From Infirmifilum lucidum (GTDB lineage Archaea > Thermoproteota > Thermoprotei > Thermofilales > Thermofilaceae), in the NCBI RefSeq assembly GCF_014876775.1, contig NZ_CP062310.1, positions 1,031,699 to 1,095,698 on the forward strand: a DNA stretch of 64,000 nt. The letters are read 5' to 3'. A program made the translations under genes and the position numbers. Shown in pieces: positions 1-64,000 of this stretch. Numbering within the stretch: the first letter of the stretch is position 1; each line of letters opens with the position of its first letter. The notes under the pieces were generated by a model that saw nothing but the letters and a program-made list of their open reading frames with translations, did not search any database and was not told where the DNA came from.

Positions 1-1
1 C

Positions 2-1165
2 GTAGGGCAACGGGTTATAGACACGTTCTTCCCAATAGCCAAAGGGGGTGCTGGCGCGATTCCAGGTGGGTTCGGTACTGGGAAGACCGTGACGCTACAC
101 AAGGTTTCAATGTACAGTGACTCGCAGATAGTCATATACATTGGGTGCGGAGAGCGTGGGAACGAGATAGCTGAAATGCTTATGGAGTTCCCAAGGCTCG
201 TTGACCCGAAATCCGGGCGGCCGATAATCGAGAGGTCAATCGTTATCGCTAACACGTCTAATATGCCTGTCTCGGCAAGAGAGGCATCAATATACATGGG
301 CATAACCCTCGCAGAGTACTACAGGGATCAGGGCTACGACGTAACACTAATAGCAGACTCTACGAGCAGGTGGGCGGAAGCGCTACGCGAAATAGCTGGT
401 AGACTTGGAGAACTGCCAGTGGAGAGGGGCTACCCCGCCTATCTGCCTGACAAGATAGCAGAGTTCTACGAGCGCGGTGGACGCGTGAAGGCTCTAGGGT
501 CACCTGAGAGAAGCGGGTCAGTGACAGTTCTTGGAGCCGTTTCTCCACCAGGAGGCGACTACAACGAGCCCGTGACAATCCACACGCTTAGGTTTGTAGG
601 AGTCATGTGGGCCCTGGATACAGATCTAGCCTACAGGAGACACTTCCCGGCCATCAACTGGTTGAAGAGCTTTAGTCAGTACGCGGACATAGTCGAGAGG
701 TGGTGGGTTAAGAACGTCTCTCCTGAGTTCCCGCAGTACAGGAGGAGGGCCCTGCGGCTAATGACCGTGGCCAGCGAAATCGAGGCGATAGCGTCTGTGG
801 TCGGCGAGGGGGCTCTACCGGATGACCAGCGACTGATACTTCTTACATCGGAGATAATAAAGGAGGGCTTCCTGAGGCAGACGGCCCTGTCAGGAGAGGA
901 CGTGTTCTGCAAGCCCGAAAAACAGTACTGGCTACTTAAAATGATGATAGATTTCTTCGACAAGGCCTACGAATTGATTAAAAAGAGGGTATCCATAGAA
1001 GAGATTACGCGGTTGCCAGAGGTATACGAGATGATGCGAGTAAAGGAGGACGAGAGGGGGTTAGAGGCCGTAAAAGAACTCTACAACCGTATGATGGCTA
1101 GACTGGATGAGGTCGCGCAACGCCACGGCGTCCAGATACAGTCTGGGGTGGTGGCTAGTGTCTGA
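2..1165 (+). CDS. atpA: A-type ATP synthase catalytic subunit A (5' truncated)
   Basis: Catalytic, nucleotide-hydrolysing/synthesising subunit of the archaeal A1Ao ATP synthase. The frame is already open at base 2, so the N-terminal part lies outside the window. The visible 387 residues begin just before the P-loop GGFGTGKT and include GERGNE, the [13 protein letters not shown] segment and the PPGGD region, all typical of subunit A. The last codons overlap the GTG start of subunit B by 8 nt, so the two are translated from one mRNA. First of four same-strand genes, A-B-D-C. Identity is secure; only the 5' end is missing. Confidence 0.96.
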
Positions 1166-2573
1166 GAGGGTGCTTAGGAACATTGTTAACCACTATCCGG
1201 GGAAAATCTACCGAGGAATCAGGGAAATACGAGGTAGCCTGCTTGTCGTAGACGGAATTGAAAACGCCGCGTACGATGAAGTTGTAAGAATATACGGTAA
1301 AGACAACCGTGAGAGGTTCGGGAGAGTCCTTGAAACTAGCATAGGTAGTGCAATAGTTCAAGTTCTCGGGGATCGCGAAGGGCTCGAAACAGACATATTC
1401 GTGAAATTCACTGGCTCTACTTTCAAGATTAGAGTTTCAGAAGACGTCCTGGGCAGGATTTTCAACGGCAGATTCGAGCCTATCGACGGGCTACCCCCCA
1501 TTATGACAGGCGAGCTCAGAGAGATAACAGGAGAGCCTATAAACCCGGTTGCCAGAGAGTACCCTCACGACTTCATTCAAACCGGTGTGTCCGTAATCGA
1601 TGGTCTGTTTAGCCTAGTTAGGGGGCAAAAACTCCCAATATTCAGCGTGTCAGGGCTCCCGCACAACCTACTAGCCGCACAAGTTGCAAGGCAGGCAACT
1701 GTTAGGGGTGAGGGGGAGAAGTTTGCTGTTGTCTTTGCAGGTATAGGTCTGAGGAAGACAGAAGCCGAGTTTTTCATGGAGCAGTTCCGCGAGACTGGAG
1801 CTATAGAGAGGCTCGTAGCAGTTCTCAACTTAGCCGATGACCCAGCTGTCGAGCGCCTCATGACTCCACGCATCGCGCTCACGGTGGCAGAGTACCTGGC
1901 TTTTGAACTCGACATGCATGTCCTAGTGATAATGTCAGATATGACCAACTACTGTGAGGCTCTGCGCGAAGTTAGCTCAGCAAGGGGTGAGATCCCGGGT
2001 AGGATGGGCTACCCTGGATACATGTACAGCGACCTCGCGACAATATACGAGCGGGCAGGTATAATTAAGGGAAAGAAGGGCAGCATTACGCTCTTCCCGA
2101 TACTGACGATGCCGGGAGGCGACCTCAGGCACCCTATTCCAGATCTAACAGGTTACATAACTGAGGGGCAGATCTTCCTAAGCCAGGAGCTCTACGCCCA
2201 GGGCATCTATCCGCCCGTGAACGTACTACCCAGCCTGAGCAGGCTGATGAAGGCCGGAATAGGTGAGGGTAAGACTAGGGAGGATCACAGGTATCTGGCA
2301 GACCAGCTTTACGATGCTTACTCTAGAGGTGTGAGGGCGCGGGATCTGGCGAGAATAATCGGCGAAATTGGTCTCAGCGAGAAGATGAGAAGATTCCTGA
2401 AGTTCGCAGAGGAGTTCGAGAACTACTTCGTAAACCAGTCATTCTACGAAAACAGGAGTGTAGAAGAGACACTAGACAGAGGGTGGAAAGTCCTCTCAAT
2501 ATTACCAGAGGAGGAGCTCGTCAGAATACCACGGCGCATCATCGAGAAGTACCACCCTGCCTACAGGAGCTGA
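1158..2573 (+). CDS. atpB: A-type ATP synthase subunit B
   Basis: Non-catalytic nucleotide-binding subunit that alternates with A in the A1 head. The 471 residues start with the usual beta-barrel domain and carry the B-type central domain, in which the Walker A lysine motif is replaced by a degenerate sequence (VSGLPHN). I chose GTG 1158 because it lies inside the end of atpA, follows a GGGGTGGTGG stretch and gives the standard N-terminus. An upstream in-frame start at 1107 would add residues encoded wholly inside atpA. The gene ends 13 nt before atpD. Confidence 0.96.
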
Positions 2574-2586
2574 GGGCTGAGAAGGG

Positions 2587-3186
2587 ATGTTAAGCGAGCT
2601 CGCTTTTCTCCCTGCCTCGAGAGGAACCTTACAGCTGTTGCGGAGGAGACTGGAGCTTGTGAGGAGAGGTAAGGATGTCTTGCAGATGAGGAGGGATCAG
2701 CTGGCTAAAGAGCTCCTAAGTATAATGGACGAGCTGCAGAAAAGGCCCAAGGCAGAGCATGAGTTTATAGAGGCAGCCCGTAGGGCAGCAGTCATGAGAA
2801 TGGCACGTGGTGAACACGACTTCAGGTCAACAGCCTCGCTCGTGCATCCACCAAAAATAACTAGCATTATTATGAGTTACCAGGGGATACCAGTACCTCA
2901 AGCCAGGATAGTCCAAGACCCAGATTTTTCGCAGATAACGGATCCAGACTATAGAGAGGCTATCGAACGCTTGTGGAACGCTGTTAAAGTGATGATTGAT
3001 GTCGCTAATAAAGAGCTAGCCGTGGAGAGGATAAGCGACCAGCTACTGTACATTAATAGGGTCGTGAATAGCCTGGAGAAGAACCTAATCCCCGCGCTTA
3101 CAGACGTCCTCAGGAGAATTGAAGAAAGGGTTATTGAAGAGGAGCTGGAGGACTTCGTCAGAGTGAAGCTCCTGGGAGGTGGCTAG
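2587..3186 (+). CDS. atpD: A-type ATP synthase subunit D (central stalk)
   Basis: Central rotor-stalk subunit of 199 residues. It shows the long N- and C-terminal coiled-coil helices of the family: an N-terminal segment rich in Arg/Leu/Lys (RRRLELVRRGKDVLQMRRDQL) and a C-terminal heptad region around VVNSLEKNLIPAL. It is bracketed by atpB and atpC with almost no spacing, as in many archaeal atp operons. Starts at ATG 2587 after a GAGAAGGG-type ribosome-binding site. Confidence 0.93.
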   Translation: MLSELAFLPASRGTLQLLRRRLELVRRGKDVLQMRRDQLAKELLSIMDELQKRPKAEHEFIEAARRAAVMRMARGEHDFRSTASLVHPPKITSIIMSYQGIPVPQARIVQDPDFSQITDPDYREAIERLWNAVKVMIDVANKELAVERISDQLLYINRVVNSLEKNLIPALTDVLRRIEERVIEEELEDFVRVKLLGGG

Positions 3187-3189
3187 CTA

Positions 3190-4092
3190 GTGGAGGCATA
3201 TATTGCCGTTAGGGCACACGGGTTAAAGTCCAGGCTCCTGCGGGTACAGGACTATGAAGCTATATTGCGCGGCGAGAAGAAGCTACCAGAATTCAAGGAC
3301 TACTCGCTCATATCAGAACGCGACTCCCTAGAGCAAGTCCTGGAGAAAATATACAGGGTCTACGTCTCGAGGATGGAGATACTGGCGGCGTCTGACCGCG
3401 CGCTGGGGCAAATAGTGTATGCGCTACTCGACAGGCTTGAGATCGAAAACGCCAAGATACACTTTAGGTATATACTTGGTGCACAACGCCCAGTTATCTA
3501 TTACCCCTATGGACGCCACATAGGTCCCGCAAGGCTGATGCAGATCAGAACAGAAGGAAGCCTGTGGGAAGAACTCTCGAAAACACCGTACCAGGCTCCC
3601 GGCACTCCGAGTTTCGTGAGCGGGCTAGAAGCAGAGCGGGAGGCCCTTCTAGACATACTTTATTACAACTATCTGTTTGGGGTTGCTGATAGTTTAGCAA
3701 TCAGCAGGGAAGAGAGGGAGGATCTGAGGAACATTGTGAGGGAGGAGTTCGAGGCAAAACTACTCTTGTGGTCGCAAGTTCTTAGGCCAGAAATACTCAC
3801 CAGGCTCCTCCAGAACTACTCTAAATCTCTCAGGGCCCCAATACCTCAGCTACCAGAGGAATGGAAAACCCTCAAGCTTACAGAGTTGATCGTACAAGTC
3901 CAAAAGAACCTTGTGTCTAGAGCCAGGCAGCTCGTGGCTGTGAAGTACTCAACGGGCGTGGCATACGTATACTACTTCAATCTCCTAGCACTTACAGAGG
4001 CGAACAACCTAGAAAAACTAGTTGTCGGCAAAGAAGTAGGATTGCCGGAAGAAGTCATCCAAAGGAACCTCGTATTAGCCGGCCTTCCTTAG
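3190..4092 (+). CDS. atpC: A-type ATP synthase subunit C (AC39/d-type)
   Basis: The 300-residue protein matches the all-helical AC39/subunit C family that couples the central stalk to the membrane rotor ring. The family is recognised from the mostly helical, Leu/Glu/Arg-rich sequence, the late ALTEANNLEKLVVG segment (AC39 proteins end with a similar EANN-type motif) and its place directly after atpD (3 nt apart). GTG start. It closes the A-B-D-C block. Subunits E, F and H are not in the window, and I and K lie separately at 14.8-18.0 kb. Confidence 0.85.
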   Translation: MEAYIAVRAHGLKSRLLRVQDYEAILRGEKKLPEFKDYSLISERDSLEQVLEKIYRVYVSRMEILAASDRALGQIVYALLDRLEIENAKIHFRYILGAQRPVIYYPYGRHIGPARLMQIRTEGSLWEELSKTPYQAPGTPSFVSGLEAEREALLDILYYNYLFGVADSLAISREEREDLRNIVREEFEAKLLLWSQVLRPEILTRLLQNYSKSLRAPIPQLPEEWKTLKLTELIVQVQKNLVSRARQLVAVKYSTGVAYVYYFNLLALTEANNLEKLVVGKEVGLPEEVIQRNLVLAGLP

Positions 4093-4191
4093 TTACTCAA
4101 TGACTAGCTCAGTAGCGACGGCCCCAGTCACTACTTTACTCGAATCGGGTTCAAGTCATCATCGCGTTTTTCCTAACACCGGGGACAATAA

Positions 4192-6468
4192 TTAAGCTTG
4201 CCCCTTCAGTTTCACGTAGTAGACTTGCCCCGCAGATACGCCGCCGTCACCGGGTGGCAGCTTCTTCGGCAGGATGACGTTCTCACGCCCAATGACCGAT
4301 TTTATCCCCTTTAGTATCACCGTATTGACTGCCGCCCCTCCAGTCACGTACACTCTCCTGGCACCCTGCTCACGCGAAACCTCTGCCAGAGACCTCCCTA
4401 ACTCGTACTGCACAGTGTAGGCTATGTCTTGGGGTCTCGCCTCTACGAAGCGCCCGTTCAGGATGTAATCGTAGAAGAAATCTCTTGTATGTATCACTGA
4501 GCCGCTGTGCTCGAATTTGTAGCTTATCAGGTTGCCCCCCCAACTAAACTCTTCAAGCATTATTGCCGGCTCCCCCTCATAAGTCCTCTCCCAGGACACG
4601 TGGAGCAGGGACGAAACAGCGTCTAAAAAGCGGCCAACGCTCGAACACTTCGCGCCCCAAGTGGCCTGCTTCATCGCAACATAGGCCTCCCGTAGTCCCC
4701 CTGGAAGTTGCCTGTCGAGGCCCAACCTGGCGACAAGACTTATGACCTCTTCACTTCTAAGAGTTTCAGCCAGCACGCCTATGACTATTCTTGCAGGATA
4801 TATGGTGGCCCTGTCTCCGCCAGGCGTCGGAAGGTACTCGAGCCTCCCAAGGCGCTGGTAGCCCCCGTCTTCTCCCAAATAAAGCACCTCCCCTCCCCAG
4901 ATCATCCCGTCGTCACCGTAGCCTACTCCGTCTATGGCGATACCATAGCCCTCGCTCGCCCCGTACTCTAGGAGAGATGCGCTCAAATGCGCGACGTGGT
5001 GCTGGACTTCCACGAGTTCAGATCCATACTCTTCTACTAACTCTCGTGCAAGTACCCTGTTCAGGAAGTGGGGGTGTTTGTCGACGGCGACGGTAGCCTC
5101 TCGTAGTGGTATAGAGTAGGTTCTCACGAGAAACATTAGGGATTCTTCTAAGAAACGAAGCGTCTCAACATTCTCTAAGTCTCCTATGTGCTGTGTGGGA
5201 ATTACGTACTCCTCGAGGCCGACCGCCCCAGTATTATTTAGCATTGCGCCTAGCGCCACTACAGGCCTGGCAAACCTCTTACTAGACTTGATCCACCTTG
5301 GGGCATAGCCTCTCGACCTACGCAGGAGAACAGGTTCGTCGTCGGAGAACCTAATGACGCTGTCGTCCACCCTGTTCACTATCTCGCGGTTGTGCACTAG
5401 GAAGTAGTCGGCGACGTTGCACAGCTTCTTCAAAGCCTCGTCATTATCCTTTATTATCGGTTCTCCGCTCTCGTTCCCGCTCGTCATCACTGCGAAACGA
5501 TCCTCTGTACTGGCTAGGAGTAGGTAATGAAGCGGCGTATACGCAAGCATTACCCCAACTGTCTTAAGGCCTGGAGCCACCTCAGGCGAAACAGCCTCTC
5601 TTCTCGGGAGTATTACTATAGGCCTGGCAGGACTTAGTAGGATCTCTTCGGCTAGGCGGTCTACGACCGCTATTTTCCTCGCCACCTCCAGGTCGAGCGC
5701 CATAACGGCAAACGGCTTGCGCCCCCGCCTCTTCCTCCTCCTCAACTCCAGGACTACTTCGCTGTCGGAGGCGCGTGCCGCGAGGTGGAACCCCCCTATG
5801 CCCTTCACGGCCACAATATATCCCTCATCTATGAGCCTGGCAGCTTCGGAGATTGGATCCTTTACACGTATAGGGGATCCTCCAGCATCTAGGAGGTAAA
5901 CTTGCGGGCCGCAGTCTGGGCACGAGATACCCTGTATGTGAAAACGCCTAGTGTCCCCCGGGTCAGAGTACTCGCTCCGGCACTTCGCGCAGAGAGGGAA
6001 CGCGCTCATCGATGTATTCTCACGGTCATATGGGATGCTTCTAATTACCGTGAAGCGGGGCCCGCACCAAGCACAGCTGTGGAAGGGATAGCGGTACCAC
6101 CTCGAAGAGGGGTCTAGGATCTCCCGCTTGCAGTCCTCGCACATGCCGAAGTCGGGCGGAATCATGGAGATCTTAGTAAGCTCCCTACCGCTCTTCCTAA
6201 TCTCAAACTTCTCAAAATCTTCAGGCTCAACCTCTTCGACAATGATCTCCTCTATTTCTGCTGACGGAGGTGTTTCTCGCCGCAAAATCTCTGGAAAAGA
6301 GTCCACGGCCTGCGCATCGCCTTCAACCCATATCTCGACCTCAGAGCCCCCGAGGTTAACCACATAACCAGCTAGGCCTAGCCTTCTCGCTAACCTGTAA
6401 ACATGTGGTCTAAAGCCCACCCCCTGGACTATGCCAGCCACGCGGAGCCTAAGCGCCTTCCTAGGCAT
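4192..6468 (-). CDS. hypF: Carbamoyltransferase HypF, [NiFe]-hydrogenase maturation
   Basis: Makes the carbamoyl-adenylate-derived group that becomes the cyanide ligands of [NiFe] hydrogenases, acting with HypE. The 758 residues have the full architecture: N-terminal acylphosphatase domain (GIVQGVGFRPHVYRLA near residue 15), two zinc-finger pairs (CEDC...CAWC and CAKC...CPDC, about residues 110-190), a YrdC-like domain (VKGIGGFHLA) and a Kae1-like C-terminal domain (HHVAHLSA, GYGDDG). No other hyp or hydrogenase gene is nearby, so its partners must lie elsewhere. It is divergent from the M28 peptidase; 46 bp between the two starts hold back-to-back A/T-rich promoter elements. Confidence 0.95.
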   Translation of the reverse strand: MPRKALRLRVAGIVQGVGFRPHVYRLARRLGLAGYVVNLGGSEVEIWVEGDAQAVDSFPEILRRETPPSAEIEEIIVEEVEPEDFEKFEIRKSGRELTKISMIPPDFGMCEDCKREILDPSSRWYRYPFHSCAWCGPRFTVIRSIPYDRENTSMSAFPLCAKCRSEYSDPGDTRRFHIQGISCPDCGPQVYLLDAGGSPIRVKDPISEAARLIDEGYIVAVKGIGGFHLAARASDSEVVLELRRRKRRGRKPFAVMALDLEVARKIAVVDRLAEEILLSPARPIVILPRREAVSPEVAPGLKTVGVMLAYTPLHYLLLASTEDRFAVMTSGNESGEPIIKDNDEALKKLCNVADYFLVHNREIVNRVDDSVIRFSDDEPVLLRRSRGYAPRWIKSSKRFARPVVALGAMLNNTGAVGLEEYVIPTQHIGDLENVETLRFLEESLMFLVRTYSIPLREATVAVDKHPHFLNRVLARELVEEYGSELVEVQHHVAHLSASLLEYGASEGYGIAIDGVGYGDDGMIWGGEVLYLGEDGGYQRLGRLEYLPTPGGDRATIYPARIVIGVLAETLRSEEVISLVARLGLDRQLPGGLREAYVAMKQATWGAKCSSVGRFLDAVSSLLHVSWERTYEGEPAIMLEEFSWGGNLISYKFEHSGSVIHTRDFFYDYILNGRFVEARPQDIAYTVQYELGRSLAEVSREQGARRVYVTGGAAVNTVILKGIKSVIGRENVILPKKLPPGDGGVSAGQVYYVKLKGQA

Positions 6469-6514
6469 TTGCCTAGAAAGAGTATTAAAAAGGGGTTAAA
6501 AAATAAGTAAGTCA
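6469..6514. promoter_or_regulatory. Divergent TATA region between hypF and the M28 peptidase
   Basis: Two A/T tracts sit in a 46-bp gap. ATTAAAAAGG (6484-6492) is correctly spaced for a start at or near ATG 6515. TTTTTTAACCCC on the minus strand (about 6493-6504) is correctly spaced for hypF at 6468. Both transcripts would be nearly leaderless. Inferred from archaeal TATA spacing of about 26 nt to the start site. Confidence 0.5.
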
Positions 6515-7768
6515 ATGTTTGACCCGACGTATGCCTACAAGTTAACACTGAAACTCGCTAGGGAGCACCGCTTCACAGGATCGAGAGGTGAGGAAGAGGC
6601 CAGGAAAATTATATCAGAAGAATTCACCGAGCATGGGTATATTCCTACACTTGAAGAGTTTAACGTGAAAGTCTACGAGATTCGCAGATTAGAGCTCCAC
6701 GTAACAAGTCCGTTCAGAGCAGAGATTCAGGCTAGCCCCATAGGGTTCAGCGGGGAGACAAGCGGCGTCGAGGGGAGGTTAGCATACATAGAGAACTCGG
6801 ACAAAATGCTATTACCGGAGGAGGGTGGCTGGATTGGGCTTGCTGTCGGGAGGCCCTCTGCAGAGAACTGGAAGCTCCTGGCGAAAAGAGCATCCGGGCT
6901 CATTGTAGCCGAGAGTACACCTTACCGGACTCTGAGTAGAGTCGCTGTTCCCTGGGAGTGGAGGGAGAGATACGGGAGTCTTCCTGCTGTGTATGTAAGC
7001 TACAGAGATGCTGTTAGGCTTCTCGACGCAGAGAGGGTATTTCTTGCTCTTGAGCAAGCCTACAGAGACGTGACAAGCTACAACATCTACGCTGAGAGGA
7101 GCGGCTATAAATACCCCGATGAAATTGTCCTTGTAACAGCACATTATGATAGTGTGCTAGGAGTCCCCGGAGCAACAGATAATGCAGGGGGAGTCGCTCT
7201 GCTCCTCACCCTGGCAAAGAGCCTCTCTGACCAGAGGTTGAAGAGAAGCGTTAGGTTCGTCCTCTTTGGCGCCGAAGAGCTTGGCCTTAGAGGCTCCCTT
7301 GCATACATCGACAGGCACAAGGACGAATTAAAGAACGTCGTTCTAGTCGTGAACCTCGACGTCCACGGGGGAGCCCTGGGCTTCTCCGCGGCTATCGTGA
7401 GTGGCTCTAAAACTCTGAGAAACTACGTTGAGTTTAAAGCCAAAGAGGTGGGAGTGAACCTTAGCATCTCTGAGGACGTCATGAGTAGTGATTCTACGTC
7501 GTTCGTTTGGAAGGGGGGCGTTCCTGCGGTCAACTTCTACCGCTCGAGTGGGAGCGGAGCCGATATTCACACGGAAAGAGACAACGCCGAGCACCTGCAC
7601 CCCGTAGCCTTCAAGGTAATAGGCGAGTTCGCGCTGAAGTTCCTCGTGGATCTCCTGAACTCCGAGGAGTTACCATTTGACAGGGAGATCCCAGAAGAGA
7701 TCAAGAAGAAGGCCGAGGAATATTTCAAGAAGCGTCTTGCCCTTGTAGATGAGAAAGCTTCCGCTTGA
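6515..7768 (+). CDS. M28-family metallopeptidase (aminopeptidase-like)
   Basis: Two-zinc exopeptidase of 417 residues. The zinc ligands of the M28 family can be read in order: TAHYDS (His), ATDNAGG (Asp), FGAEELG (Glu pair), NLDVHG (Asp) and ADIHTERD (His). The PA-like insert lies before the catalytic core. There is no signal peptide, so it is probably cytosolic and takes part in peptide turnover. Its last 44 bp overlap the end of thiI on the other strand. The substrate cannot be told from sequence. Confidence 0.88.
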   Translation: MFDPTYAYKLTLKLAREHRFTGSRGEEEARKIISEEFTEHGYIPTLEEFNVKVYEIRRLELHVTSPFRAEIQASPIGFSGETSGVEGRLAYIENSDKMLLPEEGGWIGLAVGRPSAENWKLLAKRASGLIVAESTPYRTLSRVAVPWEWRERYGSLPAVYVSYRDAVRLLDAERVFLALEQAYRDVTSYNIYAERSGYKYPDEIVLVTAHYDSVLGVPGATDNAGGVALLLTLAKSLSDQRLKRSVRFVLFGAEELGLRGSLAYIDRHKDELKNVVLVVNLDVHGGALGFSAAIVSGSKTLRNYVEFKAKEVGVNLSISEDVMSSDSTSFVWKGGVPAVNFYRSSGSGADIHTERDNAEHLHPVAFKVIGEFALKFLVDLLNSEELPFDREIPEEIKKKAEEYFKKRLALVDEKASA

Positions 7769-9203
7769 ACGCTCTTATCCCACCCTTTAGGCTATAAGCA
7801 CTGATTCCCATTTTCCTGAGAGTGTAGGCCACTTCCCTACTCAACCCGCCCTCGTCACAAACTACTATATACGTCTTATCGCGCCCTATCTTGGCTATAG
7901 CCTCCTCGAGATACCAGGAATCCACGTTTATGCTACCCGGGATGTGCTCTAGTCTGAACTTTTCGGCCGGCCTCACGTCTAGTACCACAGCCCCAGGGGG
8001 TATCTGCTCGATATCGAGCTCCTCATAGGTTTTGTCCCAGACTTCCTCTATCTTTACCCTCCGAATATCCAGTACTTCAGCATTTTCTATGGCTTTCAGG
8101 AAAATGCTCTCGTCGATTTTCTCCTCCTCTTGTATTACCTCTTCGAGGCTCGCAGATGTTCGAGGATGTATGGAGTAGATACCGCAGATCTCTTTCACGG
8201 TGCTAGAGACATCATAGGTTCCTATTTCTCTGGCGATCTTCACGATCTCGTCCTTGTCTAAGCAGATAACAGGCCTAAGTACAACAAATTCCGATGCCTT
8301 GTCTATTACATTCAAGTTAGCTAGCGTCTGGGAGGAAACTTGGCCCAGGTTCTCTCCGGTAACTATACCACCGGCGTCCACCTTCCGGGCAAAGTAGCTC
8401 GCCGCTCTGTACATGTACCTCTTGAGTATAACCCCGAGGAGATCTGGCCTGACCTTTGCCCTTAACTCCCTAATAAAATCCGTGAAGTCTACAATGAATA
8501 GCCTAGGATAGTAGCCAAAACACCACCTGTCAGCCAGCGTCTTCACCGCCCTAGCCACATAGTACTTCGAGACAGCCCCGCCCAGGTTGAGGTAAAGAAA
8601 CTCTACCTCGGAACCCCTCTTCAGTGCCATCCACGCCGCTACTAATGAGTCGAAGCCTCCCGAGACGAGCGCGATAACTCTCCCCTCGCTTCCTACAGGG
8701 AGACCACCATACGCTTCTACAATTCCTGTGAAGAAGTACGCTCTGTTACCCCTGATCTCAACGTAGACTTCGACCTCGGGGTTTTCTAGATCTACTTTTC
8801 TAGCATACTTCAGTAATCTCTCGCCTAGAAGCCTGTTCACATCCATCGAAGTGAAGGGGTGCTCCCCGGCTCGCCTAGCTCTCACAGCAAAGTTTCTACC
8901 AGCTACTATGTCCCTGAAGTACTCCTCACTCTTGGCAATAAGGTCTTCCAAGCTTGTAAACTCGACCTCCGCGGCTATGGACATGGATCTTATCCCGAAA
9001 ACTCTGCGCAGGACATTCACTGACTCGGGAGGCCCGTAAACGTAGAAGCGCCCAAAGCCTCTCTTGACCTCTGCCTGGATCCCCTCCGAGCTCAGAGCAT
9101 CTTTAATATTCCTAACCAGGAGTTTCTCAAAGCGTTCCCTGGCTCTGTGGCCTTTCACAGTCAGTTCTCCAGGACGGATGAGTATGACGGTCTTCAAAGT
9201 CAC
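7725..9203 (-). CDS. thiI: tRNA 4-thiouridine synthase ThiI with C-terminal rhodanese domain
   Basis: Adenylates and thiolates U8 of tRNA, and in some organisms supplies sulfur for thiazole synthesis. The 492 residues show an N-terminal ferredoxin-like/THUMP region (about 1-165), the PP-loop ATP motif SGGFDS at residues 181-186, the conserved ICGIYSIHPRTS segment, and a rhodanese domain near residues 395-490 with the catalytic-type cysteine in VVCDEGGLSRE. The rhodanese domain carries the persulfide in bacterial ThiI; many archaeal ThiI proteins lack it, so the fused form is worth noting. GTG start (9203). Confidence 0.93.
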   Translation of the reverse strand: MTLKTVILIRPGELTVKGHRARERFEKLLVRNIKDALSSEGIQAEVKRGFGRFYVYGPPESVNVLRRVFGIRSMSIAAEVEFTSLEDLIAKSEEYFRDIVAGRNFAVRARRAGEHPFTSMDVNRLLGERLLKYARKVDLENPEVEVYVEIRGNRAYFFTGIVEAYGGLPVGSEGRVIALVSGGFDSLVAAWMALKRGSEVEFLYLNLGGAVSKYYVARAVKTLADRWCFGYYPRLFIVDFTDFIRELRAKVRPDLLGVILKRYMYRAASYFARKVDAGGIVTGENLGQVSSQTLANLNVIDKASEFVVLRPVICLDKDEIVKIAREIGTYDVSSTVKEICGIYSIHPRTSASLEEVIQEEEKIDESIFLKAIENAEVLDIRRVKIEEVWDKTYEELDIEQIPPGAVVLDVRPAEKFRLEHIPGSINVDSWYLEEAIAKIGRDKTYIVVCDEGGLSREVAYTLRKMGISAYSLKGGIRAFKRKLSHLQGQDAS

Positions 9204-9235
9204 AGTATTATACCACCTCTTCCAGTACAGTAAAT

Positions 9236-9391
9236 GTGGCAGAGATAGTATTAGGCGTTATGGACTTCATAGCTCTTATCATCGGGTTCATAGCCCTCGT
9301 GGTTCTAATAGTGATCATAGCAATAGAGTACCATTACTGGCGGAGGAGGAGGGAGCTAAAAAGAATCATTGTTCGAGGCGGCTCACACTGA
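9236..9391 (+). CDS. Small single-span membrane protein (51 aa)
   Basis: Short frame opening at GTG 9236 (alternative ATG 9260) and ending at TGA 9391. About 20 consecutive hydrophobic residues (LIIGFIALVVLIVIIAIE) are followed by a strongly basic tail (YHYWRRRRELKRIIVRGG), which fits a single helix with a cytosolic C-terminus. It lies in the gap upstream of thiI and overlaps the 3' end of the EamA gene by 9 bp on the opposite strand. I do not recognise a family. The clean hydrophobic block makes coding likely but not certain. Confidence 0.5.
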   Translation: MAEIVLGVMDFIALIIGFIALVVLIVIIAIEYHYWRRRRELKRIIVRGGSH

Positions 9392-9807
9392 AATAAGTAT
9401 CAGTGCGATTAGCACTAGGCCCGCAGCTATAGCCTTTTTAAGGGTTATCTCCTCGCCTAGAACGAGGGCGGCGAGGACGACGATGAAAAGTATACTGGAT
9501 CTATCCACAACGGCTACGTTTACAGCTTTACCGTACTGCAAAGCCACGAAGTAGAGTAGCCATGAGAGGGCGCCTGCCACACCACTTAGAACTATGAACA
9601 AGACCTCCTTGGAGGTTAGGCTCGTGATCAGAGCTCTATCCTTCATAAGCAACATCAGTGAAACTGTAAACACTATCATTATCACAGAGCGTAGACCAGT
9701 AGCAATCACGGGGTCTACCTTGGAAAGCCCCATTTTTGCGAAATTGTCGCAAGAGCCGCAAAAAGCGCGTCTAATAGGGCATAAATAAACCATGCAAGGT
9801 CGCTCAT
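9383..9807 (-). pseudogene. EamA/DMT-superfamily single-domain transporter, frameshifted near the 5' end
   Basis: Four-helix, single-domain EamA transporter of about 141 residues. From 9740 down to 9383 the protein reads normally (AKMGLSKVDPVIATGLRS, then hydrophobic spans ending ALILISV). The conserved N-terminus is in another frame, starting at ATG 9807: MSDLAWFIYALLDALFAALA, then TI. The two join as ...ALATI-F-AKMGL... if one T is added to the TTT run (AAA on the plus strand, 9741-9743). Either a real single-base loss or a sequencing error in a homopolymer. Reading upstream in the downstream frame instead gives a Cys/Arg-rich leader unlike the family. Confidence 0.7.
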
Positions 9808-9880
9808 ATGCTTCGTACATCAAACACACAAAAATATTCTTTGAGGTAAGGCCAGAAACCGGACAGTCACGAATTTAAGG

Positions 9881-10168
9881 GTGATGCTGAGATATGCGTG
9901 TATGGCCTCAAGAGACTACAAGTACGAGGTGCAGGTTGTAAAGCTCGAGAGAGCAATGCGCGTCGACAAATCTCTCGTAGAGCAACTAGAGAAGGCCCTC
10001 TCGAAGAAGATGATAAGTGGCATGAAAAAAGAGGCTGTAGAATGCCCCGTTCTCAAGAGTCAAGTATCTTTTCTTCAATGCTATGCTTGCCCGAACTTTG
10101 TGCGAAGAGTGCGGGGCGTTGTGTACTGCAGGGGGCTCCCCCTAGGGGGAGCTGGTAGGAATGCCTGA
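9881..10168 (+). CDS. Conserved archaeal small protein with C-terminal cysteine cluster
   Basis: Up to 95 residues. GTG 9881, ATG 9884 and ATG 9902 are alternative starts; the last gives MASRDYKYEVQVVKLER. The C-terminal third holds CPVLKSQVSFLQCYACPNF and a final Cys in RVRGVVYCRG, a possible four-cysteine metal site. The function is unknown to me. It overlaps the phosphatase start by 8 nt and is therefore probably co-translated with it. Confidence 0.65.
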   Translation: MMLRYACMASRDYKYEVQVVKLERAMRVDKSLVEQLEKALSKKMISGMKKEAVECPVLKSQVSFLQCYACPNFVRRVRGVVYCRGLPLGGAGRNA

Positions 10169-10997
10169 CTACACGAGGGTTTTCCAGGATTTTCTGCGCG
10201 AACGCAAGCCCCTCGAGGAGAGTATTCTCCTAGAGCTCATTGACGACGCCAGGAATGTCTTAAGGTCTGAAGGGCAGCTCCTGGAGATCGACGGTGACGA
10301 TATCCTGGTTGTCGGAGATACCCACGGGGATATCGACGTTACGGCTAGTGCTCTACAGAGTGACGCCGAGATAAAACTTTTTCTCGGGGACTATGTCGAC
10401 AGGGGTCCCTACCAAATTGAGAACATAGAGCTACTCCTACTGGCTAAAGTTTCCTCACCTGATAGAGTGTTCCTACTCAGGGGTAACCACGAATCGGAGG
10501 AGATGAACATGGAGTACGGCTTTTACTCCCGGGTCGAGAGTACGTACGGACGAGTCGTCTACGGGGAATTTAAGAACCTCTATACGTTTCTGAGCCTAGC
10601 GGCCGTAGTCAATCAGAGAATCTTCGCTGTTCACGGTGGAATAGCGAAAGGTCTCTATTCACTATCACAGGTCAAGAGCATCCCGAAGGGTCAGGAATTC
10701 TTAGACGATATCGCACTCCAAATGTTGTGGAATGATCCAAGCGAAGATGTCGAGGAATTCGCTCCGAGCTTCAGGGGGTGGGGGATCTACCTCTACGGCT
10801 GGAAGCCCGTGAAAGAGTTCCTGCGGATCAATAACCTCGAGATGATAATTAGGGCGCACGAGCCTTTCCCAGAGGGGTTTAAGTGGTTCTTTAACGGAAA
10901 ACTCTTAAGCATATTTAGCTGTAGCTTCTACCCCATAGAGAGGCCTTTTGCCGCGAGAATCAGGAGAGAGAAAATAGAGGTTGAGCCTCTACTCTGA
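10161..10997 (+). CDS. PPP-family serine/threonine protein phosphatase
   Basis: Metal-dependent phosphatase of 278 residues with all signature motifs in order: GDTHGD, GDYVDRG, RGNHESEEMN and HGGI, then the late HEPF histidine. PP1-like archaeal members of this family dephosphorylate Ser/Thr residues; the target here is unknown. ATG 10161 lies inside the upstream small gene. The stop is 4 bp from the end of convergent nrdD. Confidence 0.93.
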   Translation: MPDYTRVFQDFLRERKPLEESILLELIDDARNVLRSEGQLLEIDGDDILVVGDTHGDIDVTASALQSDAEIKLFLGDYVDRGPYQIENIELLLLAKVSSPDRVFLLRGNHESEEMNMEYGFYSRVESTYGRVVYGEFKNLYTFLSLAAVVNQRIFAVHGGIAKGLYSLSQVKSIPKGQEFLDDIALQMLWNDPSEDVEEFAPSFRGWGIYLYGWKPVKEFLRINNLEMIIRAHEPFPEGFKWFFNGKLLSIFSCSFYPIERPFAARIRREKIEVEPLL

Positions 10998-11000
10998 GGA

Positions 11001-12914
11001 CTAGTAGGTTACCCTCAGTTTGAACTCTGCCTTCTTGCCCGGGTTCCAGTTGCTCACTGGGCGGTAGTAACCTACAATGCGGCTCCAGTGCTCGAGGTTA
11101 CTGCTCCCGCAGTGAGGGCATGCATCAAGGTAGCCTGTAACACTCCTGCCACACTTCTTACAGACTGTTATCGTAGGAGTTATGCTGAAGTAGACTACTT
11201 TAGTGTTCGTTACTATGCGGTAGATAAGGTTCTTGAGGGCTTTGGGATCCGGCTGCTCGTGCAGGAACAGGTGCATCATTACACCCCCAGTGAATTCCTG
11301 CTGTACTTCTCCCTCCCAAACTGCCCTCTGGTATATGGGCACGTCAGCATAGTAGGGTACTACGCTGTTGCTGTAGAATGGGCTCTGGCCGTCAGACGGT
11401 ATAAGTAGTTCGCCCCGCCTGTAATCCTCCCTGAACATCTCCATGTCTAGTTTAGCCAGTTTATAGCCTGTACTTTCACCTGGAACCTCCTCGACATTAT
11501 AGAGGTATCCATCTCTCTCCTCAAACTCCTCGGCGTACCTCCTTATCAGCGAGACCATTCTCTTCTCGATGCTTATGGCATCTGCCATCTCCCTCCGAGA
11601 ACCTTCAAACCAGAGTTTCGGATTCCTCATGAAGTTAGCTGCCGCCTCTGGGAGACCTATCACTCCGATAGTGTTAAAGTGGTGGTTGAAGTGGCCAAGG
11701 TACGTTTTCGTGAGAGGCATAAGCCCAGCTCCAAGCGTCTCCTTGTATCTCTCGCGCCACGCAAGCAGGACTTTCCTCGTGCTCTCCAAAAGCGACGTCA
11801 GCAACTCCTCAAAGGAGCCCCACTCTCCTCTGCTGAGGTAAGCTAGCCTAGGTAAATTGAGCGTCACGACTCCAATGCTACCAGTCGCGTCTGGTAGGGC
11901 CCATATGCCGTAAGTCCTGGAGTTCTCTCTAGACTTCAGGAACCTCTCCAGAGCATCCTCCTGTGAGGCCCTGTCAAGCCGGAGCGTAAACACGCCGTTG
12001 CTCTTTGAAACAACATGGTTAACGTCTATAGTGAGCCTGCAACACATAGCGTAAAGTGCCTCAACGTTGCTCGAGTACCCGTTCAGTAGGTACGCCGAAC
12101 CCTTCTTGGCAAGAGTCTCGAATATTAGGTCTGAGAGCTCACCCCATCTCCTGCCATTCCAGTCGAAGTTCTTCGTAAGCATCAGCGTTGGTATGGGGAA
12201 TGTGAAAGGCTGGCCTACGGCATCTCCTTCAGAGTAGAGCTGGAAGAGAGCCCTGCCGACAATAATTGCCTCCTCTACGTAGTCCCCGAGTTTACCTACA
12301 CGCTTGCCGCCTACTAGTGCCTCCCCCTCAAGCATGTCTTTGCTCGTGTCGAACACCAGAGTTATGTTCGTGAAGGGGCTCTGGTACCCCGCTCTAGCCG
12401 GGTAGTTAAGCTCGAAGAGCATGCCCTGCAGGGTCTGCTTCACCCTAGTGAAGTCCAGTTTATCATGCTCCACAAAGGGCGCAACGTACAGGTCAAACGC
12501 GCTTACTGCCTGAGCGCCTGTCCACTCCTGCGCTCCCATAAAGAAGAAGTTTACAAGGTGTGCTACTGCTGTGTCAAAGTGCCTAGCTGGGGCAGATATG
12601 ATGGTTGGCGTTTTAAGCCCAAGCTGGAGGATCCTTTTGAAACTCCACCCGGCACAGTAAGGTATCCAAAGGCTATCAGGGAGCTTGTGTATATGTATAT
12701 CGCCCCTGAAGTGCTGTTCAACTGCAGTAGGCGGGAGGTAGCTCTTTAGCACCTGAGGGGTCTCAACGAGTTTCTCAAAAATATAGTTTCTAAAATTACT
12801 GTAGCTCACGTTGTGGTTAGCGTTCTCGTGTTTCTCCCAGTCGAGATCTGCGAGATACTTTCTCTCAAGTGCTTTTATCTCGTTTTCTTGTTTTGCTGAC
12901 AGAGGGGTAGCCAT
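11001..12914 (-). CDS. nrdD: Anaerobic ribonucleoside-triphosphate reductase NrdD
   Basis: Glycyl-radical enzyme that makes deoxynucleotides without oxygen. The 637 residues contain the ten-stranded barrel core (for example TNITLVFDTSK), a C-terminal four-cysteine zinc site (CKKC...CPHC) and the glycyl-radical segment RIVGYYRPVSNWN with the radical Gly. There is no ATP-cone domain at the N-terminus. I chose ATG 12914 over ATG 12938 because a TATA-like ATTATAAGC (minus strand, about 12944-12957) would place the transcript start near 12925. The activase nrdG is not in the window. Confidence 0.93.
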   Translation of the reverse strand: MATPLSAKQENEIKALERKYLADLDWEKHENANHNVSYSNFRNYIFEKLVETPQVLKSYLPPTAVEQHFRGDIHIHKLPDSLWIPYCAGWSFKRILQLGLKTPTIISAPARHFDTAVAHLVNFFFMGAQEWTGAQAVSAFDLYVAPFVEHDKLDFTRVKQTLQGMLFELNYPARAGYQSPFTNITLVFDTSKDMLEGEALVGGKRVGKLGDYVEEAIIVGRALFQLYSEGDAVGQPFTFPIPTLMLTKNFDWNGRRWGELSDLIFETLAKKGSAYLLNGYSSNVEALYAMCCRLTIDVNHVVSKSNGVFTLRLDRASQEDALERFLKSRENSRTYGIWALPDATGSIGVVTLNLPRLAYLSRGEWGSFEELLTSLLESTRKVLLAWRERYKETLGAGLMPLTKTYLGHFNHHFNTIGVIGLPEAAANFMRNPKLWFEGSRREMADAISIEKRMVSLIRRYAEEFEERDGYLYNVEEVPGESTGYKLAKLDMEMFREDYRRGELLIPSDGQSPFYSNSVVPYYADVPIYQRAVWEGEVQQEFTGGVMMHLFLHEQPDPKALKNLIYRIVTNTKVVYFSITPTITVCKKCGRSVTGYLDACPHCGSSNLEHWSRIVGYYRPVSNWNPGKKAEFKLRVTY

Positions 12915-13011
12915 AGATAGTCTACCTGAGGAGAGCATCGAAGAAGCTTATAATCGGAATTGCGAGCACTGTGAAAGTGATCTTTTTTGTTTATTTTCTA
13001 TTTACATCTTT

Positions 13012-13090
13012 TGTAATATTAATTACACCAAATAATGCACTTGTCATTGGTTAAATTGCTATGTGTAATTCAGATTTTGTTCTATTACAC
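13012..13090. promoter_or_regulatory. Paired GTGTAAT/ATTACAC inverted repeats (candidate operators)
   Basis: Two dyads share one half-site. The first is TGTAAT (13012-13017), 4-bp spacer, ATTACA (13022-13027). The second is GTGTAAT (13063-13069), 14-bp spacer, ATTACAC (13084-13090). They sit in the A/T-rich 220-bp gap between divergent nrdD and the acyl-CoA synthetase gene. Both lie upstream of the probable TATA boxes of the two genes, so an activator or shared regulator is as plausible as a repressor. Bacterial NrdR boxes are not implied. Confidence 0.45.
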
Positions 13091-13191
13091 GTTTGTAGAG
13101 GGTGTTATCTTTCTCAATAATTGATTTATTTCACGTGCTAGAAGTAAATATTTTTTAACATATGCCAGTGTATACACTGGATGCAGGAAGC

Positions 13192-14700
13192 ATGACTAGC
13201 AGTTTAAAACCACTCTTTGAGCCTAAAGGGGTAGCTGTTATTGGCGCATCACGCGAAGAGGATAAACCCGGTCACATAATACTGAAACACCTACTCGAGA
13301 ACTACAACAGGGGGATTCTCAAGGCCCCTGTTTACCCTGTCAATCCAAACGCAGACGCTATTCTAGGCGTAAAAGTCTACAAGAGCGTGAAAGACCTCCC
13401 ACCCGAAGTCGACCTTGCCGTGGTAGTCGTCCCAGCTAGGATAGTCCCGCAGGTTGTACGGGAACTCGGCGAGAGAGGAGTAAAAGCCGCAGTAGTTATT
13501 TCCTCGGGGTTCAGTGAGATAGGTAGGCATGACTTGGAGGAGGAGCTTGTACGAGAGGCCAGTAGAGGCGGCGTCAGGGTGTTGGGGCCCAACTGTATAG
13601 GTGTATTCTCGCCGTGGAGTGGTGTCGACACGATATTCCTGCCTTACTACAAGAAGCTGAGAGATGGGCGTGAAGTCCTGAGCACACCCAGGCCCCCAAA
13701 GGGTCATGTGGCTCTAATTTCTCAAAGCGGGGCTGTTGGAACAGCTGCCCTGGACTACATGTCTGGCGAGAAAATCGGGCTGTCGTACTTTTTCAGTGTC
13801 GGGAACAAGGCTGACGTGGACGAAGTAGACCTTCTCCAAGAGCTCGAGGGGGATGCTAATACATGGGTTATCCTCCTCTACCTTGAGAGTATAAAGAGAG
13901 GGAGAGAGTTCATTGGAGTTGCCGAGAGAGTGGCCCAAAGCAAACCAATTGTAGCCCTAAAAGCCGGGCGTACGCAGGCTGGAAGGCGCGCCGCCGCTTC
14001 CCACACGGCCTCCCTCGCCGGGGTAGACGAAGTATACGAGGCTGCCTTCAGGAGAGCTGGAGTTATACGGGCCCACGATATTGAAGAACTCTTCGACTTC
14101 GCAAAGGCTTTTGTAAGCCAGCCACCACCCTCCGGATCCAGGGTTGCCATCGTAACTGATGGCGGTGGCGCTGGAGTCATGGCCACGGACATGGCTGAGA
14201 CTCTTGGACTACAAGTCCCAGAGTTGACCGGGGAAGCCCGTGATAAACTTGAAGACCTCAGGAGGAGGGGTGTTCTTCCGGAGTTCTCGCAAGTATCAAA
14301 CCCTGTAGACCTTACTGGCTCTGCTACGAGCGAAATGTTCGTGGAGGCAACGAGGGTACTGCTGGAGAGCGACGAGATCGACGCTATTGCTGTGCTCGCT
14401 CTCCACCAGGTTCCGGGTATTCCGGATCCTCTAGACTTAGCGCGGAAAATCTCCGAGCTGGCAAGCAACTACTCTAAGCCTCTCGTTGCCGTTGATACAG
14501 GTTGGAGTGAGATGGCAGTCTTAGAGCGGGAGGAATTCGACATGAACGGTATACCATCGTACCCAACCCCCGAGAGAGCAGTTAAAGCTCTCTGGGCTTT
14601 GTACAAGTACGGGGAGTTCTTGAGGAAAAAGGGAGTGTTCTCGAGGTACATGGAAGAGTTCCTAGAGAGAAAGAGGCGGAAATATGTTAACTACAAGTAA
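13192..14700 (+). CDS. ADP-forming acyl-CoA synthetase, alpha-subunit type
   Basis: NDP-forming acyl-CoA synthetase alpha-type protein. It interconverts acyl-CoA, ADP and phosphate with acid, ATP and CoA, the archaeal route to ATP from acetyl-CoA or related thioesters. The 502 residues have a CoA-binding Rossmann domain (GVAVIGAS), a succinyl-CoA-synthetase-like ligase domain (LISQSGAVG) and the phospho-histidine loop SHTASLAG. The ATP-grasp beta subunit is absent here and must be encoded elsewhere. ATG 13192 is preferred over ATG 13162 because the AAATATTTTTTAA box (13147-13158) fits a start near 13178. Substrate range is not predictable. Confidence 0.88.
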   Translation: MTSSLKPLFEPKGVAVIGASREEDKPGHIILKHLLENYNRGILKAPVYPVNPNADAILGVKVYKSVKDLPPEVDLAVVVVPARIVPQVVRELGERGVKAAVVISSGFSEIGRHDLEEELVREASRGGVRVLGPNCIGVFSPWSGVDTIFLPYYKKLRDGREVLSTPRPPKGHVALISQSGAVGTAALDYMSGEKIGLSYFFSVGNKADVDEVDLLQELEGDANTWVILLYLESIKRGREFIGVAERVAQSKPIVALKAGRTQAGRRAAASHTASLAGVDEVYEAAFRRAGVIRAHDIEELFDFAKAFVSQPPPSGSRVAIVTDGGGAGVMATDMAETLGLQVPELTGEARDKLEDLRRRGVLPEFSQVSNPVDLTGSATSEMFVEATRVLLESDEIDAIAVLALHQVPGIPDPLDLARKISELASNYSKPLVAVDTGWSEMAVLEREEFDMNGIPSYPTPERAVKALWALYKYGEFLRKKGVFSRYMEEFLERKRRKYVNYK

Positions 14701-14767
14701 TATGTATCATTTTTTATATACCCCAACAATTTTATATTACTAGCCTGGACTAAAACCGTGATACGAA

Positions 14768-17596
14768 TTGATAACGCCAGAAGCCATTCAGAGATTCAGA
14801 GTAGCCGTTCCCTCAGAGCACGAGGTTAGCCTTCTAGACGCCCTAGCAGTTGTTGGGAATGTTCACTTAGAGACACCTTTTGAGGCCAGGAGCATCCTGC
14901 CGCCCCTCTTGGTTGACGTCCTCGAGGGCAAAATCACGCCGCAGGTACTAAACATCGACGAAGCACTCGAGGTCTCGAGAAAGGTCTTAAGGCCTGACGA
15001 CATATTGCTAAGGAAAGTAGAGGAAAAAGTAGAGGAATACAAACACTTGCAGAAACTGAAGAGGCTCGCAGAGCGGCTATATGAGGTAGGCGTGTCGCCT
15101 GAAGACATAGGAAGAGAGAAACTAGGCCTCCGAACAGATTTACTTATCGTTTTGGACGAAAACCTGGTTGATGCGACAACATCACTGCTTTCACTGGGAG
15201 CAATCATCCGCCGGGCAAGGATCTCCGGGTTTGAACACGCGTTGCTCACGATATACAAGCGTGAACTAGAGGCGAAAGTCAATGAGTTAAAGTCTGTATA
15301 CGCAAAGAAGTTTGAGCTGCCTCCCTGGTTCTTTGACAAACCTGAAACCGTGCTCAAAAGGATAGATGAAGAGGAGCTGAGTGTAAGGAAAGAACTACAC
15401 AGCCTACTCATAGAGGTGGCAGGGGTTCTCCGGGACGCTGTCGAATTTGAGAAAGCCTCGCGGCAAGAGATAATAGGCAACGCCTACCGGGCAGTTAGAG
15501 AGCTTCGCCAGAAAAAGGAGCTCGTCAGGGAGGTACTTTACACCATAGCTTCACTTAAGTTAGCATACAAGGTATGCAAGGAAAATTCCTTCCAGCTCAC
15601 TAGAATAGGCCTTAGCAAGGAGTACTGCTCCTTTGTTCAGTCAATCATGAAGGAGGACATATTACCTCAACGCGACCTTGAAAGGATATTGTCGTCTCCT
15701 CCTTTGAAGAGAAATGCGCAGCAGCTCCTAGAAGATATCCTAGTTTTCTACAAGTACCTCGGTGTTAAAGAGCTATTGAACAGGGCTTCATCGAGACCTC
15801 TAGAGGCCAGCGGAAAACTCCTCATTGCCTATGGGGAGGAGGATTTGCAGAGCTTCTGCACCGAGGACACAAGCAAAGTGTATGGAGCGGCTATAGTCAC
15901 CACGGGAGAAGTGGGCTGGGGCTTCGGGTGCGTTCTAGTAGCACCTGAAGTCATCGCTGAGAGCCTAGCTAACGTGATGAAATCCCGGTATGGAGCACTT
16001 GTATTCACATCTGATGGCAGCGCTGGCGAGCTAAGCGACCTGGCACAGGATGTAGATAGACGGAAGCGGGCTATCAGGAACTCGATCATAGCTAAAGTCA
16101 TTGTGGCTGGACTGATGCACTACGAGGTTAGCTTGGAGAGGGTCGCCGACCAGCTTGGCGATAGGAACATAGCCGAACTTGCGCGCCTATTTAGGGAGGC
16201 ATTTGAAGTTACACCTCCCAGGCCGCTACCCCAAGAGGAGAGGTTTACATTCCTCAGGAACCTTATCAGTAGCGTCGACGGTGTAGTTGAAGACCTCAAG
16301 CACTTAAGCGAGGAGGTTAGGAACATCCTCGAGCTGCCCTCCGAGGAGATGATGCAGAAGATTGACATGCAGCTAGTGATTATTCGAGACATTCTGAGGA
16401 AGATAGAGGAGTACGTCTCGTATGAGCAGACTCTAGAGGCTATGTACCGTGCACAGCCCCTGCTCAGCGAGGTCAGAGTCTTTAGGAGCAGGAGGATAAC
16501 AATAGCTGAAGGGTACGTACCTGCAAGGTACAGCGAGGTTTTAGAACAGGAACTCCTACGACGTGTTCCTCGAATACTTTACTTTAAGCTTGAAAAAATT
16601 CCGAGAAAGGAGAGAGCTCCTACCTTCATAGAGGCGAAGGGTCTACGGAGATACCTGTATAAACTCACCTTGATGCGAGGCACGCCTGCATACTGGGAGG
16701 TAGATCCCACACTGATATTTACCGCCCTCTTCACGATAATGTACGGCATGATGTTCGGCGACATTGGCCAGGGCTTACTGCTAATGCTCTTTGGCTTGTG
16801 GCTGCTCAAGACGAAATACCCCCTACTGGGAATCAGCCGTGAAGGCGCGAGTACCCTCGGAGCACTGGCCACGCTCGCCGGGATTTCCAGCACGTTCTTC
16901 GGGGCTCTTTACGGCTTCATGTTCTTCTTAATACAGCTCAGTAGCCCGGTTATCAGTCCTATCCACGATGTGTACGGTATAATCTCGGTAGCACTGTGGT
17001 TTGGAGTAGCGCAACTATTACTCGCAATGACGCTCAACGTCATCAACCTCGTAAGGTTCGGCGACATCGCTGGTGCGCTGTTCAGCGGGATGGGGGGCAT
17101 GGGTATTTTATTCTATTCATCAGGCGTCATAATAGCCTACAAGCTGGCTTCTAGCGGCTTTAACTTCGGAGCTCTAAGTTCGCCCGACGCTTCCTTGCTT
17201 CTGTGGCTTATCGTAGGGTCGCTGATCGCAGTTTTGGGCTTCGGCTTCTACGAGGCGAGATCCACCGGGCACAGAGAAAAGTTCATGCATGCAATGTCAG
17301 AGGTCATTGAGATGATAATAGCGTTCCCAGCCAACTCTCTCTCCTATATACGTCTCGCCGCCTTTGCTATGGCTCACGAAGCTTTTGGAATACTAGGTGA
17401 GAACATGGCGCACTTTGCCGGCTGGGCAGCGAGCTACCTGGTGGCAAACCTCTTGGTTCTAGCAATAGAGGCTCTAGCCGTAGGCATTCAAGCAATGAGG
17501 CTAACCTACTACGAGTTCTCGACGAAATTCTTCAAGGGAGAGGGCATAGAGTTTAAGCCGGTAGTTCAGGCAGTTGAGGTGTCAGGGAGGAGATAA
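14768..17596 (+). CDS. atpI: A-type ATP synthase membrane subunit I (a-type), unusually long
   Basis: Membrane stator subunit that forms the ion half-channels. The first 650 or so residues are soluble and rich in coiled-coil segments (peripheral stalk attachment). The rest has about seven membrane spans. The conserved arginine lies in SYIRLAAFAMAHE near residue 865. At 942 residues it is longer than the 600-720 usual for archaeal I subunits; the extra length is in the soluble half. TTG start at 14768; TATA-like tracts at 14711-14720 and 14731-14738. It precedes atpK and is separated from the A-B-D-C block by 10 kb. Confidence 0.92.
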   Translation: MITPEAIQRFRVAVPSEHEVSLLDALAVVGNVHLETPFEARSILPPLLVDVLEGKITPQVLNIDEALEVSRKVLRPDDILLRKVEEKVEEYKHLQKLKRLAERLYEVGVSPEDIGREKLGLRTDLLIVLDENLVDATTSLLSLGAIIRRARISGFEHALLTIYKRELEAKVNELKSVYAKKFELPPWFFDKPETVLKRIDEEELSVRKELHSLLIEVAGVLRDAVEFEKASRQEIIGNAYRAVRELRQKKELVREVLYTIASLKLAYKVCKENSFQLTRIGLSKEYCSFVQSIMKEDILPQRDLERILSSPPLKRNAQQLLEDILVFYKYLGVKELLNRASSRPLEASGKLLIAYGEEDLQSFCTEDTSKVYGAAIVTTGEVGWGFGCVLVAPEVIAESLANVMKSRYGALVFTSDGSAGELSDLAQDVDRRKRAIRNSIIAKVIVAGLMHYEVSLERVADQLGDRNIAELARLFREAFEVTPPRPLPQEERFTFLRNLISSVDGVVEDLKHLSEEVRNILELPSEEMMQKIDMQLVIIRDILRKIEEYVSYEQTLEAMYRAQPLLSEVRVFRSRRITIAEGYVPARYSEVLEQELLRRVPRILYFKLEKIPRKERAPTFIEAKGLRRYLYKLTLMRGTPAYWEVDPTLIFTALFTIMYGMMFGDIGQGLLLMLFGLWLLKTKYPLLGISREGASTLGALATLAGISSTFFGALYGFMFFLIQLSSPVISPIHDVYGIISVALWFGVAQLLLAMTLNVINLVRFGDIAGALFSGMGGMGILFYSSGVIIAYKLASSGFNFGALSSPDASLLLWLIVGSLIAVLGFGFYEARSTGHREKFMHAMSEVIEMIIAFPANSLSYIRLAAFAMAHEAFGILGENMAHFAGWAASYLVANLLVLAIEALAVGIQAMRLTYYEFSTKFFKGEGIEFKPVVQAVEVSGRR

Positions 17597-17600
17597 TATT

Positions 17601-17608
17601 TTTATATA
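17601..17608 (+). promoter_or_regulatory. TATA-like box upstream of atpK
   Basis: TTTATATA in the 35-bp gap between atpI and atpK. Spacing gives a start almost at ATG 17632, so atpK may have its own promoter and be made in excess over atpI, as needed for a multi-copy ring. The GGTGGTG before the ATG also allows translation from the longer atpI-atpK transcript. Confidence 0.45.
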
Positions 17609-17631
17609 CGATTAAAAAAGGTGGTGTCGTT

Positions 17632-17985
17632 ATGAAGGGAAAAAAAGTGCTGATTGTACTGCTTGCAGCTAACGTTGCAATGCTCCTGGCGTCAATATCT
17701 GTCCTAGCTTCCGCGGCAACAAGAATTCTCCAGCCAGCTTCACCAGCAGCAGAAGCACGCGCACTGGATCTACCAGGCGCCATAGCTCTACTAGCGGGTG
17801 CCATAGCCGTTGCTGGGTCTACCCTGGCCTCTGGTATAGCCTTGAGAGGAGTTGCCACCGCGGGGTTTGCCGCTGCCGCCGAGAAACCGGAGCTAACAAC
17901 GTGGATGCTTATAATGGGCGGCTTAGCCGAGGGTATAGCGGTCTACGGCCTACTCCTAGCCATACTAATACTAGGCAGGATCTAA
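17632..17985 (+). CDS. atpK: A-type ATP synthase rotor proteolipid (subunit K/c)
   Basis: Rotor-ring proteolipid of 117 residues. An N-terminal hydrophobic segment (residues 5-30, cleavable or not) is followed by a linker with Pro/Ala, then two membrane helices. The ion-binding glutamate is in GGLAEGIAVYGLL of the last helix; the first hairpin helix is rich in Gly/Ala (GAIAVAGSTLASGIALRG). It follows atpI and ends in an A/T-rich region (18000-18020). Confidence 0.92.
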   Translation: MKGKKVLIVLLAANVAMLLASISVLASAATRILQPASPAAEARALDLPGAIALLAGAIAVAGSTLASGIALRGVATAGFAAAAEKPELTTWMLIMGGLAEGIAVYGLLLAILILGRI

Positions 17986-18082
17986 CAGACACAATAAAAA
18001 GTAAATTTAATACTTAATTACTCTTTGTCCTGCAGCACAGCATCGTTCTCTCTCCAACGGGCAAGGGTTCAGGAAATGAGAA

Positions 18083-18334
18083 CTAGACAATATTTACCTC
18101 TGATCCCAAGGCAATGCCCGGGAGCTGCCTCCTAAAGTACGCGATGAACCGTGTACCCCTATTCCCATGCTTTCTCACTATTTTCCCGATGAACTTCTTC
18201 CCCTTAGGATGCACCCAGACAACCTTCCTTCCTATCAACTGGTGCAGGTTCACGGGGTTCTCCACCTCTATTATTACTTGCCTCGGATAGTACCGCTTTC
18301 TCCCAAGCCTGAACGAGAGTATCCAACCCCTCAC
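18083..18334 (-). CDS. rpl35ae: 50S ribosomal protein eL33 (L35Ae)
   Basis: Archaeal/eukaryotic-type large-subunit protein of 83 residues. It is recognised by the beta-barrel sequence with KVVWVHPKGKKFIGKIVRKHG and the conserved C-terminal GTRFIAYFRRQLPGIALGS. Very basic. GTG start at 18334. It stands alone, 100 bp from the cysteine-rich gene on the same strand. Confidence 0.93.
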   Translation of the reverse strand: MRGWILSFRLGRKRYYPRQVIIEVENPVNLHQLIGRKVVWVHPKGKKFIGKIVRKHGNRGTRFIAYFRRQLPGIALGSEVNIV

Positions 18335-18433
18335 CGGGCCTCACCGTAAACCAAGTATTACTTGTTATAGAGGAAAAATTTTACGCCAGGAATAAGGGTC
18401 AGAAAAGAGAATCCTGAGGTTGGAGGCCTAATG

Positions 18434-18658
18434 CTAAACCGTTGCCTCGCATATGTCGTGGCATCTTGCCTCAATAGCGTTGCATATACGGTTACAGGCG
18501 TCTGCGCTCCTGCTACAGCACTCTTCACATGCCTCAGCGCATGCGGCCTGCTCCTGAGCTTCGCAGTTCTCGATGCACTCAGAGGTCAAGTTGTTACAAC
18601 GGGCGTTGCACTCTTCAACGATCTCATCACATATTATAGAGCACTCTTCCCTGTTCAT
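18434..18658 (-). CDS. Cysteine-ladder helical miniprotein (74 aa, 14 Cys)
   Basis: Not a family I can name. The 14 cysteines are at residues 6, 10, 17, 21, 28, 32, 40, 44, 47, 48, 55, 59, 66 and 70: CX3C pairs repeated every 11 residues on two acidic, helix-favouring segments. The pattern is symmetric about residue 38, so a helical hairpin would put CX3C 6/10 opposite 66/70, 17/21 opposite 55/59, and 28/32 opposite 44/48. This resembles the twin-CX3C fold of small Tims or alpha-hairpinins extended to three rungs, or a metal-loading helix of the Csp/DUF326 sort. No signal peptide. ATG 18658 follows GGTAGGGATA, with a CATAAAAG box upstream. Confidence 0.7.
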   Translation of the reverse strand: MNREECSIICDEIVEECNARCNNLTSECIENCEAQEQAACAEACEECCSRSADACNRICNAIEARCHDICEATV

Positions 18659-18697
18659 TATCCCTACCGTGAAATCGTGACTTTTATGTTTTCCATG

Positions 18698-18994
18698 CTA
18701 GATTATCTCGAGCTCTGTCACGAAGTACTTATTTCCCAATTGTTTCATTGCGAGTGAGAGCCACGCTTTGACCTCTGAGCCTGCTTGCTTGTCGAGGATA
18801 ATCAGTGCCCTCTTGCCGCCCAAGGGATCATCCTTCACCTTAACAGTCGGTGATAGTCTGGCTAGCTCCTTCTCGATTGTCTTCTTGTAGAGAGAGTAGG
18901 GGAAGTTGAAGTAGACGTTCTTTTCGTCCTCCACAACGAGTATCTCCTCCTCCATCAAAGCCCAGTTGGGAATGCCGTCTTCCACAGCCAACAT
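18698..18994 (-). CDS. Conserved hypothetical protein (98 aa)
   Basis: I do not recognise this protein. It is a soluble mixed alpha/beta sequence with a Glu-rich N-terminus and the segment VYFNFPYSLYKKTIEKELARL, and later GGKRALIILDKQAGSEVKAWLSLAMKQ. Starts are possible at ATG 18994 and ATG 18955 (MEEEILVVEDEK). A TTTTTTAAATATT box on the minus strand (about 19008-19020) fits either. It is 39 bp upstream of the cysteine-ladder gene and may share its transcript. Confidence 0.7.
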   Translation of the reverse strand: MLAVEDGIPNWALMEEEILVVEDEKNVYFNFPYSLYKKTIEKELARLSPTVKVKDDPLGGKRALIILDKQAGSEVKAWLSLAMKQLGNKYFVTELEII

Positions 18995-19095
18995 TATGAG
19001 AGGTTCTAATATTTAAAAAACGTTTAGAAAACTGGCCTGCCCTCTATACCAGAGCAGGGGGACTGTTAAATACACCCTGTTTAGTCATAACTCTT

Positions 19096-19785
19096 GTGGA
19101 CATTACAGCATTAAGGCTGAAGGCCGTAGAGGAGGCCTTAAAGCTCGTCAAAGATGGGATGCTTATAGGGCTCGGGAGCGGGACTACCATTAGGCTCTTT
19201 GTAGAGAAACTGGCCGAGAGAGTTAGGAGAGAAGGCCTGGAAGTATATTTTGTGTCAACGTCGTATGATACGAGCTTCCTGGCCTCGAAGCTAGGCTTGC
19301 TCGAGAGACCTCTACTCGAAGAGAAACCAGCCATAGCTTTTGACGGTGCAGATGCCGTCTTCCCGGGTAAGTGGGTTGTCAAGGGCATAGGCGGCGCGCT
19401 CTTCAGGGAGAAGATAGTAGACTACTACTCTAAGGAGTACGTGATACTCGTAGACGAAGGCAAGCTTAAAAGTACACCCAGTGACGTGGCAGTCCCACTA
19501 GAAGTGCACCCGTTTTCCGTCAGCCAGGTTCTAGCCGAGCTGAGGAACTTTGAGGGGGTTAAATCTGCGACGCTGAGAGTTGCGGACAAAGGCAAAATAG
19601 GCCCAGTGGTCTCCGATAACGGAAATTTCCTGGTGGACGCTGTCTTTTCGGACGTCCTCCTTCCAGAGAACCTGGAAAGAGAGCTCATGACGCTTCCGGG
19701 CGTGGTAGCAAACGGCGTGTTCGCGATAAAGAGGCCTTCGAGAATATACGTTGGGGCAAGGGACGGCGTTCACATAATCCAATAA
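19096..19785 (+). CDS. rpiA: Ribose-5-phosphate isomerase A
   Basis: Interconverts ribose 5-phosphate and ribulose 5-phosphate, feeding PRPP and nucleotide synthesis (PRPP synthetase is at 31.2 kb). The 229 residues contain the RpiA motifs GLGSGTT (phosphate loop), DGADAV, KGIGGALFREKIV and the later VDEGK. GTG start at 19096, preceded by GTTAAATAC as a promoter element. Normal length for the family. Confidence 0.95.
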   Translation: MDITALRLKAVEEALKLVKDGMLIGLGSGTTIRLFVEKLAERVRREGLEVYFVSTSYDTSFLASKLGLLERPLLEEKPAIAFDGADAVFPGKWVVKGIGGALFREKIVDYYSKEYVILVDEGKLKSTPSDVAVPLEVHPFSVSQVLAELRNFEGVKSATLRVADKGKIGPVVSDNGNFLVDAVFSDVLLPENLERELMTLPGVVANGVFAIKRPSRIYVGARDGVHIIQ

Positions 19786-19786
19786 G

Positions 19787-19795
19787 CTTAAAAAC
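19787..19795 (+). promoter_or_regulatory. TATA-like box of the protein disulfide oxidoreductase gene
   Basis: CTTAAAAAC directly after the rpiA stop. It implies a start near 19816, 8 nt before ATG 19824. Confidence 0.45.
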
Positions 19796-19823
19796 CTAAC
19801 ACGAATAGAGGCTAGGAAGTACT

Positions 19824-20579
19824 ATGCCGGTTGAATACGATGAAGAATTAGTGAGCGAGCTCACCAGGATGTTTGCTGGGCTCAAGAACCCAGTCATCAT
19901 AAGGTACTTTAGAGACCCTGAGGCAGAGTGCATGTACTGTGACGACACAGAGCAGATCCTAGAGTTAGTGAATAAGACATCTAACGGGAAGGTGAAGATT
20001 GAGAAGTATTCGAGCAGAGACCCCGAAGCCAGGAAATATAACATCCCCATGTTCCCCGCAATACTAATTCACGGGGTTGACGAATGGAACATAAGGTATT
20101 TCGGCATACCCGCAGGCTACGAGTTCGGGGCTTTTGTGGAGGACATACTGGACGCCTCGACAGGTAAACTCGAGATAGATCCTAAGCTAGCTGAACTGTT
20201 AAATAAATACGTCGTTAGTCCGACGAGAATAATGATATTCGTCACCCCCACGTGCCCCTACTGCCCCCTAGCCGTGAGGGCTTCGCATAGGTTCGCAATG
20301 GTCAACAAGAACATATACGGTGACATGATAGAAGCCCTAGAGTTCAGCGACCTAGCCGACATGTACGGGGTTTACGCTGTGCCGAAGAACGTTATACAGG
20401 TCAACGGCGAAGACAGGGTAGAGTTTGAGGGAGCGGCTCCAGACCCCTACTTTGTTGCGAAAATACTGGAGGCCTACAGTATAGAACTACCGCAAGAGCT
20501 CCGGGAGGCCATAGCTGGAATCGGGATTGAAGAGACGGTGTCAGAGGTTGAGGAACACGAACACCACCATCACCATTAG
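19824..20579 (+). CDS. Protein disulfide oxidoreductase (two thioredoxin folds) with natural His-rich tail
   Basis: Cytosolic PDO/glutaredoxin-like protein with two thioredoxin-fold units. The first active site is CMYC (residues 36-39) and the second is CPYC (144-147). In crenarchaea this family makes and isomerises intracellular disulfides. The cis-proline loops appear as PMFPAIL and AVPKNVIQ. Residues 245-251 read HEHHHHH at the very end, encoded by the genome (caccaccatcaccat then the stop). This may bind metal. No signal peptide; 251 residues. Confidence 0.92.
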   Translation: MPVEYDEELVSELTRMFAGLKNPVIIRYFRDPEAECMYCDDTEQILELVNKTSNGKVKIEKYSSRDPEARKYNIPMFPAILIHGVDEWNIRYFGIPAGYEFGAFVEDILDASTGKLEIDPKLAELLNKYVVSPTRIMIFVTPTCPYCPLAVRASHRFAMVNKNIYGDMIEALEFSDLADMYGVYAVPKNVIQVNGEDRVEFEGAAPDPYFVAKILEAYSIELPQELREAIAGIGIEETVSEVEEHEHHHHH

Positions 20580-20635
20580 CAACAGCTCGCTTGGGATTAA
20601 GTTTTTATTTTATCCTCTGTTGGGTATACGATATT

Positions 20636-23065
20636 ATGGAGGGTACTCTTCCCAAAGTATACGACTTCAAGGCTATCGAGAGGAAGTGGCAGAAATACTG
20701 GGAGGAGAGAGGCATCTACAGGTTCGACAAGCACGACAAGACTAGGCCCACATACAGCATAGACACTCCTCCTCCATACCCGAGCGGCGAGCTCCATGTT
20801 GGGAATGCTTTGAACTTCTCGTACATTGACTTTGTCGCCAGGTACAAGAGAAAGCAGGGTTATAACGTCTTCTTCCCGCAAGGCTGGGACTGCCATGGTC
20901 TGCCAACAGAGGTTAGAGTTGAGAAGATAACTGGTAAACGGAAGAGCGAGTTTGAGCCACTAGAGTTCATTGCCCTATGCAAGAAGTATACTCTCGAATG
21001 GATCGACTCGATGAGAAGGGCCCTGAAGGGCCTGGGCTTGAGCATCGACTGGTCAACCGAGTACATGACGATGGATCCTGACTACTGGCGCCGGACACAA
21101 CTCAGTTTCGTAGAAATGTACAGGAAGGGGCTCATATATAGGGCTGAGCATCCCGTGATATGGTGTCCCCGCTGCGAGACCGCGATAGCAGAAGCTGAGG
21201 TTGAGTACGTTGAGAAAGATCGCCCCCTCTACTATTTTAAGTTCAAGGTCAAGGAGACAGGCGAGGATCTGATCATTGCATCTACACGCCCGGAGCTCCT
21301 TCCGTCATGCGTGGCAGTGGCCGTGAACCCCAAAGACCCGCGCTACGAGAAAATCGTGGGCATGCACGCAGTTGTGCCAATCTATGAGAGGGAAGTCCCG
21401 ATTATTGCAGACGAGGCTGTAGACCCCAATTTCGGCACAGGAGCCGTCATGATATGCACGTATGGCGACAAGACAGACGTGAAGTGGCAGAAGAAGTACT
21501 CCCTCCCGGTCATAATCTCTATCACTGAGAACGGGTTAATGAACGAGAATGCAGGGCCTCTCAAGGGACTACCAGTCGAGGAGGCTAGGAGGAAGGTCGT
21601 CGAGGCTCTCAAGAGTAAAAACCTACTAGTAAAAGTCGAGAGCATCAGGACCAGTATTGGAACGTGCTGGAGGTGCCACACGCCGGTGGAGATCATACCG
21701 AAGAAGCAGTGGTTTGTCAAGTCTAGCGCGCTTAATAAACCTGTACTAGAGGAAGGTGTTAAAATCCGCTGGGTTCCGCCTTATATGTACAAGCGCCTGG
21801 AGAACTGGGTGTTAAGCCTTGACTGGGACTGGGTCATCTCCCGCCAGAGACTTTTCGCCACGCCGATACCCGTCTACTACTGTAAGGACTGCGGCCACGA
21901 GATAGTTGTAGACCCAGAGCACCTGCCGATAGACCCCAGGTTCGACAAACCGCCGATCGAGAAGTGCCCGAAGTGCGGTTCTACGAACCTGGTGGGCGAG
22001 AAAGATGTGATGGACACTTGGATGGACTCTAGCATAACAGCTGCGGTGCATGCCGGGTGGCCCGATAACTTCGACGAGAGGCTATTCCCAGCAGACCTCC
22101 AACCCAACGGCTACGACATAATAAGGACATGGGACTACTACCTGATACTCCGAGGCATAGCCCTCTTCAACAAGCCCCAGTTTAAGACTGCTCTGATAAA
22201 CGGGATGGTTAGGGGCACTGATGGGAGAATGATGCACAAGAGCTACGGAAACTACGTCGCTGTGAATGAAGTTCTGGAGAAGTACGGAGCAGATAGCTTT
22301 AGGCTCTGGGTTGCCACGGCAGCCTCGACAGGGCAGGATGTAAGGTTCTCGTGGGAGGGCGTGGACTTCGCCCACCGCTTCCTCGTAAAGATCTGGAATG
22401 CCGCAAGACTACTACATCCACATCTCAGGGACTACAAACCCTCAGAGGATCACGCGAGGAGTCTGACCGAGGTGGATCACTGGATGCTCCGCGAAGCGTC
22501 AAGCATGATTGAGGGTGCCAGAGACGCTCTCGAGAGTTTTGACTTCCAAAGAGCATCTCAGCTAATAGTCGACACTATGTGGCATAAGTTCTGCGACCAC
22601 TACCTTGAGGCGATAAAGTACCGCTTAGCAAGAGGCGATCCAGGCGCACTCTATGTATCGTACAAGGTACTTCTCTATTCTCTTAACGTACTCTCCGTGT
22701 TCACCCCACATATAAGCGAGGAAATATACGACGTCATATACAGGCCGCACGAGAAATACGAGAGTATAACAACAGCTCCCTGGCCCGAGAAGATTGTGTT
22801 TGACAGCGAGAGGGCTAGGATAGGAGACATGATAATTGCCACAATAGCAGAGGCCAGGAGGGCAAAGCACGACGCCCGCATAGCCCTTGGGGCCCCAATC
22901 AAGGCAATACACCTTCACTCTGAGAAGTACTACGAGATTCTTCCGATGTTCGCCGAAGACCTGAAGGGGACTCTTAGAGCAGACAGCGTCGTGATTCACA
23001 GGGGTACTAATGGTTCGCGCAAAGTTCCAGAATACCCCGACATAGCCCTCGATATTGAGAAATGA
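20636..23065 (+). CDS. valS: Valyl-tRNA synthetase
   Basis: Class I synthetase of 809 residues with an editing (CP1) domain and two zinc-type cysteine pairs (CPRC...; CKDC...CPKC). The HIGH motif is HVGN in GELHVGNAL, and the second signature is MMHKSYGN where KMSKS is usual. I used ATG 20636: the TTTTTATTTTAT box at 20602-20613 puts the transcript start at about 20632. The 15 residues available upstream (from 20591) would be encoded in the promoter. The stop overlaps the next start (ATGA). Confidence 0.95.
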   Translation: MEGTLPKVYDFKAIERKWQKYWEERGIYRFDKHDKTRPTYSIDTPPPYPSGELHVGNALNFSYIDFVARYKRKQGYNVFFPQGWDCHGLPTEVRVEKITGKRKSEFEPLEFIALCKKYTLEWIDSMRRALKGLGLSIDWSTEYMTMDPDYWRRTQLSFVEMYRKGLIYRAEHPVIWCPRCETAIAEAEVEYVEKDRPLYYFKFKVKETGEDLIIASTRPELLPSCVAVAVNPKDPRYEKIVGMHAVVPIYEREVPIIADEAVDPNFGTGAVMICTYGDKTDVKWQKKYSLPVIISITENGLMNENAGPLKGLPVEEARRKVVEALKSKNLLVKVESIRTSIGTCWRCHTPVEIIPKKQWFVKSSALNKPVLEEGVKIRWVPPYMYKRLENWVLSLDWDWVISRQRLFATPIPVYYCKDCGHEIVVDPEHLPIDPRFDKPPIEKCPKCGSTNLVGEKDVMDTWMDSSITAAVHAGWPDNFDERLFPADLQPNGYDIIRTWDYYLILRGIALFNKPQFKTALINGMVRGTDGRMMHKSYGNYVAVNEVLEKYGADSFRLWVATAASTGQDVRFSWEGVDFAHRFLVKIWNAARLLHPHLRDYKPSEDHARSLTEVDHWMLREASSMIEGARDALESFDFQRASQLIVDTMWHKFCDHYLEAIKYRLARGDPGALYVSYKVLLYSLNVLSVFTPHISEEIYDVIYRPHEKYESITTAPWPEKIVFDSERARIGDMIIATIAEARRAKHDARIALGAPIKAIHLHSEKYYEILPMFAEDLKGTLRADSVVIHRGTNGSRKVPEYPDIALDIEK

Positions 23066-23634
23066 TCAAGCGTTTAATGTTCTCCAAGAAGTATATACCG
23101 CTGATACTCAGTGGCAGGAAAACAGCCACGATAAGGGCAACCTCTCCAGGCGTGAAACCCGGAGACGTCATCCTAATACATGCCGGCGGGAAGATAATCG
23201 GGAAGGCGGTAATAAAGGAGGTGCGTAGGCTGAGGCTCGGAGAGATTACTGACGAGATCGCGAGACTGGACGGCTTTAACAGCGCAGAAGAGCTGACAAA
23301 GGCCCTGCGCGAACACTACCAATACCTGGGAGAAAAGAGCTACGTTTACCTCGTCACGTTCGAGCTCACCGAGAAGTTCGAGAGCTTTGTCGACGAGCAC
23401 CTAGAAGCCTGGCCCTACGCTGAAACGCCACGGGAAGTCGCTAAAATTGCGCTTCAACATTTGGAGCTGGACGGGGATGAAAGGAATATTCTGATCCTCG
23501 TAGCAAGAGAGGGGAGCATCCGCAGGGCAGCATATAAGCTCGGCGACATAAAGCTGAGGCCCGTTGTTAGAGGCGTTCTGCGCGAGGTTGCTAGGCGCCT
23601 CGAGGAGAGAGGCCTTGTCAAGCGGAGAGCATAA
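23062..23634 (+). CDS. ASCH-domain RNA-binding-like protein with C-terminal helical/HTH-like part
   Basis: The first 110 residues are an ASCH (PUA-like) domain: LILSGRKTATIRATSPGVKPGDVILIHAGGK, the usual substrate/RNA pocket. The last 60 (SIRRAAYKLGDIKLRPVVRGVLREVARRLEERGLV) look like a helix-turn-helix. It overlaps the valS stop by 4 nt, so it is translationally coupled to valS. An RNA-related regulatory role is an inference from the fold. Confidence 0.8.
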   Translation: MIKRLMFSKKYIPLILSGRKTATIRATSPGVKPGDVILIHAGGKIIGKAVIKEVRRLRLGEITDEIARLDGFNSAEELTKALREHYQYLGEKSYVYLVTFELTEKFESFVDEHLEAWPYAETPREVAKIALQHLELDGDERNILILVAREGSIRRAAYKLGDIKLRPVVRGVLREVARRLEERGLVKRRA

Positions 23635-23664
23635 AACGCCGACCTTAATCACTACTTGAGTGTA

Positions 23665-25119
23665 ATGTCCAGAATACCTGACTACCTTGGGAAGATGCCT
23701 CACCTGTCTGTAGGTGTTAGAATCCCAGAGATCTTCCTCGAGGGCATCCTGGAGGGGTTCAAGCAAGAGGAGAGCATTGGCGGCGTAATGCTTTCTTACC
23801 ACCGCGAGACTGCTCCAGAGTATGTGATAAATGCCCCTCCGGGCACTTATGAGATTACTAGGGGTCACACGGGAACGTCTATTAGAAAGTACATTGAGCT
23901 CAGTGTGGCCAGAGCTAGGGAGAAAGGCGTAGCTATAGAGGTGGAGGCCGACCACGTTTCAGTCACAGTATCCAGCACTGAAGCTGTTAGGCGGATAGTA
24001 GGGGGAGGGCCTCAGAGAACTCTGTCGAGCGATGATCTTTCAAAAGCTCTACAGTATATCCGGGACGAGATTAGAGAAGCGGCGGAGACTCGCAGTATCA
24101 ATTTCTTCACGATCGATACATGCGACTTGATAGACTACGGTGCTGACGAGCTAAGCGACGAAGAGGTGGACACCCTATTCAGGGACTATATCGGCGATAG
24201 CAGCATAGTAGGCCGCTACACTAGTGTAGACGTAGATCTCGAAGGCTTTCGGCTGAAGTTCAGCGAGCTGGACGCGAAGAGGGTTGCTCTCAAGCTGTAT
24301 AGAAGCATTGAGGCTGTAGAGCGTGTTTACAGGATCATTAAGGAGGAAGTGCCCTGGGAGTTTGGGGTTGAGATAGCCTTCGACGAGACCCCTAAAACCA
24401 CAGACCCTAGGGAGCTCTTCTTCGTCCTTCAGGAGGTAACGTCCCGAGGCATACCTGTAGACTTCATTGCCCCGAACGTGGGCTTCAAGAAGAGGGAGGA
24501 CTATGAAGGTGACCTGGAAGGGCTTTATAGCCGCGTAAAAACATATTCGAAAATCTCGAGCCTCTTCGGGATACTCCTCTCCTTTCACAGCGGTAGCGGA
24601 AGCTCGCCCTTCTCGATGAAGGGCCCAGGAGTACACAATGCTATTAGGGAGGCCACCGAGGGGCTTTTCAAGTACAAGGTCTCCGGCGTGTACTTCGAGC
24701 TCCTCGTGCACTTAATGTCTGCACATAGCTCTCCGCGTGTCAGGAGGTTTTTTGAGGAGATGTATGAGGATATTCTTTCCTTCCTCGAGCGCCAAGTTCA
24801 GAGCAGAGGGGAGCTATATGACAGAACTCTCGAGAGCTTATATGAAGAGCACCTGAGGCTTAGCCAGTCTCGGGGCAAGCGCCTCGTTGACACGCCCCTT
24901 TTCCGCCACTACTCCTTCATAGCTCTGAGCCTGAGGAGGGACGGCAGGAGGTACATCCGCGACGGAATAATAGAACTCTACCAGGAGGAGCCTGAGTTCA
25001 GGGTGACTGTTGACAGGGAACTTTCAAGACTGACGTCGCAGCTCATCAAGAGCCTCGGCTTCTCCGGTAATGCGGCTCTAGTGCAGGCACACAAATATTT
25101 AACCCGGAATAAGAGATAG
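23665..25119 (+). CDS. Tagaturonate epimerase (UxaE)-like protein
   Basis: The 484 residues match the UxaE family (tagaturonate/fructuronate epimerase of hexuronate breakdown). The shared pattern includes EADHV, NFFTIDTCDLI, an FDETPKTTDP segment, YEGDL, LSFHSGSGSSPFS and the late LFRHYS. In the known family, Asp/His/Glu residues at these motifs bind the metal and substrate. No other hexuronate gene is nearby, so the substrate may differ. ATG 23665 is preferred; a TTG at 23656 is in frame. Confidence 0.68.
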   Translation: MSRIPDYLGKMPHLSVGVRIPEIFLEGILEGFKQEESIGGVMLSYHRETAPEYVINAPPGTYEITRGHTGTSIRKYIELSVARAREKGVAIEVEADHVSVTVSSTEAVRRIVGGGPQRTLSSDDLSKALQYIRDEIREAAETRSINFFTIDTCDLIDYGADELSDEEVDTLFRDYIGDSSIVGRYTSVDVDLEGFRLKFSELDAKRVALKLYRSIEAVERVYRIIKEEVPWEFGVEIAFDETPKTTDPRELFFVLQEVTSRGIPVDFIAPNVGFKKREDYEGDLEGLYSRVKTYSKISSLFGILLSFHSGSGSSPFSMKGPGVHNAIREATEGLFKYKVSGVYFELLVHLMSAHSSPRVRRFFEEMYEDILSFLERQVQSRGELYDRTLESLYEEHLRLSQSRGKRLVDTPLFRHYSFIALSLRRDGRRYIRDGIIELYQEEPEFRVTVDRELSRLTSQLIKSLGFSGNAALVQAHKYLTRNKR

Positions 25120-25153
25120 ATATTACAATGATGACCCTTGTAAGGGCAGATAG

Positions 25154-25822
25154 GTGAAGAGTCGAACCCAGCTGATGCCTATGACTGAGACGTTTTTCGC
25201 CGTAGAGATCCTGGAGCCGTTCGTGAGCAAGTGGATGTTCATCGAGCTCGCCCACGCTTCGCGGATAGTAGGGAGGGATAGGCTCTGGGTGTTCAACGTT
25301 AGGCGCGAGTGTGAAGCAGAAGTGCTCGCCAGCATAGCTTCACGCGTAGAACGGATGAGTATTGTGTCACTAGGTGAGGAGCTTAGTAAGGAATTCAACA
25401 CACTAGTCCTCGATCCATCGGCGTCTCAGCCCCTAAGCCCCCGGGACTTCACCGGGAGAACGCTGGTCGTCGTTGGAGGTATAATGGGCGACCATCCACC
25501 ACGCGGTCGAACCAGGAGGGAGTTGACGGAGAAGTTGACAGGGAGATGCTTGGAGCGCAGTATTGGCCGGGGACAGTTCACGATAGACGGAGCTATATAC
25601 GTTGCATATAAGGTTTCGAGGGGGGCTACCCTTGAGGAACTCAGCGTTAGGAACGGTCTCCGGCTGAAGCACGGCGACGTCGAAGTATACTTGCCCTACT
25701 CGTATCCCGTTGAAAGAGGCTCTGTCGTAATATCTGAGGAGGAAGTCAGGTACATTCTGGAGGAACTCGAAGAAGACGAGGCAAGGGCTACGAGAGAGGG
25801 GAAGCTACCCTCAGTGTGCTAG
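25154..25822 (+). CDS. SFM1/DUF431-family SPOUT methyltransferase
   Basis: Related to yeast Sfm1, an SPOUT-fold protein arginine methyltransferase that modifies ribosomal protein S3. The recognised features are the N-terminal VEILEPFVSKWMFIELAHASRIVG, the glycine-rich VVGGIMGDHPPRGRT loop expected for the SAM knot, and RSIGRGQFTIDGAIYVAYK. The ribosomal target is knowledge of the family, not shown here. GTG 25154 or ATG 25175/25181 could start it. Its stop overlaps the pyruvate kinase stop by 4 bp. Confidence 0.8.
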   Translation: MKSRTQLMPMTETFFAVEILEPFVSKWMFIELAHASRIVGRDRLWVFNVRRECEAEVLASIASRVERMSIVSLGEELSKEFNTLVLDPSASQPLSPRDFTGRTLVVVGGIMGDHPPRGRTRRELTEKLTGRCLERSIGRGQFTIDGAIYVAYKVSRGATLEELSVRNGLRLKHGDVEVYLPYSYPVERGSVVISEEEVRYILEELEEDEARATREGKLPSVC

Positions 25823-27204
25823 CCGCCGACGCGCTCAACAGATATGAGGTCGGTCGACCCCCTCCGCCTGCCGGCTGTGAAGACGACAATGTCGCCCACG
25901 CTCACGAGACCTGCCTTCAGAGCCCTGTCTAGGAGCTCCGTGAATAAGTTCGGGGAGTTCTTGTTGAGCGTGGGATCATAGACTGCCCTAATCCCCTTTA
26001 ACAGGTTTATGTAACGTGCAGTTGGTGGGAAGTTTGTGTAAACAACTACCTCCCCTCCCGGCCTGAACTTCGCGAGCCTCCGCGCCGTGCTCCCCCTCTC
26101 GGAGAAGGCCAGGATCTTACTGCCTATGATGTTAGAGAGGAGCGTGACTCCCTTAGCTATAGCCTCGAAGAGATCCTCTGGCTCGTAGCTAGCCTGCGTG
26201 TCACCTTCAAGTCTCTCTGCCTCGGCTATTATTCTCTTCAACCAGATTACAGCCTCTACGGGGTACTTCCCGGCTGCTGTCTCACCTGCCAGCATAAGCG
26301 CGTCGGCGTCCATTTTCACCGCTGTGATTACGTCGACAACCTCGGAGCGCGTCGGAACCGGGTTATTCACCATGGATTCTAGGAGCTGCGTCGCCACAAT
26401 GCTGGGTTTACCCCTCGCCCTGGCCTTCCTGAGTATCTCCTCCTGAACCCTATAAATCTCCTCTAGGTTGTAGAAGTTGGCGAGATCGCCCCTTGCTACG
26501 AGCACCATGTCTGCAAGCGCCAGTATAGAGTCGAGTCTCTCCACCGCACTCCTAGTCTCGATCTTGGCGACTATCTTGATATCCTCTGCCTTAAGGTCAA
26601 ACAATAATTCTCTGAGTCTCCTCAAGTCCTCCTCGCTTCTAACGAAGCTCAAGGCTATAGCGTCGAAGCCGTTCTCGACGGCAAACTTCACGTCATTGAC
26701 GTCCTTTTCTGTGAGGGAGGGTAGTGGGTACTCCTTGCCTTTAATGGCTACAGTTTTGCGGGGCCTGAGCTCCCCGTCCATTAACGCCTCGGCAGTGATA
26801 TACTCTCCGTGTTTCTCTTCCACGCGAAAGGCCAGCCTGCCACCCTCGACGTAGAGAAAGTCTCCAGCAGTAGCCGTCTCAAATAGAACGCGAGCGGGCA
26901 CGGGTATGCCCTTTCCCGTTTCGCCGTACGAGAAAATGACTTTATCACCTGCCTTGACATATAGGGGCTCGAACTCCCCGAGGCGTACAACAGGCCCCTG
27001 TAAGTCCGCTATGAGCGTTACCGGGCGGCTGGGTGTCTCAAGACTCCTTATCTTCCTGGCTATTTCCTTAAAGGTCGAGTAGTCGGCATGGGAGAAGTTA
27101 AACCTGAAGCCCTCGACCCCCTCCCAGAACAGCCTCTTCAGCGTAGTATCATCCCAGGAGGACGGCCCGAGGGTTGCTATGATCTTGGTCTTACGCGTAG
27201 ACAT
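25819..27204 (-). CDS. pyk: Pyruvate kinase
   Basis: Final ATP-forming step of glycolysis. The 461 residues carry TKIIATLGPSS, FRFNFSHA, the metal/substrate motif IVAKIETRSAVE, ARGDL, and the MLAGETAAGKYPVEAV signature. The C-terminal allosteric domain is compact (normal for archaea). ATG 27204 gives the standard MSTRKTKIIATLGPSS start; an in-frame M at 27222 is less likely. A CTATATACTG box on the minus strand (about 27232-27241) is well placed. Confidence 0.96.
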   Translation of the reverse strand: MSTRKTKIIATLGPSSWDDTTLKRLFWEGVEGFRFNFSHADYSTFKEIARKIRSLETPSRPVTLIADLQGPVVRLGEFEPLYVKAGDKVIFSYGETGKGIPVPARVLFETATAGDFLYVEGGRLAFRVEEKHGEYITAEALMDGELRPRKTVAIKGKEYPLPSLTEKDVNDVKFAVENGFDAIALSFVRSEEDLRRLRELLFDLKAEDIKIVAKIETRSAVERLDSILALADMVLVARGDLANFYNLEEIYRVQEEILRKARARGKPSIVATQLLESMVNNPVPTRSEVVDVITAVKMDADALMLAGETAAGKYPVEAVIWLKRIIAEAERLEGDTQASYEPEDLFEAIAKGVTLLSNIIGSKILAFSERGSTARRLAKFRPGGEVVVYTNFPPTARYINLLKGIRAVYDPTLNKNSPNLFTELLDRALKAGLVSVGDIVVFTAGRRRGSTDLISVERVGG

Positions 27205-27268
27205 CAGACCACTATACAGCAAAGTTAACTCTCAGTATATAGGTTGCGGCCCCTTTACATCTCTCAGA

Positions 27269-30200
27269 TTACGGGAGCCCAGAGCCACTCACGAGTCCTA
27301 GGAGGTAGATGAGTCGCGAGGTGGCCTCGACGTACTTCCTCGCTACGGAGTCCAGAAAGCTCGAGGCTTTATCGTGGTCTCTATAGAGCCTCTCGCCAAG
27401 CTTCTTCTGGATGTTTATTAGTTCCCGTTCCACGTCGGAGAGACTTACAGCCTCAGTGACTCCAATAAACTGTCTCTCGCTCTCTGGGAGGCTTGAAAGG
27501 ACGTTCTCGAGGCCTGCGACCTCAAGGCCGAGAGCCTCTGTAGCCTTACTCTTGACGTCCTCGACAAGCCTCATGTGTATCAAGCCGCTGAGTAGTGCTG
27601 CCTGGTACGTGAGGTTCAGTGAGTGCATCTCCTCCCGTATGCGCTCGAGCCCGAAGACAAGGACTTTAAAGCCAGCGTTCAGCAGTTTTTCAAGCCTACG
27701 ATGAACCTCTCCCGTGGAGCCCACCCTATAGAACTCCCTCACTACTTTTTCTATGACCACTTCTTCTCCGTCAAACAAGGCTATGTAGCCGTATATTATA
27801 TCGCCTTTGTCGTCCAGTGGTACTAGAAGGACGTCAAGGGATGCCAGCTTGAGGTGGCGACCAGGCTTAGGCACGTAGAACTTTCTGTTCTTAAATGTGA
27901 GCACGAGCTTATCCGATGTGAGTATGTACTCGATGACACGACGGGCCAGGTCTTTGGCGAGGCTCCACCTGGCCCCAAGGCTTATCCACTCGATATGGGC
28001 CTCTTCGTCACGCGTGAGTAATAAGACCTCTGCGACCTCGCTTGGAGTGTAGGCCTCCAACTCCTGGTATATCCTCTCCCAGGCGAGTTTCTCGAGGAGA
28101 CCCGCACACTCCTCCTCCCAGAGCACCAGTGACTTGCGCCCTCCGAGAGTTGAGAGCGAGTACGAGAAAGTGAAGAGAGGGAGCCTGTACGCTTCGCGCA
28201 GGAAGACCATTAGGAAGGCGAGGCCAAGTCTGATCCTCCTCATGTCCTCACTGTGGTCGAGCTCGACGAATTTCCCGTAGGTGTAGTCCTGGTACTTCCC
28301 GGCAGTGAGGGCTGGGACTTCTATGACTCGCCTATCCTTCACAACTATCGATCCGACCTCTGTCTCAACGGGCCGGCCGTGCTCTCTCTCAACAATCCAC
28401 ACGGTCTTGTAAGGGTACTTATGGTACATTCCGAACCCGCTGGTCGGCGGTATGACGTTGCTTACCACCTCTGTTAGGAGGCGCCCTCTCAAGTAATCTT
28501 GAAAGACGCTGGCGCGCTCCCCCCACTTGGCCTTAACCTTACGGTATTCCTCTAAGACGTACGCGAGAGAGTCGTTCTTGAGCAACACGTGCTCGTTGAG
28601 CGGCTGTACTACGATTCTCCTCACAGACCTACCTGTCTCCCCGCCCCGCTGGATCGCCGTGACTATTCCATCCACGGAGTAGTCTATACTGCCCACCTGG
28701 AACTTTTCAACGAGGTCTGAGAACGATATATCCTCCAGGTAGGTTTCGCCTTCCTCGCCGACGAATACCCGCTTAACGCCAAAGGGAGGTGCATACTCAT
28801 AGAAGTTGATGTAGTACCACGCATTCTCGCCCCTCCTGGTCAGGGAGCCCTGCTTGAATAGCCCTAGCTTCTCCAGGAACTCTGCTTCGTCTCTCGAAAG
28901 CCTGCCTCCGGACTTTACCTTGTACAAAGCGTAGAAGAGTAACCCGTACTTATTATCCCTGTTCAACAGTGTTATTTCAACGGGGCTCTCGATCCATTTC
29001 CTCAAGACCTCAACTCCCCTCGTGAGGAGCTCTCGATCCCACCTCGACCCGGGGAATATCACGGTTTCCGTGTATGGTATTGTAGCCCTCCTCCCCTTTC
29101 TCCCGTTCCGCTGGTGGAACTCGCGCACGTCATCGGGGAGCCCTATATGCACGACTCTCGCGACGACGCCTATGTCAATCCCTTGCGTGAGAGTTCGAGG
29201 CGAAATCACAACCTTCACATGGCCCTCTCTCATGAGCTTCTCGATTTCCTGGCGCCTTTCTTTGCTCACCAAGTGGTGGTGCGGGGCCACAAGGCTCCTC
29301 TTATTCTCTGGGAGCGAGCTCGTAAGCTTCCTGTAAGTTTCCTCTGCTTTGTTTATACTCCTCGTAAATACAAGCGTAGCGTACTCATCGTTCACGTACT
29401 CTCGCAGGACGTCAACAGGGTCGAGCCGGGCCGGGTAGACTTCTAGCCCGAGCGACTGGAGAACCTCCAGGACTTTAAAGTAGTTCTTCTTAAACTCGTC
29501 AAAGTCGTCTAGAGCCCGTGCTATCTCCTTCCCACTGCTAAGCCTCTCCACCACGTCTCTGTATACTCTAAGCTTAAGCCACTCCTCTCGTAGGTTCTTT
29601 CCGAGCACGATGAACACCCTATCTGGACGCTTGAACGGTTTTCCGTCTATGATGCTACACTCCCTACCTGTGTACTCCTTGAGTACGGCGCACATGTCCT
29701 CTGGATTTGAAAGAGTGGCTGTCAGGACGGCGGTCTGGAGACCCCCTCTGATCTCGGAGAGTATCCGGATGAGTGAGAGTAGGAGCGATAGCTCCCTAGG
29801 GCTGTAGAAGTCGATTTCGTCCACGACCAACAGATCCATCTTGCTTAGGAAGCCCAAGAGCAGGCTTGTTGAAGGCTTAACAGCAATTCTCTTCACGTCC
29901 ATTAGGAGGAAGGCGGGATTCGTGACGACGATGTCGGAGCCTGCTACCTCGTTCTTAAGTTGCCCGAAGCTCTTGCCGGTTTTCCTGAGCCTAGTGGTCG
30001 AGTCAACGGGGAACACTCTCATACCGACGCCTGCGGAGTACTCCTCGAGCCTCGACAGCTGGTCATAGGACAAGGCAAGCGTAGGGTAGATGGCGAGCGC
30101 CTTCTTTTTCTCCTTGGCCACATAGAGCCACCATGCCTCAGTCTTCCCGCTACCAGTTCCAGAACGTAGCACCACATTTTTCCCGTTGCACAACTCCACG

Positions 30201-30433
30201 AAAGCCTCGTACTGGTGCCGGTAAAGCCTTTTTGATGCAAGGTAGGAGAGTCTCGGCGTCCCCGGGAGGCCTCCGAGGATCTCGCCGAAGGTAATGTTTG
30301 CTGTTTCGGGTTCAACACCCCCCTCCGCGAAGCTGTAAAACTCTACTCCAAGCCTTTTCAAGACTTCGCCTGTGTCGATCATTACATGCGCCCTCCTTCT
30401 ATTGTTCCACGAATCCCCAGCTAAAAATACCAT
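27269..30433 (-). CDS. Large SF2 DEAD/DEAH-type helicase with unusual C-terminal domain
   Basis: 1,054 residues. Motif I RSGTGSGKTE (near 95), Ia YPTLALSYDQ, Ib TNPAFLL, motif II as VVDEIDFY (DEID box), III LTATL, IV VFTRS, V TQGIDIG and VI QRNGRKGRR give two complete RecA domains. The middle part resembles Lhr/MrfA-like helicases only in layout. The C-terminal 200 residues contain SLDVLLVPLDDKGDIIYGYIAL and KVLVFGLERIREEM, which may be a degenerate DEDD-exonuclease fold (inference). ATG 30433 and ATG 30379 are both possible starts. Role unknown. Confidence 0.82.
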   Translation of the reverse strand: MVFLAGDSWNNRRRAHVMIDTGEVLKRLGVEFYSFAEGGVEPETANITFGEILGGLPGTPRLSYLASKRLYRHQYEAFVELCNGKNVVLRSGTGSGKTEAWWLYVAKEKKKALAIYPTLALSYDQLSRLEEYSAGVGMRVFPVDSTTRLRKTGKSFGQLKNEVAGSDIVVTNPAFLLMDVKRIAVKPSTSLLLGFLSKMDLLVVDEIDFYSPRELSLLLSLIRILSEIRGGLQTAVLTATLSNPEDMCAVLKEYTGRECSIIDGKPFKRPDRVFIVLGKNLREEWLKLRVYRDVVERLSSGKEIARALDDFDEFKKNYFKVLEVLQSLGLEVYPARLDPVDVLREYVNDEYATLVFTRSINKAEETYRKLTSSLPENKRSLVAPHHHLVSKERRQEIEKLMREGHVKVVISPRTLTQGIDIGVVARVVHIGLPDDVREFHQRNGRKGRRATIPYTETVIFPGSRWDRELLTRGVEVLRKWIESPVEITLLNRDNKYGLLFYALYKVKSGGRLSRDEAEFLEKLGLFKQGSLTRRGENAWYYINFYEYAPPFGVKRVFVGEEGETYLEDISFSDLVEKFQVGSIDYSVDGIVTAIQRGGETGRSVRRIVVQPLNEHVLLKNDSLAYVLEEYRKVKAKWGERASVFQDYLRGRLLTEVVSNVIPPTSGFGMYHKYPYKTVWIVEREHGRPVETEVGSIVVKDRRVIEVPALTAGKYQDYTYGKFVELDHSEDMRRIRLGLAFLMVFLREAYRLPLFTFSYSLSTLGGRKSLVLWEEECAGLLEKLAWERIYQELEAYTPSEVAEVLLLTRDEEAHIEWISLGARWSLAKDLARRVIEYILTSDKLVLTFKNRKFYVPKPGRHLKLASLDVLLVPLDDKGDIIYGYIALFDGEEVVIEKVVREFYRVGSTGEVHRRLEKLLNAGFKVLVFGLERIREEMHSLNLTYQAALLSGLIHMRLVEDVKSKATEALGLEVAGLENVLSSLPESERQFIGVTEAVSLSDVERELINIQKKLGERLYRDHDKASSFLDSVARKYVEATSRLIYLLGLVSGSGLP

Positions 30434-30495
30434 TCCCCGGTAGAGCAGGAGGGGAACATCGCAACACTCATTATACCCCTGGCAACTTTCAGGTT

Positions 30496-31176
30496 ATGTA
30501 TCCGATGATAGACTGGCTGTTAAGGATAGCTAGCGGTGTCGGGGGCTACCTTGGCGTATTTGTAATTTCAGTCCTCGGTAACCTAATCCCGTTTATTCCA
30601 ATTCCGTACCTGGTCGCAGTGTACCTCTACGCCGCGCTAATACCAGGGTGCAACCCCATACTCCTAGGCCTTGTCAGCGGAGTAGGGGCAGGCTTTGGCA
30701 AGCTCTTGATTTATTTTACCAGCCGCGGTGTTTCGCACATTGTTCTCAGCGAGGATACCCGTAAAAGATACTCCAGGCTGTCTTCAATGCTAGGCATGTG
30801 GGGCGCAATAGCTGTTTTTCTTTTTGCAGCTACCCCTAGTCCAGACGACGTGATAATAGTACTCTTGGGGCTAATGGGGTATAACCCTCTGAAATTCTTC
30901 ATAGGAGTTACTGCAGGTAAGGTCGTAATTAGCATACTGACGGCCTACACGGGCATGGCTGTAGCTGAAATTACTGGAGGAGAATTCTGGATTGAACTTA
31001 CAGCCTCAATAGTCCTGTTTATCGTTGTAATGGTGGTAATCTCGCTGATTGACTGGGAGGGGGTCTTGGTAACGCTCGGTGAGAGGGGGGTCAAGGGCTT
31101 GGTGGACGAGGTTAAGAGTAAGGGGCTTGCTGCAGTTTTCTTCTCGCGAAAAACAAATAAGAAGACGCGAAGCTAA
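30496..31176 (+). CDS. VTT/DedA-like membrane protein
   Basis: 226 residues with four to six hydrophobic spans, the re-entrant-type motif GAGFGKLLIYFTSRG and the ATPSPDDVIIVLLGLMGYNPLKFF region seen in VTT (SNARE-associated/DedA) proteins, which act as lipid scramblases or transporters. It ends in a basic cytosolic tail. ATG 30496 avoids the 135-bp overlap with the divergent helicase that a longer frame (from 30298) would need. It is 8 bp upstream of PRPP synthetase. Confidence 0.75.
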   Translation: MYPMIDWLLRIASGVGGYLGVFVISVLGNLIPFIPIPYLVAVYLYAALIPGCNPILLGLVSGVGAGFGKLLIYFTSRGVSHIVLSEDTRKRYSRLSSMLGMWGAIAVFLFAATPSPDDVIIVLLGLMGYNPLKFFIGVTAGKVVISILTAYTGMAVAEITGGEFWIELTASIVLFIVVMVVISLIDWEGVLVTLGERGVKGLVDEVKSKGLAAVFFSRKTNKKTRS

Positions 31177-31184
31177 AAGCACAC

Positions 31185-32072
31185 GTGACTGTGTACTCCT
31201 TCGAGAATTCTTACGGTATTGCAGCCGGCATAGCCAGGGCGGTAGGGGATAAACTCGTCCAGCTCGAATACAAGCTCTTTCCCGACGGGGAGAGCTACAT
31301 CAGAGTACCTCAAAAACCCGAGGGCCCAGCGGTGCTTGTCGCATCACTGTACCCCAATCCTGATAAAAGGATATTCGAGTTTTTCATGGCTATTGAGGCC
31401 CTGAGGCACATGACCCAGGACGTCATAGTAGGGGTAGTACCCTACATGGCTTACGCCAGGCAGGATAAGAGGTTCCTCGAGGGGGAACCGATCAGCGTGA
31501 AGATAGTCTTGGAAACCCTCAAAAACCTTGGACTAGACGGGCTCCTGGTAGTCGACATGCACAAACCGTCTGTTCTAGCGGAGTACTGGAGCAGGCCCTA
31601 CCGTAACGTCCTCGTTGACAGGCTAATAGCAGATTACTTTAGGGGCAGGCTCTCAGACCCTCTAGTCCTTGCTCCTGACGCAGGTGCCTTAGAGAGGGCA
31701 AGGAGGGTCGCTGAGCACCTCGGAGCAGACTACGACCATCTGGTTAAGGAGCGCGACCGCGTAACAGGGGAGGTCAAGGTTTCAACTAAGACACTCAGCG
31801 TAGCAGGTAGAGATGTCCTGATCGTAGACGATATTATTAGCACCGGCGGAACAATGGCTCTAGCAGCTAAAACTGTACTTGCACAGGGGGCCCGGAGTAT
31901 CTACGCTGCCTGTACGCACGCTGTGATGGTCAAGGGGGCCCTCGACTTGTTATTGTTCTCAGGTGTAAGCGAGGTCGTTGCAACAGACACCGTACCTTCC
32001 CCGGTGTCTAAAGTCTCAGTCACGCCTGCAGTTGTCGACGAGTTAAGGCTCCTATTGGAGGAAGTTCTCTAG
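31185..32072 (+). CDS. prs: Ribose-phosphate pyrophosphokinase (PRPP synthetase)
   Basis: Makes PRPP from ribose 5-phosphate and ATP. The 295 residues contain LFPDGESYIRVP, the PYMAYARQDKRF flexible loop, VVDMH and the PRPP loop VDDIISTGGT. GTG start at 31185. The C-terminus overlaps the end of herA on the other strand by 21 bp. Normal length. Confidence 0.95.
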   Translation: MTVYSFENSYGIAAGIARAVGDKLVQLEYKLFPDGESYIRVPQKPEGPAVLVASLYPNPDKRIFEFFMAIEALRHMTQDVIVGVVPYMAYARQDKRFLEGEPISVKIVLETLKNLGLDGLLVVDMHKPSVLAEYWSRPYRNVLVDRLIADYFRGRLSDPLVLAPDAGALERARRVAEHLGADYDHLVKERDRVTGEVKVSTKTLSVAGRDVLIVDDIISTGGTMALAAKTVLAQGARSIYAACTHAVMVKGALDLLLFSGVSEVVATDTVPSPVSKVSVTPAVVDELRLLLEEVL

Positions 32073-33749
32073 CTTCGCCGCCCTGTCCCGGGCCTCTCCG
32101 GGCCCGGTGTTCTCTATACTTCTCTCTCTGTGAGCGAAAAGTAGTCTTGAAATGTCGATAAACTCGGGGCTCTCTGCCCATGCCTTAGACCAATCCACAT
32201 CCTTGCCTCCAAGCTCGGCCGAGTAAATGCGAGTAAAGCTGTGCACATTAATAATTGCAGGGACGGGAGCGGCTGCCCCGGAAATGAGTGCTTGCCCCAC
32301 CGTTAGACTGGCAAGCCCCTGTATTAATTCTCCAATTATGTCCTCCACGCTGAGCATTATGTGGCGCTGATCCTCGGGGTTCGTAGTTCTCAGCGCGATT
32401 AGTGTGCCGCATTGCGCTAGTAGCGTCTGGCTCAGCTCCCTCGGTCTCTGGCTTACTATTCCGAGCCCTACTCCGAACTTCCTCCCCTCTTTAGCGATCT
32501 TCTCAAGTATCTGGCGCGACGGGACATCGCGGTCCTTGGGGGCGTAGACATGCGCCTCCTCTACTATTACGAGGGTCGGGAGCACGCTCCCGGCCTGCAC
32601 GTGTGCTGATACGACTCTCCACAATGCACGAAGAATCGTTGCTACGGTTGTCACCTGGACCTCGCTCGGCAGACCCCCAAGTGCTATAATGTTCAGCCCT
32701 TCGCCGAAGAGGCTCTTGTAGAGTTGCGTGTAGGCACGCCCGCTCCTCTCCGGTTCTGCTCCCGAAGTTTTCTCATATATCTTCTCGCTCATAACAGGAG
32801 ATGTTATGAAGGAGAGATCAGGGTCGTCGAGGAGGCTCGAAAGCTTAAGCTTAAGGTCAATCGCGGAATCGTCACGCCCTCCCTTTGATCCGATCCTCTC
32901 CACGAGTTGCCTAGCCTTGAAGTATATAGGGTCGTCGGGAGCGGCGTGGGGCCATCTCTCGCGGCGAACCGATAGCAAGGCTTCGCGGAGGTAGAGTAAC
33001 TGCTTCGTTGCACGGCTGTCGAGCTTCAAGAGCTCTGCTATCTCCTCGAAGCCAAGAGTCCACATCGGCACCTCCAGCGGAATGGGCTCAATCCCGTACC
33101 TTAGCTTTACTAGTTCCGAGAGGCGGCCACCAGGAGAAAATACTCGTACTCTTTCCTTGAAGACTTTGGCTAGTGGAATATATTCGCTATGCGTGTCTAT
33201 GAGCACGATCCGCGGGTTTGGGTATTTTTCAAGTATCCTCGAGACTACCACCGCAACGGTATTTGACTTCCCAGAGCCTGTCATCGCGAGAACAGCGAAG
33301 TGCCTAGACGCGAGCATGTTCAAGTCGATAGTAAAGTTGACGTCGGAAGTCGAGGCTAGTGTCCCGACATCGACATCGTATGCTGATAGGAGGAGCTTGA
33401 GTCGCTCCGGGTCTGCTAGGAAGACTCTCTCGCCAGGGGCTGGGAGGCTTTCAACCCCCTTGAATATCTTCCCCTCGCGGATGTACCCGACCACCACTGC
33501 CGTTACCTCGTTCCGTATCACAGTTATATCCTCATAACCCTCAAGCTCTTCAAGAACCCGACCCCTCTTGTAGAGTTCATCTACTAAGAGGTAGCCCGTA
33601 ACGAGCGCCAGGTGCTGGATCCCGCTAGAGGAGCGGAAGATGACGTATGTTCCCGGCCTGGAAATTTTCTCGAAAGCCGTGTCTGGGACGGCTATTCGTA
33701 GTATGTTCCGCCCGAAGACGTTGACAATTTTCCCAATTTCCTCCATCAA
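32052..33749 (-). CDS. herA: HerA-type bipolar DNA helicase/translocase
   Basis: 565 residues: an N-terminal HAS beta-barrel (1-150), then the FtsK-like HerA ATPase with Walker A MTGSGKSNT (near 155), Walker B LVIVEEAH and the arginine-rich QRPRELSQTLL segment. HerA and NurA form a ring-nuclease complex that resects DNA ends. It follows nurA by 53 bp on the same strand, so they form one unit. Mre11 and Rad50, often next to these genes, are absent here. Confidence 0.93.
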   Translation of the reverse strand: MMEEIGKIVNVFGRNILRIAVPDTAFEKISRPGTYVIFRSSSGIQHLALVTGYLLVDELYKRGRVLEELEGYEDITVIRNEVTAVVVGYIREGKIFKGVESLPAPGERVFLADPERLKLLLSAYDVDVGTLASTSDVNFTIDLNMLASRHFAVLAMTGSGKSNTVAVVVSRILEKYPNPRIVLIDTHSEYIPLAKVFKERVRVFSPGGRLSELVKLRYGIEPIPLEVPMWTLGFEEIAELLKLDSRATKQLLYLREALLSVRRERWPHAAPDDPIYFKARQLVERIGSKGGRDDSAIDLKLKLSSLLDDPDLSFITSPVMSEKIYEKTSGAEPERSGRAYTQLYKSLFGEGLNIIALGGLPSEVQVTTVATILRALWRVVSAHVQAGSVLPTLVIVEEAHVYAPKDRDVPSRQILEKIAKEGRKFGVGLGIVSQRPRELSQTLLAQCGTLIALRTTNPEDQRHIMLSVEDIIGELIQGLASLTVGQALISGAAAPVPAIINVHSFTRIYSAELGGKDVDWSKAWAESPEFIDISRLLFAHRERSIENTGPGEARDRAAKLENFLQ

Positions 33750-33802
33750 GCGTCAGCCCACGTTTAAAAGGCGTTGCGCTAATAAATCAGTCTTTGCCGG
33801 TT

Positions 33803-35068
33803 CTAGAGAACGAACTCGCGTCCCAGTGGAGACAGAATAGCTCTGAATACTCCACTCGAGTTCTGCCAGAGCCTGGTGGCGAGAACGTCTACGAGGCCCT
33901 GTTGTATCAAGGCCTTGTGGTGTACCAGGCTAAGAGGCTTCGGGTATCCGCTTCTTTCGTCTGCAAACGCAGACATCGTCGCCAGCACGTCTTCCAGCAC
34001 GTCCCTAGCCACGAGGTCAGAGGGGAACGTCATCTGCAGAACAGGCCCGAACTTCGACAGCTTGAAGTACACGACAGTAAACCTGCTGAACCTGTAGGCA
34101 TGCTCGATGGTGTCTTGCGACGCTACTGGCACTTGAGGTGGAGTTACAGGCTTTAGCGACTTCAACCGGGAGCTCTCGTCTAGGACGAGGTACACTTTTT
34201 CCCTGTTATGCCAGACCCACTCGAGCAGGACTGTATCGTTGAGCCAACTCCTCACGTTCAATTTGTCCGATAGGAAGCGGCTCGCCGTCTCCTTTGCTAC
34301 CCACACTGGAGTGGCATTGTTCTCCTCTGCTGATAAGAGGAGTTTGGCTAGGAGTCGCAGGTATAGGTTATTCTCAACGAAGGCCGTGCTGAAGTCTATC
34401 AGGAGCTGCTTGTCTACGTACATGTCTACGCCGTGCTGTACAAGAGATGAGTATATCGAGTCGGCGAAGTCGTATATACTCTGCAAGAATGCATGCGCTA
34501 TCTTGTAGAGTTTTGACAACTCTGCCTCTTTACAAGCTTTCTCAATGAACGCGTCGGTAGCACTGTTAATTGTCTCGTCGACATTCTCTCCCTCGAGAAT
34601 CTCCCGGAGCACTATCTGGTGATTCTTCAGCCTGGACTGTAGTTGCGCGATGCTATCATACAGTGGTCCGTAACCTGATAGCAAGGACGCAAGGTAGCTC
34701 CCGTCGAACACGACAGCCTCTATATTTCTTCTCAACGCTCTTATTCCCTCAATGAGCTCAAGAGAGCCCATGATGGACGATGCTCTGGTTTCACCGTAGA
34801 ACTTCGGTATGAGGATGTGGAGCAGGGGGTGTTTTGCTCCCGGCAAGCCTTCTACAAGCTTCTTCGAGACAACACCCAGAGACGCGACCGAAAGTGCAGA
34901 TACGAATGACCCCTGTCTCTCGCTTATTGCATAGCTTCCATCTATGAACCAAGACGAGTTCAATTGTCTACTGCTAGTGATAGTACCCGGCTCCTCGAGT
35001 TCCCTCTTAGCTCTTAATACTATCTCCTCAATCTCGCGTAGTAGACGGGTCTTCTCTAGGCCTAGCAT
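33803..35068 (-). CDS. nurA: NurA 5'-3' nuclease
   Basis: 421 residues with the NurA pattern: the metal-binding aspartate in FIDGSYA (motif I), VVFDGSYL (motif II), VWVAKETASR, and a late GYPKPLSLVHHKAL in place of the usual YP.PL..AH. It works with HerA, encoded directly downstream. The start is at ATG 35068, 63 bp from the divergent M20 gene. Two-residue differences in motif III may reflect the crenarchaeal lineage. Confidence 0.88.
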   Translation of the reverse strand: MLGLEKTRLLREIEEIVLRAKRELEEPGTITSSRQLNSSWFIDGSYAISERQGSFVSALSVASLGVVSKKLVEGLPGAKHPLLHILIPKFYGETRASSIMGSLELIEGIRALRRNIEAVVFDGSYLASLLSGYGPLYDSIAQLQSRLKNHQIVLREILEGENVDETINSATDAFIEKACKEAELSKLYKIAHAFLQSIYDFADSIYSSLVQHGVDMYVDKQLLIDFSTAFVENNLYLRLLAKLLLSAEENNATPVWVAKETASRFLSDKLNVRSWLNDTVLLEWVWHNREKVYLVLDESSRLKSLKPVTPPQVPVASQDTIEHAYRFSRFTVVYFKLSKFGPVLQMTFPSDLVARDVLEDVLATMSAFADERSGYPKPLSLVHHKALIQQGLVDVLATRLWQNSSGVFRAILSPLGREFVL

Positions 35069-35131
35069 TATTTCACCTGAGATGTAGTGTAACCAAAAGT
35101 ATATTTCCCTCTTTCTACGCTCAGAAAAAGG

Positions 35132-36358
35132 ATGGCGGAAAAGTTCGACATGGTCAAGTTCTTGACCGACTTGGTGAGGATTCCTAGCGAGTCAGGCTAC
35201 CAGGGTAACGTTATAACTCGGAAGAACTACAGGGAAGTCGTTGAGCTCATACAGGGTGCGTCTTTAGACAACGGGCTCTCCGTCCAGAGAGTTGACCTGC
35301 TCGGCGGAGAGATACCCACGCTCATCATTAGCCTTCCTGGCGCTCCAAAAAACAAGCCCTCGCTGGCCTTCGTAACTCACTATGACGTTGTCCCAGCTAA
35401 AGGTCCCTGGATCGTTGACGGCCAGCAGATGGATCCGTACGAGCCGGTCGTGAAAGACGGCAAGGTCTATGGCAGAGGAGCGGCCGACGATAAGTCGGCT
35501 ATCGCGGCGGCTCTGGCAGGCCTTATTGCTCTCAAGGGCTCCGAGGATAGACTCCGCTACAATCCTATGCTCGTTGTAACGGGAGACGAAGAAGTGGGGG
35601 GAACAGGTGTTAAAGCCTTACTCGAGCAGGGTCTCAGGTGGGATCGCGTGATAATAGTTGACTCGGGCTCTGAATACGTTTCGGTGGGTGCTAGCGGCGT
35701 AATCCACGGGTGGATTAAGGTAAAGGGCAAGTCTGGCCACGCTGGATATCCCCACGGGGCACGTAACGCTGTTGAAGACCTTCTAAAGCTCTTATGGGAG
35801 TTACAGGAGTACAAGTCTATTAGGAGTAAGAAAGTCTCAAAGCTCCCATCTCCTCCCGGTAGCCCTGTACCGTGTGTATGGGGTCGCTTTACAATAACTG
35901 TTCTCAAGCTCCCGGAGACTGAGCCAGAGAAGCACAACAGGATTCCGGGTGAGGCTTGGGCTGGATTCGACATGAGACTAATACCAGAGGAGAGGGTAGA
36001 CGAGGCTTTAGGCGAGTTCTATGCCTTCTTCTCATCCGCTGTCGCGAAGCTCGGAGTCAATGCCTCTGTCGAAGTAATTACAGGCCAGCCGGGATGGTTT
36101 GCGAAGAACGAGCTCTTCGTGAGAGAAGTCGTGGAGGCCGCAAAGAGGGCGTACAGGGATGTCGGATTTAAAGGCGAGCCCAGCGTTGTCGCTGAGCTTG
36201 GTGGCAACGACGGCACGCATTTCGACTTCTACGGGATGGACGTGGTAGCCTTTGGAACCATAAGGGAGGGGACTAATATCCACTCTGAGGGCGAGTTTGT
36301 CTACGTCGAAGACTTAGAAATGTTCAAGCGGTTCATGCTCAACCTCCTCGTGACGTAG
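35132..36358 (+). CDS. M20-family metallopeptidase (ArgE/DapE-like)
   Basis: Two-zinc amidohydrolase of 408 residues: THYDVVP (His), GRGAADDKSA (bridging Asp), TGDEEVGG (Glu pair), the lid domain with the GASGVIHGWIKVKGKSGHAGYP histidine, and the final NIHSEGEFV. The substrate could be an N-acyl amino acid or small peptide; it is not clear which. It ends 2 bp before the moaD-moaE gene. Confidence 0.87.
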   Translation: MAEKFDMVKFLTDLVRIPSESGYQGNVITRKNYREVVELIQGASLDNGLSVQRVDLLGGEIPTLIISLPGAPKNKPSLAFVTHYDVVPAKGPWIVDGQQMDPYEPVVKDGKVYGRGAADDKSAIAAALAGLIALKGSEDRLRYNPMLVVTGDEEVGGTGVKALLEQGLRWDRVIIVDSGSEYVSVGASGVIHGWIKVKGKSGHAGYPHGARNAVEDLLKLLWELQEYKSIRSKKVSKLPSPPGSPVPCVWGRFTITVLKLPETEPEKHNRIPGEAWAGFDMRLIPEERVDEALGEFYAFFSSAVAKLGVNASVEVITGQPGWFAKNELFVREVVEAAKRAYRDVGFKGEPSVVAELGGNDGTHFDFYGMDVVAFGTIREGTNIHSEGEFVYVEDLEMFKRFMLNLLVT

Positions 36359-36360
36359 CC

Positions 36361-37053
36361 ATGCAGGTAAAGGTAAAGTTTATCTCTCTTTTCCGCGATA
36401 TCGTAGGGCATAGTGACGATGTTCTCGAGGTTCCAGAAGCCGAGAACACGCTAAGTAGAGTTTTGTCCATCATCTCGGAGAAGTACCCGCGCCTCAAGGA
36501 ATACATCAGCAGTGGCGAGTTCGTAGTGCTTGTAAACTCCAAAGTCGCGGAGCCAAACGATAGCGTACGCGAGGGAGACGAGGTTATCATTATGCCCCCA
36601 ATTTCCGGGGGGTCTCACTTCGCGTTCGTCGACAGAGTGGATCCGATTGCACTATTAGACGGCATGTTGAAAGCTTTAGACGATAAAGCCGGGGCAGTCG
36701 CCATATTCATTGGGAGAGTCAAGGGAGTCGTTGACGGAAAGATTGTCAATGAGCTCCACTACGAGACTCTAGAACCTCTATCGACATCTACTCTCGCAAA
36801 AATAGGTGAGGAGGAGTCACAGAAGCATATGCTACTCTACACGGCGATATACCACAAGAGGGGGCCTGCAAAGCCGGGCGAACCTGTGCTATTTATAGGC
36901 GTTGCAGCCGAGGGGAGAAGAGAGGCGCTTGAAGCCTTGAGAGAGGTTCTTGAGCGGGTAAAACACGAGGCCTACGTGTGGAAGCTGGAGCGAAGAGAGG
37001 ATGGCGAGTACTGGATTATAGGGGACAGGAAGAGGGTTCCTAGGCTCTCTTAA
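36361..37053 (+). CDS. MoaD-MoaE fusion, molybdopterin synthase
   Basis: The first 84 residues are a MoaD ubiquitin-like domain ending PPISGG. They run without a break into a MoaE domain (85-230) with GAVAIFIGRVKG and the RRGPAKPGE-like KRGPAKPGEPVLF. MoaD must be thiocarboxylated on a free C-terminal Gly-Gly, so this fusion should need cleavage after Gly84, as reported for mycobacterial MoaX. The tail overlaps moaC on the other strand by 14 bp. It groups with moaC and moaB. Confidence 0.93.
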   Translation: MQVKVKFISLFRDIVGHSDDVLEVPEAENTLSRVLSIISEKYPRLKEYISSGEFVVLVNSKVAEPNDSVREGDEVIIMPPISGGSHFAFVDRVDPIALLDGMLKALDDKAGAVAIFIGRVKGVVDGKIVNELHYETLEPLSTSTLAKIGEEESQKHMLLYTAIYHKRGPAKPGEPVLFIGVAAEGRREALEALREVLERVKHEAYVWKLERREDGEYWIIGDRKRVPRLS

Positions 37054-37492
37054 TTTTCTCCACAACTTTTATCTCCTGGATCGACGTGTAGGGATATTGC
37101 CCTCTCTCGTCTTTCTCTAATGCTTTCACCATATCCCACACTGTTAGGAGCGCGATAGAAGCACCTGTTAAAGCCTCCATCTCGACACCGGTTTTAGATG
37201 TGGCTTTCACAGTGACAGTTACCTCGACGCCATCTTCTCTAACGTTAAAGTCCACACTCACCGATGTTATGGGGATGGGGTGGCATAGAGGAAGTAAATC
37301 CCAGGTTCTCTTTACTGCCTGTACTGCCGCTATACGCGCTACATTAAGTACGTCCCCTTTAGGAACCTTCCCCTCACGTATGGCGTTGACGGTCTCCTTT
37401 CTGAGACGTATAAAGCCCCTAGCCGTAGCTTCTCTGTAGACTACAGGCTTCTCGGTAATGTCAACCATACTCACCCTTACTTCTCCACTCAT
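37040..37492 (-). CDS. moaC: Cyclic pyranopterin monophosphate synthase MoaC
   Basis: Second step of molybdenum/tungsten cofactor synthesis. 150 residues, with the motifs VDITEKP, LLPLCHPIP, VEMEALTGAS and the lysine-bearing DMVKALEKD. It follows moaB with a 4-nt overlap, forming a moaB-moaC unit convergent with the moaD-moaE gene. A tungsten enzyme partner is likely in a hyperthermophile (inference). Confidence 0.95.
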   Translation of the reverse strand: MSGEVRVSMVDITEKPVVYREATARGFIRLRKETVNAIREGKVPKGDVLNVARIAAVQAVKRTWDLLPLCHPIPITSVSVDFNVREDGVEVTVTVKATSKTGVEMEALTGASIALLTVWDMVKALEKDERGQYPYTSIQEIKVVEKIKRA

Positions 37493-38016
37493 ATGACTCT
37501 CCTCGCTAGGCTTAAAATGTGGCCTACTTCAGGTATAATCAGCTCCCTGAGAGCTTTTTCAACGGCACCAGGAGACCCGGGCAGGCAGAAGACTACTTTA
37601 CCGGCTATTATCCCTGCAGTTGCATTGGAGAGGTAGCTCGAGGAGCCAACCTCCTTACTACTCACAAGCCTGAATAAGTCCCCGAAGCCCTCTAGCTCTT
37701 TCTCAAACAAAGGCCTTAGAGTCTGAACGGTCAAATCGTCTGGTGTAGGACCTGTTCCTCCACTAACAATTATTGCGTCGACGTCGTGCTCGTCCAGCAG
37801 GGCATCGATAGCTGAAAGGATTAGACGCGGGCTATCTGGGACGAGAATGTAGCGGGTTAGGATGTGGCCCGATTTCTCTATAATTTCTCTGGCTTTTCGG
37901 AAGGAGATGTCGTTCACTTCCTCTCCTCTCCGCAGGGCACCGTACCTCGAGGTACTAACTGTAACGAACGCGAATTTTACTGTTTTCAAGGCTTCTTTCT
38001 TGTGCTGCTCGCTCAT
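37489..38016 (-). CDS. moaB: Molybdopterin adenylyltransferase-like MoaB
   Basis: The 175-residue protein has the MogA/MoaB fold: FVTVSTSRYG, the SGGTGPTPDDLT signature and CLPGSPGAVEKAL. In archaea MoaB-type proteins adenylylate molybdopterin. I start it at ATG 38016 (MSEQHKK); a longer frame from GTG 38109 runs through the TATA region. The TATAAAATATT box (minus strand, about 38075-38086) gives a leader of about 40 nt. Confidence 0.9.
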   Translation of the reverse strand: MSEQHKKEALKTVKFAFVTVSTSRYGALRRGEEVNDISFRKAREIIEKSGHILTRYILVPDSPRLILSAIDALLDEHDVDAIIVSGGTGPTPDDLTVQTLRPLFEKELEGFGDLFRLVSSKEVGSSSYLSNATAGIIAGKVVFCLPGSPGAVEKALRELIIPEVGHILSLARRVI

Positions 38017-38074
38017 ACCAGTAAGCGTTCCATGTTGCCTAGCTATATTAACATTGGCCTCGGTATATCTTGGG

Positions 38075-38087
38075 AAATATTTTATAC
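38075..38087. promoter_or_regulatory. Bidirectional TATA box between moaB and endA beta
   Basis: AATATTTTATACT reads as a TATA element on both strands. On the plus strand it predicts a start near 38107, 5 nt before GTG 38112. On the minus strand it predicts a start near 38054, ahead of ATG 38016. Inference from spacing. Confidence 0.45.
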
Positions 38088-38111
38088 TGGCAAGTCGGCT
38101 AGTGTACACTT

Positions 38112-38714
38112 GTGGAATCTGAGGGCCAGGTTGTAAGAGAGGCCTTTAAAGGCAAGCTGGGAGGAGGTCATGTAACTGTCTGTAGTGAAGAAGCGGTTTC
38201 TTTTCTCAGCGAGAGAGGTTACGGCTTTCGAGAAAAAGAGTGCATCAGATTAACGCTTCTCGAAGCGGCCTACCTTGCCTATAGGGGGCTCCTCGTAATA
38301 GAGGATGAGTCGGGCAGGATGCTGGACTTCAACTCTATAGTTTCGATTGGAGGCGAGAGAGACAGAGAATTCTGGGTGAGGCTTAATGTCTACTCAGATT
38401 TGAGGAACCGCGCCCTGGTGGCTCTCCCGGGTGTGGACGCTCTTGAATTCCTTCTTGACTGGAAGAGAAAGGATAAAGTCAAAAGGTATCTCATCAGGGT
38501 CGTGAAAGAGGGCTCGAAGATAAGCTTCAAGGAGTTCGAGGAAATGTTTCGTAGGGCTCTTGAGAGCGATAGGGAACTCGTGATAGCAATAGTTGATAAG
38601 GAGGGTGTCATATCATATTACACTGTAGAGGGTGTCCTACGTGAACTCCCAGAAGCTGAAGATAGTGACGAGATACAAGTTGAGCAAGAAAGACAAGAAG
38701 GCACTGGTAGATGA
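38112..38714 (+). CDS. tRNA-splicing endonuclease structural (beta) subunit
   Basis: 200 residues of EndA fold. The N-terminal half has LTLLEAAYLAYRGLLVI, and the C-terminal half has LNVYSDLRNRAL, the usual YRDLR/RG position. The catalytic residues are not seen: where the family has a His the sequence is DKVKRYLIRVV, and the lysine before the final strand is Arg (ESDRELVIAIVD). This fits the non-catalytic subunit of the crenarchaeal alpha2-beta2 enzyme, the form known to accept non-canonical BHB introns. That agrees with the introns at 47.7-58.9 kb. It overlaps the PUA gene. Confidence 0.78.
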   Translation: MESEGQVVREAFKGKLGGGHVTVCSEEAVSFLSERGYGFREKECIRLTLLEAAYLAYRGLLVIEDESGRMLDFNSIVSIGGERDREFWVRLNVYSDLRNRALVALPGVDALEFLLDWKRKDKVKRYLIRVVKEGSKISFKEFEEMFRRALESDRELVIAIVDKEGVISYYTVEGVLRELPEAEDSDEIQVEQERQEGTGR

Positions 38715-39168
38715 AGCAGTGAGGGAAGTAGGAGCTGAGATAGCGAAGATTATTGACTCTAGTGAAGACGTAGAGGTGGCAAAGGTGAAGTATGCTGGCT
38801 TAACAGATCTCTTTTTCGCTGATGGAGTAGTTGCACTGGCGAGGTTCGAGAACGTAGGCCTAATACCCAGCCTGTACCTTATCTACAAGAGGGGCGTCGT
38901 CCCTAACTATCCCTCTGTGCTTGTCGACCAGGGGGCTGTGCCGCGGATTCTAAACGGAGCTGACGTGATGGTTCCAGGCATAAAAGCCATCGAGGGCTAT
39001 TTCCACGTTGGGGAGAAAGTCATAGTGAGAGAACTGGATAAAGGAAGGGTTATCGCCATAGGTGTCAGCTTGATGTCAAAAGAAGAAGTGGAAAGTTCGC
39101 AGAAGGGTAAAGCAATCAGGACATTGCACTACTTAGGCGACGAAATTTGGGAACTATCTTCCCGCTAG
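38665..39168 (+). CDS. PUA-domain RNA-binding protein (MCT-1-like)
   Basis: Pre-PUA plus PUA domains in 167 residues: LFFADGVVALARFENVGLIPSLY, then PSVLVDQGAVPRILNGADVMVPG, KVIVRELDKGRVIAIGVSLMS. Archaeal relatives are probably linked to tRNA or ribosome recycling. GTG codons at 38632, 38641 and 38665 are all in frame. The last gives MTRYKLSKKDKK, the closest match to the family N-terminus. All overlap the endonuclease gene. The stop overlaps the aCPSF1 end by 4 bp. Confidence 0.85.
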   Translation: MTRYKLSKKDKKALVDEAVREVGAEIAKIIDSSEDVEVAKVKYAGLTDLFFADGVVALARFENVGLIPSLYLIYKRGVVPNYPSVLVDQGAVPRILNGADVMVPGIKAIEGYFHVGEKVIVRELDKGRVIAIGVSLMSKEEVESSQKGKAIRTLHYLGDEIWELSSR

Positions 39169-41084
39169 ACAATTCTCACACTTTCAGCGTTTTGCGGGGC
39201 TAGCACGTTGAAGCTTAGACGCGTCTTCTTCCTGAACCAGTCACTCAAGAGATAGGATCGGAATTCCTCTATCTTATTCTTCTCCCCGTGGTTTAAAATC
39301 ACAGTACGGGGTGTGGGCTCCATCCTCCTCAGAAAGGCTTCTAGCTGCCTCCTATCACTGTGGCCTGAAAAGCCTTCGACCCTGTACACGCCCATCTTCA
39401 AGTCTTTTGTGATCGTCTTGCCCCCCTCATTGGAGAACGTTAGTTTTCTCAGGCCTTGGAGTATTTTTCTGCCAAGCGTCCCCTCAACCTGGTAGCTTAC
39501 GAATACAAGGCTACTGTTAGGGTCATCAGCTAGTATTTTTAAGTACTCGAGTACAGGGCCACCTGTGAGCATACCGGAAGTCGCCAACACTATGGCAGGC
39601 CTCGTGCTTGTAACTTCTTCTTTGTTCTCGCCCCGGTAGACGTGAATGTTTTCGGAGGTGAAGGGGTTCTGGTCATTGTATACTTGGTTCCTAACAGTTA
39701 GTGACAGGTATTCTGGGAAAGTCATGTGGACGGCAGAAACTTCGTCTATCATGCCTTCGATGAATATTGGGACAGGAGGTATAATCTTGTTCCTAATAAG
39801 ATCCAGTATTGCTAGCAAGACTTCTTGCGCTCTCCCGACAGCTAGGACTGGTATTAGCACGATGCCTTTCTTCTCAATGGTCTCGAGGATTATTTTGGCT
39901 AGCTCGAGGCGCGCTTCTTCTTCGCTGGGTAAAATATCGTTTTTACTGCCGTAGGTTGACTCCACGATAAGAACCTCGGCTCTCGGAAACTTCGTATGTG
40001 CTGGATCTAGAAGCATTGTTCGCGCAAACTTCAAGTCGCCCGTGTAGACTAAGTTTATCAGCCCTTCACCTATGTGAAGGTGGACTAGTGCTGACCCCAG
40101 TATGTGCCCAGCCCTATAGAGCGTTAATCTTACCTCAGGCGCGATGTCTGTAACTTCCCCGTAGTTTAGAGTGTATGTGTGTAAGATGACTGAAGATATT
40201 TCACGCGTCGAGAACAATAGGGGTTTTCCCTCCTTCTCAGAGACTTTGATATAATCCTCAAAGAGAAGTTTAGCCAGGTGCAACGTAGGCTCAGTCATGT
40301 ACACGGGTCCCTTGTATCCATACTTGAATAGTAGAGGCAGGGCGCCGATGTGGTCTAGGTGTGCGTGTGTTACTACGACTGCGTCCAGCGAGTCTACGTC
40401 AAACTCTGGGAGGTCGAACATCGGCAGCTCATCAGAGTTACCTGTTGGTTTCAGGCCCGCATCCAGGAGTATGTTGGTCTCTGGCGTTTGAACGAGAATG
40501 GCACTTCTCCCCACTTCCTGGAAGGCTCCCAGAGCGGCTATCCTCACACGATCCGTCTTGAAGATAGGTTTACGGTACACCCTGTCGCCTAGATCCCTCA
40601 GAAACCTTCTCCTATTTTCAACTTCGGCGTGGTATATTTCTCGTATTTCGCGGACGCTCCTGCTCACTACTGGAGGTCTGCGTAAAACCCGCGGGTACCA
40701 CAGTGTCTCGACGAATATCCTAGTTAGAATCGCCTGCTCGACTCTCTCCGGGTAGAGGAGCTCTATTTCTACCTCGCCTATCGACTCGTTGAAGTAGATG
40801 TTTTTAAGTCCGGTCTCCTTTGGTATCAAGGAGTTTATTATTTCGCTGGCTGTCTTTTCGTCCAATCTGGATGTCTCGTCTCCTCTTACAATTACTCTCT
40901 TCCTTATGGTCTTTGCAATCCTCTTTATCAGCTCACCGTCGTTCTCCAGGAAAATCTGCGGCCTCCTGGTGTAAATGGCTATTTTCGGCCCTTCGAAGTC
41001 TATCTTTGTTATTTCCGCATTGGGCGGGAGATTGCTGAATATTGCCTCTCGAACTTCTCTAGCTATAGACGTCACACTCTCCAA
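39165..41084 (-). CDS. aCPSF1/FttA beta-CASP ribonuclease, transcription terminator
   Basis: 639 residues: N-terminal KH domains (about 1-140), a metallo-beta-lactamase domain with THAHLDHIG (near 240), and the beta-CASP insertion, with the C-terminal histidine motifs GHSDRRQLEAF and NHGEKNK. In archaea this protein (homologous to CPSF73) cleaves nascent RNA and ends transcription. A GAATTTAAATACGC box (minus strand, about 41131-41143) is upstream. It is followed upstream by the proteasome gene on the same strand. Confidence 0.95.
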   Translation of the reverse strand: MESVTSIAREVREAIFSNLPPNAEITKIDFEGPKIAIYTRRPQIFLENDGELIKRIAKTIRKRVIVRGDETSRLDEKTASEIINSLIPKETGLKNIYFNESIGEVEIELLYPERVEQAILTRIFVETLWYPRVLRRPPVVSRSVREIREIYHAEVENRRRFLRDLGDRVYRKPIFKTDRVRIAALGAFQEVGRSAILVQTPETNILLDAGLKPTGNSDELPMFDLPEFDVDSLDAVVVTHAHLDHIGALPLLFKYGYKGPVYMTEPTLHLAKLLFEDYIKVSEKEGKPLLFSTREISSVILHTYTLNYGEVTDIAPEVRLTLYRAGHILGSALVHLHIGEGLINLVYTGDLKFARTMLLDPAHTKFPRAEVLIVESTYGSKNDILPSEEEARLELAKIILETIEKKGIVLIPVLAVGRAQEVLLAILDLIRNKIIPPVPIFIEGMIDEVSAVHMTFPEYLSLTVRNQVYNDQNPFTSENIHVYRGENKEEVTSTRPAIVLATSGMLTGGPVLEYLKILADDPNSSLVFVSYQVEGTLGRKILQGLRKLTFSNEGGKTITKDLKMGVYRVEGFSGHSDRRQLEAFLRRMEPTPRTVILNHGEKNKIEEFRSYLLSDWFRKKTRLSFNVLAPQNAESVRIV

Positions 41085-41149
41085 AAACCTTCACCCTTAA
41101 GAAGAACAGACATGCATTCTCAAAGATCTCTGCGTATTTAAATTCTTTT

Positions 41150-41755
41150 CTATATGCGGCGGAAGTTAATACCACTACGTGTGATGGTTGCAACGTCCAC
41201 TCCTTCGCCACTACCGGGGTCTCGCGAGAGAGCTATCCTTACCGCTTTTACTGCAAGCTGGACAGCCTCGTCTAGCGACAGGTTATCGCGGTATTCGTGT
41301 TCAAGCATGGATACTGCGAAGGGAGAGCCGGAGCCTGTAGCTGAGAACTTTTCACGAGTAACTGTTCCCAGCCAGTCAATCGAGTAGAGTGAGGGCCCCT
41401 CAGAGTCAATACCGCCAATGAGCATCTGGACGACTAGAATCGGACGGTAGCTGAAGAGTATCAGGGAGGCGAGGGTGGCCAGGCTTCTTATGGTTATGCC
41501 CTCACCATTCGTAGCTCTATAGTACCTTGCCTCTGCCCGTAGCCGATCAACCAATTGCTGGGCATCGCCTACTGCACCCGCGATTGTTGCGGCTACATGC
41601 GAGTCTATTTCGTGAATCTTCCAAACTTGCTTGCTAGCTATGAAGTACCCGCTAGTGGCCCGCCTGTCAGCTGCTAGCACGACGAAGTCTGACCCAGCTA
41701 TCCCGACAGTAGTTGTCCCCTTGAGGGCGCCTACTGGAAGTTTTCCTCCGAGCAT
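41150..41755 (-). CDS. psmB: Proteasome beta subunit
   Basis: N-terminal nucleophile protease of the 20S core. 201 residues, with a 13-residue leader ([13 protein letters not shown]) expected to be cleaved before Thr (TTTVGIAG). Asp and Lys of the active site are in AADRRAT and [10 protein letters not shown]; the SGSPFAVS loop is also seen. Other crenarchaeal genomes carry two beta genes; whether this one is active or structural cannot be settled, but it keeps all catalytic positions I can see. ATG at 41755. Confidence 0.94.
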
Positions 41756-41783
41756 AATAATGCAAAAATAAAGGGTTCAATGA

Positions 41784-41793
41784 GGTATAAAAA
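41784..41793 (+). promoter_or_regulatory. TATA box that decides the UPF0179 start
   Basis: GGTATAAAAA, with predicted start site near 41813. ATG 41780 and ATG 41801 lie within or before the promoter, so ATG 41822 is the first usable start. Confidence 0.5.
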
Positions 41794-41821
41794 GAGCACT
41801 ATGCCTCGTCGCACAGTCTCA

Positions 41822-42289
41822 ATGGTTACACCTCTATTCGCTAAACCTGGCACAGTGTTCCAGCCTCTTATCACTTCTCGATGCCTGGAATGTCCGTATT
41901 TCAATGCCTGTCTTGGGAACTTGCGACCACTCGTGAGCTATAGGGTAATTGGCTTCAGGAAGCACGTTGTGCATTGCCCCGCACTTTCCGAAGACCTAGT
42001 TACTGTCGAAGTTGAAGAATTGCCGGCCCGGTTGGTGATGAATTCTAGGTATGTGATGCCTGGAGCTGTTGTGTACTATCAGAAGCCTGACTGCGACAAA
42101 GAAGTAGAGGGATGTAACCCTGTTTTCGTCGAAGAAAGAGAGCGCGTAAGAATACTCAGGGAGATCGAGAAAGTAGGGAACGAGCTGTCAGTCGTCGAAG
42201 TAGAGTTTATTGACCCCCCTCACCCTCGGCTTTGGCTTCTTGCGAAGCAGAAGTTTCTTGGGAGGAAGGCTGGGCACCGGTCTGAGTAG
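41822..42289 (+). CDS. UPF0179 family protein
   Basis: 155 residues beginning MVTPLFAKPG, with the family's cysteine set CLECPYFNACL and a fourth-position Cys in HCPALSE, a likely iron-sulfur or zinc site. The function is unknown. ATG 41822 is chosen from the TATA box 35 bp upstream and from the family N-terminus. The last 83 bp overlap the end of the FKBP gene, which encodes that protein's disordered tail. Confidence 0.82.
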   Translation: MVTPLFAKPGTVFQPLITSRCLECPYFNACLGNLRPLVSYRVIGFRKHVVHCPALSEDLVTVEVEELPARLVMNSRYVMPGAVVYYQKPDCDKEVEGCNPVFVEERERVRILREIEKVGNELSVVEVEFIDPPHPRLWLLAKQKFLGRKAGHRSE

Positions 42290-42995
42290 ATTCCCTTGCC
42301 TGACTCCGTTCTATCCTGAACCCGAAGACCAGATTTATAGACGTTATACGAGGGAGATACTTCTCGACGTCTCTTATAAACGCGTTTATGAGGTGATAAG
42401 AGTTTTCGTGGAGTAAAGCTACAGCTGGGACGCTTATAGTAGCCTCACCATCCTTTACCTCGGCACTTATTTGTTCTCGCGGAATTCCTCTAAACCACCT
42501 ATGGAAAAGCTCTTTAATCTTCTCCTCGTCGCTCACAATTACCTTTTCCAGTTTTAGAAAAGTCTTCACCTTCTTCCCGGCAAATGGATGGTTGAAATCT
42601 ACAGTTACGCGACCCCCTCCAACTCTTATAATCCTCCCTCTCTGCCCTCCAACCTCAATTTCTTCACCAACTCTCGGTACAACTCCCTGTCGGGTAAACT
42701 CGCGTGCCGGTATTACTCTAATGTTCTTTGGGTCTCTCTCGCCGAAAGCCTGAGACGGCTCGAGAATAACCTCTTTAGACTCACCTTCTTTCAACTCTCT
42801 CAGTGCCTCTTCGACGGGTTTGAAGAGAAGGCCTTCTCCAATTATTACAAGCTCTGGCTCGAAAACGCCCTGTGTTTGAAGATTGTGTTCTTTGGCGACG
42901 TTTTCGAACGTGGTCTCTATGATTTTCTCGCCACTTTCATCCAGTATGCTTATTGTGTAGTTAACTAGGACGAATCGTTTATCCTCCGAGCTCAT
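42207..42995 (-). CDS. FKBP-type peptidyl-prolyl isomerase (SlyD-like)
   Basis: 262 residues: split FKBP domain with the insert-in-flap domain (KEVILEPSQAFGERDPKNI, VDFNHPFAGKKVKTF), then an archaeal C-terminal domain of about 90 residues and a low-complexity Ser/Gln/Glu tail. Acts as a folding helper and chaperone in the cytosol. The tail lies across the 3' end of UPF0179. ATG 42995. Confidence 0.92.
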   Translation of the reverse strand: MSSEDKRFVLVNYTISILDESGEKIIETTFENVAKEHNLQTQGVFEPELVIIGEGLLFKPVEEALRELKEGESKEVILEPSQAFGERDPKNIRVIPAREFTRQGVVPRVGEEIEVGGQRGRIIRVGGGRVTVDFNHPFAGKKVKTFLKLEKVIVSDEEKIKELFHRWFRGIPREQISAEVKDGEATISVPAVALLHENSYHLINAFIRDVEKYLPRITSINLVFGFRIERSQARESTQTGAQPSSQETSASQEAKAEGEGGQ

Positions 42996-43136
42996 ATCCT
43001 GACTCAGGGGGTATGCTGTTCATAGGCTATAAGCTTTGCTCTCCAAGCCTATGCGCCGCTACAGCAACTCTGTGTGAAAGTCCAAGACTGCAGTTATCCA
43101 GTAACCCCAGATCAGGATAGGATGCAAGGCAAGTGA

Positions 43137-45392
<2,256 letters not shown>

Positions 45393-45397
45393 CAGTG

Positions 45398-45667
45398 ATG
45401 AGCAGGGTTATTCCTCTCATCTTAGATGAGCTGCAGCGAAGAGGTGGTCAGGCTAACGAAAAAGAACTCTACGAAAGTATTGCCAGGTCGTTAGAATCCA
45501 AGAATGGTTTAGAATTTACTTTTAAAGAATTCAACAGAATACTCCTGATTCTTGAGATACGTGGGTTCGTAAGAGTGTCTTACATTAAGAAGGGTTTGAG
45601 GGCGGTGCAATTAATCCAGGGAAACTTGCGGGAAAAGCAGCACCAGGGTGAAGGAGGTGGGGGTTGA
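45398..45667 (+). CDS. Small winged-helix-like protein (89 aa)
   Basis: Helical first part ([28 protein letters not shown]) followed by [31 protein letters not shown], which fits a winged helix-turn-helix with a short wing. The last residues are Gly-rich. ATG 45398, or GTG 45389 inside the cdc48 stop region. It overlaps the fen1 start by 11 nt. A nucleic-acid role is inference. Confidence 0.6.
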
Positions 45668-46697
45668 CATAAAGGAGCTCGTTGAACCGGTTGCTAGGGA
45701 AGTCGAGCTAAACTTGCTTACGGGCAAGGCTGTAGCTATAGATGCTTACAACAGCCTCTACCAGTTTCTAGCGACGATCAGGCAGAAAGATGGAACTCCA
45801 CTCATGGACGCCCAGGGGAACATCACCAGCCACCTTAATGGGCTCTTCTATAGGACAATCAATTACGTAGAGAATGGCATTAGACCTGTCTATGTCTTTG
45901 ACGGTAAACCGCCAGAAGTAAAGCTCAGAGAACTTGAGAGGCGGCAGCAGGTGAAAGCCGAGGCTGAAAAGAGGTACCTAGAAGCCCTTGAGAGGGGCGA
46001 TTTAGAAGAAGCCCGCATATACGCCCAGCAGACAAGTCGGCTTACGAGTTCTATGGTAGAAGACGCTAAAAAGCTCTTAACATACATGGGTATACCCTTT
46101 GTTCAGGCACCCAGCGAGGGTGAGGCTCAAGCCGCGTTCATGACGCGGAGAGGCGATGTGTGGGCGTCGGGAAGCCAGGATTACGACTCGCTTCTCTTTG
46201 GGTCAGTTAGGCTTGTCCGCAATCTAGCGATTACAGGGAAGAGGAAGTTGCCGAGAAAGGAAGTATACGTGGAGGTGAAGCCTGAAGTTGTCGAACTCGA
46301 GGAACTATTGTCTTTTCACGGCATAACACGTGAACAGCTAGTAGTCATAGGCATACTAGTAGGTACAGATTACAACCCTGGAGGTGTCAAGGGCTATGGC
46401 GTTAAGAAAGCACTAAAGCTCGTCAAGGAGCTCGGCGACCCTGTAAAAGTCTTCAAGGCTATACCCTGGGAGTTCGAAACTCCTCCAGACGTGATCATGC
46501 AACTTTTCCTCGAGCCCGAGGTTACGGAGAACTATTCGCTACAGTGGAGGGAGCCGGACAAAGAGAAGGTGATAAAGTTCCTAGTCGACGAACACCAGTT
46601 CTCTATAAACAGGGTGGAAAACGCCCTCGAGAGGCTAGAGAAGGCTTACAAGACATTCTTCAAACAGGCGTCATTAGAAAGCTGGTTCGGGTTCTAG
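45657..46697 (+). CDS. fen: Flap endonuclease FEN-1
   Basis: Removes 5' flaps during lagging-strand synthesis and repair. 346 residues with [12 protein letters not shown] (N region), [10 protein letters not shown], the acidic cluster [21 protein letters not shown] and [20 protein letters not shown]. The C-terminus ASLESWFGF is a PCNA-binding box (QASLESWF). GTG 45657 fits the family start ([12 protein letters not shown]); GTG 45648 would add three residues. It lies after cdc48 and before a DUF371 gene. Confidence 0.96.
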
Positions 46698-46701
46698 CCT
46701 C

Positions 46702-47190
46702 TTGATCGATGGCATTGTTGCGACAGACGAGCTAGAAGCCTATGGGCACCCAAACATAAGGGCTACGCACAGATCTACTCTCGAGATAACGAAGGACAAA
46801 TCACTTACGCCACGGGGAGACTGCATACTAGGCGTCTCGGCAACAAAGTCCGCTAGCGAGTTATCGGAGGAGCTCAAAGACTCTCTACACAGGGGGCACC
46901 TACTCGTAGTAATACTGCTCATACCGGGCACAGGACTCTTCGACTACTTTACTGCCAAAGGGTCGCCTGGCCTTCTCTTTACAGACTCTCGCTCACTAGT
47001 CATAAGGAAGAGTGGCTACATCGATGGCAGGACTATAGCCATCCATTCTAGTAAGGCCGCTAGGGACATCAGGCGGGATCTCGTAGAGGGACTCAAAAAC
47101 ACCAGCACTCGACTCAGAGTTATTTTCACAACAACGTCCCAGCGCTATCCAAATGAAACAATCCTAAAACACATAATTGAAGGCACCTAA
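46702..47190 (+). CDS. DUF371 family protein
   Basis: 162 residues with the family's leading GHPNIRATHRSTLEITKD and RGDCILGVSATKS motifs. TTG start 4 nt after fen1 stops. Conserved in archaea with no known function. The pattern of a cytosolic beta-rich protein is clear; co-transcription with fen1 is likely from spacing. Confidence 0.82.
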   Translation: MIDGIVATDELEAYGHPNIRATHRSTLEITKDKSLTPRGDCILGVSATKSASELSEELKDSLHRGHLLVVILLIPGTGLFDYFTAKGSPGLLFTDSRSLVIRKSGYIDGRTIAIHSSKAARDIRRDLVEGLKNTSTRLRVIFTTTSQRYPNETILKHIIEGT

Positions 47191-47681
47191 ATGCCCTTCT
47201 AGGAACTAGAGTATTCAAGAATAGCAAGCGGGAATCTGAACCCTGGAAACTCTCGATATCCTGCAGTTCACGCAGACAGGAGCCTCCTGTAGAGGGAGCT
47301 GGCACAGTGTGGTTTTTCCAGCGCAGTGCCCGTAGCGTGTCATCTGTGCCACCAGTGTAGAGTAGTGTTGTAGCGAGGAGCCCCTCCTGGCCCTCAATGT
47401 GTCTCAGCAGGCTAAGTAACCCGTACGCCTGCGGTACAAGCCCCGCCCACCTACACGCCTTCCGTGAAGGGCCAGGTGGCTAATGCCACCAACGTCGGCG
47501 GCGAGCTCAGGCTAGATACACTCTCCTGAAAGCTGAACGTTTTGAGCTCGTGACAGGCTCTCTAAGAGGACGGACTCCACGGCGGGGGAAGGCCGCTCCT
47601 TCTCACTAGACATCTAGAACTGACGCAGGCTAACAAGCCCATTTTTCAAAAAACGGTTACCCGGTTAAAATGAAAAAATTA
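47191..47681. other. 490-bp gene-free, hairpin-rich stretch
   Basis: I see no convincing protein gene. It has several perfect hairpins: ACAGGA/TCCTGT (47276-47290), GGCAC/GTGCC (47301-47330), CCTTC/GAAGG (47458-47470) and GGTGGC/GCCACC (47475-47490). It could be a structured RNA. It does not show the domain IV motif of SRP RNA or the P4 core of RNase P RNA, so I leave it unassigned. An A/T-rich block (47641-47680) separates it from tRNA-Trp. Confidence 0.4.
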
Positions 47682-47821
47682 TGGGCCGGCGGGGACTTGA
47701 ACCCCGGACTTCCGCCGAGCAGCGACGCCCTACGGCGAGGGCGCGCACACTACGACTACGGGTCTGGAGCCTCGGCCTACCTTTAATCGACCGCCGCTCT
47801 ACCTTGCTGAGCTACCGGCCC
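47682..47821 (-). tRNA. tRNA-Trp(CCA) with two non-canonical introns
   Basis: The acceptor, D and T arms are complete, but no single intron gives a U33. Two introns do. Exon 1 is 47821-47791, intron 1 (20 nt) 47790-47771 at position 30/31, exon 2 47770-47756, intron 2 (46 nt) 47755-47710 at 45/46, exon 3 47709-47682. The product is 74 nt with anticodon arm GCGGG-CTCCAGA-CCCGT, variable loop AGGTC and discriminator A. BHB central helices: CGGC/GCCG (intron 1) and CCGT/GCGG with G-U (intron 2). Confidence 0.85.
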
Positions 47822-48007
47822 TCTTCACTACTGAAGAGTTAAAAGTCAACATAAATCTTTCTCTAGGCATAACTGCCGTCTCCCGCTCTTCACATCTCGC
47901 CTGACTCTGAGCCGAAAATCGCCAAGAGTAGCCCTCTAGTACAACAAAAATGGAAACAAGAGTTCACGGGAAGCCGGCCCTATTACGCATATTGTCCAGA
48001 GCCAAAA

Positions 48008-48016
48008 CTTTTTAAG
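48008..48016 (+). promoter_or_regulatory. TATA-like box of tRNA-Asp
   Basis: CTTTTTAAG with its centre 29 bp before the tRNA 5' end. Confidence 0.5.
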
Positions 48017-48040
48017 CACCCCCATGGAATCATCACTAGA

Positions 48041-48151
48041 GCCCCGGTCGTCTAGTGGCCCAGGAAGACCTAGTCCTGGAGTGGCGGCCTGTCGACGGGC
48101 TAAGTCTCGACAGAGAGCCGCAGATCCCGGGTTCGAATCCCGGCCGGGGCG
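48041..48151 (+). tRNA. tRNA-Asp(GTC) with a 16-nt D-arm intron and a 21-nt anticodon-loop intron
   Basis: Exon 1 48041-48065, intron 1 48066-48081 (16 nt, at position 24/25), exon 2 48082-48094, intron 2 48095-48115 (21 nt, 37/38), exon 3 48116-48151. The spliced tRNA is 74 nt: D stem GTCT/GGAT, anticodon arm GCGGC-CTGTCGA-GCCGC, T arm CCGGG-TTCGAAT-CCCGG, discriminator G. Central BHB helices are CCAG/CTGG for intron 1 and CTGT/ACAG for intron 2, both perfect. Confidence 0.93.
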
Positions 48152-48260
48152 TATTTTTGCGTATTTCAACCGGCTGGCCGTTTTTTGTGAAGCATTGTGG
48201 AGCGAATAATTTTAAATTGCGCAAAAGTTATATTCCCGGTCTAGTCTGGAGGTATGACAG

Positions 48261-48334
48261 GGGCCGGTGGCTCAGCCAGGTAGAGCATCCGGCTGATAAC
48301 CGGGGGGTCCCGGGTTCAAATCCCGGCCGGCCCA
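48261..48334 (+). tRNA. tRNA-Ile(GAT), no intron
   Basis: 74 nt with acceptor GGGCCGG/CCGGCCC, D loop AGCCAGGTA, anticodon loop CTGATAA, variable GGGTC, T arm CCGGG-TTCAAAT-CCCGG and discriminator A. TATA-like TTATATT near 48228-48234. It ends in a run of T residues (48336-48344) that may terminate transcription. It is the only intronless tRNA of the six in the window. Confidence 0.97.
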
Positions 48335-48674
48335 CTTTTTTTTACCAATTTTAACCGGGACGTTTTTTGTAAAAAAGTCTATTGCTGTGTACCTTCTTTA
48401 CACATGTGGCGGGACAGCCCAGTGGTTATTACCTATGATCTCTGCCGTTAAAGTCACCAGCACGAGAATCATGTAACCAACGATGGTGGTTACGGCCGTG
48501 TAGATGGGCAGGAAGGAGGAGTGCCAGAAGTGGGGCTAGTGTGCCGGGTGTGGGTTGCCGCTTTTCATAGCGTGCCCGCAAGCGCCTCGAGCGGCGACCT
48601 CGTTGCCACCCGGCCTGTATAGATATAGGCGTAAACAATTAAATTCTTTATTCAGAGAATGGGGTAGGGTACAT
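48335..48674. other. 340-bp gap between tRNA-Ile and the next gene
   Basis: No complete gene is seen. A T-run follows the tRNA. GTAACC/GGTTAC (48473-48493) is a perfect 6-bp hairpin. On the minus strand 48398-48535 is an open 45-residue frame without a good start, reading like a membrane-protein end (LPIYTAVTTIVGYMILVLV); it may be a gene remnant or chance. Confidence 0.4.
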
Positions 48675-49043
48675 ATGGGCAGTGATGCTGACCTTGAGAT
48701 GATTAAGAGGAGAATGCTGCTAGAAATACAGAGGAAAATGCTAGAGAAGGAGGTCAAAAGAGCTGAGCCAGACTACTACGCGCTTTTCATGGAGCATTTA
48801 ACAGAGGATGGTAAGCTCATGTTTGAAAAGGCGATCAAACAGTACGGTGAAACTGCCAGGAAAGTGGGTGAGAAGCTTGGAAGACTGTACTACTTGGGTC
48901 GTCTCCGGGGTGGAATGGATGCAGAGACAGTCTACTGGGTGTTTAGTGAAATTGGTCTCCCAATTAGGCTCGAGACAAAGATTGTGTACAAGAAGGGCGG
49001 GGAGGTAAAAAGCATCAGTGACGTGCTGAAAGAAGAGGAGTAA
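48675..49043 (+). CDS. Small helical protein with a PDCD5-like layout (122 aa)
   Basis: Starts at ATG 48675 (MGSDADLEMIKRRML) after GGGTAGGG. The N-terminal helix (IKRRMLLEIQRKMLEK) and the later GRLYYLGRLRGGMDAETV resemble the archaeal PDCD5/TFAR19 DNA-binding proteins in order and spacing, but the match is weak. The C-terminus is charged (VKSISDVLKEEE). No partner gene is evident. Treat the family name as a suggestion. Confidence 0.6.
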   Translation: MGSDADLEMIKRRMLLEIQRKMLEKEVKRAEPDYYALFMEHLTEDGKLMFEKAIKQYGETARKVGEKLGRLYYLGRLRGGMDAETVYWVFSEIGLPIRLETKIVYKKGGEVKSISDVLKEEE

Positions 49044-49209
49044 GGTTTTCTCGCATTACTCAACACATGAGAGAGCTCGCTTTTCGAGCCCGAACCGACT
49101 ACAGCCGCTTTCCGAGCGGCCGCGACGACGCTGCCTGTGTTAACGTCAGAGGGTTTGCCCCCGCGTTCTCACTGAAACAGTGAGGCTAGTAAGACAGGGG
49201 TTAACAGAG

Positions 49210-49219
49210 GGTATAAATA
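49210..49219 (+). promoter_or_regulatory. TATA box of the 100-residue gene
   Basis: GTATAAATAG, predicted transcript start near 49240; ATG 49260 follows a GTGGTGA site. Confidence 0.5.
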
Positions 49220-49259
49220 GAGGTTGAGGCAATAGTTCCTGCGTTGTGGTGAACAAAAA

Positions 49260-49562
49260 ATGGGAAAACCTGTGAAAATAGTGTTTGTCGGCGCGTCCTG
49301 GGCTAGTTTTAACGACAAGTTAAAGAAGATATGCCAGGAAGTAGCCGCAACCAGGGGGTTAGAATTCGAAGAGAGAGAGGAAGATTACGTTTTCCTAACC
49401 AAGTATGGAGAGAAGGACGAGCTTGGGGGAGCAGATATCCCACAAGTCTTTATATTGTACGATGATGGGCGGGTTAAACACGTGCTGACGAAGGTTCCAG
49501 TAGTTGGTACACAACCGGACTTTGAGTCCGCGCGGAGGAAAATTGAGGAGGCTTTAGGATAG
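49260..49562 (+). CDS. Conserved hypothetical protein, thioredoxin-like layout without CXXC
   Basis: 100 residues: IVFVGASWASF, then a helix (NDKLKKICQEVAAT), EEREEDYVFL, and IPQVFILYDDGRVKHVLTKVPVVG with the Ile-Pro in the cis-proline position. That is the order of a thioredoxin fold, with SWASF in place of the redox CXXC, so it should not be a disulfide enzyme. It converges on polB with 6 bp between stops. Confidence 0.7.
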   Translation: MGKPVKIVFVGASWASFNDKLKKICQEVAATRGLEFEEREEDYVFLTKYGEKDELGGADIPQVFILYDDGRVKHVLTKVPVVGTQPDFESARRKIEEALG

Positions 49563-49568
49563 TTTCTG

Positions 49569-52091
49569 CTATTTCTGTTGGGGTCTGAGGAACTCGTCTA
49601 TTGGCGAGACTCCCAGTAGCTCATCGAAGCTGATTTCTAGCGCGTCTAGGACTTGCTCCAGTGTTGTCTTCATGACTTCCAAATACTTCTCAACATCTAC
49701 TTCATCGATTCTCGCTAGTTGCAAGTGCTTCACGCCCTGCTTGTCCCTAGTTTTTATGTAGCTGACAAGGCTTCCCCTGGTGACGCTCATTGGTACGCTA
49801 CCGTACAGTTTCCGGTACTCCATTAGGAGCTGCTGGGCGGCTTTCTTGTGCTGCGGTGTTGTCTTGTTGTACTCCTCTAAGTCTTTGGTAAGAACAACGT
49901 TGAAGGCTAACTGGTCTAGTGGTATCTCTCCTTCCTTTAGGAGTCTTATTGCTCTCTTTATATCTTCTCTTATCTTCTCGATGCTCTCCTCGAAGGACGT
50001 AATGTTCTCGGCCTGGGAGAGAGCGGATGTAATGTCTGTAAACAGGTTCTTTATAAAGTCTGGAGTATTCCTCTTCTTCCCTACAAGGCCTTTAACGTCT
50101 ACTCTTCCGTCCTTGAGAGCCCCCAGGTAGTTCTTCTTCCTCTCGCTGAATACAACCCATTTGTACTCCTTGTCTATGCTGAGGTCTATTCTCAACTCAT
50201 CCAGGATAGACTGGAGGAGTTTCTCGAGTTGTTCTTGCGTGGGGTTCCACAGGAAGAGGCTATCTGTGTCCCCGTAAAGGACTGGTATCCCTAGATCTAC
50301 GGCTCTACGCATGGTTTTCAAAATTGCGTACCTGCCTAGCGCTGTAGTGCTCTCAGCTACTGGTGGGCAGTAGAGCGGGAAGGCCTCTGAGCCGAATACG
50401 CCGTAGCTTGCATTCAGGAATACTTTTAGCGCTGACTGGATCACCTCGTATTGTTGTTTTTCTTCATCGTCCTTGCTCTCTTTGGCTACCTTCTTGTATA
50501 CATATACACGTAGGTCTCTAAGGATGCCAATGAGTGATGACATCATGCCTTTTTTCCTCGTACAGACCCAGTGGGTCGTTCCGGGCACAATGTTCTTCTT
50601 GCATTCCTCGTGGGGGCACCGAACCGTCTCGTAACTTAGGTTACCTGTTTTGATCACGCTCGGGTACAGGCTGGCGAAATCTACGACTAAAACGTTGAAG
50701 TACACGCCGGGTATGGGGTCTATGACTATGGCTCCGAGGTACTTTTTGCCCTTAATGATGGCTTTCGTTGAAGTCTCTCCCTTTTGTTGGATTATCTCTT
50801 CGGGGTTAGGTATGAGCCATCCCCTCTGCCTGTGTTCAAAATAAAACATGTTGCGTATCCAGGCAGAAATATTGTGCCGTGTTAGGTCTTCCATCGGTAG
50901 CTTTGAAATTCTCATCATCAGGATTATCAGCTTCATTACCAAGTCGTCGCTGAACGCTGTAAGCTCGTACGTTAGCTCAGCGTCCCGGAAGCTATACTCG
51001 GCTAGCTTCTCATAACTCATCTCCGGGATCGTATCCTCATGCTTAACTTTACCTTTGCCCAGGAGTGCTAGAGCTATTTCGTCGAGGGTTTGCCCTTCCC
51101 TGTACTTGTTCCCGAAAGCATACACCTTCATCGACTTGTTGGTGAAGAATTTGTAGAGGTCGATGTGTATTGAGTTGCGGAGCTCTGCATACTCGGCTTT
51201 TTCACTCCATACTATAGGCACGTTCTCTTTCTTAAAACCCAGCTTTAATGCCCTACTGTATAAATAGGGGAGGTCGAAATTGTCGCCGTTAAATGTCAGG
51301 ACGACGGGGTAGCTGTCGAGGAGAGTGAATACAGCGTGTAGGAGATCCTTTTCATTGTCGAAGAACCTGACTTCTGCACCTGGGATGTTTATGGATTTTT
51401 CCTCATCTTCACTCCGCCTCCTCAGAAGCAGAACCCCTCTCTTACCGTCGGAAGAGTAGTAGGAAACTGCAATGACCCTGTCCTCTGCCAGTTTAGGGCT
51501 GGGAACTCTAAAAGCTTCAGACTCGACTTCGATGTCTATAGCTATCCTCCGGATCTTGGGTATCGGAGCATTCAGCAACCTGGCCCACTCGAGCATTTCC
51601 TCCTCTTGGATCTTGTCCTCGCTCAGACTCTTGACAAGCCTCCTAATACTCTCTGGAACCTCTACTTCAACGGGCTTAGGCTCTCCGTTTGTCAGCACGT
51701 AGGGCATGCCTGGAATCAATTGCCTGTCGTAGATGTAGCAGTGGTGATACTTGATCTTTGACTCCCAAGTGTGCCCTCTTAATACCTCGCGGATGCTTTT
51801 AGGAGACCCCCCGATTGACAATGGGTCTAGAGCCTCTACCTTTGTCATCTTAACCCAGCGGTCGCTTAGCGCGTCGTACTTTTCGACTACGTCGAGTTTA
51901 TTAAAGCCCGGGTGTCGCACTACCTCGGGGTACTTCTCTAGGAGTTCTTCTGGTGGAAGTTCTGTCAGAAGGTAGGGTTTATGCCCGCTGTGGTCAGGAA
52001 CAGCCCTCAATGTTCCGCCCTCATCGTCGTAGAAGTACATTACGGCTCTTCCTTCTGCTCCGGAATACCTAACAGAGAATAGGTACAGCAC
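49569..52091 (-). CDS. Family B DNA polymerase
   Basis: Replicative-type polymerase of 840 residues with active exonuclease and polymerase motifs: Exo I AIDIEVES, Exo II FNGDNFDLPY, Exo III YSFRDAELTYEL, motif A VVDFASLYPS, motif B FLNASYGVFG and motif C YGDTDS. Nothing suggests the inactive PolB2 type. It is third in a same-strand row after eL40 and a zinc-finger gene (4 bp gap). Which crenarchaeal PolB class it belongs to needs a tree. Confidence 0.95.
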   Translation of the reverse strand: MLYLFSVRYSGAEGRAVMYFYDDEGGTLRAVPDHSGHKPYLLTELPPEELLEKYPEVVRHPGFNKLDVVEKYDALSDRWVKMTKVEALDPLSIGGSPKSIREVLRGHTWESKIKYHHCYIYDRQLIPGMPYVLTNGEPKPVEVEVPESIRRLVKSLSEDKIQEEEMLEWARLLNAPIPKIRRIAIDIEVESEAFRVPSPKLAEDRVIAVSYYSSDGKRGVLLLRRRSEDEEKSINIPGAEVRFFDNEKDLLHAVFTLLDSYPVVLTFNGDNFDLPYLYSRALKLGFKKENVPIVWSEKAEYAELRNSIHIDLYKFFTNKSMKVYAFGNKYREGQTLDEIALALLGKGKVKHEDTIPEMSYEKLAEYSFRDAELTYELTAFSDDLVMKLIILMMRISKLPMEDLTRHNISAWIRNMFYFEHRQRGWLIPNPEEIIQQKGETSTKAIIKGKKYLGAIVIDPIPGVYFNVLVVDFASLYPSVIKTGNLSYETVRCPHEECKKNIVPGTTHWVCTRKKGMMSSLIGILRDLRVYVYKKVAKESKDDEEKQQYEVIQSALKVFLNASYGVFGSEAFPLYCPPVAESTTALGRYAILKTMRRAVDLGIPVLYGDTDSLFLWNPTQEQLEKLLQSILDELRIDLSIDKEYKWVVFSERKKNYLGALKDGRVDVKGLVGKKRNTPDFIKNLFTDITSALSQAENITSFEESIEKIREDIKRAIRLLKEGEIPLDQLAFNVVLTKDLEEYNKTTPQHKKAAQQLLMEYRKLYGSVPMSVTRGSLVSYIKTRDKQGVKHLQLARIDEVDVEKYLEVMKTTLEQVLDALEISFDELLGVSPIDEFLRPQQK

Positions 52092-52095
52092 AGTC

Positions 52096-52308
52096 TCACC
52101 AGCTGAACCGCTCCACTTTCCACGCGCTCTTCCTGTAGTTCCGCTTGTACTCCTTGTAGTGCTCCTTACAGAGGTATACTCTCTTAGAGCCCTCCTTCAG
52201 CTTAAAGGGGGAGTTGCTCTTCTTAAAGTTTTCAAGCGATATTGATCTTACAGCGTCTCTATCGCAACCCTCTACGGAGCATTTTACCCCTTTGCTAACG
52301 CGCCCCAT
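52096..52308 (-). CDS. Small zinc-finger-like protein (70 aa)
   Basis: Basic protein with KCSVEGCDRDAVRSIS and VYLCKEHYKEYKRNYRKS: Cys-X4-Cys, then Cys-X2-His-type ligands, fit for one zinc. A nucleic-acid or ribosome role is plausible because it lies between eL40 and polB, but this is inference. ATG 52308. Confidence 0.75.
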   Translation of the reverse strand: MGRVSKGVKCSVEGCDRDAVRSISLENFKKSNSPFKLKEGSKRVYLCKEHYKEYKRNYRKSAWKVERFSW

Positions 52309-52360
52309 ACTACTGCACTAATTTGAATATAAGCACCCGGAGAAATAAATAGAAAACGTT

Positions 52361-52516
52361 CTACTTCTTGTACCGCTTAGGCCTAAGGTCGCGGCTGTGA
52401 CACCTGCGACACCTTTCAGCTTCCCAGGGATTGCGCGCATTACATTTTCTACATATCTTTACCTTAAAGTGGTGATCCAGAGCTAGCTGGAGTTTCTCAG
52501 GGTCTCTAATAGGCAT
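52361..52516 (-). CDS. rpl40e: 50S ribosomal protein eL40
   Basis: 51 residues starting at ATG 52516. It has the basic C4 zinc finger CRKC...CRRC and the typical C-terminus RDLRPKRYKK. Its N-terminus MPIRDPEKLQLALDHHF is standard for archaeal eL40 (which lacks the ubiquitin fusion). It heads the row eL40, zinc-finger protein, polB. Confidence 0.92.
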   Translation of the reverse strand: MPIRDPEKLQLALDHHFKVKICRKCNARNPWEAERCRRCHSRDLRPKRYKK

Positions 52517-52689
52517 AGATACCCCAGGTCACCGGAATGAGCTAAACAGTTATAACCTTTTTGCTTGAGAAGCGTGCTTGCCTCACTATAAGTTTTACTA
52601 AAATGTTAATTTACCTGCGCCTGACTGTGCATCCTGCTAGAAAGCAAAAGTATCACCACCTTTAAAAAAGGCACTGTCCAAATCGCCTC

Positions 52690-53961
52690 GTGACAGCAAA
52701 GCAAAGAAACAACGCCAAGAGCATAGTACAGAGAGACAGTATAAGGCTAGTGGCTGTTTTTCTCGTCGGCCTTCTCGTAGGAGTCTCTCTAGGGTATTTC
52801 CTCTCTATACCGTCCCAACAAAAGGTAGCCCCTCAGAAGACAGTCACAGTACCTATTGGGGCCTTAGTGGAACTTACGGGGGACTTGGAATCATATGGGA
52901 AGAGAGACCAGCGTGCTCTCGAGCTCGCTGTTGAGGACATAAACGCCTTCGCCGAGCAAGTTGGGTCGCCCTTCAGGTTCAGGCTCGTCGTAGAGGACAC
53001 TGGCACAAACCCCGAGCAGGCCAGGGCGAAAATACAGGCACTAGCAGCACAAGGAGTACAGGCCGTGACTGGTCTTGAAGCGAGTAGTGAGGTGAGCCAA
53101 GTCAAGCAGTTTGCAGACGCGAACAAGATAGTGGTGGTTAGTGTAGGCTCTACGGCAATCTCGCTCTCCATTGCCGGCGACTATATTTTCCGTGTTGTGC
53201 CTAACGACGCTTACCAGGGGCGTGCTCTTGCTAGGCTCGTCTTCGACAGCGGCTTTAGGGGCGCGGCCGTGATATACAGGAACGACGCCTGGGGCAAGGG
53301 GCTGTTCGACGCGTTCTCCGCCAGGTTCAGGGAGCTCGGGGGCAGAGTGGAGGGCGTAGCCTACGACCCCAACGCCCAGGACGTCTCAGGCGAAGTAGCC
53401 AGGCTCGCGGACATAGCCTCGAAGCTAGGCCCGGCGACAGCAGTAGTACTCATAAGCTTCGAGGACGACGGCATAAGAGTAGTACAGGCCGCAGCACAAA
53501 ACCCAACACTGTCAAAGCTCAAGTGGTTCGGGACAGACGGCGTGGCCTTGTCAACAAAGCTATCAGACCAGGTTGGCGAGCAACTAGTAGCCTTGGGAGG
53601 ACTTCCTTGCACAATTTTCCAACCAGCAAGTAACCCACAACAGTTACAATTCATTGAAAAGTTCAAGTCTAGATTCAAGGAATATCCCCACTCCTACGCA
53701 ATGAACGCCTACGACGCTGCCTGGCTTATAGCCTTGTCTGTGATGGCTACAGGCCAGTACAGCGGCGAGGCGATAGCCAGGGCACTCCCGACAATCGCCC
53801 AGCACTACTACGGAGTAACAGGGAACACAGCACTAGACCAAACAGGAGACAGAGCAGCAGGAGACTACGCAATATGGGCTGTAATTAAGACCCCGGCGGG
53901 GTATAATTGGACACAAATCGCAGTCTATAGTTCACAGACCGATACGATTACAAGAGTTTAG
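52690..53961 (+). CDS. ABC-type branched-chain amino acid/amide substrate-binding protein
   Basis: Periplasmic-binding-protein type I fold (Peripla_BP_6) of 423 residues. The N-terminus has a basic part, then a hydrophobic anchor near residues 19-38, so it is probably held on the outside of the membrane. The start of the fold reads VTVPIGALVELTGDLESYGKRD, then DAWGKGLFDAF and MNAYDAAWLIALS. GTG start; CCTTTAAAAAAGG just upstream (52660-52673). No permease or ATPase gene is next to it, so the ligand is unknown. Confidence 0.9.
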   Translation: MTAKQRNNAKSIVQRDSIRLVAVFLVGLLVGVSLGYFLSIPSQQKVAPQKTVTVPIGALVELTGDLESYGKRDQRALELAVEDINAFAEQVGSPFRFRLVVEDTGTNPEQARAKIQALAAQGVQAVTGLEASSEVSQVKQFADANKIVVVSVGSTAISLSIAGDYIFRVVPNDAYQGRALARLVFDSGFRGAAVIYRNDAWGKGLFDAFSARFRELGGRVEGVAYDPNAQDVSGEVARLADIASKLGPATAVVLISFEDDGIRVVQAAAQNPTLSKLKWFGTDGVALSTKLSDQVGEQLVALGGLPCTIFQPASNPQQLQFIEKFKSRFKEYPHSYAMNAYDAAWLIALSVMATGQYSGEAIARALPTIAQHYYGVTGNTALDQTGDRAAGDYAIWAVIKTPAGYNWTQIAVYSSQTDTITRV

Positions 53962-54395
53962 GCGGGCCTGGCCATCAAGTATGCGTCTTCACCGTCGAGA
54001 TAATATCCGGGTAGGACTTTAACAACACTAAATCCGAGTTTTTTGTAGAGCCTGAGGGCAACTTCGTTGCTAACACGCACTTCAAGATAGTATTCTTCTG
54101 CCCCGTAGTACTTCTTCATGCTTTCTAGGGCTCTCGTCATAAGTTCTGTCCCAATACCTTTCCCTTGAGCATAGGGGAGGACTGCTATCGAGATTATGTG
54201 TCCTCGCTTTCCAACTCTATTAGGATTAGTGTACAGCGTATCGTACTCTACTCTACACATGATGTATCCGACGACTTTACCGTTTATCTCTGCTACTAGG
54301 AAAGCTCTGCCGAAGTTCTTCAGGTGTAACTCAAAGTAAAATGCTGGGTAGTTTTCCGGTAAGACCTCCTTGTTTATTTTTATAACATCGCTCAA
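53958..54395 (-). CDS. Ard1-type N-terminal acetyltransferase (GNAT), start unclear
   Basis: Strongly similar in pattern to the Sulfolobus Ard1/NAT (KINKEVLPENYPAFYF,EHLK-like HLKNFGRAF; AVLPYAQGKGIGTELM acetyl-CoA loop; YLEVRVSNEVALRLYKKLGF; DGEDAYLMARP). It acetylates protein N-termini. The frame stays open past TTG 54395 and encodes the expected first strand (YVIREARYEDL), but has no ATG, GTG or TTG there. An out-of-frame ATG at 54424 suggests a one-base change, a sequence error or an unusual start. Confidence 0.85.
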   Translation of the reverse strand: MSDVIKINKEVLPENYPAFYFELHLKNFGRAFLVAEINGKVVGYIMCRVEYDTLYTNPNRVGKRGHIISIAVLPYAQGKGIGTELMTRALESMKKYYGAEEYYLEVRVSNEVALRLYKKLGFSVVKVLPGYYLDGEDAYLMARPA

Positions 54396-54497
54396 ATCCT
54401 CGTAGCGTGCCTCCCTGATTACATACTCCTTCGTTGCCGTATGAGTGCACCCCCGACTTCAGAGAAACAAAAGGTTTTCTTATCTTTGTTGCTCAGG

Positions 54498-55096
54498 CTA
54501 CTCCTCTTCTAGGAGGACTCCCCGTTCTTTAAGGATGTTGTAGATCTTCTCGACAGCCTCCTTGACTTCTTCTTCTTTCTTGGCACCAGTGCACACTACT
54601 TTCCCACTGCTGAAAATTAACAAGACGACTTTTGGCTCCGACATCCTGTATATTAAGCCTGGGAATTGCTCTGGCTCGTACATCGCATTTTCGAGCAGGA
54701 AAGCTGCTCTCTCAAGATCCACGCCTACTCTCAGATTCGCACTAGCAACAATATTCTGTACTTCCACGATGGGCTCGTTCTTGATCTCGATGCCATGCTG
54801 CTTTAGGAGCTTAATTATACTGCCCACAGCTTTTCTGACCTCGGCTTCAGATTTCGCACCAGTGCACACCATCTTTCCGCTAGAGAATATCAGTGTAGCT
54901 GTCTTAGGCCTATTTAGCCGTAGCACTAGCCCCGGGAACTCTCGGATCCCAGGTCCGGAGACCTGGGATGTTCCGGGCTATATTCTGCATGGGGTATGCG
55001 TTCTGCTATCCTCTCTAGGTCTAGCCGCTGGTTCAGAGTAACCGAGGCTACGACGTTCTGTATTTCATATACAGGCTGTTTTGTAATTGTAACCAC
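54498..55096 (-). CDS. tbp: TATA-binding protein, gene split by a 29-nt BHB intron
   Basis: Exon 1 55096-54970 (GTG start), intron 54969-54941, exon 2 54940-54498. Joined, they give 570 nt and 189 residues: the two TBP repeats, with [13 protein letters not shown]...[13 protein letters not shown] in the first and [12 protein letters not shown]...[13 protein letters not shown] in the second. The intron falls inside the first EQFPG, so unspliced RNA would stop shortly after. CATTTATATA (minus strand, 55131-55140) fits a start about 13 nt before GTG. General initiation factor that binds the archaeal TATA box. Confidence 0.92.
54941..54969 (-). other. BHB intron in tbp pre-mRNA
   Basis: 29 nt read from 54969 to 54941: bulge base A, a 9-bp hairpin TCCCAGGTC/GACCTGGGA with TCCG loop, TCCG, then AG. 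The last exon bases CGGA pair perfectly with the intron TCCG, giving bulges AC^A and AG^A. This is the same geometry as the tRNA introns here. Splicing makes codon 43 (CAG) whole. Confidence 0.88.
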
Positions 55097-55190
55097 CCCG
55101 TTTTCCAGCCTTATAAATACTGTTATTGGGTATATAAATGCTTAGTTTATAACTAGCCTGAGAACGCACGTGAATTAGCCCGAGAGTGCT

Positions 55191-55622
55191 CTACCCTCTA
55201 ACCAAACTCTCAAAAGCAAGTTTGATAGCACCAATATACGGTATTACGAACACAACTTTACCCTTGATGGATGTAAGTGACGGGTGGGTGCTATCAGGAA
55301 AAGGATTCGCATCGCCCTTTGTTACGTAAGCATCTCCTACTATTCCAACTATTCTGTGAACAATTAGGCCGGAAGGAGACTCGTATACCACGATGTCGCC
55401 TACAGAGTACGACTCTGAACCGACTACTATGACGATGTCTCCTACGTGGAGAGTCGGCTCCATGGACCAACTCGATACCACGGCTAGGGGAACCTGCGTT
55501 CTGAGTAAGTAGTTCAGGGAGAAAATGAACATCACTGTAGCAAGTAGTGCTATGATGAGCGTAGCGTTTTCCCGAATAACTCTCTCTTTACCTTCTCCCT
55601 GCACGGGCTCAAGATACCTCAC
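55191..55622 (-). CDS. Archaeal signal peptidase I (Sec11-like)
   Basis: 143 residues with one N-terminal membrane span (about 21-41). The Ser nucleophile is in SWSMEPTL (Ser53), the His in IVHRIVG (His89) in place of the bacterial Lys, and Asp in KGDANPFPD (104 and 110). This is the Ser-His-Asp form of archaea and the ER. GTG 55622. It lies upstream of the tbp gene on the same strand, 94 bp away. Confidence 0.92.
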   Translation of the reverse strand: MRYLEPVQGEGKERVIRENATLIIALLATVMFIFSLNYLLRTQVPLAVVSSWSMEPTLHVGDIVIVVGSESYSVGDIVVYESPSGLIVHRIVGIVGDAYVTKGDANPFPDSTHPSLTSIKGKVVFVIPYIGAIKLAFESLVRG

Positions 55623-55652
55623 TTGGTTATTTATTTCTTCCCTAAAGCAAAG

Positions 55653-55660
55653 TTTTTATA
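55653..55660 (+). promoter_or_regulatory. TATA box of the thermosome gene
   Basis: TTTTTATA, predicted start near 55683, ahead of GTG 55691/ATG 55700. Confidence 0.5.
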
Positions 55661-55699
55661 GAAGCGATGTTTTTCTTGAGACGCTAGAGGGTGAGTTTA

Positions 55700-57340
55700 A
55701 TGGCCCAGCCAACGGCTCAAATTCCCGTTCTAATACTAAAGGAGGGTACACAGAGAACCACGGGTAGGGATGCCCGCAAGGCCAACATCTACGCTGCTAG
55801 AGTGATAGCTGAAGCTCTAGCGAGCTCGCTAGGGCCTAGAGGGATGGACAAGCTACTAGTAGATTCTTTCGGCAATGCTACAATAACGGGTGACGGGGCT
55901 ACAATACTAAAAGAAATGGAAGTCCAGCACCCTGCGGCGAAAATGCTCGTGGAGGTGGCAAAGGCTCAGGATGACGAAGTTGGAGATGGCACAACGAGCG
56001 TAGTTGTTCTGGCAGGACAGCTTTTAAGCGCGGCGGAAGAGCTTCTCGACGAGGATGTGCACCCAGCAGTGATCACTGAGGGATTCGAGAAAGCCCTCGT
56101 AGAGGCTACAAGGATAATAGACGAGGTTGCTGAGAAAGTTGACCCCCTCGACAGGAGCGTGCTCGAGAAGATTGCCCAAACAGCTCTTTCGAGTAAAGTA
56201 GTTGCGGAATTCAGGGAGTTCCTCTCGAAGATCATGGTAGACGCCGCTCTTCAAGTCGTAGAGAAGAGAGATGGGAGCTACAAGCTCAGCCTCGACGACA
56301 TCAAGGTAGAGAAGAAGAAGGGCGAGAGCATAACCGAGACTATCCTAGTGAAAGGCATAGTGCTCGACAAGGAGGTTGTCCACCCCGCTATGCCCAAGAG
56401 GGTTGAGAAAGCGAAGATCGCCCTGCTAGACGCCCCACTGGAGATAGAGAAGCCAGAGTGGACTGCTAAAATAAACGTTACAACACCCGAACAGCTGAAG
56501 ATGTTCCTGGATCAGGAGGCTGAAATACTCCGCAAGAAAGTGGAGAAGATTAAGGAGAGTGGTGCTAATGTTGTCTTCTGCCAGAAGGGTATTGACGACG
56601 TTGCCCAGTACTACTTGGCTAAGGCTGGTATTCTGGCTGTTAGGAGGGTGAAGAAGAGCGACATGGAGAAGCTCGCCAGGGCTACTGGCGCGAAGATACT
56701 GACTAGAGTCGAGGACGTCACGCCCGAGGCACTGGGCACGGCGGAGCTCGTGGAGGAGAGGAAAGTAGCAGACGAGAAGATGGTGTTCGTCGAGGGCTGC
56801 CCCAACCCCAAGAGCGTGACAATACTAGTGAGAGGCGGCGCTGAGCACATAGTTGACGAGGCCGAGAGAGCAATACACGACGGATTGAGCGTAATAAGAA
56901 ATGTAATCCAGGAGCCAAAGATTGTAGCTGGAGGCGGCGCCGTCGAGATCGAGCTTGCAATGAGGCTAAGAGATTTCGCTAGGACGTTGCCAAGCAAGGA
57001 GCAACTTGCCGTAATGAAGTACGCGGAGGCTTTAGAGAACCTCGTTGCCATATTAGCGCAAAACTCGGGCGTAGAGCCCATAGACATACTTGCAGACCTC
57101 AAGCGTCTACACTCTAAGGGCGAGAAGTGGGCTGGCATCAATGCGTACACCGGTAAAATAGAGGACATGCTCAAAGCTGGGATCATAGAGCCTGCTATCG
57201 TCAAGAAACAGGTGCTCAAGTCTGCTACAGAAGCTGCAATAATGATCCTGAGAATAGACGACATCATTGCGGCACAGCCTCCAAAGGGTAAGGAGAAAGG
57301 TAAAGAGAAAGGAGAAAAAGGAGAATCGGAATTTGACTAG
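55700..57340 (+). CDS. Thermosome (group II chaperonin) subunit
   Basis: 546 residues of the CCT/thermosome family: SSLGPRGMDKLLVD, TGDGATIL, the ATP motif GDGTTSVVVLAG, the apical domain with the helical protrusion, and the C-terminal VVAGGGAVEIELAMRLRD-type hinge. Ends in a charged tail (KGEKGESEFD). GTG 55691 could add three residues; ATG 55700 follows GGTGAGTTTA. Folds proteins in the cytosol. Confidence 0.95.
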   Translation: MAQPTAQIPVLILKEGTQRTTGRDARKANIYAARVIAEALASSLGPRGMDKLLVDSFGNATITGDGATILKEMEVQHPAAKMLVEVAKAQDDEVGDGTTSVVVLAGQLLSAAEELLDEDVHPAVITEGFEKALVEATRIIDEVAEKVDPLDRSVLEKIAQTALSSKVVAEFREFLSKIMVDAALQVVEKRDGSYKLSLDDIKVEKKKGESITETILVKGIVLDKEVVHPAMPKRVEKAKIALLDAPLEIEKPEWTAKINVTTPEQLKMFLDQEAEILRKKVEKIKESGANVVFCQKGIDDVAQYYLAKAGILAVRRVKKSDMEKLARATGAKILTRVEDVTPEALGTAELVEERKVADEKMVFVEGCPNPKSVTILVRGGAEHIVDEAERAIHDGLSVIRNVIQEPKIVAGGGAVEIELAMRLRDFARTLPSKEQLAVMKYAEALENLVAILAQNSGVEPIDILADLKRLHSKGEKWAGINAYTGKIEDMLKAGIIEPAIVKKQVLKSATEAAIMILRIDDIIAAQPPKGKEKGKEKGEKGESEFD

Positions 57341-57370
57341 AAATGAGTTGATTGAGTCGTTCTAAAAAAA

Positions 57371-57380
57371 TTTAAATACT
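57371..57380 (+). promoter_or_regulatory. TATA box that fixes the rpoK start
   Basis: TTTAAATACT gives a start near 57400, so ATG 57403 is leaderless and the in-frame TTG at 57388 is excluded. Confidence 0.55.
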
Positions 57381-57402
57381 CTTTCTCTTGTTTTACCCGT
57401 TT

Positions 57403-57687
57403 ATGTCTGGTAATAATGTACTACGACAGAGACAGTTTCAGGTAAAAATCGGCCCACCGTGGCTGACACGTTTTGAAAAAGCTCGAATAGTAGGCATTAG
57501 AGCTCTGCAGATTTCGCTGGGTGCACCAGTGCTTATCCCCCTAGAGGGGGTGGAGAATCTGGACTCTATTAGAATAGCAGAAAAAGAGTTAGAAATGGGT
57601 GTGTTGCCCATAATAATCGTCAGGTGGACGCCGGAGGGCAGGTTCCAGGAGATACCGATAAAGTATTTAAAGTTGAACCCTCCCTAG
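57403..57687 (+). CDS. rpoK: DNA-directed RNA polymerase subunit K (omega-like)
   Basis: 94 residues carrying the family core LTRFEKARIVGIRALQISLGAPVLIP and the end LEMGVLPIIIVRW. Assembly subunit of archaeal RNA polymerase. The stop overlaps the next gene on the opposite strand by 4 bp. RpoH and RpoB are at the right end of the window. Confidence 0.94.
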   Translation: MSGNNVLRQRQFQVKIGPPWLTRFEKARIVGIRALQISLGAPVLIPLEGVENLDSIRIAEKELEMGVLPIIIVRWTPEGRFQEIPIKYLKLNPP

Positions 57688-58031
57688 CCCTCTCCCTTCA
57701 ATTCTATTCTTTCGTTCGTAATTATAACTTCGAAGAAATCGCCAATACTCGGCTTTGTAACGAATTTTTCCCACTCGTCCTCGGACAGCATTATAGTCAC
57801 TCTTGGCACTCTCAATACTCCAGGCGAGGCGCCGGGAAGCATTTTCATGATCTGCGAGATAATTGGTGCTATTTCTCTGCTTATTTCGCTGTCTGTGGAT
57901 CGGATGAAAATAGGCTCGGGAACTTCCCTTTCCTCCGTCAACTCTATTTTCACCATTCTCTCCCCGAACGGAGCATCAATAGTCTGGATAAGCGTTACTT
58001 TTGCTTTGAAGTGAACACTAGTCGAAGACAC
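57684..58031 (-). CDS. Conserved hypothetical protein (115 aa)
   Basis: I do not recognise this one. The sequence is mostly beta with charged strands (VKIELTEEREVPEPIFIRSTDSEISREIAP) and a central GASPGVLRVPRVTIMLSEDEWEKF. No Cys and no signal. It converges on rpoK. ATG 58031. Confidence 0.7.
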   Translation of the reverse strand: MSSTSVHFKAKVTLIQTIDAPFGERMVKIELTEEREVPEPIFIRSTDSEISREIAPIISQIMKMLPGASPGVLRVPRVTIMLSEDEWEKFVTKPSIGDFFEVIITNERIELKGEG

Positions 58032-58161
58032 GAGTACTCAGTATAGCCCTAATTATTAAGCATTTCCGCATAGAAGAAGAGAGGCGCCACCCCTCTCCAC
58101 TGTAAGTGTAGAGGCAGGGCACAGAGTCAATATGTTGATTAGCTAAGAATAGAAAGAGTTA

Positions 58162-58263
58162 AGCCCCGGCCGGGATTTGAACCCGGGACCTTCGGCTTTC
58201 TCGAACCCCCTGTTACTCTAAGCCTTACAAGGCCGACGCTCCACCAGTCTGAGCTACCGGGGC
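58162..58263 (-). tRNA. tRNA-Thr(TGT) with a 28-nt intron at 37/38
   Basis: Exon 1 58263-58226, intron 58225-58198, exon 2 58197-58162. The mature RNA is 74 nt: acceptor GCCCCGG/CCGGGGC, anticodon arm TCGGC-CTTGTAA-GCCGA, T arm CCGGG-TTCAAAT-CCCGG, discriminator U. The BHB central helix is CTTG/CGAG. Canonical site. Confidence 0.95.
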
Positions 58264-58368
58264 TGGAGAAAACACAGCACTAGGCATTTATCAGTTTTTC
58301 GCTAGAATGCCCCCACCCTGCAGGCACGCCGACTAAACACAGCTAGCCAGTTAAAGTGGGAGAGAATA

Positions 58369-58468
58369 TGGGCCCGCCGGGATTCGAACCCGGGACCTCC
58401 GCCGCTCTCAGGCGGCTCAGTATATTAGTCTTGTGAGGGCGACATCCTAACCGCTAGACGACGGGCCC
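58369..58468 (-). tRNA. tRNA-Val(CAC) with a 27-nt intron at 37/38
   Basis: Exon 1 58468-58432, intron 58431-58405, exon 2 58404-58369. The mature RNA is 73 nt: D stem GTCT/GGAT, anticodon arm TCGCC-CTCACAC-GGCGG, variable AGGTC, T arm CCGGG-TTCGAAT-CCCGG, discriminator A. The central helix is CTCA/TGAG, perfect. Confidence 0.94.
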
Positions 58469-58838
58469 TGCCTCTATACAGAAACTCAAGAATAAAAGCC
58501 TTTTTCAGACTGACTGCCGCTCCTCATAGCAGTACTACTCAGACGGCAAGTCATTCATCATCAAATATGCCCTTAATACCCAGCGTTAAAACGCTTTCTA
58601 AGGCTTACAGGATGAGTTTGAAATAAGGCTAATGGGCAGGAAACCCAAGAACAAGGTGAGGTTTGTCTCGAGCAGAAAACCATAAACATGCAGGGCTTTA
58701 TATCGAGGAGCCAGGCGCTTTGCTAGAAAACTTCGCCGAAGAGTTCGGCTTTTGAAAAAATAAAAGAAGAGTGTCATGGCTTCCATCGAACGCGTAGAGC
58801 AGAACGTCATAGATCTTCTTTTATGAAAAATAAAAACA
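58469..58838. other. 370-bp gap between tRNA-Val and tRNA-Lys
   Basis: No gene is visible. A hairpin TGACTGCCG/CGGC-A-AGTCA (58511-58553, one bulge), an ACGCT dyad with T-rich tail (58582-58600) and GCCGAA-GAG-TTCGGC followed by TTTT (58735-58753) are present. The last looks like a terminator or small RNA end. Confidence 0.4.
58735..58753 (+). terminator. Hairpin plus T-run
   Basis: GCCGAA-GAG-TTCGGC followed by four T. Archaea mostly end transcripts at T-runs, with no hairpin needed, so this may instead be an RNA structure. Confidence 0.3.
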
Positions 58839-58940
58839 CGGGCCGGCCGGGATTTGAACCCGGGACCTACGGGTTAAAAGCCTCGACCCACCTAGCAGAG
58901 CTAGGCAAACCGTCGCTCTTCCTGGCTGAGCTACCGGCCC
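58839..58940 (-). tRNA. tRNA-Lys(TTT) with a 28-nt non-canonical intron at 30/31
   Basis: Exon 1 58940-58910, intron 58909-58882, exon 2 58881-58839. The mature RNA is 74 nt: D loop AGCCAGGAA, anticodon arm ACGGG-CTTTTAA-CCCGT, variable AGGTC, T arm CCGGG-TTCAAAT-CCCGG, discriminator G. The intron sits in the anticodon stem. The central helix CGAC/GTCG is perfect, with bulges GG^T and AG^G, as in intron 1 of tRNA-Trp. Confidence 0.94.
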
Positions 58941-58981
58941 GCTGCTTTCTAGCAACTGCAGATTTGGATATTAACTTTTCT

Positions 58982-60499
58982 CTAATTGGAGCGTATTTCT
59001 TTTAAGAGAAAATCAAGGAGGTCTTCTCTATGAACTCTAACTTGCTGTCTTGTGTCGCGGTAGCGTACGGTTACTGTGCTGTCCTGGAGGCTTTGCCCGT
59101 CAACAGTCACGCAAAACGGGACACCTATCTCGTCTGCTTTAGCGTAACGCTTTCCAATGCTACCATCATCATCGTAGTAGGCTCTTATATGCTCTCTAAT
59201 TTCATTGTAGATTTCTCTGGCCAGCCTGTCCAGTCCGTCTCGCTTGACTAACGGGAAGATAGCAACTTTGTAGGGGGCTATCCGCGGTTTAAGACTAAGG
59301 TAAATTCTATTTTTCTCTACCGTGAATGCTTCAGTCAAAATAGCAAGTATTATTCTCTCTAGACCAAAAGAAGGCTCAATAACATAGGGGACAATTTTCT
59401 CTCCACTGTCTATAATGTGTAGAGGCTCCCCGCTAAACTCCTGGTGCCTCTGCAGGTCGTAGTCACTCCTATTTGAAATCCCCTCTATTTCCTTCCAGCC
59501 CATATACGGAAAATAGTACTCAATGTCGAATGTTTGCTTGGCATAGTGTGCTAGCTCTGTTTTCACATGCTCTCTTACTCTTAGCTTCTCCGGTGATAAA
59601 CCAATACGCCAGAGCCATCTAAGAGACTCTGCAACCCAGTATGCGTGCCACTTGGAGCCTATGAGACCCGTCTCAACAGCATCCTCTATCCTAACTCTCC
59701 TGGCTTGCTCGACACCCCTCTCCTGATCCTCTGCAGAGAGGAGACTAATCTCAACATTCTTCACTTCGTCAAAATAGGGGCACTCGTTGAGTTTCTTTGG
59801 GTTTACAAAGTACTCGATCTCCATTTGTATAAACTCGCGCAGCCTGAAAAGGAAGTTTCGCGGCGAGATCTCGTTCCTGAAGGCTTTCCCGTACTGGGCC
59901 ACGCCAAATGGGAGCGTTGCGCCCATGCTGAAAACTATGTTCTTGAAGTTCACAAATATCAGCTGTGCAGTTTCGGGTCTGAGGTAGACCGTGAACGGGA
60001 CGTCTTTCTTGGGACCTAGGGTCGACGAGAACATTAAGTTGAAAGCCTTTGGGTCGCTGAGCTCTCCACCACAGGCTGGACAGCGGATGTTATTTACGCG
60101 GATGAGGTTTTTCAATTCCTCTGGTGTGTACTGGGTTATCTTTATCCCCCTGTCTTCGAGCAGGTGGTCAGCCCTGTACTCAGCTCCACACTTCTGGCAC
60201 GTCACTATAAAGTCGATAAAGCTATCGACGTGCCCACTAGCCTCCCACACTTTGGGGTGAGTGATTATACTACCGCTAATCCCGTACATGTCCTCCCTTC
60301 TTTCTACGAAGTACCACCACCAGTCGTCAAGTACATTCTTCATCAGCTCAACGCCTAGGGGGCCATAATCGTAGAAACCGGCGAGCCCACCATAGATTTT
60401 ACCTGTCTGGAAGAAGAACCCCCTCCTGGCGCACAACTCGGTAATGTCGTCAAGCGTGACCTCCCTCGGTGCCTGCCCTGAACTCACCACGCCATCCAC
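58982..60499 (-). CDS. glyS: Glycyl-tRNA synthetase
   Basis: Class II synthetase of the alpha2 type, 505 residues. GKIYGGLAGFYDYGPLG (motif 1 area), FRNEISPRNFLFRLREF (motif 2), and EPSFGLERIILAIL (motif 3), with a zinc-type CQKC...CPAC pair and a C-terminal anticodon-binding domain. ATG 60499. Its 3' end is 41 bp from the tRNA-Lys gene. Confidence 0.96.
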   Translation of the reverse strand: MDGVVSSGQAPREVTLDDITELCARRGFFFQTGKIYGGLAGFYDYGPLGVELMKNVLDDWWWYFVERREDMYGISGSIITHPKVWEASGHVDSFIDFIVTCQKCGAEYRADHLLEDRGIKITQYTPEELKNLIRVNNIRCPACGGELSDPKAFNLMFSSTLGPKKDVPFTVYLRPETAQLIFVNFKNIVFSMGATLPFGVAQYGKAFRNEISPRNFLFRLREFIQMEIEYFVNPKKLNECPYFDEVKNVEISLLSAEDQERGVEQARRVRIEDAVETGLIGSKWHAYWVAESLRWLWRIGLSPEKLRVREHVKTELAHYAKQTFDIEYYFPYMGWKEIEGISNRSDYDLQRHQEFSGEPLHIIDSGEKIVPYVIEPSFGLERIILAILTEAFTVEKNRIYLSLKPRIAPYKVAIFPLVKRDGLDRLAREIYNEIREHIRAYYDDDGSIGKRYAKADEIGVPFCVTVDGQSLQDSTVTVRYRDTRQQVRVHREDLLDFLLKEIRSN

Positions 60500-60632
60500 C
60501 TCTAAGCCCTTGAGAGGGGCTGGTAGAAAAAGATTGCTAAAAACATGTCTCCCCTAGCTATACTCTAACCCCATTCGGGAGGATTGTACCCACAGCTAAT
60601 AATAGGTTCCTAAGGGCATTACTCCCATACGA

Positions 60633-60643
60633 AATATTTAAAA
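60633..60643 (+). promoter_or_regulatory. TATA box of rpoH-rpoB
   Basis: AATATTTAAAA, predicted start near 60663, about 23 nt before ATG 60686. Confidence 0.5.
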
Positions 60644-60685
60644 AGGAGGCTTCAAGGCTTGTTTTTAGTCTAAAAGTGAGTTGTT

Positions 60686-60928
60686 ATGCCTCGTAAATTT
60701 AATGTTCTAGAACATGAACTCGTACCGAAGCACATCCTACTCTCGCGGGATGAAGCCAAAAAACTACTCAGAATAATTGGGCTCCGCAAAACTGAACTAC
60801 CCTGGATCTATTCTACAGATCCTGTCGCTAAAGCTCTGGGAGCTAAACCCGGAGATGTAATAATGGTTATAAGGAAGAGCCCGACTGCAGGTGAGGCTGT
60901 AGCTCTACGTCTAGTTGTTCCCGGGTGA
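60686..60928 (+). CDS. rpoH: DNA-directed RNA polymerase subunit H
   Basis: 80 residues with the archaeal H/Rpb5 C-terminal-domain pattern: VLEHELVPKHILLSRDEA and LPWIYSTDPVAKALGAKPGD. It heads the RNA-polymerase operon and overlaps the first GTG of rpoB by 4 nt (GTGA). Confidence 0.95.
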   Translation: MPRKFNVLEHELVPKHILLSRDEAKKLLRIIGLRKTELPWIYSTDPVAKALGAKPGDVIMVIRKSPTAGEAVALRLVVPG

Positions 60929-63900
60929 TCCCGGTGGCGAAAGCAATGTTAAGCCATGAGGATCGCTGGGAGCTCGTGGAAGCATATGTAAAAGAACTTG
61001 GGCTAGTGAGGCAACACCTAGACTCCTTCAATATCTTCCTAGAAAGAGGTTTACAGGAGATAGTAAACGAAGCCGGAGGTATAAAACTCGATGCATACGG
61101 CGTCGAGATAAGGTTCGGCAAAATCGAGGTGGGCGAGCCAGTCTTCAAGGAAGCTGACGGGTCTGAAATAACATTAACTCCAATGATTGCCCGACTGCGG
61201 AATATCACGTATGCTGCACCGCTATACCTAAACATGACGCTGTACGTAGACGGAGAGGAAAGGAAGACAGAGAAAGTTTTCATTGGAATGTTGCCTATCA
61301 TGGTTCGGAGTAGCAAGTGCGTTCTCTCCCGCATAACCTCTGAGGAGGATTTGATTAAGCTTGGCGAAGACCCCCACGACCCCGGTGGGTACTTCATTAT
61401 CAACGGCTCTGAGAGAGTTATAGTAATGCAGGAGGATCTATCTGTGAACAGGGTTTTAGTAGACCATGGCGGTGCCAGTAGCTCTGTTACACATACAGCA
61501 AAGGTTTTCTCTGTTGCTGCAGGGTATAGAGTGCCGGTCAGCGTTGAGAGAACAAAGGATGGCATGATTTACGTTAGTTTTCCACAAGTCCCTCAAAGGA
61601 TTCCAGTAGTTGTTCTAATGAGAGCCCTCGGACTTCAAAAAGACAGAGACATTGTATATGCTATAAGTAACAACGAAGAAGTTCAGCGCGAGTTTTTCCC
61701 GGTAATACTCGAGCAGTCAAAGATTGCACCAACAGTAGAGGAGGCACTAGACTACATCGGATCACGTGTGGCTATAGGCCAGCCCAAAGATGTGAGGATT
61801 GCACGAGCCGAGCAGGTACTGGACGAGAACTTCCTCCCGCATATTGGGCGCACGAAATCTGCACGCCTAGCAAAGGCTTACTTTGTAGGGCAAATGGTTT
61901 CCAGACTGCTAGAATTGAAGCTAGGCCTCAGAGAGCCAGATGATAAAGACCATCTTGCTAATAAGCGGTTACGCCATGCTGGAGAGCTCATAGCACAGGT
62001 CTTTAGAGCTGCGTTTAGACAGCTTGTACGCGAGATGACGTACTCTCTAGAACGTCACATGACGAAGGGTCGCGAGATAAACTTGATAAGTATTGTTAGG
62101 CCGGACATAATTACAGACAAGCTGAAACACGCCCTAGCCACCGGCAATTGGGTTGGCGGGAGGACAGGCGTCAGCCAGATTCTCGACAGAACAAACTACC
62201 TCTCGACACTCTCCCATCTGAGGAGAGTCGTGTCGCCTCTCTCTAGAACCCAGCCCCACTTTGAAGCACGTGAACTGCACCCCACGCAGTGGGGCAGGCT
62301 ATGTCCAGTAGAGTCGCCTGAGGGACAGAACTGTGGCCTTGTAAAGAATTTAGCCCTTCTGGCCACTCTCTCAAACGGCTACGATGAAAAAGAGGTTTAT
62401 GACCTCTTAGTTTCCCGGCTAAATGTCGTCCCACTGGAGAGAGCCTTGGGTGTAAACGTCAAGGGAGCGCGCGTGTACCTTAACGGGCGGCTAATTGGTT
62501 TCGTGGAGGATGGCGATTTACTCGTATCAACCCTGAGGAATCTGAGGAGACAGGGGAGAATTAGTCACGAGATAAATGTGGCGATTTACAAGAGAGGGGA
62601 TATACAGGAGGTTTATGTGAACTGTGATGCTGGGAGGATTAGGAGGCCGCTTATTGTTGTGGAGAATGGGGAGCCCAAGCTCAGGCCACAGCATATAAGG
62701 ATGCTTCGCGAAGGTATTTGGACGTGGAGCGACCTGATCCAGAACGGTATTGTAGAATACTTAGATGCAGAAGAAGAGGAGAACGCGTTAATAGCAGATT
62801 CCCCAGAAAAGTTAACTCCTAGACATACACACCTCGAAATACACCCTGCAGCCATCCTAGGGGTTATAGCAATGACCATACCATTCATTGAGTACAACCA
62901 GTCTCCCAGGAACTCATACCAAGCGGCTATGGCTAAACAGTCTCTCGGGATACCTGCCCTAAACTACAGGCTTCGTATGGATCCTAGAATGCATGTAATG
63001 TATTATCCCCAGAAACCACTAGTAAAGACCAAGATTTATGACCTGCTACCAATAGACAACCTGCCCTACGGAACGAACATGGTTGTAGCTGTTCTAACAG
63101 GCGGAGGTTATAACATCCAAGACGCTGTGATAATAAACAAGGCAGCTGTAGAGCGCGGGATGACGCGCTCGGTATTCTTCCGCACATACGAGGCTGATGA
63201 ACGTAGATATCCCGGCGGTATGGAGGATAGGTTTGAGAAACCTAAACCTGAGCAAGAGCTCTTAGACCTTAAACCCATCGAAGCCTACGATGCTCTCGAT
63301 GAATTGGATGGCATTGCACACGTGGAGAGCGAACTCAAAGGCGGACAGGTGGTAATAGGTAGGACAAGCCCACCGAGATTCTACACCGGAACATATGAGC
63401 CTAGAATTCTAACCAAGAGGAAGGACACTTCGATTACTCTGAGGCATGGTGAACGGGGGATAGTAGATCGAGTGTTGATAATGGAGAGCCCTGAGGGCGT
63501 GAAGCTCGTGAAAGTAAGAGTAAGGGATTTGAGACCCACTGAGATAGGCGATAAATTCGCTTCGAGGCATGGGCAGAAGGGCGTGGTAGGTCTTCTAGTC
63601 TCCCAGGAAGACATGCCCTTCACCGAGGATGGGATTACGCCCGACCTCATAATAAACCCGCATGCTATACCTTCACGGATGACTGTTGGCCAATTACTAG
63701 AGACGATAACTGGAAAGGCTGCAGCTCTCTCGGGTAGGCGCATTGATGCAACAGCCTTTGAGGCTCCAAGCCTTGACGAGATACGAGAGATTTTGAGGAG
63801 CTATGGTTTCAGGAGCGACGGGAAAGAAGTCCTGTATAATGGAGTAACTGGCGAGAAGTTGGAAGCCGAGATATTTATAGGAGTAGTATTCTACGAGAAG

Positions 63901-64000
63901 TTACACCACCTAGTAGCAGACAAAATGCATGCGCGTGCACGTGGTAGGGTTCAGATACTAACCAGGCAACCCACAGAGGGTAGAGCCCGTGAAGGTGGTC
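60925..64000 (+). CDS. rpoB: DNA-directed RNA polymerase subunit B (3' end outside the window)
   Basis: At least 1,025 codons with no stop. Motifs include VGGRTGVSQ, LSHLRRV, HPTQWGRLCPVESPEGQNCGLVKNL, YNQSPRNSYQ, AVIINKAAVERGM, KFASRHGQKGVVG, HAIPSRMT and GVVFYEKLHHLVADKMHAR. The subunit is single, not split into B' and B'' as in many euryarchaea. GTG 60925, GTG 60934 and ATG 60946 are candidate starts; the first overlaps the rpoH stop. Confidence 0.96.
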   Translation, partial: MIPVAKAMLSHEDRWELVEAYVKELGLVRQHLDSFNIFLERGLQEIVNEAGGIKLDAYGVEIRFGKIEVGEPVFKEADGSEITLTPMIARLRNITYAAPLYLNMTLYVDGEERKTEKVFIGMLPIMVRSSKCVLSRITSEEDLIKLGEDPHDPGGYFIINGSERVIVMQEDLSVNRVLVDHGGASSSVTHTAKVFSVAAGYRVPVSVERTKDGMIYVSFPQVPQRIPVVVLMRALGLQKDRDIVYAISNNEEVQREFFPVILEQSKIAPTVEEALDYIGSRVAIGQPKDVRIARAEQVLDENFLPHIGRTKSARLAKAYFVGQMVSRLLELKLGLREPDDKDHLANKRLRHAGELIAQVFRAAFRQLVREMTYSLERHMTKGREINLISIVRPDIITDKLKHALATGNWVGGRTGVSQILDRTNYLSTLSHLRRVVSPLSRTQPHFEARELHPTQWGRLCPVESPEGQNCGLVKNLALLATLSNGYDEKEVYDLLVSRLNVVPLERALGVNVKGARVYLNGRLIGFVEDGDLLVSTLRNLRRQGRISHEINVAIYKRGDIQEVYVNCDAGRIRRPLIVVENGEPKLRPQHIRMLREGIWTWSDLIQNGIVEYLDAEEEENALIADSPEKLTPRHTHLEIHPAAILGVIAMTIPFIEYNQSPRNSYQAAMAKQSLGIPALNYRLRMDPRMHVMYYPQKPLVKTKIYDLLPIDNLPYGTNMVVAVLTGGGYNIQDAVIINKAAVERGMTRSVFFRTYEADERRYPGGMEDRFEKPKPEQELLDLKPIEAYDALDELDGIAHVESELKGGQVVIGRTSPPRFYTGTYEPRILTKRKDTSITLRHGERGIVDRVLIMESPEGVKLVKVRVRDLRPTEIGDKFASRHGQKGVVGLLVSQEDMPFTEDGITPDLIINPHAIPSRMTVGQLLETITGKAAALSGRRIDATAFEAPSLDEIREILRSYGFRSDGKEVLYNGVTGEKLEAEIFIGVVFYEKLHHLVADKMHARARGRVQILTRQPTEGRAREGG

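Follow-up and report, generated by a model that had tools for sequence, protein, structure and literature searches.

Which structure accounts for a protein of 74 residues whose cysteines lie in mirror-image order, and do those cysteines staple two helices together or serve some other chemistry? The question is raised by a gene at 18434..18658 (-) of the window, the 64,000-nucleotide stretch analysed here, which is part of a complete 1.63-Mb archaeal genome (G000). The gene runs from an ATG start codon to a TAG stop codon, and its translation, MNREECSIICDEIVEECNARCNNLTSECIENCEAQEQAACAEACEECCSRSADACNRICNAIEARCHDICEATV, is a small, acidic protein of 8 kDa. An earlier note on this DNA had described 14 cysteines in 74 residues with CX3C recurring every 11 residues, and translation together with pattern matching confirmed this. 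The cysteines occupy positions 6, 10, 17, 21, 28, 32, 40, 44, 47, 48, 55, 59, 66 and 70, and all but two of them make up two copies of the pattern CX3CX6CX3CX6CX3C (C6-C32 and C44-C70). The first copy (18563..18643 (-), residues 6-32) falls in a predicted helix 1 (residues 3-34) and the second (18449..18529 (-), residues 44-70) in a predicted helix 2 (residues 38-73). Between them lies a turn (18530..18562 (-), residues 33-43) with a predicted break at residues 35-37; it measures 11 aa in the window protein and 10 aa in the homologue of G004. The mirror symmetry about residue 38 that the note had claimed is exact: the nested pairs 6+70, 10+66, 17+59, 21+55, 28+48 and 32+44 each sum to 76. C40, in the turn, and C47 fall outside the ladder; the former is present in four of the five homologues and the latter only in the window species. 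Apart from these two copies, CX3CX6CX3CX6CX3C has no match in the window, and 100 dinucleotide shuffles gave none. When 14 cysteines were placed at random over 74 positions 300,000 times, seven CX3C motifs together with six mirror-symmetric pairs arose just once. No signal peptide was seen at the N-terminus (MNREEC...), which supports the cytosolic location proposed earlier.

Conservation points to a real gene under purifying selection

Of the seven genomes that represent the genus, five (G000, G001, G004, G005 and G006) encode the Cys-ladder protein, giving a set of five sequences of which two are nearly identical. All 12 ladder cysteines, six in each copy of the pattern, are invariant in the alignment of these five species at 37-55% identity, so the conservation of the Cys spacing in relatives, which had been set as a test of the proposal, held. 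The other invariant positions are V14, E16, E30 and E45. The protein is 55-59% identical to the G001 and G006 copies, far below the 82-88% of its neighbours valS, PDO and rpl35ae, which indicates that it has evolved fast except at its cysteines. Between G000 and G001 the differences at codon positions 1, 2 and 3 number 20, 20 and 46 in the Cys frame, and pS (0.87) greatly exceeds pN (0.28), which shows purifying selection on this frame.

A TATA-like box, CATAAAAG, at 18681..18688 (-) precedes the start codon by 23-30 nt, and the four relatives carry TATAAAAG or TATATA-type boxes at a similar distance from a plausible start codon. This distance would fit an archaeal mRNA with no leader or almost none. 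A 108-aa ORF overlaps the gene on the plus strand, and the earlier note had named conservation of the opposite-strand frame as an outcome that would refute its proposal; aligned codon by codon, the antisense frame runs open through the G000 copy but meets three stops in each of G001 and G006. Taken together, the homologues within the genus, the invariant cysteines, the concentration of changes at third positions, the broken antisense frame and the upstream TATA-like boxes show that the Cys-ladder ORF is a real gene, and make it very improbable that the ORF is non-coding or that the true gene lies in the plus-strand frame.

Genomic neighbourhood of the ladder gene

The ladder gene directly precedes rpl35ae (ribosomal protein L35Ae, Pfam PF01247; 18083..18334 (-)) in G000, G001, G006 and G004, despite differing surroundings. 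The nearly complete genome G005 (L169) gave no match to rpl35ae; there the ladder gene and hypF still adjoin. In the window (17632-18994) the ladder gene and rpl35ae adjoin the gene for the A-type ATPase K subunit, and a 98-aa protein without a Pfam match, conserved in 14 of the 17 genomes of the order, is encoded at 18698-18994 (-).

A protein disulfide oxidoreductase-like (PDO) gene stands at 19824..20579 (+), with CMYC and CPYC motifs, a match to Pfam Thioredoxin_3 and a weak match to glutaredoxin. Its start is 1.17 kb from the ladder gene, as the note had reported (1.2 kb). As support for a shared function this proximity fails, since in four relatives, whose PDO is 76-88% identical, the gene lies 4-5 kb from the ladder gene with valS and other genes in between. 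The order in G001 and G006 is PDO-valS-ASCH-UxaE-like, then the ladder gene and rpl35ae, then hypF. A local rearrangement split the PDO-valS-ASCH-UxaE-like cluster in the window's genome, and the nearness of PDO in the window is due to that rearrangement alone. We therefore rejected PDO linkage as functional evidence, and regard the PDO-like protein as a possible oxidant of the ladder, not as an operon partner. No metal transport or regulator gene was found near the ladder gene in the window or in the relatives' neighbourhoods, and its surroundings likewise lack a dedicated reductase and any gene of sulfur metabolism.

Database searches find ladder homologues in one genus

Outside the genus, no ladder homologue was found among 398 genomes of the phylum, and phages and plasmids yielded none. 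The window protein gave no match in Pfam at E <= 10 and none in NCBIfam, PHROGs or PADLOC, and nothing in Rfam overlaps its gene. The PDB, searched by sequence and by fold, returned chance-level or generic two-helix matches only, with no small Tim or Csp chain among the sequence matches. A viral fold library gave the same picture, and neither fold search had anything at E below 0.001. The note had known of no three-rung form, and none emerged from these database, pattern and fold searches.

Searching the 398 genomes by Cys spacing, as the note had proposed, gave matches of the ladder type in this genus only. In the viral contigs, no family member was present among the matches listed. Two contig matches, from Sinimarinibacterium and Abyssibacter, were rejected, the matched stretches being without a CX3C ladder. 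The other full-spacing matches listed from the 398 genomes and the viral contigs were Gly/Cys repeat proteins or low-complexity frames, with at least 16 cysteines per stretch, compared to 12-14 in the ladder family. Among the matches listed from viral contigs (L094:5447-6988, L110:11456-13093, L285:5589-6260, L277:9847-10665 and others) are long proteins rich in Gly and Cys, distinct from the hairpin family, in which (CX3CX2)n-like repeats bring the number of cysteines to as many as 111. The archaeal genomes G347 (L022) and G281 (L023), from one other family of the phylum, have similar Cys repeats in open frames that are 461 and 598 aa long. By these searches, the Cys-ladder protein appears to be restricted to one genus and to belong to no named family.

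Predicted hairpin and rung geometry

AlphaFold2, run on the single sequence, predicted a two-helix hairpin with helices at residues 3-34 and 38-73 (mean pLDDT 90.8, pTM 0.73 for the best of five models, which ranged in pLDDT from 67.9 to 90.8). The two antiparallel helices and short turn are those of a cysteine-stapled alpha-hairpin. On a hendecad wheel, every ladder cysteine falls at positions a and e, and the Cys stripe is flanked by hydrophobic residues, which occupy h and i in helix 1 and d and h in helix 2. The modelled hairpin would have one core face edged by hydrophobic positions, in the manner of a hendecad core.

Rung geometry was examined with two ideal alpha helices moved as rigid bodies, for ten Cys spacings. 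A spacing of 11 was the best of the ten, bringing all six pairs to CB-CB distances of 3.7-3.9 A at an axis separation of 8.6 A and a crossing angle of -7 degrees; in this rigid-helix model, spacings of 7 and 18 also fit well, 14 is poor, and 8, 9, 10, 12, 13 and 15 fail. With explicit sulfurs, six S-S bonds could be made simultaneously at 2.04-2.22 A, with angles of 93-107 degrees and chi3 of 77-91 degrees, so that each of the symmetric pairs is able to bond across the helices. The best solution for three tetrahedral Cys4 metal sites was strained, with S-M-S angles of 80-127 degrees and half of the chi1 angles eclipsed. For ideal rigid helices, and with Cys4 as the single type of metal site modelled, the geometry would favour disulfides. 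The AlphaFold2 prediction and the rigid-helix model thus both lend support to the earlier proposal of a helical hairpin in which each CX3C rung faces another.

Cysteine parity in the host proteome

PDO has been tied to disulfide-rich cytosols of thermophiles (PMC3177088). The note had placed the organism in a group that uses intracellular disulfides, and we compared even and odd Cys counts in proteins of at least 120 aa without CXXC, sampling 400 to 464 kb per genome (samples L394-L453) with crude gene calls (longest non-overlapping ORFs) applied in the same way to all genomes. The control was G042, which we take to be Pyrobaculum aerophilum, a classic disulfide-rich archaeon. The even/odd ratio was 0.57 in G000 and 0.48 in G004, with no even excess among the sampled proteins. 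In the control it was 1.07 for the whole sample and 1.31 for proteins shorter than 300 aa (counts of 39, 38, 13, 31 and 2 for one to five cysteines), and both genomes differed from it (Fisher P 0.001 for G000 and 8e-5 for G004). Thus these Thermofilaceae genomes keep PDO, one mark of a disulfide-rich cytosol, yet are without the other, the even-Cys excess that is strong in the Pyrobaculum-like G042. The organism is not visibly disulfide-rich, and for it the note's claim about its group was not supported. It does not make a general practice of forming disulfides in the cytosol; single proteins can still be oxidised.

Disulfides, metal or thiol buffering

We favour, with a probability of about 0.5, a cytosolic three-rung alpha-hairpin with six putative disulfides. 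Its two helices would be covalently zipped by nested bonds 6-70, 10-66, 17-59, 21-55, 28-48 and 32-44, two in each of three rungs, and the 11-residue spacing, equal to three helical turns, would keep the cysteines on one face of each helix while leaving the helices almost straight. The bonds may be formed by the cell's protein disulfide oxidoreductase. We consider that such a ladder best explains the mirror symmetry and the 11-residue pitch, since in a ladder all pairs must be mirror-symmetric and in a metal store they need not be. Since the cysteines are held by selection and most of the surface is not, the protein would most likely serve as a redox-active or disulfide-buffering protein, or as a very heat-stable scaffold, rather than as an enzyme. 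More tentatively, the protein may be a genus-specific, cytosolic, alpha-helical cystine ladder, with six interhelical disulfides at hendecad pitch, in which the ladder itself is the function, as the host cell otherwise does not favour disulfides.

Against six disulfides stand the parity result, C40 and C47, which would be unpaired thiols, and the combination of invariant cysteines with a variable surface, which is also the pattern of a metal-binding protein. For these reasons a reduced metal-thiolate ladder remains the strongest competitor, possible if less probable. Its CX3C pairs would bind soft metal ions (Cu(I), Zn(II) or Fe), either spaced along one hairpin or, if two chains join as a four-helix bundle, inside the dimer, and the protein would store or buffer metal as metallothioneins or Csps do. 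Precedents are the helix-borne CXXXC motifs of Csp3, which are Cu(I) sites with cysteines kept reduced (PMC5171941), and reduced small Tims, which bind one Zn via twin CX3C motifs (PMC3759932). A proteome lacking a disulfide-rich signature is consistent with reduced thiols, as are homologues that retain their cysteines on a variable surface of net charge -10 to -14. The single His, in contrast, is missing from two homologues, no metal gene lies nearby, and the modelled two-helix geometry would strain Cys4 sites while placing facing thiols at bonding distance. The G004 homologue scores 18.0 bits over 14 residues on the DUF326 repeat, which is associated with Csps, against a cut-off of 20.4; the window protein, three homologues and the window's genome give no DUF326 match, and the window protein resembles no PDB Csp chain.

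It is unlikely that the protein is instead a reversible thiol or sulfur buffer, in which PDO or thioredoxin would help to turn dithiols into disulfides (or persulfides) and back in a cytosol rich in sulfur. The modelled geometry would allow easy oxidation, a PDO-like protein is present and the cysteines themselves are the conserved part, but the gene has no dedicated reductase or sulfur-metabolism partner linked to it, and no computed result tells such a buffer from a static staple.

Comparison with known stapled hairpins

The proposed six-disulfide hairpin resembles the small Tims (Tim9/Tim10) in its helix-loop-helix form, in CX3C facing CX3C to give an inner and an outer disulfide, and in a short inner loop, here of 11 residues. 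Small Tims, however, are eukaryotic chaperones of the mitochondrial intermembrane space with one rung and two disulfides; their twin CX3C places a single motif in each helix, against three ladder CX3C per helix in all five homologues, and no sequence similarity to them was found. The theta-defensin cyclic cystine ladder shares stacked disulfide rungs across a hairpin, but is a beta-hairpin, cyclic, with three bonds, secreted and found in primates. Symmetric nested disulfides across two antiparallel helices, putative in the ladder protein, also occur in p8MTCP1/CHCH proteins and plant alpha-hairpinins. The former has a Cys-9-Cys-10-Cys-9-Cys arrangement (PMC4596865) and the latter have four cysteines (PMC11591084); each has two nested bonds, whereas the archaeal, cytosolic ladder protein has six nested pairs at an 11-residue pitch, and alpha-hairpinins are secreted antimicrobial peptides. 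Csp3 is likewise cytosolic and helical, with many CXXXC motifs lining its core, but is a four-helix-bundle monomer with 18-19 cysteines and no disulfides (PMC5171941), unlike the two-helix hairpin predicted for the ladder monomer. In the literature, no alpha-hairpin was found in which nested disulfides of the CX3C type number more than two.

On its predicted fold, the Cys-ladder protein adds to the stapled alpha-hairpins a new form, with putative disulfides, that is restricted to one genus. If disulfide-bonded, it would give the design of stapled helices a minimal template from nature, and would allow ordered multi-bond formation by PDO to be tested cleanly inside a cell. Should it be a metal binder, archaea would have in it a two-helix counterpart to Csp or metallothionein.

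What the first reader, a model, noticed from the sequence alone, without database searches (positions are those of the whole stretch)
47682..47821. tRNA-Trp with two introns, neither at 37/38
A 140-nt locus with perfect acceptor, D and T arms that cannot be solved with one intron. Introns at 30/31 (20 nt) and 45/46 (46 nt) both show 4-bp central BHB helices and yield anticodon loop CTCCAGA and variable loop AGGTC. Standard tRNA scans may miss or misname such a gene.
Basis: seen in the sequence. Interest (0 to 1): 0.6.

Follow-up and report, generated by a model that had tools for sequence, protein, structure and literature searches.

The report
tRNA-Trp gene with two introns
A heat-loving archaeon's tryptophan tRNA gene is interrupted by two short introns at unusual places; the reading is right and relatives show the joined form, but this is a known habit of this group of archaea.

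Summary
Window 47682-47821 (minus strand) is a 140-nt tRNA-Trp(CCA) gene with perfect acceptor, D and T arms. No single intron solves it; introns of 20 nt at 30/31 and 46 nt at 45/46 do, each with a 4-bp central helix. Relatives decide it: 11 loci of other genomes carry the predicted 23-nt joined stretch (positions 26-48) unbroken, and five of six congeners lack the 45/46 intron and read AGGTC through that junction. No second intact tRNA-Trp gene turned up in this genome, which encodes two splicing-endonuclease homologues (one in the window) and RtcB ligase. It is not new in kind: introns at 30/31 and 45/46, and several per gene, are published for these archaea, and 4 of 48 class genomes with a recognised tRNA-Trp have both. 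The newer part is its history: the 45/46 intron resembles that of tRNA-Lys(CTT) of the same genome, not that of tRNA-Trp in G004, suggesting exchange between tRNA genes. In passing: two candidate split tRNA-Trp genes, broken at the same 30/31 position, in other species.

The parts
47682..47821 (-). tRNA-Trp(CCA) gene, whole (three exons, two introns)
47791..47821 (-). exon 1, tRNA positions 1-30 (31 nt with the extra D-loop base)
   Evidence: same sequence layout in six congeners
47771..47790 (-). intron 1 at 30/31, 20 nt
   Evidence: same position in 15 of 49 tRNA-Trp rows
47756..47770 (-). exon 2, positions 31-45, with anticodon CCA at 47765-47767
   Evidence: unbroken in orthologues
47710..47755 (-). 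intron 2 at 45/46, 46 nt
   Evidence: absent in five of six congeners
47682..47709 (-). exon 3, position 46 to discriminator A73
47793..47796 (-). exon strand (CGGC) of central helix 1; pairs with GCCG at 47773-47776
47758..47761 (-). exon strand (CCGU) of central helix 2; pairs with GCGG at 47712-47715
47850..47863 (-). TATA-like stretch AGAAAGATTTATG upstream; read by eye, nearly the same as that of tRNA-Arg L064
47654..47671 (-). 3' trailer element ATTTTAACCGGGTAACCG shared with other tRNA genes of this genome
38112..38714 (+). PF01974 splicing-endonuclease homologue without an obvious catalytic triad, probably the structural subunit

Best explanation
A functional tRNA-Trp(CCA) gene, apparently the only one of its genome (a member of the Thermofilaceae), whose precursor carries two introns in non-canonical positions, 30/31 (20 nt) and 45/46 (46 nt). 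It is transcribed as one precursor; a two-subunit archaeal splicing endonuclease cuts at two relaxed bulge-helix-bulge sites, RtcB joins the exons, and the product is an ordinary 74-nt tRNA-Trp. Shown here: anatomy, central helices, junctions seen unbroken in orthologues, presence of the enzyme genes. Inferred: transcription, cleavage and ligation.
For: No one-intron solution, and the two-intron solution with full stems. All six congeners carry an orthologue with a 30/31 intron; five read AGGTC unbroken where G000 has the 45/46 intron. The predicted joined 23-nt stretch occurs unbroken in 11 loci of other genomes. In G004 the 45/46 central helix changes on both sides (CCGU/GCGG to CCGA/UCGG); tRNA-Lys(TTT) changes the 30/31 helix to CGAC/GUCG. 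One match to the loop-plus-T-arm pattern in the genome. Two PF01974 genes and RtcB.
Against: No RNA data. Neither motif is a strict BHB. Free folding does not favour the 30/31 register: forced fold -59.2 against -67.4 kcal/mol at 37 C, -15.1 against -17.9 at 80 C.
Confidence: 0.96

Rival explanations
1. Other splice sites: introns of 56 and 10-11 nt giving anticodon loop CTAGGGC (anticodon AGG).
For: Two such frames also have both central helices 4/4.
Against: No outer helix at the first site, and orthologues show the CTCCAGA product. That archaea do not use A34 anticodons is recalled.
Confidence: 0.01
2. A silent pseudogene, with the working tRNA-Trp elsewhere, split or permuted.
For: Split and permuted tRNA genes occur in this group (PMC3218864), and this genome has a permuted iMet.
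Against: All stems are perfect, a TATA-like box lies upstream, and no other candidate was found. A split tRNA-Trp with an altered loop would escape those searches.
Confidence: 0.02
3. On history: the 45/46 intron was inherited from a common ancestor with G004 and lost in the other five congeners, not exchanged with tRNA-Lys(CTT).
For: Same position in G000, G004, G013 and G016 tRNA-Trp.
Against: Without its last 6 nt the G000 intron is no more like the G004 intron than shuffles are (413 of 1000 score as high), while against tRNA-Lys(CTT) of the same genome 0 of 1000 do. Short introns diverge fast, and the shuffles keep base composition only.
Confidence: 0.35

Closest known systems
tRNA-Trp of G004 (1,781,889-bp contig; that this is Thermofilum pendens Hrk 5 is recalled from the size, no call names it)
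   Same: Isotype, near-identical exons, introns at both 30/31 and 45/46
   Different: Introns of 15 and 20 nt; the 45/46 intron is not alike in sequence
Multi-intron tRNA genes of Thermoproteales (reviewed in PMC4090602, section 4 read; original Sugahara et al. papers not read)
   Same: Two or three BHB introns per gene at positions including 30/31 and 45/46
   Different: Nothing in kind
tRNA-Thr(GGU) of Caldiarchaeum subterraneum with introns at 24/25 and 45/46 (PMC3293823, passages)
   Same: Two introns, one at 45/46, none at 37/38 in the passages seen
   Different: Other isotype, other first position
Archaeal tRNA-Trp with a canonical box C/D guide-bearing intron (PMC4090602)
   Same: Same isotype, BHB splicing
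   Different: No 37/38 intron here, and no guide RNA family hit in the introns

Membership tests
archaeal tRNA-Trp(CCA) | cloverleaf with CCA anticodon after splicing | tested here: met
archaeal tRNA-Trp(CCA) | charged with tryptophan | not testable with these tools
   A73 and orthology only
archaeal BHB tRNA introns, non-canonical position | 4-bp exon-intron central helix at each site | tested here: met
   CGGC/GCCG and CCGU/GCGG
archaeal BHB tRNA introns, non-canonical position | strict hBHBh' form with outer and inner helices | tested here: not met
   outer 3 bp and inner 1 bp at 30/31; outer 0 and inner 2 bp at 45/46. Relaxed forms are accepted in the family (PMC6379350)
archaeal BHB tRNA introns, non-canonical position | excised by splicing endonuclease in the cell | not testable with these tools
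   enzyme genes present
canonical tRNA-Trp intron with box C/D guide | intron at 37/38 | tested here: not met
   exon 2 runs unbroken through 37/38
split or permuted tRNA | exons in separate or circularly permuted loci | tested here: not met
   three exons collinear within 140 nt

The most novel reading that the evidence does not exclude
The 46-nt 45/46 intron of this tRNA-Trp is a recent arrival copied from tRNA-Lys(CTT) of the same genome (or the reverse) through their nearly identical exons, a fresh case of intron movement between tRNA genes. The 30/31 joint of the same tRNA became the break point of split genes in related genera, so that tRNA-Trp(CCA) offers a series from intronless to one intron to two introns to split.
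Probability: 0.5. Interest if true: 0.45.

Novelty: new member of a known kind. Interest (0 to 1): 0.25.

Why it matters
As a gene it matters for annotation: it appears to be the genome's only tRNA-Trp, and simple scanners miss it or misplace its anticodon. Its relatives form a natural series at one joint: no intron, a 30/31 intron, introns at both sites, and (in other genera) a gene broken apart at 30/31. The order of intron gain and gene splitting in archaeal tRNAs, called a matter of open debate in PMC3218864, could be tested on this one tRNA.

Tried and rejected
One-intron solutions: none. A chance two-intron solution: rejected by the orthologues; the shuffle control alone is moderate (75 of 2000 any, 3 of 2000 with a CTNNNRA loop). 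A second Trp gene: not found; one search is uninformative, since the bare heptamer occurs 359 times. A guide RNA inside an intron: no Rfam hit. A covariance model of mature tRNA-Trp (R1) proved not Trp-specific: it lists most tRNAs, and in this genome other isotypes outscore the target, so I dropped it for counting and used loop-plus-T-arm patterns, which miss 33 of 81 class genomes; their tRNA-Trp state is unknown here. The 45/46 introns of three tRNA-Arg genes of this genome also resemble the Trp one (scores reached by 14, 7 and 6 of 1000 shuffles), less strongly than Lys (0 of 1000), so Lys as the partner is favoured, not proved. The 3' flank likeness of Trp and Lys(CTT) is no evidence of a Lys-specific exchange, because the same trailer follows other tRNAs. 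The free fold did not support the 30/31 BHB register. The genome contigs pattern scan gave 4 records, fewer than genome search; its note says near records may be left out.

Full report
What is there. Window 47682-47821, minus strand, reads as a tRNA whose acceptor stem (7/7), D stem (4/4) and T stem (5/5) pair without fault, while the stretch between D and T arms is 89 nt instead of about 23. I enumerated the ways to remove one or two introns from that stretch. One intron: no solution with a 4/5 or better anticodon stem and T33 (variable loop 3-6 nt). Two introns: 110 frames with a 5/5 stem and T33, three with both exon-intron central helices 4/4. In 2000 base shuffles of the inner stretch, 75 gave some double solution, 9 one with a first-site outer helix of 3 or more, 3 one with a CTNNNRA loop.

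Where it lies. The window is part of one 1,625,846-bp contig, G000, 99.95% complete. The family is Thermofilaceae by inference: G016 and G013, same family, have contigs of the same lengths as records titled 'Thermofilaceae archaeon'.

Proof from relatives. All six other genus members searched have an orthologue with an intron at the same 30/31 position. Five of them (G001, G002, G003, G005, G006) have no 45/46 intron and read CCCGT-AGGTC straight through; G004 has a 20-nt intron there. Across the class I searched 81 genomes for the loop followed by a T arm: 44 of 81 matched with a short spacer (45 places) and 4 others with a long one, in all 48 genomes and 49 places. Of these 49 rows: 15 have the 30/31 intron, 10 a 45/46 intron, 4 both (G000, G004, G013, G016), 22 neither; 5 have no 5' part found by the script (G018, G011, a second degenerate copy in G005, G070, G071), and 2 are built otherwise (G019, G039). 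The other 33 of 81 genomes were not matched and their state is unknown here. The predicted mature stretch GGCGGGCTCCAGACCCGTAGGTC occurs unbroken in 11 of the fetched loci, all of other genomes.

The splice motifs. At 45/46 the central helix is CCGU/GCGG here and CCGA/UCGG in G004, a change on both sides; 15 of the 16 45/46 introns that I listed keep 4/4 pairs, G013 has 3/4. At 30/31 the exon strand CGGC faces GCCG or GUCG in most tRNA-Trp, and tRNA-Lys(TTT) has CGAC/GUCG; 12 of 14 listed junctions are 4/4, G013 and G070 are 3/4. These lists are the ones I put together, not all in existence. Both motifs are relaxed, not strict. The computed fold does not favour the 30/31 register: -67.4 free against -59.2 kcal/mol forced at 37 C, -17.9 against -15.1 at 80 C. 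That counts mildly against it.

Machinery and copy number. Two PF01974 genes are present, one at window 38112-38714 without an obvious catalytic triad and one elsewhere with the stretches YVVKSGMKFG and HSVKKKF (which I take for catalytic motifs from memory), plus one RtcB. A review says that only the (alpha-beta)2 and epsilon2 types of endonuclease efficiently remove relaxed-motif introns (PMC6379350, passages). Reading anticodon loops by eye in 44 tRNA candidates, plus a permuted iMet and a Tyr gene, I count 46 tRNA genes and one tRNA-Trp; the isotypes were read by eye, not by a program. The loop-plus-T-arm pattern gives a single match in G000.

History. The same genome has tRNA-Lys(CTT) at C1:958856-958996 with introns at the same two positions, 77% identical over the aligned 161 query bases. 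Without its last 6 nt the Trp 45/46 intron aligns to the Lys(CTT) one better than any of 1000 base shuffles; the three tRNA-Arg 45/46 introns of this genome give 14, 7 and 6 of 1000; the G004 tRNA-Trp intron gives 413 of 1000. The simplest reading is exchange between tRNA genes inside this genome, as proposed for this order (Fujishima et al. 2010, cited in PMC4090602 and PMC4033280; passages; the original was not read). The shuffles ignore structure, and the direction is unknown.

Compared with what is known. PMC4090602 section 4 (read whole) lists 30/31 and 45/46 among non-canonical positions. PMC3218864 (passages and part 1 of section 5) places most multi-intron tRNAs in Pyrobaculum and Thermofilum. 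PMC3293823 (passages) has a tRNA-Thr with introns at 24/25 and 45/46. PMC8450103 (passages) counts 673 non-canonical introns in 217 archaeal genomes. This gene is therefore a new member of a known kind. Five searches of the open library listed no paper that I saw to describe this particular gene; the key Mol. Biol. Evol. papers were not read, and Sugahara et al. 2007 is not held.

A by-product that may be worth more than the finding. In G070 the tRNA-Trp exons are 939 nt apart on one strand, broken at 30/31. The related G072 has an intact gene with a 37-nt 30/31 intron between flanks 92.8% and 93.8% identical to G070's. The 5' piece is followed by a GC-rich stretch complementary to the one before the 3' piece and then by a T run, and the 3' piece has its own TATA-like box. 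Its central helix is only 3/4, which counts against it. In G071 the 5' and 3' pieces lie on different contigs with a 14-nt perfect complement next to the break and a 4/4 central helix. Both look like split tRNA-Trp genes. Table 1 of PMC3218864 lists no split tRNA-Trp, and that paper states that none of the five Pyrobaculum genomes then known had split tRNAs. Searches for later reports listed none by title. A 939-nt intron in G070, or a binning error in G071, is not excluded.

Noticed in passing
L189 (G070:C1:1553300-1557300; reverse-strand offsets 990 and 1960) against L197 (G072): Candidate split tRNA-Trp: exons 939 nt apart, broken at 30/31, with complementary trailer and leader and a TATA-like box before the 3' piece; the syntenic gene in G072 is intact with a 37-nt intron, a before-and-after pair. 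The central helix is 3/4.
   Followed up: partly
L196 (G071:C46) and L190 (G071:C28; contig of the length of JAJHRB010000006.1, Thermoproteaceae MAG): Candidate split tRNA-Trp in a MAG: 5' and 3' pieces on different contigs with a 14-nt perfect complement, plus a 45/46 intron in the 3' piece.
   Followed up: partly
L206 (G071:C81:633-657) and L213 (G071:C31:342-366): Two more tRNA 5' pieces ending at position 30 with no tRNA continuation in the bases printed, of the tRNA-Lys type by eye; possible further split genes.
   Followed up: no
window 47654-47671 (minus) and eight other places in G000: An 18-nt element ATTTTAACYGGRTAAYYG (up to 2 mismatches) occurs 9 times in the genome, 9 of 9 just 3' of a tRNA gene on its sense strand (reversed control: 1). 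A looser form was not seen in 449 kb of fetched loci of other genomes. Function unknown; perhaps a terminator or a trailer spread by gene conversion.
   Followed up: partly
window 48041-48151 (plus): A neighbouring tRNA-Asp(GTC) gene that seems to hold two introns (D arm and 37/38, not resolved); missed by ARAGORN and just under Rfam's cut-off at 28.8 bits.
   Followed up: partly
L217 (G000:C1:837800-838400), around 838035-838129: Permuted initiator tRNA-Met: the 3' part lies upstream of the 5' part, broken in the T loop, with flanking complementary stretches, the arrangement published for Thermofilum pendens (PMC3218864).
   Followed up: partly
L218 (G000:C1:513900-514500): tRNA-Tyr(GTA) in linear form with a long intron after the anticodon and probably a second insertion in the variable region; in T. 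pendens the Tyr gene is reported as permuted.
   Followed up: no
L139 (G005:C1:48093 and upstream, minus): A second, degenerate tRNA-Trp-like gene with a 30/31-type intron and a poor acceptor stem, in a genus member that also has an intact gene.
   Followed up: no
L061 (G000:C1:958856-958996, minus): tRNA-Lys(CTT) with introns at the same two positions as the tRNA-Trp of the window.
   Followed up: yes
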